Below, piece after piece: positions 1-32,537 of a DNA stretch of 32,537 nucleotides. Made by a program: the position numbers and the translations under genes. The stretch comes from Candidatus Omnitrophota bacterium (lineage in GTDB: Bacteria > Omnitrophota > Gorgyraeia > Zapsychrales > Zapsychraceae). The stretch covers positions 1-32,537 of the forward strand of contig JAKLDK010000008.1 in the NCBI GenBank assembly GCA_022703565.1, given 5' to 3'. Below the pieces are notes generated by a model. The model did not search any database, was not told the origin of the DNA, and worked only from the letters and a program-made list of their open reading frames with translations. Position 1 is the first letter of the stretch. Each line of letters begins with the position of its first letter.

Positions 1-92
1 ATTTCGGAAGATTGAAAGATAAATCCGCGCCTTTTACAGAGCGAAACTATCTTTTCCATTGCGTCGTTAGTAACTGGTTTTTGTTCGGACAT
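1..92 (-). CDS. glyS: Glycyl-tRNA synthetase, N-terminal fragment (cut by window edge)
   Basis: The reverse complement reads MSEQKPVTNDAMEKIVSLCK followed by RRGFIFQSSEI. This is the highly conserved opening of the dimeric class II glycyl-tRNA synthetase, where MEKIVSLCKRRGF is followed by (P/Q)(G/S)SEIYGG. The enzyme charges tRNA-Gly in the cytoplasm. Only 30 codons are present and the rest lies left of the window. The first ATG gives an 11-residue leader before the usual family start (Met12). Neither ATG has a convincing Shine-Dalgarno sequence, so the exact start is uncertain. A composite palindromic repeat begins about 12 nt upstream of the start and must lie in the 5' leader if transcription begins at the candidate promoter further upstream. 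Identification rests on the motif alone. Confidence 0.82.
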   Translation of the reverse strand, partial: MSEQKPVTNDAMEKIVSLCKRRGFIFQSSE

Positions 93-103
93 AGTTTTTT
101 TTA

Positions 104-176
104 TGTCATCCCTGCGCAGGCAGGGATCCCTACAAAATTAATTCTTTTAAAGATTCCCGCATTCGCGGGAATGACA
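104..176. repeat. Composite palindromic repeat, family A, copy 1
   Basis: The element begins TGTCATCCCTGCGCAGGCAG and ends with a GATTCCCGC/GCGGGAAT hairpin followed by GACA. Its ends are inverted (TGTCAT...ATGACA), and two hairpins are joined by an AT-rich spacer. Nearly the same 75-bp arrangement recurs at 7691-7766 and a diverged one at 11956-12044. It resembles a non-autonomous REP/MITE-type element; no transposase is present in the window. Confidence 0.85.
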
Positions 177-264
177 CTCTAAAAATCACTGCTAATGACA
201 ACATCAGCACATAAATATAGAGCTATATATATAAATTATACTAATTAAAAAATATTGAGTTTTT

Positions 265-292
265 ATTCTAACAAAAGAATAAGAAAATGCAA
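265..292 (-). promoter_or_regulatory. Candidate sigma-70 promoter upstream of glyS
   Basis: On the minus strand TTGCAT (-35) is separated by 16 nt from TAGAAT (-10). It would give a leader of about 165 nt before glyS that carries the repeat at 104-176. An alternative TATAAT lies nearer the gene without a good -35. The assignment is by consensus match only. Confidence 0.3.
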
Positions 293-320
293 GCGTCTTT
301 TTGGAGAGGGAATATAAAAA

Positions 321-338
321 GGACAGGCGCGTGTCTCC
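321..338. repeat. Short GGACA/TGTCtCC palindromic element
   Basis: GGACAGGCGCGTGTCTCC is an imperfect palindrome with GGACA/TGTC(T)CC arms just downstream of the nuclease-fusion stop codon. It belongs to the GGGACA-type family scattered through the window (for example 3174-3198, 5826-5848, 5995-6017 and 7811-7833). Confidence 0.55.
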
Positions 339-355
339 TCAATCATTTCCCATCA

Positions 356-1375
356 TTATTCTTTCATCTCAACAGCCAGCGCGTTATTTAAGAGCTCCTG
401 GTTTAGAAAAATTCCTTCCTTTAAAACTTTTTCCTCGCTCTTCTCGCCCGGCAGGTAAAAAACGTCAGTCAAATAGCGGTCGTACTTATCATTTTTATAT
501 GTCTTAACAATTATAAAATCCGCGCCCTTGAGCCTTTTCTCGGCAAATTCACGGGCCTCAATTCCTTTTTTCGTCGACAATTCCGGCGCGTCAATGCCCC
601 TTAAACGTACCTTCTGCCTCGAAAAACAGCTGAAACCAACGTCAATATTCAGCCAAAATGTATCCGCGTCTACTATCCTTTCAATAAACGCCTTATAAGT
701 GTAGAGGCTTTTTTTGCCCGAGGAAGATTTGGCATAAGAGTAGGCGTCATTTTTCTTAAGCGAGTCAATAATATCGCCGGATTTAAGCCTTAAACCCTTT
801 ATCCCGGAGTGAATCAAAAATTTAAAGCCCAAATCAATTACCAGCTTTTCTTCACTTTTGGTAATATACTCCGGCTCCAAAACCTGGTAGGTAAAAAGCA
901 CGCCACGCTCATCGGATAATTTCACCGCCGGCTTATTGGCCGAGTTTTCCAATATTTTTTCCTTGCGCCTTTGGGATAAATAGTTCTCGAGGTCGACGGA
1001 ATCCCAATTATTGCGCAAAGCTTTCTCTTCAACCTCTTGACGCTCTTTTTGGTCTTGGATTGTTATTAACCCGCGATAATGGTTCCATGTCAATTCCCGC
1101 CGATCGGCGGGAATTGGGTAAGCCCGGTAAAATCTAACCGTCCTTTGCAAAGTGGCCTTGTCCCGTTCGACATCTTTTTCCAGCCTTTCAAAAAGCCTTG
1201 CCCCGTAATGTGCCCGGCCTTGATTAAGGAGGATATTCTCGTGGATAAATTTGCCGATTTTCCAGTAACTCTCGGCGGTGCGGCGTTTGATAAGGGTTTC
1301 AGTTTCGGATATTTCACGCCTGATTTTCTCAACCAGCGCGTTATACCCGTCGGATTTATTTATTTTCTTTGGCAT
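356..1375 (-). CDS. DUF1016 (YhcG-like) N-terminal domain fused to a staphylococcal-nuclease-like domain
   Basis: Residues about 10-135 look like the DUF1016/YhcG N-terminal helical domain, with the motifs YWKIGKFI, YGARLFERLEKDV and FYRAYPI...LTWNHYR. Residues about 225-330 form a thermonuclease (SNase/TNase) domain. It has VDADTFWLNIDVG, VRLRGIDAPEL and KYDRYLTDV, so equivalents of the S. aureus nuclease residues Arg35, Glu43 and Arg87 are all present and the nuclease is probably active. In standard YhcG proteins DUF1016_N is followed by a PDDEXK nuclease, so the SNase looks like a replacement. I start at the MPKKINK methionine (339 aa). The longer frame starts inside a palindromic repeat and its first ten residues are repeat-derived. 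A 26-bp perfect palindrome lies in frame inside the N-terminal domain. DNA or RNA targeting as part of accessory defence is plausible but not shown. Confidence 0.8.
   Translation of the reverse strand: MPKKINKSDGYNALVEKIRREISETETLIKRRTAESYWKIGKFIHENILLNQGRAHYGARLFERLEKDVERDKATLQRTVRFYRAYPIPADRRELTWNHYRGLITIQDQKERQEVEEKALRNNWDSVDLENYLSQRRKEKILENSANKPAVKLSDERGVLFTYQVLEPEYITKSEEKLVIDLGFKFLIHSGIKGLRLKSGDIIDSLKKNDAYSYAKSSSGKKSLYTYKAFIERIVDADTFWLNIDVGFSCFSRQKVRLRGIDAPELSTKKGIEAREFAEKRLKGADFIIVKTYKNDKYDRYLTDVFYLPGEKSEEKVLKEGIFLNQELLNNALAVEMKE
1091..1116. repeat. 26-bp perfect palindrome inside a coding sequence
   Basis: The half-site CAATTCCCGCCGA is mirrored exactly across the centre. The arms resemble the ATTCCCGC/GCGGGAAT arms of the family A repeats. 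It is in frame in the nuclease-fusion gene, where it encodes PIPADRREL. It sits in the loop between the conserved YRAYP and LTWNHY segments of the DUF1016 domain. Confidence 0.8.
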
Positions 1376-1399
1376 AAGCCTGTCATCCCTGATTATTTC

Positions 1400-1424
1400 T
1401 GTCATTCCTGCGCAGGCAGGAATC
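1400..1424. repeat. Family A half-element at the 5' end of the nuclease-fusion gene
   Basis: TGTCATTCCTGCGCAGGCAG plus GAATC is one hairpin of the family A element. It supplies the spurious upstream ATG of the nuclease-fusion frame (the AATGACA end of the repeat). The gap 1406-1520 otherwise holds a degenerate GGGACA...GTACCCC stretch near 1441-1480 and no recognisable gene. Confidence 0.7.
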
Positions 1425-1520
1425 TCTCAATCAGTGTCTCCAGGGACATGTTCCATCAAATCAATCAGAACGTGTACCCCTTGAAAATCCGTCCACGTGA
1501 TTACCACGCCCTGGATTCAC

Positions 1521-1922
1521 CTATGATAATTTCTTTAAAATTATTCTCCAAATAGCCTTTAAATTCACGGTGCATCCACAAACACCTGGTTTTAATTCTA
1601 TAATTTCTTCTTCAGCCTTATTCTCATTTTCTCTTATAGAAGCGCAATAATCTTCCAATTGAGGATCTAAAATTTCAAAAACCTTAAGGATTGCCGGTAC
1701 ATCTCTTTTTCTGATTAGCTCTAATAACTTTTTTGCTGTATTTTCAAACTTTTCAAACTTCAAAAGACGTATAATTTCTTGTTCTAATAGTTCAAAAGAA
1801 TAAACTTGAACAGCTTTTTGATGTGCCACATTTTTAAAGACAACACCCTTAGCTAATTTGTTAAAATTTGGTTTTTCTTTTCTTATACGCTCTAATATTT
1901 TTTGACAAATTTCTGATTTCAT
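1521..1922 (-). CDS. Hypothetical protein, 133 aa, helical
   Basis: I do not recognise a family. The product is Lys/Glu-rich and predicted largely alpha-helical from its heptad-like spacing (KKLLELIRKRDVPAILKVFE). It has one short cysteine cluster near the C-terminus (GVCGCTV) and no signal peptide or clear membrane span. The ATG is preceded on the minus strand by GAGGGTAAG, a reasonable Shine-Dalgarno sequence, which supports it as a real gene. It lies downstream of a series of co-oriented membrane-protein genes but is separated from them by a repeat-containing gap of about 117 nt, so co-transcription is possible but unproven. Confidence 0.6.
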   Translation of the reverse strand: MKSEICQKILERIRKEKPNFNKLAKGVVFKNVAHQKAVQVYSFELLEQEIIRLLKFEKFENTAKKLLELIRKRDVPAILKVFEILDPQLEDYCASIRENENKAEEEIIELKPGVCGCTVNLKAIWRIILKKLS

Positions 1923-1982
1923 CTTACCCTCATTTGCATTCTTTCCTCAAATCTATATCCCTATGTATTTTGTAAAATTCCA

Positions 1983-2023
1983 GAGACACAGGCTCAATTA
2001 CTTAATGAGGTATATGTCCCCGA
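1983..2023. repeat. Degenerate GGGACA-type palindromic element
   Basis: The stretch begins GAGACACAGGCTCAATTACT and ends ATGAGGTATATGTCCCC. It looks like a decayed member of the GGGACA...TGTCCCC element family. It lies between two hypothetical genes, and the rest of the 1923-2039 gap has no gene. Confidence 0.4.
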
Positions 2024-2039
2024 AACTCGCGCACACGCT

Positions 2040-2495
2040 CTATAGCATTTTCAAAATTTTAGCTACCATAACCGACAATATTATCGACAACAAATTTCCT
2101 ATTAGATAAAGATTAATTTCCGCATTTTTTCTTTCTCGTATTTCCATATTCTTTTTTTCTTTTATTTCAGGACTATCATTTTCGCAAATCTCTAGTTCTT
2201 TAATCAAATCGACAAACGATTTTGGGCCGTTAGGAGACCACCTTCCAATTGCTTTAACGCCAAGCCATACTGCAATAAATTGAGGATGGCCTAAATAATA
2301 AGCACTTGCATATGTAAAACTTTCTAAATATCCTAGCAAAGCAATTGCTCTTTGATATGGTATATTGTCAGCCCCTTTGATTAAATATTTATTTCGTAAA
2401 TATGAATAAAAATGTCGCACCAAAATATTTCCAATTATCAAAAGCGCAAAGCCAAGTAAATATCTTAAAAGTTCATTTGAATATAATATACACAT
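2040..2495 (-). CDS. Small membrane protein of unknown family, paralogue A
   Basis: The 151-aa product has hydrophobic segments at about residues 8-27, 55-85 and 127-148. The central segment carries a striking conserved block, YYLGHPQFIAVWL followed by GVKAIGRWSPNGPKS, which is matched nearly residue for residue by the upstream neighbour at 2640-3146. The C-terminal KNAEINLYLIGNLLSIIL is also shared, so the two genes are tandem paralogues. A strong Shine-Dalgarno (AAGGAGAG) sits about 6 nt before the ATG. The charged stretch between the last two spans (ENDSPEIKEKKNMEIRERKN) is probably cytoplasmic. The function is unknown; the polar GHPQF and GRW residues inside a membrane-associated segment hint at a functional site. 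Confidence 0.75.
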   Translation of the reverse strand: MCILYSNELLRYLLGFALLIIGNILVRHFYSYLRNKYLIKGADNIPYQRAIALLGYLESFTYASAYYLGHPQFIAVWLGVKAIGRWSPNGPKSFVDLIKELEICENDSPEIKEKKNMEIRERKNAEINLYLIGNLLSIILSVMVAKILKML

Positions 2496-2544
2496 GCTTT
2501 CTCTCCTTTTCTATTAGGGTCTTTGTGAACAATCCCGACTTTCG

Positions 2545-2615
2545 TTTAAGCCTGTCCCCGACGATATAATCAGGTACGCGTCCCCGGGATTCCGCCGATT
2601 ATGTACGCGTCCCCG
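2545..2615. repeat. Tandem GTACGCGTCCCCG elements
   Basis: GTACGCGTCCCCG occurs at 2574-2586 and again at 2603-2615, each preceded by an ATAATC or GATTAT sequence. A CTGTCCCCG arm lies at about 2551. The material resembles partial GGGGAC...GTCCCC elements and fills the gap between the two paralogous membrane genes. A related CCGGGACTCTCCCGAAC stretch follows and runs into the 3' end of the upstream gene. Confidence 0.6.
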
Positions 2616-2639
2616 AGACTCTTCCGGGACTCTCCCGAA

Positions 2640-3146
2640 CTACCCCGAACTAGTCCCCCAAACTATATGTAGTACTAAAGCTGTAAAAACACCAAATAAA
2701 ATTGTTAATAAATTCCCGACAAGATAAAGATTAATTTCTGCTTTTTTTCTTTTTACTTTTTCCAATTCACTAATTCCTTCTTTACAATCAACAATGGATT
2801 TTGGCCCTTTTGGAGCCCACCTTCCAATAGCTCTAACTGTAAGCCATAGTACAATAAATTGAGGATGCCCTAAATAATAAGCAACGGCATAAGCCGAACT
2901 TTCAAAAAATGATAACCAACGTACAACTTCTTTATCCTGATAATCATTTTCTTTATCCTGACTATCCTTCTTTTGTTTAAATAGATCACGTAAAAATGAG
3001 AACCACCGTGCTTTCTGAGGAACTTCTTTTTCCACAAATTTATCATATAAATGTGTATGAAATTGAAATATTATTTCATTGCCAATTCCTAAAATTAAAA
3101 AACCTACCAGCCCTACCAGCATAGCTTTAATAAACAATAAAACCAT
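2640..3146 (-). CDS. Small membrane protein of unknown family, paralogue B
   Basis: The 168-aa product has hydrophobic segments at about residues 3-24, 80-105 and 138-162. It shares ESSAYAVAYYLGHPQFIVLW and VRAIGRWAPKGPKS with its downstream paralogue, plus the C-terminal KKAEINLYLVGNLLTIL. It differs mainly by a loop of about 20 residues rich in Lys/Asp/Gln (KQKKDSQDKENDYQDKE). A very strong Shine-Dalgarno (AGGAAGGAGG) precedes the ATG. The last residues (GTSSG) and the stop lie in repeat-like sequence, so the C-terminus may have been altered by repeat insertion. It starts 17 nt after a 57-aa membrane protein gene and is likely co-transcribed with it. Confidence 0.75.
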   Translation of the reverse strand: MVLLFIKAMLVGLVGFLILGIGNEIIFQFHTHLYDKFVEKEVPQKARWFSFLRDLFKQKKDSQDKENDYQDKEVVRWLSFFESSAYAVAYYLGHPQFIVLWLTVRAIGRWAPKGPKSIVDCKEGISELEKVKRKKAEINLYLVGNLLTILFGVFTALVLHIVWGTSSG

Positions 3147-3163
3147 GACGCCTCCTTCCTAAT

Positions 3164-3337
3164 TTAACGACTGGGGACATGTATGGTACGTGTCACCAAG
3201 AACAATGTCTTAAAAAAGTTTAAAATAAGCCTAACAAAAACAGTTAAGACCAGGACAAAAATCAAATATTTTACTACGTTAACAGTTTTTAATAAACCAA
3301 GAATTTCCGCCAAGTTAATAGTTATAGTTTCTTTCAT
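3164..3337 (-). CDS. 57-aa single-span membrane protein (short ORF)
   Basis: This short frame starts MKETITINLAEILGLLKTVN and continues into the hydrophobic run YLIFVLVLTVFVRLILNFF, a single transmembrane helix at about residues 24-42. It ends TRTIHVPSR. The ATG has an AAGGA Shine-Dalgarno 9-10 nt upstream. The stop is 17 nt before the Shine-Dalgarno/start region of paralogue B, and the frame fills most of the space between two real genes. The C-terminal residues are encoded by a GGGGACAT...GTGTCACC repeat element. It has the size and shape of a small subunit or toxin-like membrane peptide, but the role is unknown. Confidence 0.6.
   Translation of the reverse strand: MKETITINLAEILGLLKTVNVVKYLIFVLVLTVFVRLILNFFKTLFLVTRTIHVPSR
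3174..3198. repeat. GGGGACA-type palindromic element overlapping a short ORF
   Basis: GGGGACATGTATGG followed by TACGTGTCACC is an imperfect inverted repeat of the GGGACA family. It encodes the last residues of the 57-aa membrane protein. Confidence 0.6.
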
Positions 3338-3391
3338 TTATTAATTTCCTTTTTTACAAAATATCTTTTAGTGCGCGTCCCAAAAATGTTT

Positions 3392-4132
3392 TTATGGAAA
3401 TAGAAAACTTGAGAGAATCTTCCATCCCCCACTAGCCAGTTGAACAAAAGCAAGCACAGCACCTGCCGACATTGAAATTTCTAAAAGGTATACAAGTAAT
3501 TTAGGAGGAGAATAAACAGAACTTATCGGGAATTCTTTTCTTTTGGCAAAATAACTATAGAAATTCTTATCGAGTTCAAAAATTTCACCAATATTCTCAC
3601 CTGATAACCACACGCATTTAATTATAACTTCCTCTTTGCCGCCATTCATACTTTTTGGTTCTTTTGACAATATTTTGAAATTACCTTTCACCTTGTTCGT
3701 AACCAACCATATCATATCCACGGCCCGTGCCCCATTTTCCCTTTTCTCAAAAAGTAATTGTATGGCAAATGTAGTTCTGTCTTCTTTAAACCCAATAACA
3801 GGAATGTTCTCATTCCAGGTCAACAGTTTTGAATATGCATAATATCGAGAAACAACACCGTTAATTACTGAGTTTAGCTTAAAAACAAACTTTAAATATT
3901 TGAGTAAGAGCCTATGGGATAAAAACAATGTATCCAACACAACGTACGGATTTTGGCTGTTTAGCTCTTTGTTATGTGGTAAATTTCGCTGAGTGTTTAT
4001 TATTCTTGCATAAGAAAGTGCTGGTTTCACAAAAACAAACCAAAAGATATTCGAAATTACACCTTGAATAGCTTTTGCTATCTTTAATAAAAGAAAGAAA
4101 AAAACACTAAATATTCTGCTTTCTATTTTCAT
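3392..4132 (-). CDS. Hypothetical protein with membrane segments at both ends
   Basis: The 246-aa product has hydrophobic stretches at about residues 8-36 (FSVFFFLLLKIAKAIQGVIS and onward) and 210-245. They flank a soluble domain of about 150 residues containing YYAYSKLLTWNENIPVIGFK, IQLLFEKRENGARAVDMIWL and KEEVIIKCVWLSGENIGEIF, which look like beta-strands. I recognise no family. The ATG is preceded by AAGGGGTGA. It lies 54 nt upstream of the 57-aa membrane protein and 50 nt downstream of the next hypothetical gene, all on one strand, consistent with an operon of membrane-associated proteins. Confidence 0.65.
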   Translation of the reverse strand: MKIESRIFSVFFFLLLKIAKAIQGVISNIFWFVFVKPALSYARIINTQRNLPHNKELNSQNPYVVLDTLFLSHRLLLKYLKFVFKLNSVINGVVSRYYAYSKLLTWNENIPVIGFKEDRTTFAIQLLFEKRENGARAVDMIWLVTNKVKGNFKILSKEPKSMNGGKEEVIIKCVWLSGENIGEIFELDKNFYSYFAKRKEFPISSVYSPPKLLVYLLEISMSAGAVLAFVQLASGGWKILSSFLFP

Positions 4133-4182
4133 TATTCACCCCTTATAAGGAATTTTCAGAGTACCATCCCCAGCTTTCCCCC

Positions 4183-4896
4183 CTACCCTCTACTCCCCGA
4201 CAGTAATTCCCTCGTGCCGTTTTTGTCCTGGATATAAACCTCCGGCGGAAAATCAATTGATTTCGGAATCTGGCTTTTAATCAATTCATACAAACGCTTT
4301 TGTTGCATCGTGTCTTGGGGGTCAAAAATAGGGTTTACGCTTAAATCATGCAAAATCAAAACCCCGGGGTCATTACTGAATTCAAAATTCTTGATAAGCT
4401 CTTTTACTAACAAATCCAGATAAGTGGGCTTGTCCTTGAAAATTTCCATCGACGTTTTGAGGATGATTTTTCCCCAGTCGGACTCGCCTATTTTCTGCAA
4501 GATCCCGTAAACGCTCGAGTATCTGACCAAACGCTCCGCGCCGGGGGTTAATTTGCGTGAATGGTTAAGAATGGTTCCGGCGAGTTCGTTAGGATTAAAT
4601 TTTTTTGTCTCCGAGTGGATATCGACGGTTAATAGGTCGAAAGTATAATTCCCCCGCGCGCCATTTGCCGCCTGAATAACGCTGCGGTTGATTAAATCTT
4701 CCAAGGCACTCCAGAGGATATCTTCGTCTTTACGGATAACGCTTAAAGCCAGAATCGAGCACGCCTGGCCTTCGTGAATAGCTTTGTATTTCCTAACCTT
4801 GCCGCTTTTAAATCCCTCGTAATGGATTTCATCAAACAAAGGCATCCTCAAGAAAAGGTTGGAATGCTGAATCCCGCCGGGAATTAAATCGAGCAT
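4183..4896 (-). CDS. Hypothetical soluble protein, 237 aa
   Basis: I recognise no family. The product has no signal peptide or transmembrane helix. It looks mixed alpha/beta, with an Asp/Glu-containing strand TFDLLTVDIHSETKKF, a helical stretch around LLVKELIKNFEFSND, and VLILHDLSVNPIFDP near residue 190. The ATG has AAGGA about 9 nt upstream. As the first gene of the co-oriented run at 1.5-4.9 kb, it would be the cytoplasmic partner of the membrane proteins encoded after it if the run is an operon. A heptamer tandem repeat lies just upstream of its start and could affect its expression. Confidence 0.6.
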   Translation of the reverse strand: MLDLIPGGIQHSNLFLRMPLFDEIHYEGFKSGKVRKYKAIHEGQACSILALSVIRKDEDILWSALEDLINRSVIQAANGARGNYTFDLLTVDIHSETKKFNPNELAGTILNHSRKLTPGAERLVRYSSVYGILQKIGESDWGKIILKTSMEIFKDKPTYLDLLVKELIKNFEFSNDPGVLILHDLSVNPIFDPQDTMQQKRLYELIKSQIPKSIDFPPEVYIQDKNGTRELLSGSRG

Positions 4897-4915
4897 ATTT
4901 ATAGGTCCTTTATAT

Positions 4916-4964
4916 CAGTGGTCAGTGGTCAGTGATCAGTGGCCAGTGGTCAGCGGCCAGTCCT
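4916..4964. repeat. Heptamer tandem repeat, seven units
   Basis: There are seven consecutive 7-bp units: CAGTGGT, CAGTGGT, CAGTGAT, CAGTGGC, CAGTGGT, CAGCGGC, CAGTCCT. They lie about 20-68 nt upstream of the 237-aa hypothetical gene, in its presumed leader or promoter. The unit decays toward the right. A slippage-prone microsatellite here could cause spacing variation. A degenerate GGGA...TGTCCCC element follows at about 4968-4986. Confidence 0.85.
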
Positions 4965-4992
4965 TTAGGGAAACACGATTGTCCCCAAGATT

Positions 4993-5490
4993 TTATTTCT
5001 TTTCCTCCGTAATAGGAGCAGCCATATCTCCGCCACTCATCATCATAGTGCCTTGCATCGTACCATGATGCACTTTTGGCATATCTCCCATCATTCCCAT
5101 ATCATCATCTTTCGCACAGCCGCAATCGCTTTTAATTTCAACTTCCTTAACAAGATTTAGGTCTTTGTCATATTTAACCAGCTTTTTTCCGGTTAATATA
5201 ACAACACCGCCGTCGGATGTCGCGACCATATAAGGCTTATCCTTAGGCTTCATCATATTTGACATAGAATGCATCTTTTGCATCCCTTTTTCTTTCCACA
5301 TCTTCATCCGCCCGGCCGCGTCAGGCTGGTTTCCTGTAATTTCCTGGTTCATCATTTTTGTTCCCATCATTTCCTGATTCATCATAATTTCATGGCTTCC
5401 CATCATTCCCTGCGCCAAAACTTTATAACCGGGAACGGCTAAAGCTAACAACACAAAAGCAAAAATTACTAAATACATTGTTTTCTTCAT
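4993..5490 (-). CDS. Exported Met-rich protein, possible metal (copper) binder
   Basis: The product starts with a classic signal peptide, MKKTMYLVIFAFVLLALAVP, with likely cleavage near VLAQ. I use the ATG at 5490 (165 aa) because AAGGAGGAAGAA lies directly before it; the longer frame adds 12 unlikely residues. The mature part is packed with Met clusters (GMMGSHEIMMNQEMMG, MHSMSNMMK, MGMMGDM, GTMMMSGGDM), His residues and a CGCAKDDD motif. Between them is a single beta-propeller-like strand group, VATSDGGVVILTGKKLVKYD. Met-rich MxM/MxxM patterns are typical of periplasmic Cu(I)/Ag(I) binding proteins, so metal binding is a reasonable inference, but I recognise no specific family. It follows the Cys-rich gene on the same strand by about 120 nt. 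Confidence 0.72.
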   Translation of the reverse strand: MKKTMYLVIFAFVLLALAVPGYKVLAQGMMGSHEIMMNQEMMGTKMMNQEITGNQPDAAGRMKMWKEKGMQKMHSMSNMMKPKDKPYMVATSDGGVVILTGKKLVKYDKDLNLVKEVEIKSDCGCAKDDDMGMMGDMPKVHHGTMQGTMMMSGGDMAAPITEEKK

Positions 5491-5547
5491 TTCTTCCTCC
5501 TTGGTTAAAAATAAAAGCACATTCAATTATGCGCCTCTTGAGGAGTA

Positions 5548-5579
5548 ATTATATACCTAATGGTAAAAAATGCATCCAA
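5548..5579 (-). promoter_or_regulatory. Candidate promoter of the Met-rich protein gene with spacer dyad
   Basis: On the minus strand TTGGAT is followed by TATAAT with a 20-nt spacer (or TATATA with 18 nt). The spacer contains the dyad TACC-N4-GGTA. A 10-bp palindrome CCTCAAGAGG lies just downstream near the expected transcription start (5534-5543). Long spacers with internal dyads are typical of MerR-family activated promoters. This is a pattern match only. Confidence 0.35.
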
Positions 5580-5610
5580 AATAAATTGGCCAGGACACAA
5601 GATACAAGAA

Positions 5611-5796
5611 TCAAACCGGAAGCATTTCATCCGGAGGCAACTTTCCTTTTTCCTTGAGATACATATTCCTTTTACAATGGTCAGTAAACGGGCCCTTGCA
5701 ATAATCATTAATGAAACTTTTGCAGGTAACATGCATTATTTCTTTATACTTAATTAAAAATCCGCATTTTTTTAAATGTTTACACTCAATGTCCAT
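5611..5796 (-). CDS. Small Cys-rich protein of a conserved uncharacterised family
   Basis: The 61-aa product has the spacing EC-x5-CGF, then C-x2-F-x4-YCKGP-x4-CKR-x2-Y and a terminal GKLPPDEMLP. I recall this pattern from short bacterial proteins and C-terminal modules (C...CGFF...YC.G....CKR.EY....G..PP.DMMP), sometimes near signal-transduction genes. Its five cysteines suggest a zinc or Fe-S site. The start is an ATG with a weak AAGGGCGG upstream. It precedes the Met-rich gene on the same strand. The homologues I recall extend a few residues past MMP (for example SG-x-M), whereas this one stops after one more residue. Function is unknown. Confidence 0.65.
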   Translation of the reverse strand: MDIECKHLKKCGFLIKYKEIMHVTCKSFINDYCKGPFTDHCKRNMYLKEKGKLPPDEMLPV

Positions 5797-5825
5797 TTAA
5801 TTCCGCCCTTTCATATGGATTTTTT

Positions 5826-5848
5826 GGGACATGATAGTATCGTGTCCC
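5826..5848. repeat. GGGACA palindromic element, family B copy 1
   Basis: Arms GGGACATGATA and TATCGTGTCCC flank a single central G; only one position breaks perfect symmetry (a G-T wobble). An identical 23-mer occurs at 5995-6017 and, inverted, at 7811-7833. The 5797-6037 gap contains these two copies, AT-rich sequence and no recognisable gene. Confidence 0.9.
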
Positions 5849-5994
5849 CCTACCCATACTTATAAAAGTAATACTAATAAAAGAAATGTAAATAGTTTAA
5901 GGACACTATAAACTAGCTTTTTTCCACAATTATGCGAAAAAAATTAAGAAAATAGTGAGAATTTGGTAAATGAGAGGTCTTTTGCGGATCTTTT

Positions 5995-6017
5995 GGGACA
6001 TGATAGTATCGTGTCCC
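5995..6017. repeat. GGGACA palindromic element, family B copy 2
   Basis: This copy is identical to 5826-5848 over 23 nt and is also preceded by TTTT. It lies about 20 nt downstream of the glycosyltransferase stop codon. With the inverted copy at 7811-7833 it brackets that gene. Confidence 0.9.
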
Positions 6018-6037
6018 ACATATTTATCTTTGCAACT

Positions 6038-7687
6038 TTAATTCATTTCATAAAGAAACAGGCTGGCACCACGCTTTTCAACAGCGGTAATCTGCTTGCC
6101 GTGCTGATCAAACAATTTTAGCGCTTCTTCTTTTGTGTCATTGGGCAGATGCGAAAAGAATATCCAAATCCGCCCCGGAGTTAAGATTTCTTTAGGCAAA
6201 GTACTGATTGAATAATACCTTTTATAGGGCTTTGGCGCTAGAATATTTACAAAACCATAATCTTCCCGATACAAGTCATACTGATAATCCATAGCTAAAC
6301 ATTTCGTGCCGCCGCAATTTCTTACCTGGTCAAGAAAGCGGCCGGTTTTTAGAACTTTGCCACCTTCTCCATTGGCAAAAGGATAATCATATAAATGCAT
6401 CCGATCTTTAACTAAAAAATAATCCAGATAATAATTAAAGGTAAACGTGGCTGAATCATTGATAAAAATATAATCCCGGGAAGAATAGTTTTCCGCAAAA
6501 TATTGCATCACCTCCCGGTTATCTTCATAACACCGGTCACTTTTGATTTGGCCTAACACCGTCGTAACCGGATGAAACAAAATAACGAGCACAATAATAA
6601 GCCCGATTATTTTCGCGCGGGGCAAAATATCCGTTAAGAATGAAATCCCCTCAAACAGCAAAACAATAATTCCCGGCACTAGAAAGAAAATGAGCCGCCC
6701 AGTAAACGGATATTTTCCCAGGCAAGCGGCAGTTAAAGTCAATCCGATTGAAAGGATAAAAATAGACGCAATCTCTTTATCTTTCTTAAATAATCTTATA
6801 GAACCCAGAATTGACAAAATAAAACCAAATAACGGATAAGCCAACCCTAACGGATTTTGAAACATCTGGAGTATTTCATTCTTTAGCCATACAAATATTT
6901 CATAATAATTTCCAACGGGGAGGAAATGCGTAGCCCACATTCCGGTCAATTTCTTGTTCGTAACCATTCCCTTTAACGCCAATAAATATACCGCATAACC
7001 AAAAGATATAAAGATTATAAAAGCATACAAAAGCCAGATTATTTTTTTCATATCTTTCTTATAAAAATATGCAAAGAAATACACCGTAAATACCGCTCCG
7101 GAGATAAAAACACTGCTGTTGGAAAGGAACAATAAAACAGCGCACATAAAACCCCAGGCAACAACTCTTAAATATTTAATATCCTTTCGTTTAAGATAAT
7201 CTGCCGAATAAAGGATAATCAAAGCCACCATTAAATCCGTTGAATATTGTTTAAATTCAATAGCGTAGCGGATTGCCGTATCGTTAAAAACAAAAAACAA
7301 TAACCCCCAAAAAACCATTCTTTTATCCAGATATTTCTTGAGAAGTGCAAGAAAGAGAAATAAAGAAATTATTGAGGCAATAAACGGGATAAAACGTAAT
7401 GATAATTCATGGTTGCCGAGTAGGGTTAAAACAAATTTAGACAAAAGAGAAAACAACATCGGCGGGCGGGAAAATCCTTCAAAAAACGGCTTATAAAAAT
7501 AAACTTCGCTGAATGATTTTGCCATTATTTCAATCGCGACCCAAGATTCATCCAGCCAAAGCGAACACGCATCTAAATAATGTTTCGTGCGGATAAATAT
7601 TCCGGTAAGAATCAACAATAGGCACATCTTATCCGAGGATAAGGCTAAGAGAATTGTATCGATTTTTTCAGAAAGTTTTTTTAACAT
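6038..7687 (-). CDS. GT-C fold membrane glycosyltransferase (PMT/ArnT-like, family 39 style)
   Basis: This is an integral membrane protein with about 10-11 hydrophobic helices over residues 15-375, then a soluble C-terminal domain of about 160 residues. The first extracytoplasmic loop carries CSLWLDESWVAIEIM, the acidic D-E motif typical of GT-C enzymes that transfer sugars from polyprenyl-phosphate donors. The sequence SRPPMLFSLLSKFVLTLLG follows, as in the dolichyl/undecaprenyl-phosphate mannosyltransferase-type family. It probably glycosylates a lipid, glycan or protein in the periplasm. I start at MLKKLSEK (549 aa), because the upstream residues MLWIPAFAGMTD are the translation of a family A repeat. 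That repeat directly abuts the start, leaving only a weak ribosome-binding site. The donor and acceptor cannot be told from sequence. Confidence 0.8.
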   Translation of the reverse strand: MLKKLSEKIDTILLALSSDKMCLLLILTGIFIRTKHYLDACSLWLDESWVAIEIMAKSFSEVYFYKPFFEGFSRPPMLFSLLSKFVLTLLGNHELSLRFIPFIASIISLFLFLALLKKYLDKRMVFWGLLFFVFNDTAIRYAIEFKQYSTDLMVALIILYSADYLKRKDIKYLRVVAWGFMCAVLLFLSNSSVFISGAVFTVYFFAYFYKKDMKKIIWLLYAFIIFISFGYAVYLLALKGMVTNKKLTGMWATHFLPVGNYYEIFVWLKNEILQMFQNPLGLAYPLFGFILSILGSIRLFKKDKEIASIFILSIGLTLTAACLGKYPFTGRLIFFLVPGIIVLLFEGISFLTDILPRAKIIGLIIVLVILFHPVTTVLGQIKSDRCYEDNREVMQYFAENYSSRDYIFINDSATFTFNYYLDYFLVKDRMHLYDYPFANGEGGKVLKTGRFLDQVRNCGGTKCLAMDYQYDLYREDYGFVNILAPKPYKRYYSISTLPKEILTPGRIWIFFSHLPNDTKEEALKLFDQHGKQITAVEKRGASLFLYEMN

Positions 7688-7690
7688 ATC

Positions 7691-7766
7691 TGTCATCCCT
7701 GCGAAGGCAGGGATCCATAACATACTATTAATTCTTTTTTAGATTCCCGCATTCGCGGGAATGACA
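7691..7766. repeat. Composite palindromic repeat, family A, copy 2
   Basis: It begins TGTCATCCCTGCGAAGGCAG and ends with the GATTCCCGC/GCGGGAAT hairpin and GACA, closely matching 104-176 including the spacer TTAATTCTTTT. A degenerate half copy follows at about 7770-7797. It abuts the glycosyltransferase start codon. Confidence 0.9.
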
Positions 7767-7810
7767 ATACTAGATCCCCATATTCACGGGAATGGCATTA
7801 ATGTTTACCT

Positions 7811-7833
7811 GGGACACGATACTATCATGTCCC
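7811..7833. repeat. GGGACA palindromic element, family B copy 3 (inverted)
   Basis: This is the exact reverse complement of the 23-mers at 5826-5848 and 5995-6017. It lies 14 nt downstream of the acyltransferase stop codon, between that gene and the glycosyltransferase. A further GTGTCCCC arm follows at about 7840. Confidence 0.9.
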
Positions 7834-7846
7834 CTATGGTGTCCCC

Positions 7847-8743
7847 TTAAGCTTGGCTCTTCCACCGACGGTGCATCCATCCGCCCCACTCGTAAGGATA
7901 CTCACGGACATATTTTTCAATGACAGCTGTAATCTTCTGGATGTTAACCTTTATTTCTTCAGCCTGGTCTTCTTTTTCTTCGTAATTAATCGGCTCTTCA
8001 ATCACAATTTTATGGTGGGTATCATTTTCGCGGATAATAAACATCGGTATTATGGGAGCGCCGGTCCTCCGATGAAAGACAGCCGGCCCCGTCGCTGTTG
8101 CTGCTGCTTTCTTAAAGAAATCAACAAAGATCCGCCCATCGCCGCCGAAATTCTGGTCGAGCATAATAAAAAGAAGCTCATTATTTCGAAGCGCCCGGAA
8201 CGATTTTTCAATACACTGCCTCTGCGGAAGGGCATAAATCGTGCATAAACCTTTTTCATTACGGAAATCCGTTATATATTGCTCAAAAGCACTGTCGCGC
8301 ATCCGCCTCATAATAACATTGGTTTTATATCCTTCCATAACCAGCCTAAAATACATTAGAAGGAATATTCCGAAATGCGCGCTTACGATAATCGCTCCCT
8401 TGCCTTGCGCCAAAACTTTATCTAAATTCTCTTTGCCTTCAATCCGGATTTTACTTTTAGTTTCATCCTCCCGGTCGGCAAAATAGATCATATCAATCAT
8501 TCCCCGCCCAAAGTTATCAAAACATTTGCGGGCAATTTCTTTTAATTCTTTTTCCGTCTTTTCACCGGCATAAGCATTACGCAAGCTCTCCATCGCTAAT
8601 TTCTTTAAAGGAAAAAGAAAACAATGGCCTAAAAATATGAAAATGTCCTGGAACAATTTGTATACCGGGTAAGGCATTTTTCTGATAAAAAACCGGCAGA
8701 GGAACAATAGGCTGCGGGCCAGTGCCCTTTTAATTCTTTTCAT
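7847..8743 (-). CDS. Lysophospholipid/lipid A acyltransferase family protein (LpxL/HtrB-like)
   Basis: The 298-aa size and layout match the LpxL/HtrB/MsbB family of inner-membrane acyltransferases, which add secondary acyl chains to lipid A or related glycolipids. An N-terminal hydrophobic segment is followed by GKGAIIVSAHFGIFLLM, then RRMRDSAFEQYI, MLDQNFGGDGRIFVDFFKK, TGPAVFHRRTGAPIIPMFI and the C-terminal YPYEWGGWMHRRW. The usual HX4(D/E) catalytic motif reads H123-F-G-I-F-L128, so the acidic residue is replaced by leucine. A comparable replacement (HLGNFPL) is, from memory, found in some divergent subfamilies. The ATG overlaps the panB stop as TAATG, implying translational coupling. A lipid A role is inferred; another phospholipid acceptor is possible. 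Confidence 0.82.
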   Translation of the reverse strand: MKRIKRALARSLLFLCRFFIRKMPYPVYKLFQDIFIFLGHCFLFPLKKLAMESLRNAYAGEKTEKELKEIARKCFDNFGRGMIDMIYFADREDETKSKIRIEGKENLDKVLAQGKGAIIVSAHFGIFLLMYFRLVMEGYKTNVIMRRMRDSAFEQYITDFRNEKGLCTIYALPQRQCIEKSFRALRNNELLFIMLDQNFGGDGRIFVDFFKKAAATATGPAVFHRRTGAPIIPMFIIRENDTHHKIVIEEPINYEEKEDQAEEIKVNIQKITAVIEKYVREYPYEWGGWMHRRWKSQA

Positions 8744-9558
8744 TATATTTTCTTTAATTCCCTTTCATCCATTGTATAGCTATGTTTAGCGTCGGGAAAT
8801 TTACCGGTTCTAACCTCACGGCTAAAACTATTTACTGCCTGATTTATTTGAGCGGATAAGTTTACGTATTGTTTTACAAACCGGGGATGGAACCGGTCAA
8901 ATAGCCCTAAGAAATCCTGGCTAACCAAGACCTGCCCGTCGCAATATTTGCCCGCGCCAATACCGATTGTAGGAATTCTTAATTCTTTGGTAATAATTTT
9001 GGCAACTTCACCAGGAATACATTCTAAAACAATAGCGAAACAACCCTCATCCTCAAACATCTTCGCCTGAGCTATTATTTTCTTAGCTTCAATTGCGCTA
9101 CTTCCCCTAACTTTGAATTTCTTGACAGTCTGCGGTGTTAATCCGACGTGCCCCATAACTTTTATTTTAGCTTTAACGAGCTTGCCAGTAACTTTAGCAC
9201 AATCTTTAAACCATTCTATTTTGACGGCGTCACAATTTGCTTCTCTGATAAACCTTTTGGCATTCTTTACTGATTCATTTGGTTTGGTTTGATAAGCACT
9301 GTAAGGCATATCCGCGACAACAAGCGCATTTTTAACCGCCCGGCTTACAGCCTTGGCGTGATGCAACATCTCCGGCATCCCGACTTTTTTCGTTGCATCC
9401 AAACCCAAAGCCACATTAGCCAGAGAATCTCCGATTAAAACAATATCGGCCTGCGCCTCGTCTAAAATTCGGGCGAAAGGATAATCATAAGCGGTAAGCA
9501 TAACAATTTTCTTGTTTGCTTTCTTCATCCGCAGAATCTTAGTAACTGTATTTCTCAT
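8743..9558 (-). CDS. panB: 3-methyl-2-oxobutanoate hydroxymethyltransferase
   Basis: PanB transfers a hydroxymethyl group from 5,10-methylene-THF to 2-oxoisovalerate to make ketopantoate, the first committed step to pantothenate and coenzyme A. The 271 aa are full length. Family signatures are clear: ITMLTAYDYP-like VMLTAYDYPFARILDEA, IGDSLANVALG, ADMPYSAYQ, VKIEW, MGHVGLTPQ, GCFAIVLECIP, TIGIGAGKYCDGQVLVSQDF and LGLFDRFHPRFVKQY. No panC or panD is adjacent. Its stop overlaps the acyltransferase start by one base. A family C repeat fills the gap to the upstream NfnB-like gene. Confidence 0.96.
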   Translation of the reverse strand: MRNTVTKILRMKKANKKIVMLTAYDYPFARILDEAQADIVLIGDSLANVALGLDATKKVGMPEMLHHAKAVSRAVKNALVVADMPYSAYQTKPNESVKNAKRFIREANCDAVKIEWFKDCAKVTGKLVKAKIKVMGHVGLTPQTVKKFKVRGSSAIEAKKIIAQAKMFEDEGCFAIVLECIPGEVAKIITKELRIPTIGIGAGKYCDGQVLVSQDFLGLFDRFHPRFVKQYVNLSAQINQAVNSFSREVRTGKFPDAKHSYTMDERELKKI

Positions 9559-9580
9559 AATCTTTGATATCTTTTCCTGT

Positions 9581-9658
9581 TGTCATTGCGAGCCATAACT
9601 TTTATGGCGTGGCAATCTATTAAAAGATTGCTTCGTCGCATCACTCCTCGTAATGACA
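9581..9658. repeat. TGTCATTGCGAG inverted-repeat element, family C copy 1
   Basis: The ends are inverted (TGTCATTGCGAG...CTCGTAATGACA). Inside is an AATCTATTAAAAGATT hairpin flanked by GTGGC and GCTTCGTCGC. A longer relative lies at 12126-12264. It occupies nearly the whole gap between panB and the flavoprotein gene. Confidence 0.85.
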
Positions 9659-9662
9659 CGTT

Positions 9663-11030
9663 TTATTTCTTTTGCGCCTTCAAATAATTATCAATCTTAT
9701 CCGCAATGTCTTTGCCCGCTCCGAGCGTGCGGATTAAAGGCTGGGCATTGGTGACAACATTCCCGGCGGCAAAAACTCCGTTTAATGACGTCATTCCCGT
9801 ATCGGCATCAACCATAATCGAGCCGTCTTCGTCGAGCTCAATTGAGGGATAGAATTTCTGGATATTCGAATTCGGCCGATGACCAACGGCAACTACAATA
9901 GTGTCAGCCTCAATTGTAAATTGCGAATCCGGAACTTCTTCCAATTGCCATTTGCCACTCTCATCTTGCTCGGTATAATCCAAGCGTACGCACTTTAAGC
10001 CTTTAACGAAATTTTTATTACTAGCTAAAACTTCAATCGGACGGGTTAAGGGCTCAAACTTTATTCCTTCTTCCTTAGCATAATCACGCTCAATTGTCTT
10101 TACCCGCATTTCATCTTCACTACGGCGGAAAATTAGCGTAACCTCCCGCCCTAATCTCACCGAGGCCCGGGCGCAATCAAGCGCGGTATTGCCGGAACCA
10201 ATTATCGCGATTTTATTTCCTAAAGGAAAAGTGGGAATCTGCCGGGAGAAAATATTCGATTTCATCAAATTGACCCGCATTAAGAATTCTTCGCCGTAAT
10301 AAACACCGGCTAAATTAACCCCCGGAATATCCAAGTATTTTGGGATTGCCGCGCCGGTTGCTATTAATATCGCCTTAAAATCATTTTGTAACAAGTCGTC
10401 AAATGAAAGTGTTTGGCCGAAGAAACAATTAGGGACAATTTCCAAGCCTTCAATTTTGATGTCATTAATATCGCTGTCTAAAACCCTTTTCGGGATACGG
10501 AATTCCGGCACCCCGTAACGTAAAACTCCGCCGGGCTTCTCCAAAGATTCAAAAACCGTAACCCGGTAACCTTTCTTAATCAAAGCCCAAGCCGAATATA
10601 ATCCACACGGGCCAGAACCAATAATCGCAATTTTCTTGCTATCTTTTGAAATGGGAAGGCGCGTGACTTTATCTTTTCCGAAATCACCGGCAAAACGCTC
10701 CAAAGCCCGGATATTAATAGGCGCATTTTCTTTATTTAAAATACAGGCCTTTTCGCACGGCGCAGAACAAATCCGTCCGCAAATACTAGCCAAACAATTA
10801 CTCTCCCGGATTTTGCTATAAGCTTCATTAACACTGCCTTCACGCAAATAGCGGATAAACCCCGGAATATTTATGCCCAAAGGGCAAGCCTTCATGCATT
10901 CCGGATTAGCACATTGAGGGCAACGCCTAGCTTCGTCGGACGCTAATCTTTTAGAAAACCCCAGAGATACTTCGCTAAAGGTCCTGATTCTTTTTTCTGC
11001 GGGTTGGGTTGTAATTTGTGGCTGTGGCAT
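9663..11030 (-). CDS. nfnB: NfnB/SudA-type NADPH:ferredoxin flavoprotein subunit (GltD-like)
   Basis: The 455-aa protein is of the glutamate-synthase small-subunit/NfnL family. Near the N-terminus are two [4Fe-4S] cysteine groups, C37-x2-C40-x4-C45-x3-C49 and C79...C84-x3-C88-x3-C92-x3-C96. They are followed by an FAD dinucleotide-binding motif (IAIIGSGPCGLYSAW) and an NADP-binding motif (IAIIGSGNTALDCARA). The C-terminal FAD motif is GVFAAGNVVTNAQPLIRTLGAGKD. No glutamate synthase large subunit is near. It is paired with an NfnA-like subunit, so it is probably NfnAB (ferredoxin-NAD-NADP transhydrogenase, electron-bifurcating) or sulfide dehydrogenase SudAB. The start ATG has GAGGAG nine nt upstream, although it lies 88 nt inside the preceding gene. 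The residues before Cys37 match the family N-terminus, so the overlap is real. Confidence 0.88.
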   Translation of the reverse strand: MPQPQITTQPAEKRIRTFSEVSLGFSKRLASDEARRCPQCANPECMKACPLGINIPGFIRYLREGSVNEAYSKIRESNCLASICGRICSAPCEKACILNKENAPINIRALERFAGDFGKDKVTRLPISKDSKKIAIIGSGPCGLYSAWALIKKGYRVTVFESLEKPGGVLRYGVPEFRIPKRVLDSDINDIKIEGLEIVPNCFFGQTLSFDDLLQNDFKAILIATGAAIPKYLDIPGVNLAGVYYGEEFLMRVNLMKSNIFSRQIPTFPLGNKIAIIGSGNTALDCARASVRLGREVTLIFRRSEDEMRVKTIERDYAKEEGIKFEPLTRPIEVLASNKNFVKGLKCVRLDYTEQDESGKWQLEEVPDSQFTIEADTIVVAVGHRPNSNIQKFYPSIELDEDGSIMVDADTGMTSLNGVFAAGNVVTNAQPLIRTLGAGKDIADKIDNYLKAQKK

Positions 11031-11821
11031 TCGTCTAACTCCTCTAACGCTTGGGTACGCATTTTAAATTCTTTAAAATCTACTTTATGCCCGTCAAATT
11101 CCGGGCCTTCAATACAGGCATGCTTCATTTCTCCGCCCACCTTAACCCGGCAAGAGCCGCACATCCCCATGCAATCAACCATAACCGGGTTCAACTGAAC
11201 GAATGTTTTTATTTTCTTTTCTTTTGTAACGGAACACACCGCTTCCATCATCTCGACCGAACCGATAGCATAAACCAAATTCACTTCCTGCTCATTGATA
11301 ATTTTCTTAAAGATATCCGTCGCTAAACCTTTTCTTTCATAAGAACCGTCTTCGGTTGCGACAAATATCTTATTGCAACAAATCCGCATTTGCGATTCGA
11401 GCATTAATTTACGCTTTGATTTTGCGCCGATAATCCCGATTACTTTACTTCCCTCTTTACTATACGCCCGGGCAATGGGAAGAATCTGCGCAATTCCGAC
11501 GCCGGTTGCGATGCAGATAACATTTCCTTTCTTCTCAATTCTAGCCGGGCTTCCTAAAGGGCCAACAATTGAATAGATAGATTCATTTATAGGAAGGCTT
11601 CCTAATTTGCCGGTAGTCTGGCCTTTTTCATGAAAGATAAATGATATCGTCCCGCGGGACGTATCCGTATCAACAATGGTTAAGGGAATTTTCTCGTCGC
11701 CTTCTTCCGGGCAGACTGCCACAAATTGCCCCGGTTTAGCTTTTCTTGCGATATCTTTTGCCTGGACATCAATCCTTTTTATGCCTTCCGATAATATTTG
11801 CCGGTTTACTATTTCAAACAT
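10943..11821 (-). CDS. nfnA: NfnA/SudB-type FAD/NAD-binding, [2Fe-2S] subunit
   Basis: The 292-aa protein belongs to the ferredoxin-NADP reductase-like/PyrK family. It has an N-terminal FAD beta-barrel (PGQFVAVCPEEGDEKIPLTI), a nucleotide-binding region (NVICIATGVGIAQILPIARA, VYAIGSVEMM) and a C-terminal [2Fe-2S] site C217-x3-C221-x2-C224-x11-C236 in VMVDCMGMCGSCRVKVGGEM. It forms the small subunit with the NfnB-like gene that follows, shuttling electrons between NAD(H), NADP(H) and ferredoxin. The last 30 or so residues run out of frame over the start of nfnB; the family usually ends near EELDECHSHKL, so the tail looks like a relaxed extension. The ribosome-binding site is weak (AGAAAGAAG). 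Confidence 0.88.
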   Translation of the reverse strand: MFEIVNRQILSEGIKRIDVQAKDIARKAKPGQFVAVCPEEGDEKIPLTIVDTDTSRGTISFIFHEKGQTTGKLGSLPINESIYSIVGPLGSPARIEKKGNVICIATGVGIAQILPIARAYSKEGSKVIGIIGAKSKRKLMLESQMRICCNKIFVATEDGSYERKGLATDIFKKIINEQEVNLVYAIGSVEMMEAVCSVTKEKKIKTFVQLNPVMVDCMGMCGSCRVKVGGEMKHACIEGPEFDGHKVDFKEFKMRTQALEELDECHSHKLQPNPQKKESGPLAKYLWGFLKD

Positions 11822-11888
11822 AATTCTTCTTTCTATTTTAAAACATTCTAAACCAAATTACGCTTAGTGTCTATTTGAACTTAAAAAT

Positions 11889-11906
11889 AGGGACAGATGT
11901 TCATGC
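11889..11906. repeat. Degenerate GGGACA arm
   Basis: AGGGACAGATGTTCATGC looks like one arm of a decayed GGGACA-type element upstream of nfnA. The 11822-12293 gap contains this arm, a family A element and a family C element. I see no gene there. Confidence 0.35.
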
Positions 11907-11955
11907 TCAGTAATTAGGTAACTCTTTTGTGTAAAAATTAAGAAAACAAAATTAA

Positions 11956-12044
11956 TGTCATTCCTGCGAATGCAGGAATCCATGTTGTTTTAATCAACAT
12001 ATTTGCATAGCGTTATGGATTCCGGCACTTCGGCCGGAATGACA
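11956..12044. repeat. Composite palindromic repeat, family A, diverged copy 3
   Basis: It begins TGTCATTCCTGCGAATGCAG and ends with a GATTCCGGC/GCCGGAAT hairpin plus GACA. A central GTTGTTTTAATCAAC hairpin lies between. The terminal inverted repeats and hairpin-spacer-hairpin plan match 104-176 and 7691-7766, with a longer middle. Confidence 0.8.
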
Positions 12045-12125
12045 GCTCTTTATACGATAATTTCTTAACTACTAATTTTTAATTACCGAATTATTGAGAT
12101 AGTACAACAGACACCATTTATAATC

Positions 12126-12264
12126 TGTCATTGCGAGCATCGCTTCTTGCTTTTAGCGCGGCAATCTTTACTAAAGAGATCGCCACGTCACTTCGCCCCT
12201 CGCAGAAGCTCGGGAATACACGCTGTCCTTCTGATTGGACAGCGCTTCGTTCCTCGCGATGACA
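12126..12264. repeat. TGTCATTGCGAG inverted-repeat element, family C copy 2
   Basis: It starts TGTCATTGCGAGCATCGCTT and ends TCCTCGCGATGACA, with internal GGCAATCTTTACTAAAGAGATCGCC-like and CTGTCC...GGACAG hairpins. It lies between the DUF3352-like gene 3' end and the nfn genes, where it could also act as a transcript-end structure. Confidence 0.75.
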
Positions 12265-12293
12265 TAAACTTTGTCACTGACGACAACATACTG

Positions 12294-14351
12294 CTAATTC
12301 TGGATATTAAAAATTGCTGTTGTATCAAAACTATTTTCCACCGTGTTAACTTTGGCCCCGAAAGCCTTTATACTACCCAAGGCATCAAATACCGGGTTAA
12401 TAACCTCGTCGATATAAATCCGCCTTTGTTCAGATGTTATCGGCATGGCTTTATTTTCATATTCTCTTATATCCTTATCAATGCCATCTCTTTGTTCGAT
12501 TAAAGCCGCTACTTCTTTTTCCCTACTAGCAATACCTTCGGCATTAACCGCTAGCCGCGCTTTAAGTTCATCCGTCGGCAATCCTTGCGCGATTAAGCCC
12601 TCTTCTTCTTTTTTAAAATCAGCTTCTTTTTGCCTTAAGCCTTCAATATCCTCTTTGGCTTGAGCAATAGTATCAGTCATATCACTAACTCTTTTCTGCG
12701 AGCCGGAAATAAAAGCCCTGCGCTCTTTCTCTTTTTTATCGGCCAAATCATTCGACCATCCGACAATTTTCTTAAAACGTTCCAATAAAAGATCTAATTT
12801 AACATATTGCGTTAAACGGTTTTTGGCCGAAAGCCCGTCGTCAACGCTCTTAAAGAAAGCTTCCTCTTTCAACCCGGGAGATTTCTTGTTTAAAACATCC
12901 AATGATTTCTTTAACAAATCCAAATCGGCCGATAAAACAAAGTATTTGCCAATATAGGCATACGCCGGTTTTAAATCCTGTGAAACAGGTATCGACACAT
13001 AATTTATTTCCGTGCCGGAATATTCTTCTTTTTGCAATACTACCATAGGATTATTTGTTAACTTTGCTAAAACCTTATTGAAAACTTCTTTATTATTTAT
13101 CTCCGCAAACAAGGCTAATTTCGGCAGAGGAAAATCTCCGGTTAAATCAACATCTAAAAGATAACCGCCAAACTCATCGCCCAAGGACGGAATTAATTCT
13201 TTTTCTATACTCAATCCCAGAATTGATTCAATAGCCTGCATTTGAGCAAAAGAGGCTTGGGCTTTATCTTCCGGTAAATTGGAAAGCTCACCATTCATTT
13301 TTTCCCAATAATATTTTGGGTCAAGGCAATTCATCCACATATATCCCAAAGCCTCGGACGGAATCATAGCTAAAGATTCATTGTCGCTCTCTTCACACAA
13401 ATAAAACGCGGCAACATCTTTATTCAGCTCTTCTTTCTGAAAGGAAATGGAATATTTTATCCTGGCCTTTTCATTTATTGCTGCGGAAAGGTTAAACGAG
13501 GTTAGGCCTTTAAAACTATCGAAAACAACATTCCATTCATCTGCATTACCGGAGGGAAGTTTACCGGCTATCAGTTCGTCAACAGCATATAAAACTTTAA
13601 AAATATTCACATAACTTTCCACATTCGCGCCTGGCAAATATCTTTTGCTCGCCTCATTATAATTTTTATCATAGGTGAGCGCGATATCTTTATGGTTATA
13701 AACATCAATGCTTCTTTTGACCGTCTTATCGCCCAGACCGAAAATAAGCAAATCTTTTATCCGGACGTAGGAAATAAATAAATTGGTCCCTTGGATTTGA
13801 ATACTATTGATTATCTGCTTTTCATATTCCTCTTTCTTTATCTCGACATTCTTACTCTTGGCAAAAGTGCCGGCAAATAATTCCGCGACCTTAGCCTCCG
13901 GTTTAATCCTGGTCACAATTAAAACATTGCTGGCAACATCGTTTAAAACGTTGATTAAATCAATCGGATTCATCGCCGTAATATCAATATAATCCAATTT
14001 GACCGGATAAACGCTTACCGCGATCTCTTGGCTTAGAAAATTATCAAAAATTAATTGTGAGTCCGGGCTGGACATTTGCTCAAATATTTGTTTGAGTAGC
14101 TGCTGCGGAATAATCAAATTCTTATTTATTGCTGTAATCTTATCATAATTTATCGAATGCAAAACTGCCCAAAATTTCGAGCTCTTGAGATAATCAACCG
14201 CTTCCTTCACGTTATTCATCTTGATAAAAACTAAAGGCTGTTCGGGAATAATTTCTTCCACTTTTAACGGCTGGTCAATAACTTTAAGATAGGCAAATAT
14301 TCCGGTGGCAATCAAGATAACCGCGACAATGGCAATTAATGCTTTCTTCAT
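12294..14351 (-). CDS. DUF3352-like exported/membrane-anchored protein with coiled-coil insert
   Basis: The 685-aa protein has an N-terminal signal anchor (ALIAIVAVILIATGIFAYL, about residues 4-22) and a large extracytoplasmic region. The sequence IIPEQPLVFIKMNNVKEAVD and the later repeat-like unit with FGGYLLDVDLTGDFPLPKLA, INYVSIPVSQDLKPAYAYIG and YFVLSADLDLLKKSLD resemble DUF3352-type proteins, which are uncharacterised. From about residue 555 to 645 there is a strongly charged coiled coil (KEDIEGLRQKEADFKKEEEG) and then a C-terminal beta-like tail. A strong Shine-Dalgarno (GGGAGG) precedes the ATG. It follows tatD by 18 nt and is likely the last gene of the dtd-tatD operon. Function is unknown, probably envelope-related. 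Confidence 0.7.
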   Translation of the reverse strand: MKKALIAIVAVILIATGIFAYLKVIDQPLKVEEIIPEQPLVFIKMNNVKEAVDYLKSSKFWAVLHSINYDKITAINKNLIIPQQLLKQIFEQMSSPDSQLIFDNFLSQEIAVSVYPVKLDYIDITAMNPIDLINVLNDVASNVLIVTRIKPEAKVAELFAGTFAKSKNVEIKKEEYEKQIINSIQIQGTNLFISYVRIKDLLIFGLGDKTVKRSIDVYNHKDIALTYDKNYNEASKRYLPGANVESYVNIFKVLYAVDELIAGKLPSGNADEWNVVFDSFKGLTSFNLSAAINEKARIKYSISFQKEELNKDVAAFYLCEESDNESLAMIPSEALGYMWMNCLDPKYYWEKMNGELSNLPEDKAQASFAQMQAIESILGLSIEKELIPSLGDEFGGYLLDVDLTGDFPLPKLALFAEINNKEVFNKVLAKLTNNPMVVLQKEEYSGTEINYVSIPVSQDLKPAYAYIGKYFVLSADLDLLKKSLDVLNKKSPGLKEEAFFKSVDDGLSAKNRLTQYVKLDLLLERFKKIVGWSNDLADKKEKERRAFISGSQKRVSDMTDTIAQAKEDIEGLRQKEADFKKEEEGLIAQGLPTDELKARLAVNAEGIASREKEVAALIEQRDGIDKDIREYENKAMPITSEQRRIYIDEVINPVFDALGSIKAFGAKVNTVENSFDTTAIFNIQN

Positions 14352-14369
14352 TCTTTTCCTCCCTTTCGT

Positions 14370-15152
14370 TTAAACGCAATTCATTTTAAAAACATGGGCG
14401 GCATTTTCATTAAATTTATTTAAAGCAAAATCCGAATCCACATTCTTTAATTCACAATATAATTTCAGCGTCCGCCAAACATCTTTAGGCTCGGCGGTAA
14501 ATCCACCAGCAGCGTCCTTGGTTTTATAGAAAACCGGGGAATCAGTTTCAATCAAAGTATTTTCTAAAGGCGCGTATTTTATTGCTTTTTGCGCTTCTGG
14601 GCTGTATTCCAACGAAGGCGTCGCGGAAATAAAAAATCCCTTACCGATAATTTTCTTCAAAGTCTCAACCGGCCCGCTATACCAATGAAAAACACAATTT
14701 TTTATCCCTACTTTATCCGCAATATCAAAACAATCTTCCCACGCCCCGCGAGAATGTATCGCCGCCGGCAAATTCAATTCTTTCGCTAATTCAATTAAAC
14801 GTATAAAAACTTTTCTTTGCTCTTCTTTTTTATCCTCGTTCTTTTTAACCCAATTGTACCAGTAGTCCAATCCGATCTCGCCTATCGCGCTCAACTCATT
14901 TTTATTCTCCCGAATCAAATTAACACAAGCATCGAGTTCAATCAAATGGGCTTTTGACGGATGTATCCCGCACGCCACAAATATTTTGGAATTACTAAAT
15001 TTCTTTTTGATTTCAAGATTATCTTTTGACGACTGCAAATCTTCGCTGACCGCTAATATCGCCGCAACGTTTTCTTGCGCGGCAGAATCCAAGACTCTTG
15101 CTAAATCTTTGGTATGATCCAAATGCGCGTGAGTATCAATTATTCTTTTCAC
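14370..15152 (-). CDS. tatD: TatD-family metal-dependent deoxyribonuclease
   Basis: The 260-aa amidohydrolase-fold protein has all TatD metal ligands: H8 and H10 in IDTHAHLDH, E92 in GEIGLDY, H133 in IHSRGAW, H156 in FHWYSG and D204 in ETDSPVF. Family members are Mg-dependent 3'-5' exonucleases involved in DNA repair and, in some cases, quality control. The region GEIGLDYWYNWVKKNEDKKE is slightly longer than usual between the catalytic Glu and the next helix. The start is GTG and overlaps the end of dtd by 17 nt, so the two are probably translationally coupled. Confidence 0.92.
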   Translation of the reverse strand: MKRIIDTHAHLDHTKDLARVLDSAAQENVAAILAVSEDLQSSKDNLEIKKKFSNSKIFVACGIHPSKAHLIELDACVNLIRENKNELSAIGEIGLDYWYNWVKKNEDKKEEQRKVFIRLIELAKELNLPAAIHSRGAWEDCFDIADKVGIKNCVFHWYSGPVETLKKIIGKGFFISATPSLEYSPEAQKAIKYAPLENTLIETDSPVFYKTKDAAGGFTAEPKDVWRTLKLYCELKNVDSDFALNKFNENAAHVFKMNCV

Positions 15153-15591
15153 TTTGGCTTTCTAAAATAAATGTTACCGGGCCATCATTGGTTAAACTTA
15201 CATCCATCATCGCCGCGAATTTTCCCGTCTCAACTTTAAAACCCTTACCTCTCAAATTATCCACAAAATAATTATAAAGCTCTTCGGCTTTTTGGGGATC
15301 CGCTGATGCGTCAAAACTCGGACGGCGGCCTTTATCGCAATTACCATGCAAAGTAAACTGAGAAACAATTAAGAAATCACCCTTTCCTTCAGCAATTGAC
15401 AAGTTCATTTTCCCGGCATTATCTTCAAAGATTCTAAGCTGCGATATTTTCTCGGCCAAATAATCAGCATCGCTCTTTAAATCTGCTTTCCCGACGCTCA
15501 AAAGCACAAGCATCCCTTTCCCAATTTGGCCCGTAATTTGGGAATTGACTTCGACTTTTGCCTGGCTAACTCTTTGGATAACTATTTTCAT
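15136..15591 (-). CDS. dtd: D-aminoacyl-tRNA deacylase
   Basis: DTD hydrolyses D-amino acids (and glycine mischarged on tRNA-Ala) from tRNA. The 151-aa frame from MKIVIQRVSQAKVEV is the exact family start and length. The upstream part of the open frame (MPFFISVDLVDINK...) is untranslated leader. Signature motifs are SQFTLHGNCDKGRRPSF at residues 77-93, including the catalytic-pocket Thr80, and NDGPVT at 135-140 (the cross-subunit GP motif). The ATG lies about 20 nt after the predicted transcription start and lacks a clear Shine-Dalgarno, so initiation may depend on a short leader. Confidence 0.95.
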   Translation of the reverse strand: MKIVIQRVSQAKVEVNSQITGQIGKGMLVLLSVGKADLKSDADYLAEKISQLRIFEDNAGKMNLSIAEGKGDFLIVSQFTLHGNCDKGRRPSFDASADPQKAEELYNYFVDNLRGKGFKVETGKFAAMMDVSLTNDGPVTFILESQSEKNN

Positions 15592-15618
15592 TGATTTTAT
15601 TATATTAAGATTTATATG

Positions 15619-15647
15619 ATTATATTTATTGATATCTACAAGGTCAA
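15619..15647 (-). promoter_or_regulatory. Sigma-70 promoter for dtd-tatD operon
   Basis: On the minus strand TTGACC (-35, 15642-15647) is separated by exactly 17 nt from TATAAT (-10, 15619-15624). The predicted start near 15612 gives a leader of about 20 nt to the dtd ATG. It directly abuts the chemoreceptor terminator. Confidence 0.8.
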
Positions 15648-15654
15648 CTGAAAT

Positions 15655-15683
15655 AAAAAAGGGCAACCATTGTATGGTTGCCC
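15655..15683 (-). terminator. Rho-independent terminator of the chemoreceptor gene
   Basis: A perfect 10-bp stem GGGCAACCAT/ATGGTTGCCC with a 3-nt loop is followed on the minus strand by TTTTTTATTT. It lies about 30 nt past the chemoreceptor stop codon. Confidence 0.92.
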
Positions 15684-15711
15684 CTCTTTATTCTTATCTT
15701 GCGGAACTAAG

Positions 15712-17733
15712 CTAAGAAATCCTCAACCCTTCTTCTTTGCTTTCTTTATGTCCGGTATCTTTCGCTACCGGCTTTGTAACTTTCTTCAAAGGTTGTATGC
15801 TTTTTTTAGTAACTGGCTGACCATGTTTAACAGCTGCCGTCTTATCACTTGTTCCAGTATTGCTTGTCTTAAATTGCGAAACAAGGTTACGAAGAACTTC
15901 GGCCTGCGAAGACATTTCTTCAGCAGATGCCGCCAATTCTTCCGACGACGAAGCATTAGATTCGGTAATTGATGTATTTTGTTCCATTGCCGCCGCTTGT
16001 TCTTGGGTGACATTTGAAACATTTTGCAGTTGGTCAGCAATCTTTTTAATGTTTTCAATAATCTCTTTGGTTATTTGTCCGGCCTCTTTTGAAACATCAA
16101 CTCCACCTTCAACCTGCTTTAAATTATCTTTAATCATCGCTTGAATTTCTTTGGCAGATGATGCGCTGCGTTCGGCTAATTGACGAACCTCATCAGCAAC
16201 AACCGCGAAACCTTTCCCATGTTCACCGGCCCGCGCTGCTTCAATTGCCGCGTTTAAAGCCAATAAATTAGTTTGGTCAGCAATATCAGTAATGAGGGCC
16301 ACTGCGTCAGCCATTTGCTTGGAACCTTTTTCAATTGAGGTCATGGCTTCAATAGTCCCGTCCATTGACTGTTCGGCTTTTTGCGCGCCTTTTGAGACAT
16401 CCTGGGCAATCATATTCGCGCTTCTTACGTTCTCGGCATTGGATTGTACCGACGATGAAAGCTCTTCAAATGAAGCTGATTGTTGCTGCGCTCCATCAGC
16501 AATTTGCTGTGAACTCGACGATACTTCTTCGGTAGCCGCCATTAATTGCTCAGCTCCGCTGCTAATTTGAGAAATCATTTCTGATATTTTGTTAGAGAAA
16601 ATATCCATGGTTTTAGACATAACGCCTATTTCATCGCCGCGATTCATGTTTAAGCGATGGGTAAGATCGCCTTGCGACATAGCTTCCATAACCTTAACGC
16701 TTTGAACCAAAGGAGTGGTAATGGAATTTGCAAAACTCACAGAAATAATTAAGCTGATAACCAGAATAATTACCGTAACAATTACTATAACATTGCGAAT
16801 TCTTAATAAAGGCCCGGTGAAATCAGCTAAGTAGCTACCTGAACCAATTATCCAATCTTTCGGCTCATAATAATTATAGGCTGCTACTTTAGGCTTACCT
16901 TCCCAATCATATTTTATATAACCTTTTTTATTCTTAGCCATTTCCTTAAAGAAATCGTACTGGGCTAAACTCTTGCCTTCATTCGTCGGATGAGCAACCA
17001 GAGTACCATCACTCTTGGCAACATACATATATCCGGTTTGACCAACTTTTTCTGATTTTAACTGCTGCTTAAACTCGTTTATTTTCTTTTCCTCCAGAGC
17101 CATATCAACTAAATCATCATAATAAGCAGAAACGCCTACAACCCATTTATGATTCGGGATATGAAGTATCGCCGCAATCTTATCCCGGGCAACTTTTTCT
17201 CCGGTATTAAGCCAAGGATATATGTCAAAGTCAACCGCGCCTTCAGATTTTAAAGCTTTGGCCTTCTTTATAATATCCTGAATGAAAAACCTACCACTCG
17301 CATCTTTTGCTTCCCATAAATTCTTCCCGTCGCTAGCCCTATCTTTGCTAACGACATATTTACCTTCATAGTCCAGCACAAAAATATACCCTGTCTTGCC
17401 TACGACAAGCTTAGCAATTTTATTTTTCAGCGGCTCTAAATCTTCCTGATTCCATGAAGTAATTAACTGATCAACAATCTTGGCTTGTTGTTCGACAATT
17501 ATTTTAGCTTGCTCTCGAGACTTGGACAGGTCATCAGCAACTCCTGATAATTTCTCGGTAACAAGCCGTACATAACTTCCTACTTGTGTTTCTAATGTTT
17601 CTTGTATTTGGCCATAAATCGCTTTTTGTGCCACATTGTAAGTATTTAACCCCAGAATCAGAATGGAAACGACTAGAAGAGAAATCATGATGAGTAACAG
17701 CTTGAACTTAATTTTCATATCTCTAAAATTCAT
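15712..17733 (-). CDS. Methyl-accepting chemotaxis protein with periplasmic Cache sensor
   Basis: This is a 673-aa transmembrane chemoreceptor. TM1 lies at about residues 9-29 ([18 protein letters not shown]). The periplasmic region at about 30-305 has two related Cache-like lobes, [20 protein letters not shown] and [19 protein letters not shown], the second ending in the [12 protein letters not shown] type of strand. TM2 lies at about 312-334 ([20 protein letters not shown]), HAMP at about 335-390, then the long coiled-coil signalling domain. The conserved hairpin tip is near residue 490-525 ([38 protein letters not shown]). A Lys-rich tail without a NWETF-type pentapeptide ends the protein. 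It senses a small external ligand, possibly an organic acid, and controls CheA. No che genes are near. It is probably a single-gene transcript. Confidence 0.95.
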
Positions 17734-17820
17734 ACGCCCCCCTTTTTTGAATTTTTAAGAAAAAAAATAATGAAAGTTTTTGTTAAATCCAAGTTAAGTA
17801 TAATAATTTTAAGCCCCTTA

Positions 17821-17849
17821 ATTATAACCAAGAAGAACAATATTTTAAA
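17821..17849 (-). promoter_or_regulatory. Candidate chemoreceptor promoter
   Basis: On the minus strand TTTAAA is followed after 17 nt by a perfect TATAAT (17821-17826), about 80 nt upstream of the chemoreceptor ATG. I see no sigma-28 (flagellar type) consensus. This is a moderate match only. Confidence 0.4.
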
Positions 17850-17895
17850 GAGTTATTTTGTTATATTTATCTTTTTTTGAAAAATTTTATCATAT

Positions 17896-17924
17896 TTGAC
17901 AACCTACAATATTTATGTTACAAA
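17896..17924 (+). promoter_or_regulatory. Candidate helicase promoter giving a leaderless start
   Basis: TTGACA (17896-17901) is followed after 17 nt by TACAAA (17919-17924). Transcription would start at about 17931-17933, on or next to the ATG at 17933. A TACAAT at 17905-17910 is an alternative -10 but lacks a well-spaced -35. Confidence 0.45.
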
Positions 17925-17932
17925 AGCCCATT

Positions 17933-20104
17933 ATGGAATTAAAGGAAATCCTTAAAGAGAACAACTTTTCCAGTGAAAGTATAGAGGCGATTACTTCTTC
18001 CGGAATAACCGAGCTTTATCCGCCACAAGTAGAAGCTGTCCAAAAAGGTTTATTAAAAAGCAAAAACATCTTAATGTCTGTGCCAACTGCCGCCGGAAAA
18101 ACGCTCATGGCAGAATTATGCATGCTCAAATCAATATTGCAGGACAATGGCCGTTGCCTTTATATCGCACCTTTAAAAGCCCTGGCGTCTGAAAAATACG
18201 AGGATTTTAAGCGCAAATACGATTCTTTGGGAATAAATATCGGCATTTCCGTAGGAGATTATGATTATCTGGACAAGAATTTACAAAATTATCAGATTTT
18301 GATTGCCACCGCCGAAAAAGTCGATTCCCTCCTTAGATCCAAAGCCACCTGGCTAATTAATTCGCTAACTGTAGTTGTATTAGATGAAATACATTTTATC
18401 AATGACAATGGCCGCGGGCCGGTTTTGGAAATTTTAACCGCCAGGATAAAGCAACTGAATCCTAAAATCCAAATTTTGGCTTTAAGCGCAACGGTTAAAA
18501 ACGCGCTGCAAGTCGCCGGATGGCTAGAAGCCGAATGTGTACAAAGTAATTGGCGGCCGATTCCTCTAAAAGAAGGCGTTTATTATAACCAAAGAATTCA
18601 ATTTAATAATTACCCGAATAAAATTATTTCCGAAGAAGCGCCTGATGATTTAAACCAACTTGCACTTGATACATTGCGCGGCCGCGGGCAGATTTTAATA
18701 TTTGTTAATTCCCGGCGGAGCGCCCAAGCAGTTGCCCGGGAAGTTTGCTCCTCTTCCGCTAAAATATTAACGCCAGATGAAAAAAAAGAATTAATGGCAA
18801 TCGCCAAAGAAATCGTCGGAAGCAAAAGCGATGCGACAAAAATATGCCAGAAATTGTCCGACTGCATTATCCATGGGGTGGCCTTCCATCATGCCGGATT
18901 AAAACCGCACCAGAGAGAATTAGTCGAAAGAAATTTTAAAAAGAATTTGATCAAAATAATTTCCTGCACGCCAACACTTGCTGCCGGAGTCAATTTACCA
19001 GCCCGGCGGGCAATCATCCGCGATGTCAAAAGATTCGAAGCCGGAACAGGCGCAGCTTATATACCGGTCTCAGAATATAAACAGTGCGCCGGACGAGCCG
19101 GACGGCCGCAATATGATGATTACGGCGAAGCAGTTATAATGGCTAAAACCCTTTCTGAAGCCGAAACTTTAATGGATAAATTTATCCTGGCCGATACAGA
19201 ACCGATTTATTCAAAATTAGCCAGCGAATCAGCGCTACGCATGCATATCTTAGCCTCAATTGCCGGTGGTTACGTTCAAGATATTAAAGGTATGCTTGAA
19301 TTCTTCTCCCATACTTTCTTGCATTATCAGAAAATGACCGGAAACCTCTCGGAACTTATTGAAGGGATATTTGAATTCTTACACCGGGAAAATTTTATCG
19401 ATAAAAGTGAATCACGATTTTTTGCGACACCATTAGGCAATTTAACAAGCCGCCTTTATATTGATCCTTTTTCAGCAATAATAATCCGTAACGGATTAAA
19501 ACTTATTGCGGATAAACAAATTATATCTCTTCCCGGAGTAATACACTTAATAAGCTGCTGCCCGGATACCCCGTTAATCATGAATAGCAATAAGAAAGCG
19601 GCTGAAGAAGCGCAGAAATTTATTAGTGAAAATGAAAGAAACTTTATTTTAACACCCAAGAATTGCGAAATATTGGACGATTATTTCTTCTATTTATCCA
19701 CAATCAAAACTACTTGGCTTATAACGACTTGGGTCGAAGAAGAAAAAGAAGATTTTCTTTGTGAGCTTTTTAATATCGGGCCTGGCGATATTTACCGCCA
19801 CGTTGAAAGTTTTGAAAGGCTATTATTCGCCGCGGAAAGAATCGCGCACCTAATGCACTTTAGAAGCCTCACTTTCGGGCTGGATAATATTAAAAGGCGT
19901 GTCCGCTACGGCATCAAAGAAGAACTGCTGGAATTAGTCAGCTTAAGAAATGTCGGACGGGTTCGCGCTAGAATTTTATTCGATAACGGCTATAAGAAAT
20001 TGTCTGACCTTAAGAACCTATCTGAGGACAAATTATCCGGCATAAACAGTATTGGTAAAACCCTTGCCCGCAGCATAATTGCACAGCTTAATAAGGAAAA
20101 ATAA
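17933..20104 (+). CDS. Hel308/Ski2-like superfamily 2 DNA helicase
   Basis: This SF2 helicase of about 723 aa has archaeal Hel308-like architecture. In the 17915 frame, Q-like motif LYPPQVEAV is near residue 35, motif I PTAAGKT at 57-63, motif Ia APLKALASEKY, motif II DEIH at 157-160, motif III LSATV at 190, motif IV/V region GVAFHHAGLKPHQRELVE and TPTLAAGVNLPARR, and motif VI QCAGRAGRP near 391. A winged-helix and ratchet region follows, and the C-terminus has helix-hairpin-helix elements (LRNVGRVRARILFDNGYKKL, GINSIGKTLARSIIAQL). Hel308 unwinds lagging strands at stalled forks. I prefer the ATG at 17933 (MELKEILKE) over that at 17915. Neither has a Shine-Dalgarno sequence, and 17933 coincides with the predicted transcript start. 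Bacterial Hel308-like genes are uncommon. Confidence 0.88.
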   Translation: MELKEILKENNFSSESIEAITSSGITELYPPQVEAVQKGLLKSKNILMSVPTAAGKTLMAELCMLKSILQDNGRCLYIAPLKALASEKYEDFKRKYDSLGINIGISVGDYDYLDKNLQNYQILIATAEKVDSLLRSKATWLINSLTVVVLDEIHFINDNGRGPVLEILTARIKQLNPKIQILALSATVKNALQVAGWLEAECVQSNWRPIPLKEGVYYNQRIQFNNYPNKIISEEAPDDLNQLALDTLRGRGQILIFVNSRRSAQAVAREVCSSSAKILTPDEKKELMAIAKEIVGSKSDATKICQKLSDCIIHGVAFHHAGLKPHQRELVERNFKKNLIKIISCTPTLAAGVNLPARRAIIRDVKRFEAGTGAAYIPVSEYKQCAGRAGRPQYDDYGEAVIMAKTLSEAETLMDKFILADTEPIYSKLASESALRMHILASIAGGYVQDIKGMLEFFSHTFLHYQKMTGNLSELIEGIFEFLHRENFIDKSESRFFATPLGNLTSRLYIDPFSAIIIRNGLKLIADKQIISLPGVIHLISCCPDTPLIMNSNKKAAEEAQKFISENERNFILTPKNCEILDDYFFYLSTIKTTWLITTWVEEEKEDFLCELFNIGPGDIYRHVESFERLLFAAERIAHLMHFRSLTFGLDNIKRRVRYGIKEELLELVSLRNVGRVRARILFDNGYKKLSDLKNLSEDKLSGINSIGKTLARSIIAQLNKEK

Positions 20105-20187
20105 AACAATACAGATATTTATAGATATTTGTATATTTAGCTGTTTCGTTTTATAGTATTTTAGCTCTGGAAAATCTTTCCTCCTCG

Positions 20188-20231
20188 GTGAAAACGTTTT
20201 CTTGTGCAGCCTTCCGCCATATTGTTTTCAC
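20188..20231 (+). promoter_or_regulatory. Inverted repeat GTGAAAAC...GTTTTCAC
   Basis: A perfect 8-bp inverted repeat with a 28-nt loop that itself begins with the palindrome GAAAACGTTTTC (20190-20201). It lies in the 286-bp gap between the helicase and the giant secreted protein. That gap contains no credible gene. Confidence 0.45.
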
Positions 20232-20274
20232 TTCCTTAAATGTTATATTTTACGTGGTACCCGGTTATAACATT
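20222..20274 (+). promoter_or_regulatory. Candidate promoter with overlapping operator-like dyad
   Basis: TTGTTT (20222-20227) and TATATT (20244-20249) are 16 nt apart. The 9-bp inverted repeat AATGTTATA (20239-20247)/TATAACATT (20266-20274) overlaps the -10 and the start region, as an operator would. The dyad encloses GGTACC. Confidence 0.35.
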
Positions 20275-20318
20275 CAAAAGGTTTCAGCTATGTCATCTAA
20301 ATTACTACATGCAATATT

Positions 20319-20350
20319 CACTTCTAGAGCAGGGCAAAGAAGTGCTTTTT
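20319..20350 (+). terminator. Terminator-like hairpin in the leader of the giant secreted protein gene
   Basis: The 7-bp stem CACTTCT/AGAAGTG with a 12-nt loop is followed by CTTTTTCTTT. It could end helicase transcription or act as an attenuator if transcription starts at the upstream candidate promoter. It lies about 40 nt before the start codon. Confidence 0.5.
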
Positions 20351-20390
20351 CTTTATCCCGAATGAATGAAATCACTAAAAGGAGAACACT

Positions 20391-23300
20391 ATGCGTTTAA
20401 CATCTTCTGCTAGGTTTATTCTATTTTTCATCTTGTCATTTTGTTTTATAACCATAAATATCCCCAGCACATTAGCTGATTCAGAGCCTCAAACTGACAA
20501 AGAAGTAACACAGCTGGCACGGTTAAACTTCAAACTTCCTTTTGGAGCTAAAAATATCTGTACCGATGCTGACAAAGATTCTTTTTATAAAGAAGGAAAA
20601 AACTGCGGAACCCAGGATTGCGATGATAACAACGCAAAGATTAACCCCAAAACTGATGAAGTTTGCTATAACGATATTGACGAAGATTGCGATGGCACAC
20701 TGGATAATAATTGCCCTTCCTGCGATAGCGATGAAGACGGTTTAAAAAAGATTGCCTGCGGCGGAAATGATATAGATGATACAAGTAAATCGATGGAAAT
20801 AACTTCTTTAGCAGTTGCTATCCCTGCAATTTCTTCGGTATCAGAAAATATTCTTAGTAACGGACAAAACATTACTATTAGTGGTAACAATTTTGGGACA
20901 AAAGTTGCCGTTAATGGACAGGTCGGCCCGCCTGTTTTATGGGATGATTTTGAAGATGGAACAGCTGGACAATTAGTCCAACCCAGCGCAACAAAGTGGG
21001 ACCGAGTGCGAAGTGATAATCCTTCCGGCCCAAGGTATTCTTCTGGTGCCATAGATGGATCCATGGGAGTTAGAACCGGCTCAGGTATAGTAAACGGCGT
21101 TACAGGCGGAACAACTAGGACTTTAATGGAAGATGACGAATATCGTAATTTGTACCTGGACTATTACATTAGAGCCGTTAAAGGCACAGGCCTTAAACAA
21201 AGATCAAATAAACAAGTAATGATTTGGAGCGCAAATGCTGGCGTTAGCGAAGACGGGCCCAATACTTTTTGGTGGCAAATTACCCAAGGCGGAGAAGAGC
21301 CTCCCTTCGCTCTTTCACAATACCCCTGCGGAAACGACCCTTATTCAATTAGCTATGGAAATGGCTGGGGTGTTGATGAGTTTACAACTGCGCGCCATGT
21401 TCAAATAGAATACCGCCAAGCTTCAAATATCCCCGGAGCACCGGACGAATTTGGTATTGCCCGTATGTGGTACGACGGTGTTCTCGTTACTAATGACAAT
21501 TCTTTCGGAAGCCCTTCCTGCGATCCGGATAGAAATTATTTGGATAATTTGTTTATTGGGCATTATCAGGACGTTGATTCCGCAGTTTCACCAATATATA
21601 TGTGGATAAGCTGCCCTGGACACGAACGCTGTGATGAATGTCCAGCCGGAGCTTCGGGATGTTCAGTAGATAATCCAGATTGGTTACCGGCTCGGCAGGA
21701 TGAATTCTTCTACGATAGAATCTATATCGACAAATCAATTGCCCGCGTAGAAATTGGCAACGCGCCTACTTATGCGACTTCAACCCGTCGTGAAGTTCAA
21801 GTTCCCAAAACTTGGGGAGATTCAATCGAAATTACAACAAACCAAGGAGGATTTGCATCTAATCAAACAGTTTATCTATATGTAATTGATTCTAGCGGCA
21901 ATGTCAATGAGACTGGGTTTCCTGTTGTTTTTTCAACAGAGGCAATTACTGTTTGCGGTAACGGAATATGTGATTCCGAAGAAACTGAACTTTCTTGCCC
22001 GCAAGATTGCGATATTTGTCCTGCCGGAGAAATAGCTTCAAGTTGTTATTGTGGCAATAATTCTTACAATAGCGGATACTGTTGCAATAATGAATGGAAC
22101 CCTTCTGACTGCGATAAAGATTGGATTAAAGCTTATGAGCAAAGTTTTGAATCATTAGGTAACGGTGGATTTAGCACTGTTCAACAAATAGTAGAACAAG
22201 ACCCTGTCCTCTATTCACCGATTGGATTATCCAGTTCATATGCTATTGAAAATGGCGCACTAAAAGATAATCTAGGAAATAGCGACGATAAAAGAAACCA
22301 TCGCTTGCAAATTAAACTAGACACGATCGGAGTAGAACCGCGAGGTGAATTCTATCTGCAAGCTGATGTTAAAATTGACCCGCAAAATACTTGGTGCTGC
22401 TTAGAAGGGCCTTACTGCCAATATCCCGTTGGCGAGTGTACTTTTGGCCAAAACGGCATAAAGACATCTTATGCCTTTGGAAATAATGGTACCTCCTGGG
22501 TTCCGAATTTTAACACCTCAGGGGTTTCCGATTTTTATCAAGGCATGCTTTTTGATAATCGCAGTGGAGCATCAGGATACAGGGGTGATTTCTCGGGAGA
22601 AATTTTCCGACAATTAAATGACGGGAATTACCATAAATGGACATGGTATTTCAAGCATAATACCTCAACCAATGGGAATTGGAATAATGACGGTATTTTT
22701 ATTTGGTATATCGACGGCAATAAAGCAGCTGAATTTTATAATGTACCTTTCACAACCAACACCTATGACGGTTCTTTTATAGATATAGATAAGCCTATCA
22801 CTTATTACGGCGGCGGAGCATTATTAGCGAATGACTGGTATTTTTATGTAGACAATTTAAAAGTTTTCCGGCCAGATTCTGACTCTTCAACCATTGACCC
22901 TTATTGTTCCGATTCTCTTTGTAACGGTGATGAAACTTGCGATTCTTGTTCGACAGATTGTGGATATTGCACGCCTTGCGCCGAAAGCACAGCAATAACA
23001 CAATTTTGCGAATGCGGCGGTTTGAATTATGATAGCGGTTATTGTTGCAACGATATTCATCAAACAACTCCATGCGTGAATGAAACTCAATGCAACTTAA
23101 CCCAAGCTTTATGGAACGGAATCAATTCAGTTCAAACAGTTGATGAAAGGTCATTAGTCACGCTTGAGGTCCAAGGGAATAACTGCGATGGAGAAACTGT
23201 ATCCTTTCAAATATTTGAAATTGACAGCGCAACTGATTGGGATTTAATAAACCCAACTTATCCCCCAATAGATATAACATTCTCCGGTAATACTGCTTTT

Positions 23301-24572
23301 GCTTATTGGGTAACTGAATATTTCCCTGATACAGACGGGCCGGACAATGGCCCAGAATTTATATTCCAGGCAACATTAGTTAGCGATCCCTCGAAGAAAG
23401 TAAACGTAAATTCAGATTTAGCCAGATTAAATATTGCCGATGTTGTTGAACCGTTTTGCGGCGACAATATTTGCAACAATAATGAAACATATGCAATTTG
23501 CCCGCAGGATTGTATTGATCCCGCAACGATTGAGTGGGATCCAAAATACGATCTTTCTTGCGATGGCGTTGTGAACTTATCTGATGTTGCTATTTTCTCT
23601 GAACACTATTATCAATCTTCCGGTAACGACCAAACATATTTCTGCGCCGATTTCAATCAAGATGGGGTCGTGAATGATGACGATAAAGATTTGTTTAAAA
23701 ACCAATTAGGCACAATGGGAGCGATTCAATGTTGCCCGCAGATGCAAGGTGATTTTTGCGGCAACAATGCTTGCGATGAAGAAGAAACCTTTGAATCTTG
23801 CCCGCAAGACTGTGAAGACCCGACGCCTTGTATCGACGCAGATAACGATGGCTACGGTGTAAATTGCGATTTAGGCAATGATTGCAATGACGCTAATCCA
23901 AATATCAATCCGGCAGCAAATGAAATCTGCGGCAATGATATCGACGAGGATTGCTCGGGTGACGCAGCCCCTTGCCCGGCAACAATAAATCTGATACAAA
24001 ATAGCTGGAATTTTTCAAGCGTCTCATGGGACGGAGATGCAATAGGAGAAAATCCCTGGTCTCCTCGTGAAAATTTTGTTTTCACCTCCGGACAAGCCGA
24101 CCCATTTGGTACAAATAAAGCTTTTAAGATTGCCTTAGCCAATAGTTCCCGAGGATGGCAACAACGCGATTCAACTCCTGATATCGTCCTAAATCACGAT
24201 ACTGTTACAGCATCGGTTTATGTAAAATACGGTAATACTTCTAACTTTATATTCGGCCTTACCCAGACTGATGTTTCATATACCGTCGGTGAGTTTGAGC
24301 AGACATTCGTTTTTGGTACCGATGGAGTTCCAACATGGTCAAATGCAAACGCACATCCACAAGACGGCCATTCGGTAACCAGCGTCGGAAATGGCTGGTA
24401 TAGGCTATCTTTAACATATAACTTGACCAACAGAGGAATTAAAGGCCATCCTTTTAAAGCAAGAATAACACCCGTCGGCTCTTCTTCCGCTGCCGGCGAC
24501 CATACTTACGTAACTGGTTTTCAATTAGAATCAGGAGTAAATGCTACAAATTACGCTGAAACAAACAATTGA
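20391..24572 (+). CDS. Giant secreted modular protein with MopE-like, dockerin-like and jelly-roll-like modules
   Basis: The 1393-aa protein starts with a signal peptide (FILFFILSFCFITINIPSTLA). Modules in order: a MopE-type Cys/Asp motif (about 57-108; DADKDSFY...DCDDNNAKINP...CYNDIDEDCDG); an IPT/TIG-like strand set (about 146-172; ISSVSENILSNGQNITISGN); a first beta-sandwich region (about 183-460); a CGNGICDSEE...CPQDC Cys repeat (about 521); a second beta-sandwich resembling a polysaccharide-lyase/concanavalin fold (about 578-835). Two further Cys repeats sit at about 838 and 1022. A dockerin-like pair of Ca loops follows (about 1053-1105; SCDGVVNLSDVAIF and DFNQDGVVNDDDKDLF), then another Cys repeat, a second MopE motif (about 1147-1197) and a C-terminal carbohydrate-binding-like domain. 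AAAGGAGAACACT precedes the ATG. It is probably extracellular and binds glycans or particles; no enzymatic residues are certain. Confidence 0.85.
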   Translation: MRLTSSARFILFFILSFCFITINIPSTLADSEPQTDKEVTQLARLNFKLPFGAKNICTDADKDSFYKEGKNCGTQDCDDNNAKINPKTDEVCYNDIDEDCDGTLDNNCPSCDSDEDGLKKIACGGNDIDDTSKSMEITSLAVAIPAISSVSENILSNGQNITISGNNFGTKVAVNGQVGPPVLWDDFEDGTAGQLVQPSATKWDRVRSDNPSGPRYSSGAIDGSMGVRTGSGIVNGVTGGTTRTLMEDDEYRNLYLDYYIRAVKGTGLKQRSNKQVMIWSANAGVSEDGPNTFWWQITQGGEEPPFALSQYPCGNDPYSISYGNGWGVDEFTTARHVQIEYRQASNIPGAPDEFGIARMWYDGVLVTNDNSFGSPSCDPDRNYLDNLFIGHYQDVDSAVSPIYMWISCPGHERCDECPAGASGCSVDNPDWLPARQDEFFYDRIYIDKSIARVEIGNAPTYATSTRREVQVPKTWGDSIEITTNQGGFASNQTVYLYVIDSSGNVNETGFPVVFSTEAITVCGNGICDSEETELSCPQDCDICPAGEIASSCYCGNNSYNSGYCCNNEWNPSDCDKDWIKAYEQSFESLGNGGFSTVQQIVEQDPVLYSPIGLSSSYAIENGALKDNLGNSDDKRNHRLQIKLDTIGVEPRGEFYLQADVKIDPQNTWCCLEGPYCQYPVGECTFGQNGIKTSYAFGNNGTSWVPNFNTSGVSDFYQGMLFDNRSGASGYRGDFSGEIFRQLNDGNYHKWTWYFKHNTSTNGNWNNDGIFIWYIDGNKAAEFYNVPFTTNTYDGSFIDIDKPITYYGGGALLANDWYFYVDNLKVFRPDSDSSTIDPYCSDSLCNGDETCDSCSTDCGYCTPCAESTAITQFCECGGLNYDSGYCCNDIHQTTPCVNETQCNLTQALWNGINSVQTVDERSLVTLEVQGNNCDGETVSFQIFEIDSATDWDLINPTYPPIDITFSGNTAFAYWVTEYFPDTDGPDNGPEFIFQATLVSDPSKKVNVNSDLARLNIADVVEPFCGDNICNNNETYAICPQDCIDPATIEWDPKYDLSCDGVVNLSDVAIFSEHYYQSSGNDQTYFCADFNQDGVVNDDDKDLFKNQLGTMGAIQCCPQMQGDFCGNNACDEEETFESCPQDCEDPTPCIDADNDGYGVNCDLGNDCNDANPNINPAANEICGNDIDEDCSGDAAPCPATINLIQNSWNFSSVSWDGDAIGENPWSPRENFVFTSGQADPFGTNKAFKIALANSSRGWQQRDSTPDIVLNHDTVTASVYVKYGNTSNFIFGLTQTDVSYTVGEFEQTFVFGTDGVPTWSNANAHPQDGHSVTSVGNGWYRLSLTYNLTNRGIKGHPFKARITPVGSSSAAGDHTYVTGFQLESGVNATNYAETNN

Positions 24573-24718
24573 TTATAGTATGCAGCTTAACCCGGCTTAA
24601 CAGCTTTCTTGAGATTATTTTATTCTGAGGATAGAGCTAAGTTATTTCTTAAATCTTTCAGAACAATATATTTGTTAATCCCTTGTTATAATCTTTCTAT
24701 ACAATAGATACGGGGTCC

Positions 24719-25465
24719 TTATTTATCTAAGAGATATTCTTCTCTTATTCTTTCTAAACTCTTAAAGATATTCTTTTTTATCGCCGGATTTTCTTTTTTC
24801 AGGCTGGCAATTAATTTCTTTAACATTGTTCTTTTGGAAGTTTCGCTCCGGGGGCATTTATAATTATCAATTTTAGATATTTTAAGTTCTTTTGCTAACT
24901 TTATTATTTCATCTTCTTCCACATAAGCCAGCGGGCGGATAATAGTAACCTTGCCTTTAAATAATTCTTGGCAAGGCTTCATTGCTCCAATCTCCCCACG
25001 GTAAAATAAATTAATAAGGATTGTTTCAATAATATCGTCCAAATGGTGGCCGAAAGCTATTTTATTAAAACCCAGCCGGCCGGCTAATTGAAAAAGGGCC
25101 TTTCGCCTATTCCAGGAGCACCAAAAACAATTCAGATTATCCATACCCTTGTTCTTTAATATATCAATCTTCTCGACCAGAAATGGAATTCTTTGTTTCT
25201 TCAAGTATTTTATAACTTTTGCGGTCGGAAAACTAGGAATCCCCATATCGATGTGCACTGCCAATAACTCAATATCAATCGGAATAAATGTTTGGCGGTA
25301 TTTTAAAAGGCTTAAAAGTGAAAGGCTGTCCTTCCCGCCGGAGACAGCAACAATAATTTTATCCTTATCGGCTAACATTTTATAATCCGCGACAGCCATC
25401 CCAACTCTTCTCGAGACCGAACGCATCAAATTACTTACTTGTTTTTTCTTTTCTTTATCCTTCAT
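24719..25465 (-). CDS. ttcA: TtcA-family tRNA 2-thiocytidine biosynthesis protein
   Basis: The 248-aa PP-loop ATPase has SGGKDS at residues 42-47, the Cys pair C113-x2-C116 (NCFWCSWNRR) and a third Cys at 204 (NYKCPRS), the pattern of [4Fe-4S]-dependent TtcA enzymes that thiolate C32 of tRNA. AFGHHLDDIIETILINLFYRG is also typical. The related TilS enzyme lacks these cysteines. It is the last gene of the hisS operon: its ATG overlaps the recO stop as ATGA, so they are translationally coupled. It converges on the giant secreted protein gene. The 24573-24718 gap holds no clear terminator. Confidence 0.88.
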   Translation of the reverse strand: MKDKEKKKQVSNLMRSVSRRVGMAVADYKMLADKDKIIVAVSGGKDSLSLLSLLKYRQTFIPIDIELLAVHIDMGIPSFPTAKVIKYLKKQRIPFLVEKIDILKNKGMDNLNCFWCSWNRRKALFQLAGRLGFNKIAFGHHLDDIIETILINLFYRGEIGAMKPCQELFKGKVTIIRPLAYVEEDEIIKLAKELKISKIDNYKCPRSETSKRTMLKKLIASLKKENPAIKKNIFKSLERIREEYLLDK

Positions 25466-26193
25466 AAATATTCCGCCGACTTTATTCTTTTTTCCAAATG
25501 ATAAACCAGAAAATTATTCAGTACATATTTTAATTCTTTCTTAATTGTTAAAGGCAACCCCAGCCTTAAGGCCTGCTCAAAAGTACTGCGTTCAATATGG
25601 AGCATCGTCGATACCGTGCCGTTTGAAATAATTGCAAAGTCTTTTCCAATCGTCGGACAATTAGCGCAAACGAGGCCGCCGGAAGCGAGCGAGAACCTTA
25701 CTCTGCCCACAACCTGTTTTTGGCATTTAACGCAAGAATCAATATGCGGTCGGAATCCGGACAAGCCTAATATCTTAATTTGGAATATATGTACGAGCTT
25801 ATCAATATCTTTCGCGCTTTCCAAATGCTTTAAATATTCCTTCATCAGGATATATATTTTCTCATTTGGTTCTTGCGAGGGCATGATAATATCAACTAAT
25901 TCAAGAATATAATTCGCGGCTAAACTCTTTTTATAATCCTCGCGGATTGGAAAATAATACTGCTTTAAATCGCATTGGCTAATCAGATGCAAATCCGAAC
26001 GGCTATATTCATAGTAGACAATTTCATTAATTGAAAACCTGTCAATATTACTGCCAAACTTCTTATGGTCTTTTCTTATTCCTTTTAATACGCCTGATAC
26101 CCGGCCATGGTGTTGGGTGAAAAAGGTGGCAATCCGGCTGGTTTCACGGTAATCAAAACTTTTTAAAACAATTCCCTCATCTTTTACAATCAC
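25462..26193 (-). CDS. recO: DNA repair protein RecO
   Basis: The 243-aa protein has the RecO layout. The N-terminal OB-fold begins MIVKDEGIVLKSFDYRETSR and contains VSGVLKGIRK. A helical C-terminal half carries a zinc site C154-x2-C157...C176-x2-C179 (SCVKCQ, LVCANC). RecO anneals ssDNA and, with RecR, loads RecA at gaps. The start is GTG and overlaps the ybeY stop by 4 nt. In many bacteria recO follows era in the ybeY neighbourhood; here era is absent and recO joins ybeY directly. Confidence 0.93.
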   Translation of the reverse strand: MIVKDEGIVLKSFDYRETSRIATFFTQHHGRVSGVLKGIRKDHKKFGSNIDRFSINEIVYYEYSRSDLHLISQCDLKQYYFPIREDYKKSLAANYILELVDIIMPSQEPNEKIYILMKEYLKHLESAKDIDKLVHIFQIKILGLSGFRPHIDSCVKCQKQVVGRVRFSLASGGLVCANCPTIGKDFAIISNGTVSTMLHIERSTFEQALRLGLPLTIKKELKYVLNNFLVYHLEKRIKSAEYL

Positions 26194-26654
26194 GCAATAA
26201 CCCCTTTGCTCTTAGATGAAATAAAGCGCAATAAAAACTCTTCTCTTTTTCGCATCAGAATTTTATCTTTCTTCCTTTTGTCATCATAGCCTAATAAATG
26301 CAATATCCCGTGAATTATATATAGGATTAATTCATTAGAAACCGAGGTGTTAAAAGTCTTCGCGTTTTCATTCACCGCATCCGTCGAGATTACGATCTCA
26401 CCGACAATTCTGTTAGGACGCTTTTTCTGATAGGACAAGCATTCTTCGCTAAGGTCAAAAGAAATAACATCGGTTAGATAGGATTTATGAAGGAACTTTT
26501 TGTTAAGGGCTTTTATCCTCTTTCCGCAAACAAAAACAAAAGACAAATCAACCGACTTAATACGTTCTTTTCTTAATATTATCTTTATGATTTTTGTTAA
26601 TTGGCGAGGATTAATTGCTATCTTTGTCTGGAGATTTTTTATTGCTATTTCCAT
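26190..26654 (-). CDS. ybeY: Endoribonuclease YbeY
   Basis: The 154-aa UPF0054 family metalloprotein acts in 16S rRNA 3'-end maturation and ribosome quality control. Signatures are LNKKFLHKSYLTDVISFDL, GEIVISTDAV and the metal motif HGILHLLGYDD at residues 115-125. The canonical motif is H-x3-H-x5-H. Here H115 and H119 are kept but the third histidine position (125) is Asp. A neighbouring Asp124 matches the usual GYDH aspartate. It overlaps the pgpH-like gene by 44 nt and recO by 4 nt. Confidence 0.93.
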   Translation of the reverse strand: MEIAIKNLQTKIAINPRQLTKIIKIILRKERIKSVDLSFVFVCGKRIKALNKKFLHKSYLTDVISFDLSEECLSYQKKRPNRIVGEIVISTDAVNENAKTFNTSVSNELILYIIHGILHLLGYDDKRKKDKILMRKREEFLLRFISSKSKGVIA

Positions 26655-28011
26655 TTTTCTTTTCCGGATATTTTACTCTGGCATGATAAATCGAGCTTAA
26701 CACTTTTGTAAAAACCAAAGTAATTTTATTTATCTCCTTTAAGGTAAGGTTGCATTCATCCAACTGCCCGTCTATAAACTTATTGTTAACGATTTTCTTA
26801 ACAGTTTCTTCTATTTTGGTCGGAGCATGCTCATCCAGCGAACGCACCGCGGCCTCAACCGAATCAGCCAATAAAGTAATTGCCGCTTCCCTGGTCTGCG
26901 GCTTTGGCCCGGGATAACGAAAGTCCGCATCTATTATCATATTCGGGTCTTGGTTTTCTTCTAAGGCCTTTTGGTAAAAATAATACATCAAGCTTGTTCC
27001 ATGATGCTGCGGAATAAACTCAATTATCTTTTCGTTTAACCCGGCTTTCCTAGCTAAATCAATTCCTTCTTTGACATGGTTCTGAATTACTAACCTGCTC
27101 ATCGACGGCTCAATATCATCATGCCGATTGCGATCCATACTTTGGTTTTCCGTAAAATATTCCGGTTTTACAATCTTACCGATATCATGATAATAAGCTC
27201 CAACGCGGGCCAAAAGAGCATTAGCCCCAATTGCATCGGCGGCACTCTCGGCCAATGTGCTTACAACCAAACTATGCTGATATGTACCCGGGGCTTCCAA
27301 AATCATCCTTTTTAAAAGCGGTTGATTAAAATCAGAAAGTTCAAGTAAGCTGTAATTAGTAATTACCCCAAAAAGATGCTCAAAAATCTTAGAAAATGGG
27401 GCAACTAAAAAAGCGCAGACAAAACCATTTACAAGTAACGGATATATTTTGCTTACAACAAACTGCTTATTCATAACGAACTGAAAGTTATTAGTTAAAA
27501 GGATTAAAGATAAAATGTTTATAGCGCTAACATAAAATCCAGAAAGGAGCAAATGGCTGCGGGTACGCGCTCCCCTGACAGAAAAGGCGCCCATCATGCC
27601 TCCCAAGAAAAAGATTATAATTATTTCGTATCCTTGCCCAATCATCATCCCGGCAAATAAACTGTTAATAAACGAAATTAAGAAAGATAATTCCAGGTCA
27701 TTAAATAAAAGCATGGTCAGCATCGAGATACTAGCGACGGGAATAGCATAATAAGGAATGGTTGTATATTCAATAAGTGAATTAACCAAGAAAACATTTA
27801 AGGTAATCAACAAAGCCAGGTTAAGAAATATTTTCGGGTTAGTTTTCTGGCTATAATATAAATGGAAGGCTATAAAAACTATAATTAATGGAGCAATAAG
27901 AGAATAATGAGAGAAATAACAAAATGCCGTAACGCCTATTATCGAAAGGATTATAAATACTACGTTCGATTTGATAGCAGCAAAATTGTTTAGCTTATTT
28001 GTCCTTACCAT
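26611..28011 (-). CDS. 7TM-HD phosphohydrolase, PgpH-like, without the extracellular HDED domain
   Basis: The 466-aa protein starts with about seven transmembrane helices (residues 15-220) and then an HD domain. Key residues lie in YQHSLVVSTLAESAADAIGA, VGAYYHDIGKIVKPEYF, HVKEGIDLARK, IPQHHGTSLMYYFYQKA and ITLLADSVEAAVRS. This is the PgpH-type HD domain that hydrolyses c-di-AMP. The full-length family is about 700 aa with a large extracytoplasmic 7TMR-HDED region before the helices; that region is missing here. I choose ATG 28011 with GAGG just upstream over the TTG at 28020. It overlaps phoH by 17 nt. The phoH-pgpH-ybeY order is conserved in many bacteria. Confidence 0.88.
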   Translation of the reverse strand: MVRTNKLNNFAAIKSNVVFIILSIIGVTAFCYFSHYSLIAPLIIVFIAFHLYYSQKTNPKIFLNLALLITLNVFLVNSLIEYTTIPYYAIPVASISMLTMLLFNDLELSFLISFINSLFAGMMIGQGYEIIIIFFLGGMMGAFSVRGARTRSHLLLSGFYVSAINILSLILLTNNFQFVMNKQFVVSKIYPLLVNGFVCAFLVAPFSKIFEHLFGVITNYSLLELSDFNQPLLKRMILEAPGTYQHSLVVSTLAESAADAIGANALLARVGAYYHDIGKIVKPEYFTENQSMDRNRHDDIEPSMSRLVIQNHVKEGIDLARKAGLNEKIIEFIPQHHGTSLMYYFYQKALEENQDPNMIIDADFRYPGPKPQTREAAITLLADSVEAAVRSLDEHAPTKIEETVKKIVNNKFIDGQLDECNLTLKEINKITLVFTKVLSSIYHARVKYPEKKNGNSNKKSPDKDSN

Positions 28012-28945
28012 AAGCCTCAATAATCCTCTGGACTAGTTCATGACGGACAACATCCGCACCCGTCAAATGCATGAACTTTATACCCTCGATACCCGTTAAT
28101 ATTCTCTCCGCATCGACTAAACCATTAGGGGTACCTTTGGGTAAATCACTTTGGGTAACGTCTCCGGTAATAACAGTCTTGGAATCAAATCCTAACCGGG
28201 TTAAAAACATTTTCATCTGGAAAGGAGTCGAGTTTTGGGCCTCATCTAAAACAACAAAGGCATCATTTAATGTCCGCCCACGCATAAAAGCTAGAGGTGC
28301 GACCTCAATTACCCCTTGTTCGGTTAATTCCTCAACCTTGTCCGCTTCCATCATGTCATATAAGGCATCATATAAGGGACGCAAATAAGGCAGGACTTTC
28401 TCAATCATATCGCCTGGAAGAAATCCTAAGTTTTCTCCGGCTTCAATTGCCGGCCGGGTAAGAATAATACGGCGGACAATTCCTTTCTTTAGAGCATTAA
28501 CTGCCATGGCCATAGCCAGAAATGTTTTTCCTGTTCCCGCCGGGCCAACACCAAAAACAATATCATTTTTCTTGATAGCTTCCACATATTCCAACTGGCC
28601 CTTGGTTTTGGGAGTGACTAAATGCCCCTTTACCGCAACCTCAATACTTTCTTTAGCTAATTGCTTAAAATCAATTCCGCCTTCTTCCGGCTTGGCTATT
28701 TTTAAAGCGTAAATAATATCTCTTTGTTTCACGTCAGAACCGCTTTCAACCAATCCTTTTAAATAATCAAAGAGTTCAGTTGATTTACTGACGTCGCCGG
28801 GCTCACCCAATATTTTTAAGCCCTTATTTTGCCTAATAATTTTGATTTTTAATTCTTTTTCAATAAGCTTGAGATTCTGGTCATACTTACCGAAAATTAT
28901 CTGTAAATGTTTGTTATCTTGAAAATGGACAATGCCTTCTGACAT
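27995..28945 (-). CDS. phoH: PhoH-like ATPase (ribosome/RNA-associated)
   Basis: The 316-aa PhoH-family protein has a KH-like N-terminal region and a P-loop ATPase core. Walker A is GPAGTGKT at 134-141 and Walker B is VVLDEAQN at 231-238, with TRPAIEAGENLGFLPGD and TGDVTQSDLP between and after. Family members are RNA-stimulated ATPases linked to rRNA processing, in keeping with the adjacent ybeY. It begins 17 nt after the LysM lipoprotein gene and overlaps pgpH, consistent with the operon. It is full length. Confidence 0.95.
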   Translation of the reverse strand: MSEGIVHFQDNKHLQIIFGKYDQNLKLIEKELKIKIIRQNKGLKILGEPGDVSKSTELFDYLKGLVESGSDVKQRDIIYALKIAKPEEGGIDFKQLAKESIEVAVKGHLVTPKTKGQLEYVEAIKKNDIVFGVGPAGTGKTFLAMAMAVNALKKGIVRRIILTRPAIEAGENLGFLPGDMIEKVLPYLRPLYDALYDMMEADKVEELTEQGVIEVAPLAFMRGRTLNDAFVVLDEAQNSTPFQMKMFLTRLGFDSKTVITGDVTQSDLPKGTPNGLVDAERILTGIEGIKFMHLTGADVVRHELVQRIIEAYGKDK

Positions 28946-28962
28946 ATTTACCCTTTATTTAA

Positions 28963-29532
28963 TTATTGTTGAGGAATTCTAATAGTAATTCCCGGCTTAA
29001 TCCTATCCGGGTCTTTAATCGCTTCTTTATTTGCCTCGTAAATCTTCATCCATTTCCCATAAGAACCATAAAACTTCTTGGCAATCTTTTGCAAAGTATC
29101 ATCTTTCTCGACGACATAATCAGTATAAGTTACTTCTTTATTCGTACTCGTAACAACATCGCCATCATCTATTCTGGGGATAACAACACCCGAAGAGCTT
29201 CTTTTGTTTGTTCGGGAGGTCGTAATTGTTTTTTCTTCCTTAACATTATAAGATTCGGTTGTAACTTCCGATGGCTGCAAATCATAATATTCATCCGGGA
29301 GCTCTTCAACTTTTTTGGTAACTTCAACAACATATACCTGCCGGGTTTTCTTTCTGTTTGTATCCTCATCTTTTCCTTCCCCGACAATATATCCGGCATT
29401 CCCATTTAAATCCTGGTCAACTCTTTCTTTATCTTGGACATAACTCTTTACCTCATATTTCTTAATAGCGCAACCGGACAGAAACATAACCGCCAAAATA
29501 AATGTTAATAACTTTAATAAATTTTTATTCAT
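28963..29532 (-). CDS. LysM-domain lipoprotein
   Basis: The 189-aa product has a lipoprotein signal, LLTFILAVMFLSGCAIKK, with lipobox LSGC and lipidated Cys21. A low-complexity Thr/Lys/Glu-rich linker follows, then a C-terminal LysM domain at about 138-187 (DYVVEKDDTLQKIAKKFYGS, KPGITIRIPQ). LysM binds peptidoglycan, so it probably tethers the outer membrane or another envelope protein to the wall. Its start overlaps the aspS stop by 8 nt and AAGGAG lies 7 nt upstream inside aspS. Its place inside a translation operon is unusual. Confidence 0.88.
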   Translation of the reverse strand: MNKNLLKLLTFILAVMFLSGCAIKKYEVKSYVQDKERVDQDLNGNAGYIVGEGKDEDTNRKKTRQVYVVEVTKKVEELPDEYYDLQPSEVTTESYNVKEEKTITTSRTNKRSSSGVVIPRIDDGDVVTSTNKEVTYTDYVVEKDDTLQKIAKKFYGSYGKWMKIYEANKEAIKDPDRIKPGITIRIPQQ

Positions 29533-30928
29533 TCTCTTTCTCCTTTTTTAGAGTAATTATTCCTAGTTCGTGTAATTGTTTTTCATCAACATCCGACGGA
29601 GCTTCTGTCATTAAACAGTTCCCCTTTTGAGTCTTAGGAAAAGCTATTGTATCACGGATTGAATCAAGGCCGGATAATATTGCCGTTAACCTATCAATGC
29701 CATAAGCAACACCGGCATGAGGCGGCGCGCCATATTCAAAAGCCCTTAAAAGAAAACCGAAACGCTTTTCCGCTTCTTCTTTATTCAGCCCTATTATATC
29801 AAATATTTTCTGCTGCATATCTTTTTTATGAATACGTACTGAGCCGCTCCCTATTTCATTCCCGTTTAAGACCAAATCATAGGAGCGGGAAACCGCCTTA
29901 TCGCATTCGCCAGACTCCAAATATTTCATATCGCCATCTCTTACTGAAGTAAAGGGATGGTGCTCACTATCCCAGCGCTTTTCTTCTGTATTATATTTAA
30001 ACAAAGGAAAATCCACAACCCAAACAAAAGCAAATTCCTCTTTAGTCTCCGGCCTTAAGTCCGGCTTGTCACATTTATATTTCTCCATTGCCTCTTTATG
30101 CGTAATTCTCCGAAAAGGAGTTTTTAAGTCCATCCCTTTTACTTCCTTAAATAAGAATTTAAACATTCTTTCAGTTAAATCATAAACATCTTCTTCACTC
30201 ACAAAAGACATCTCCATATCCAGCTGAGTAAATTCCGGCTGACGGTCAGCCCGTAAATCCTCGTCACGGAAACATTTAACAATCTGAAAATATTTATCCA
30301 TTCCCGAAACCATTAATATCTGCTTGAATAATTGCGGCGATTGCGGAAGAGCATAAAACTTACCCGGGCTCAATCGTGAAGGTACAAGAAAATCGCGCGC
30401 TCCTTCGGGAGTTGATTTAGTTAAGACCGGGGTTTCCACCTCAATAAAACCTTCCTGGCTTAAGAATTTTCGAAAAGCAATACAAATATTATGCCGTAAA
30501 ATAAGCGAATTTCTTAATTTACTACGGCGGATGTCCAAATATCGGTAAGTTAGACGTAAATCTTCCCCAGCTTCAATATTATCATCAATCTCAAATACCG
30601 GATTTAAAGCTGTATTTAAAATTTCTAATTTCTCAGCACATAATTCAATTTCGCCGGTAGCTAAATCCGGATTAACCATCTTGGGCGGCCGGGCAGAAAC
30701 TTTGCCGGTTACCTTAACTACAAATTCCGGTCCTAATTTCTGGGCAATTTCATGAGTTTCTTTGCTTACCGACGGGATAAAAACCACCTGAGTCAAACCA
30801 TAGCGGTCACGAATATCAATAAAAATTAATTTTCCATGATCTCGGCGGTTATGCACCCATCCGCACAAAGAAACTTCCTTATTTGCGTCTTCTTTTCTAA
30901 GCTCTCCGCAAGTATGACTCCTTAACAT
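29525..30928 (-). CDS. aspS: Aspartyl-tRNA synthetase, short form lacking the GAD domain
   Basis: The product is a class II AspRS. The N-terminal OB-fold anticodon domain is GWVHNRRDHGKLIFIDIRDR. Motif 1 lies near residues 156-169 (FLSQEGFIEVETPVL), motif 2 at 219-242 (CFRDEDLRADRQPEFTQLDM) and motif 3 near GVAYGIDRLTAIL. Length is 467 aa, against about 590 for bacterial AspRS. The missing part is the GAD insertion: KPDLR is followed almost at once by EEFAFVWVVDFPLF, which in typical enzymes is separated by about 120 residues. His31 matches the residue linked to non-discriminating AspRS (aspartylates tRNA-Asp and tRNA-Asn), but residue 83 is Lys, as in discriminating enzymes, so specificity is open. 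It begins 6 nt after hisS. Confidence 0.94.
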   Translation of the reverse strand: MLRSHTCGELRKEDANKEVSLCGWVHNRRDHGKLIFIDIRDRYGLTQVVFIPSVSKETHEIAQKLGPEFVVKVTGKVSARPPKMVNPDLATGEIELCAEKLEILNTALNPVFEIDDNIEAGEDLRLTYRYLDIRRSKLRNSLILRHNICIAFRKFLSQEGFIEVETPVLTKSTPEGARDFLVPSRLSPGKFYALPQSPQLFKQILMVSGMDKYFQIVKCFRDEDLRADRQPEFTQLDMEMSFVSEEDVYDLTERMFKFLFKEVKGMDLKTPFRRITHKEAMEKYKCDKPDLRPETKEEFAFVWVVDFPLFKYNTEEKRWDSEHHPFTSVRDGDMKYLESGECDKAVSRSYDLVLNGNEIGSGSVRIHKKDMQQKIFDIIGLNKEEAEKRFGFLLRAFEYGAPPHAGVAYGIDRLTAILSGLDSIRDTIAFPKTQKGNCLMTEAPSDVDEKQLHELGIITLKKEKENE

Positions 30929-30934
30929 AAAACT

Positions 30935-32227
30935 CTACAGCCTTTCTCTTACTTTATTAAACAAATTATTAAAATCATTTCCAGCAATTGATATTTCAAA
31001 TTGTTCTCCTTGGGCCATATCTTTCAGGACAACAACTTCTTTTTTTATTTCATCTTCTCCAATAATAACCGCTAATTTCGCATTACTTTTATTAGCTACA
31101 CGCATCTGGCTTTTTAAGGAATTGCCTTGAAAATTCATATCAGAAGAAATGCCTTTGTTTCTTAGCGCAGTCAAAACCTCAAAAGATCTCCGGGTTACTT
31201 CTCCCTGCCCCAGAGAAATTATATACACTCCCAAATTAGATTCAATCTGTTTCTTTGTTTCATCTAAAGCTAGAATTATCCTTTCTATTCCCAACGAAAA
31301 CCCAATTCCTTTAATATCGCGCTTACTCTCACCGCCAATAAACTCCGCTAATTTGTTATATCTTCCGCCGGCGCCAACCGCATCCTGGCTGCCTAAATTG
31401 GCGTTTGAGATTTCAAAAACAATTTCGTTATAATAATCCAGACCTCTGACCAAACGCGGGGATTCAATAAAATCAATTTTATTTTCACGTAAAATATTTT
31501 TTATAGCTTCGTAACGATTTTTGCTTTCTTCGGATAAATAGGCGCTATCGAGTTTGATGCCATCCACAACCGCGCGGCAGGATGGATTTTTACAATCCAA
31601 TATTCTAAAAACATTGCGTTCAAAACGGTTTTGGCAATCTTCACATAAAGCGGTAACTTTATCTTTCAATTTTTCACGCAAATAATCAGATAATTTCTTT
31701 TTATCGTCTTCATTACCTAAACAATTTATTGCTAAACGGCAATTATCTAAACCAAACTCCTTCAAAAGTTTCATGCTTAAAACAATAACCTCAGCATCAA
31801 TAAATAAACTTTCCGCGCTGGGCCCAATAACCTCAACGCCAATTTGGTTAAATTGCCTTAAACGCCCTTTTTGCGGGCGTTCCCCTCTGAACATCGGGCC
31901 GATATAAAATAATTTAGATAAATTTTCCTGTTTATCAATACTGTTCTCTAAATAAGCCCTAACAATCGACGCAGTCCCTTCCGGGCGAAGCGCAAAACCT
32001 TCTTCTTTACTGGAAACTAATTCCAACAATTGTTTATTTACAATATCGGAAGTTTGGCCTAAAGACCTTTTGAATAGACCGGTTTCCTCAAACAAAGGAG
32101 TGCGAATTTCTTTATAATTAAATTGGGAAAAGATTGCTCTAGCCTTTGATTCAATATTTTGCCAAATCAAACTTTCGCTTGGCAATATGTCTGCGGTTCC
32201 GCGTGGTACAGTATATATTTTAGTCAT
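30935..32227 (-). CDS. hisS: Histidyl-tRNA synthetase
   Basis: The 430-aa class II HisRS is full length. Motifs are PRGTADILPSES at the N-terminus, motif 1 region TPLFEETGLF, motif 2 YIGPMFRGERPQKGRLRQFN, the histidine-binding RGLDYYNEIVFEI and GGRYNKLAEFIGG, and motif 3 GIGFSLGIERI. A C-terminal anticodon-binding domain follows (VYIISLGQGE...). The ATG at 32227 has only a weak upstream CAGAAG. It is the first gene of the operon running to ttcA and sits just downstream of two terminator-like hairpins of the HU gene. Confidence 0.97.
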   Translation of the reverse strand: MTKIYTVPRGTADILPSESLIWQNIESKARAIFSQFNYKEIRTPLFEETGLFKRSLGQTSDIVNKQLLELVSSKEEGFALRPEGTASIVRAYLENSIDKQENLSKLFYIGPMFRGERPQKGRLRQFNQIGVEVIGPSAESLFIDAEVIVLSMKLLKEFGLDNCRLAINCLGNEDDKKKLSDYLREKLKDKVTALCEDCQNRFERNVFRILDCKNPSCRAVVDGIKLDSAYLSEESKNRYEAIKNILRENKIDFIESPRLVRGLDYYNEIVFEISNANLGSQDAVGAGGRYNKLAEFIGGESKRDIKGIGFSLGIERIILALDETKKQIESNLGVYIISLGQGEVTRRSFEVLTALRNKGISSDMNFQGNSLKSQMRVANKSNAKLAVIIGEDEIKKEVVVLKDMAQGEQFEISIAGNDFNNLFNKVRERL

Positions 32228-32246
32228 CTTCTGTTCTATAATCTTA

Positions 32247-32272
32247 AAGGCGGAGTAGCTTGTCTCCGCCTT
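32247..32272 (-). terminator. Hairpin between HU gene and hisS
   Basis: A perfect 9-bp stem AAGGCGGAG/CTCCGCCTT with an 8-nt loop lies 20 nt upstream of the hisS ATG. On the minus strand it is followed only by TTTAAGATTAT, so it is either a second, weaker terminator or a leader structure in the hisS mRNA. Confidence 0.55.
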
Positions 32273-32305
32273 ATTGTCTTAAATATCTGCAGATTATATA
32301 TTTAT

Positions 32306-32333
32306 AAAAAGTATATCTTTAAAAAAGATATAC
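32306..32333 (-). terminator. Terminator of the HU-family gene
   Basis: A perfect 10-bp stem GTATATCTTT/AAAGATATAC with a 3-nt loop is followed on the minus strand by TTTTTATA. It starts 12 nt after the HU stop codon. The stem is AU-rich but long. Confidence 0.65.
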
Positions 32334-32344
32334 CTGATATTGAA

Positions 32345-32537
32345 CTATTTAATCTTGTGTTTCATTTCAAGGCCAGGCTTAAAAATTACAACTTTTCTTG
32401 GAGGCACAGGTACGCTGGCACCTGTTCTAGGATTTCTCCCGAATCTGGCTTTTCTTTCTTTTATTTTGAATACACCAAAATTACGAAGCTCCACTTTTTC
32501 ACTACGAATCAAACTGTCAACAATAACGTCAAAAGTT
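32345..32537 (-). CDS. HU/IHF-family DNA-binding protein, C-terminal part (5' cut by window edge)
   Basis: The reverse complement encodes SEKVELRNFGVFKIKERKAR followed by FGRNPRTGASVPVPPRKVVI and FKPGLEMKHKIK, the conserved beta-arm and C-terminal part of HU/IHF proteins. The minor-groove-intercalating loop RNPRTG is intact. The protein bends DNA and compacts the nucleoid as a dimer. The final 63 codons are present and the N-terminal helices lie beyond the right edge. VPVPPRKVV is typical of IHF/HU members outside the strict HU consensus (IPAKKVPAF), so HU versus IHF is not decided. Confidence 0.92.
   Translation of the reverse strand, partial: TFDVIVDSLIRSEKVELRNFGVFKIKERKARFGRNPRTGASVPVPPRKVVIFKPGLEMKHKIK

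Follow-up and report, generated by a model that had tools for sequence, protein, structure and literature searches.

The open reading frame at 20391-24572 on the forward strand of the window (the 32,537-nt stretch of DNA analysed here) is real, starts with ATG and encodes a 1393-aa protein that is probably a secreted, non-catalytic adhesin that binds glycans multivalently and has modules shared with phages among its parts, sugar binding being a role that we infer. Its probable sugar-binding modules and calcium- and disulfide-rich linkers make attachment to a sugar coat the most likely function, rather than cellulosome docking. The original prediction had proposed a surface or predation/attachment factor, of which surface location and attachment stand as the best-supported class, given the phage-fibre-type C-terminus and the presence of the nested IPT module on viral contigs. 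In the mechanism we propose, up to three beta-sandwich units (one inside a split IPT/TIG domain, a second jelly-roll-like region and the C-terminal domain) would offer binding surfaces to a polysaccharide, which may be a capsule, an exopolysaccharide or a cell-envelope glycan from the own cell, a prey or host cell, or detritus. The MopE, CGN, GYCC and dockerin-like modules would form a chain, stiffened by calcium and disulfides, that spaces these units. The modules are as follows, with all features on the + strand:

20380..20384, +, Shine-Dalgarno-like AGGAG, 6 bases 5′ of the ATG, read directly from the sequence
20391..20477, +, predicted signal peptide, aa 1-29, from hydrophobicity; putative cleavage site
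20604..20705, +, MopE-type Cys/Asp motif 1, aa 72-105 (PF11617, 38.2 bits at 20616-20705)
20823..20912, +, IPT/TIG part 1, aa 145-174 (PF01833 below cut-off; model; fold match with part 2)
20913..21719, +, beta-rich insert of ~270 aa in IPT/TIG, aa 175-443 (alignments A2-A4; low-confidence model with strands)
21720..21938, +, IPT/TIG part 2, aa 444-516 (model; invariant columns; fold match)
21954..22112, +, CGN repeat 1 then GYCC-type Cys module, aa 522-574
22116..22880, +, second jelly-roll-like region, aa 576-830, assigned by eye
22905..23075, +, CGN repeat 2 then GYCC-type Cys module, aa 839-895
23097..23438, +, Ig-like stretch, aa 903-1016, assigned by eye; no Pfam match
23457..23513, +, CGN repeat 3, aa 1023-1041
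23547..23708, +, type I dockerin-like module with two Ca loops, aa 1053-1106 (PF00404; PDB 2y3n_B)
23757..23813, +, CGN repeat 4, aa 1123-1141
23880..23966, +, MopE-type Cys/Asp motif 2, aa 1164-1192 (PF11617)
23979..24566, +, phage/GTA fibre-type carbohydrate-binding-like beta-sandwich, aa 1197-1392 (NF048003; phrog_5939; fold)

The motifs listed in the original prediction were all recovered, and the two most informative modules, the C-terminal fibre-type domain and the split IPT/TIG domain, were absent from it. The bases immediately 5′ of the ATG read AAAAGGAGAACACT. Ranked by hydrophobicity, the top twelve windows of 19 residues all begin at aa 1-12, within the predicted signal peptide. The protein is probably extracellular, and the mature chain has 60 Cys, an even number. 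We saw no surface anchor in the protein, so it may diffuse away from the cell.

The split IPT/TIG domain and the C-terminal fibre-type domain

Structure modelling shows aa 145-516 to be a single IPT/TIG domain split by the insert. PF01833 gave 17.1 bits for part 1 over the first 29 of its 84 positions, below the Pfam cut-off of 20.9, and the two parts were modelled in blocks at pLDDT 78-93 (part 1, except that the final six residues fall in a block at 60) and 82-92 (part 2, whose opening residues fall in a block at 62). Once joined, the halves match the folds of solved IPT domains (PF01833; CGTase domain, galactose oxidase, NF-kB/NFAT IPT, SGBP-B) with Z up to 13.0 and an rmsd of 1.4 Å over 83 residues, which span model residues 4-379 with low-confidence stretches trimmed; this VIA-align result is a re-alignment of the list from Foldseek, which itself returned nothing at E≤0.001 for the same model. 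Profile A4 of the nested module, searched against PDB sequences, had no match at E≤0.1. Unlike the known IPT/TIG domains, the one described here is interrupted and scores below the Pfam cut-off. Invariant columns of the nested-module alignments concentrate in the two IPT parts, and the insert, which is probably jelly-roll or lectin-like, is poorly conserved among copies, has no Pfam match and was modelled with strands, for the most part at pLDDT<50. Together these parts define a domain-within-domain module, present on viral contigs and in a bacterial lineage, for which Pfam has no model covering the whole and of which a limited literature search found no description. IPT/TIG domains bind proteins as well.

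The C-terminal 196 aa match NF048003 at 50.9 bits (53.6 in a second search), above the curated cut-off of 36, and also phrog_5939, a tail protein. The modelled fold is closest to chain 1 of 9b45, a phage Pa193 baseplate complex (Z 18.9, rmsd 2.6, 177 residues), and next to a baseplate-complex protein of phage E217 (Z 17.5); chains of this type are listed as ‘gp46 Baseplate wedge 2’ and ‘Structural protein gp45 / Triplex gp45’. After the baseplate proteins come the tailspikes CBA120 TSP4 (Z 12.3) and K2-2 TSP (Z 12.0), along with CBM16 and CBM4 at Z of about 12, and a second structure comparison returned CBM16 and CBM22. CBM-like folds also have non-sugar roles, and a common fold does not prove function. 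Profile A9 of this domain, in which 25 of 26 rows are viral, chosen from among at least 62 confirmed loci (the misaligned L163 excluded), finds among PDB sequences the RcGTA head spike fibre Rcc01080, the tagged form of which was reported to bind better to encapsulated cells (PMC10218006). The likeness to Rcc01080 and NF048003 extends to score and modelled fold, whereas here the domain closes a secreted bacterial protein among neighbours whose Pfam matches include no phage or GTA genes. Another genome of the same class (G084) carries the NF048003 domain within a 2133-aa protein with trimeric-adhesin-like repeats, identified by eye.

Both modules have viral relatives, which were reached by alignment searches only and not by single sequences. 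As single queries, the C-terminal sequence gave four stretches on viral contigs, none confirmed, and nothing among phages, and the nested module gave six stretches on viral contigs, none confirmed, and nothing among plasmids; searching phages with the nested-module copy of G157, or with three viral copies, also returned nothing. Alignment searches located nine full copies of the nested module on seven contigs classed as viral, some adjoining virion genes and one immediately upstream of a terminase gene. We tentatively raise the possibility, which we favour less than the adhesin reading itself, that the IPT/TIG domain split by a jelly-roll lectin is a hitherto undescribed receptor-binding module exchanged between virion genes of phages and adhesins secreted by a candidate phylum whose members attach to hosts and perhaps prey on them. 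This protein would then have acquired two unrelated receptor-binding modules of phage type, one towards each end, with which it would attach to another cell's glycan coat. A tree of 13 nested-module copies, built to read the direction of transfer between phage and bacterium, has one well-supported inner branch of ten, and its long branches meet. The protein is a testable candidate for surface recognition by an uncultured, possibly host-attaching bacterium.

The claim of two different jelly-roll-like regions is plausible and falls short of proof, as neither region has a Pfam match and the insert lies mostly below pLDDT 50. The second region has no viral relative either, and its best PDB hit, a photosynthetic reaction centre subunit at E 0.17, is unconvincing; the two regions have no confident model and no relative with a known ligand. 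A catalytic site in one of them would make the protein a secreted polysaccharide-degrading enzyme, which we regard as unlikely. ConA-like folds do include lyases and GH16, and one of the same-genome paralogues, which combine MopE motifs with Laminin_G_3, also has a GHL15 putative glycosidase. Against this, no enzyme family is among the three Pfam matches listed for the protein up to E 10 (where filters remove most matches above 0.1), and the sequence of the insert varies from copy to copy. We rejected GH16-like catalysis, since the ExDxE or ExDxxE motif is absent from the protein.

A dockerin-like module without a detectable cohesin

The predicted dockerin-like calcium pair was borne out. A Ca-loop pattern, composed like the CGN pattern below after the sequence had been seen, matches at aa 1054 and 1087 (shuffles give 0.0018 loops each), and both loops fit D-x-D/N/S-x-D-G-x-V-N-x-x-D, canonical for type I dockerins (PF00404), consistent with calcium binding. 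The PF00404 score is 21.1 bits by hmmscan, below the cut-off of 22.9, and 27.0 bits in the genome search, above it. The PDB dockerin 2y3n_B, labelled there as a cellulosomal family-48 hydrolase, aligns ungapped over 54 residues (E 4.1e-8); the region was modelled in blocks at pLDDT 30-60, built without homologous rows.

Such loops and such an alignment would suit a cellulosome-like subunit, plugged by its dockerin into a cohesin scaffold of its own organism or of a neighbour, and the original prediction took the dockerin to imply such a scaffold. The genome argues otherwise: at 92% completeness it yields this dockerin as the only one found (PF00404 search, E≤0.01) and no cohesin at E≤10, either with PF00963 or with A10, a lineage profile built from relatives that matched six of six other genomes (four had given its rows, G007 and G091 none). 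The 1393-aa protein itself has no Pfam cohesin match at E≤10. A cohesin could sit in the missing part of the genome, yet as neither Pfam nor the lineage-tailored profile finds one, cohesin docking is unsupported. Across the 92 genomes of the set, cohesins above cut-off occur in five, four of which also have dockerins, and G157, which has the nested module with a dockerin-like pair, also encodes a cohesin-like secreted protein; against these cases, 12 of the 16 genomes with dockerin matches have no cohesin above cut-off, including G032 with its 45 dockerin matches. We therefore consider the cellulosomal role improbable, and a tempting reading of the protein is removed. The prediction was to be doubted if the genome held no cohesin and structural models placed the loops outside a dockerin fold; the searches did return no cohesin, while the loops match a dockerin by sequence and their model is of low confidence. 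In the adhesin reading, the dockerin would be a calcium-stabilised structural or weakly adhesive module rather than a cohesin plug.

Giant open reading frames of Omnitrophota with Laminin_G_3 and non-cellulosomal dockerins have been proposed to be adhesins (PMC10066038). The bacterium studied here is probably a member of Omnitrophota, and the link to that proposal is as tentative as this assignment. The giant proteins resemble the present one in large size, dockerin content, probable lectin-like modules and the lack of a detected cohesin partner, and differ in having nine dockerins against one in 1393 aa here, to which this protein adds phage-fibre-type and split-IPT modules.

Genomic context and cysteine-rich motifs

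Since the end modules both have relatives on viral contigs, the gene could be a captured prophage fragment, in which case it would be a phage fibre gene out of place and with no role in the bacterium, and its GC content (0.416) is slightly higher than that of the nine adjacent genes checked (0.359-0.406). We find this very unlikely, as its GC3 of 0.337 lies inside their range (0.312-0.399), the gene has its own signal peptide, the Pfam matches of neighbouring genes are housekeeping, a chemoreceptor or none, and gene order is partly preserved in relatives. Moreover, two further copies of the nested module occur elsewhere in the genome, both in genes that also bear MopE motifs.

Both MopE-type motifs of the original prediction were located by PF11617, at 49.6 bits over the two stretches against a cut-off of 27. 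The protein shares this Asp/Cys motif and a secreted character with MopE of Methylococcus capsulatus (PDB 2vov), but a MopE-like role in scavenging copper is hardly credible and was rejected: neither motif contains His, and the sole link to the solved core is an insignificant match (E 0.012 over aa 1151-1273), whereas the description of MopE* places copper(I) at His132, His203 and a kynurenine from Trp130 (PMC3423442), kynurenine itself not being visible in sequence.

At least four CGN-type repeats had been predicted, and the pattern C....C...ET...C..DC finds four, at aa 522, 839, 1023 and 1123, the cysteines of which would pair as disulfides. When the mature chain was shuffled 5000 times, the pattern never occurred. 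The two GYCC-type Cys modules and the Ig-like stretch are further modules that the original prediction did not list.

The focal gene, its motifs and its surroundings

The open frame encodes a 1393-aa product whose most hydrophobic stretch is its N-terminal signal peptide. Its GC (0.416) is slightly higher than that of nine neighbouring genes (0.359–0.406), and its GC3 (0.337) falls inside their range (0.312–0.399). The window features referred to here are as follows.

20391–24572 (+): open frame of the 1393-aa protein
6 bases ahead of its ATG (+): ribosome site AGGAG, from the sequence
7847–8743: lipid A acyltransferase gene, which suggests an outer membrane
17915–20104: full-length Hel308-type helicase, in a bacterial genome
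356–1405: DUF1016_N fused to a staphylococcal-nuclease-like domain

The small motifs of the original prediction are real: two PF11617 MopE motifs (49.6 bits), four CGNGIC...CPQDC-type repeats (pattern C....C...ET...C..DC, 0 in 5000 shuffles) and a pair of dockerin Ca loops (0.0018 per shuffle), the shuffled patterns having been composed after the sequence had been seen. After two of the four repeats comes a second Cys module, with GYCC at its end, that is also present in a paralogue, and a profile of these Cys modules finds matches in 9 of the 92 genomes of our set (E ≤ 0.001). The protein has 61 cysteines, including Cys18 within the signal peptide.

PF11617 is present in six of the 92 genomes, and the genome that holds the window has ten such motifs spread over four proteins:

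1393 aa: the focal protein
791 aa: Laminin_G_3 and a nested IPT/TIG module
480 aa: a nested module
967 aa, adjoining the 480-aa protein: Laminin_G_3 and a GHL15 putative glycosidase

Histidine is absent from both MopE motifs of the focal protein, so copper binding like that of MopE*, as described in PMC3423442, is not expected; their ligand would be Ca2+. The adjoining pair, on contig C120 (8286–12713 of the stretch read), consists of two MopE-motif genes whose products both have signal-peptide-like starts; it is the second that carries the Laminin_G_3 and GHL15 domains.

Among the hel308 regions read in five relatives, the order tatD-DTD-hel308 is kept in four, and the contig of the fifth ends there. 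In two (G003 and G004), recO-ybeY-HD-phoH-LysM-asnS lie further on with other genes filling the gap; recO was not found within the 5–8 kb read beyond hel308 in the other three. The focal gene therefore sits at a spot of varying content among genes with housekeeping Pfam matches, for which we took names like asnS and ttcA from class-level matches. The helicase itself matches PRK02362 at 816.8 bits, under the cut-off of 887, and the Pfam archaeal helicase domain 4, and has a close match in six of eight relatives searched.

A dockerin and the search for a cohesin

The focal dockerin aligns with a solved dockerin (2y3n_B) over 54 residues of ungapped sequence match; its region of the structure model, built without homologous rows, has blocks at pLDDT 30–60, too low to decide the fold. 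It is the only dockerin found in its genome (one match, E ≤ 0.01). The original prediction took it to imply docking to a cohesin scaffold, but searches of this 92% complete genome returned none, either with PF00963 (E ≤ 10) or with a lineage profile whose rows were cohesin-like domains taken from four relatives. That profile gave matches in six of six other genomes, including two (G007 and G091) that had supplied no rows. Dockerin matches occur in 16 of the 92 genomes (over cut-off in 13) and over-cut-off PF00963 in five, four of which also have dockerins, so an over-cut-off cohesin is missing from 12 of the 16 genomes with a dockerin. The genome G157, in which the nested module and a dockerin-like pair also occur, encodes a secreted cohesin-like protein (19.5 bits, under cut-off; re-found by the lineage profile, of which it was a row); docking may therefore exist elsewhere in the phylum, counter to our own non-docking reading. 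In another genome, G032, dockerin matches number 45 and are spread over many contigs, but a cohesin search gave nothing at E ≤ 1. The contig L163, of 39 kb and viral by classification, encodes at 1369–2388 a protein with a signal-peptide-like start, a dockerin and, by eye, a jelly-roll-like domain.

A predicted nested IPT/TIG module and its copies on viral contigs

A domain-inside-domain arrangement was overlooked in the original prediction. Residues 145–171 give a sub-threshold IPT/TIG match that spans just the first third of the model, and paralogues on contigs C104 and C120 share this start, which is followed by a variable stretch (about 200–270 residues across copies, estimated from aligned lengths) and then a conserved end. 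A structure model, with nine viral-contig copies as alignment rows, is confident over the first ~30 and last ~70 residues and poor between. In most of the 50 VIA-align matches listed, 80–95 residues were placed on single IPT-like domains, spanning model positions 1–9 to 377–380. As the last part alone has only ~75 residues, both halves must contribute. Once low-confidence stretches had been trimmed, cyclodextrin glucanotransferase matched at Z 13.0 (83 residues, rmsd 1.4 Å), with NFAT/NF-kB, galactose oxidase and Met among the others and the surface glycan-binding protein SGBP-B at Z 7.9; Foldseek gave no match at E ≤ 0.001. We read the model as a single predicted IPT/TIG domain that a large, beta-rich insert splits in two.

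The module has three copies in its own genome and is found in 3 of 384 genomes of the phylum sample: this one, G001 (same genus, copy at a contig edge) and G157 (partial match). The G157 protein (706 aa, L086 5575–7695) has a signal-peptide-like start, Big_5 and LamG-like parts besides the split module, and at its C-terminal end the dockerin-like pair (PF00404, 17.9 bits, under cut-off). Near the G001 copy (contig C128, L087 1640–4582) is a 980-aa papain-like protease with, by eye, Cys-rich and propeller-like parts.

Two profile searches of viral contigs confirmed 1 of 109 and 7 of 60 candidate stretches, combining to seven distinct contigs with nine full copies. The module gene lies directly upstream of terminase large subunit and portal genes in L095, near terminase and tail-fibre genes in L097, and on the same contig as a phage helicase in L094. 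Ten neighbouring or nearby proteins gave four virion or packaging matches, one helicase and five without a match, and none of five proteins tested on the L092 contig, the module protein included, had one; the viral label of L092, L096, L098 and L099 thus rests on IMG/VR. Searches of a phage collection with the G157 copy and with three of the viral ones gave no match, plasmids gave none to the window copy, and a 13-row tree did not resolve the direction of transfer. Several viral copies have, by eye, Sec-signal-peptide-like starts (L094 1047–2174 and 3221–4294, two genes near one another; L095 3107; L096 3953; L098 3956), which look odd for virion proteins.

The C-terminal domain and a proposed attachment to polysaccharide

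Also overlooked had been the C-terminal domain, residues 1197–1392, which matches NF048003 (GTA_spike_fiber; 50.9 bits, cut-off 36) and PHROG 5939 'tail protein'. NF048003 occurs in eight of the 92 genomes at E ≤ 0.01, over cut-off just in this one and G084. With a two-sequence query (the focal and G084 proteins), at least 62 relatives were confirmed in viral contigs among 600 candidate stretches listed. AlphaFold2, given 25 viral relatives as alignment rows, models a beta-sandwich (10-residue blocks at pLDDT 61–96) that best matches proteins of the phage Pa193 (Z 18.9) and E217 (Z 17.5) baseplate complexes (177 residues, rmsd 2.6), followed at Z ~12 by phage tailspikes and CBM16 and CBM4 modules; CBM22 is among the Foldseek matches. 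In a PDB profile search, 25 of its 26 rows viral, the Pa193 and E217 chains are labelled baseplate wedge/triplex proteins rather than tail fibres, and the RcGTA head spike fibre is found (E 1.3e-53). According to PMC10218006, tagged RcGTA head spike fibre bound encapsulated cells better.

Most likely, the focal protein would be exported, would fold into a chain made semi-rigid by Ca2+ and disulfides, would present sugar-binding faces at the split-IPT unit, the C-terminus and perhaps the second jelly-roll, and would attach multivalently to polysaccharide. Computation gives the module content, a modelled fold for each end unit and no detectable cohesin; sugar binding, Ca binding, localisation and partner we infer. 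The organism probably belongs to Omnitrophota, in which giant ORFs are common (PMC10066038) and to which such an ORF in a same-family genome points. The adhesin reading fits that paper, where the Laminin_G_3 and non-cellulosomal dockerins of giant ORFs are proposed as adhesins. The separate domain families were already known, and what is new is their architecture in this protein. In G084 (contig C1, L088 2688–9086), a 2133-aa protein carries the NF048003 domain and, by eye, trimeric-adhesin-like head repeats. In the same-family genome G003 (contig C18, ~107522–107827, L067), a weak, under-cut-off NF048003 match lies inside a 25,949-aa open reading frame.
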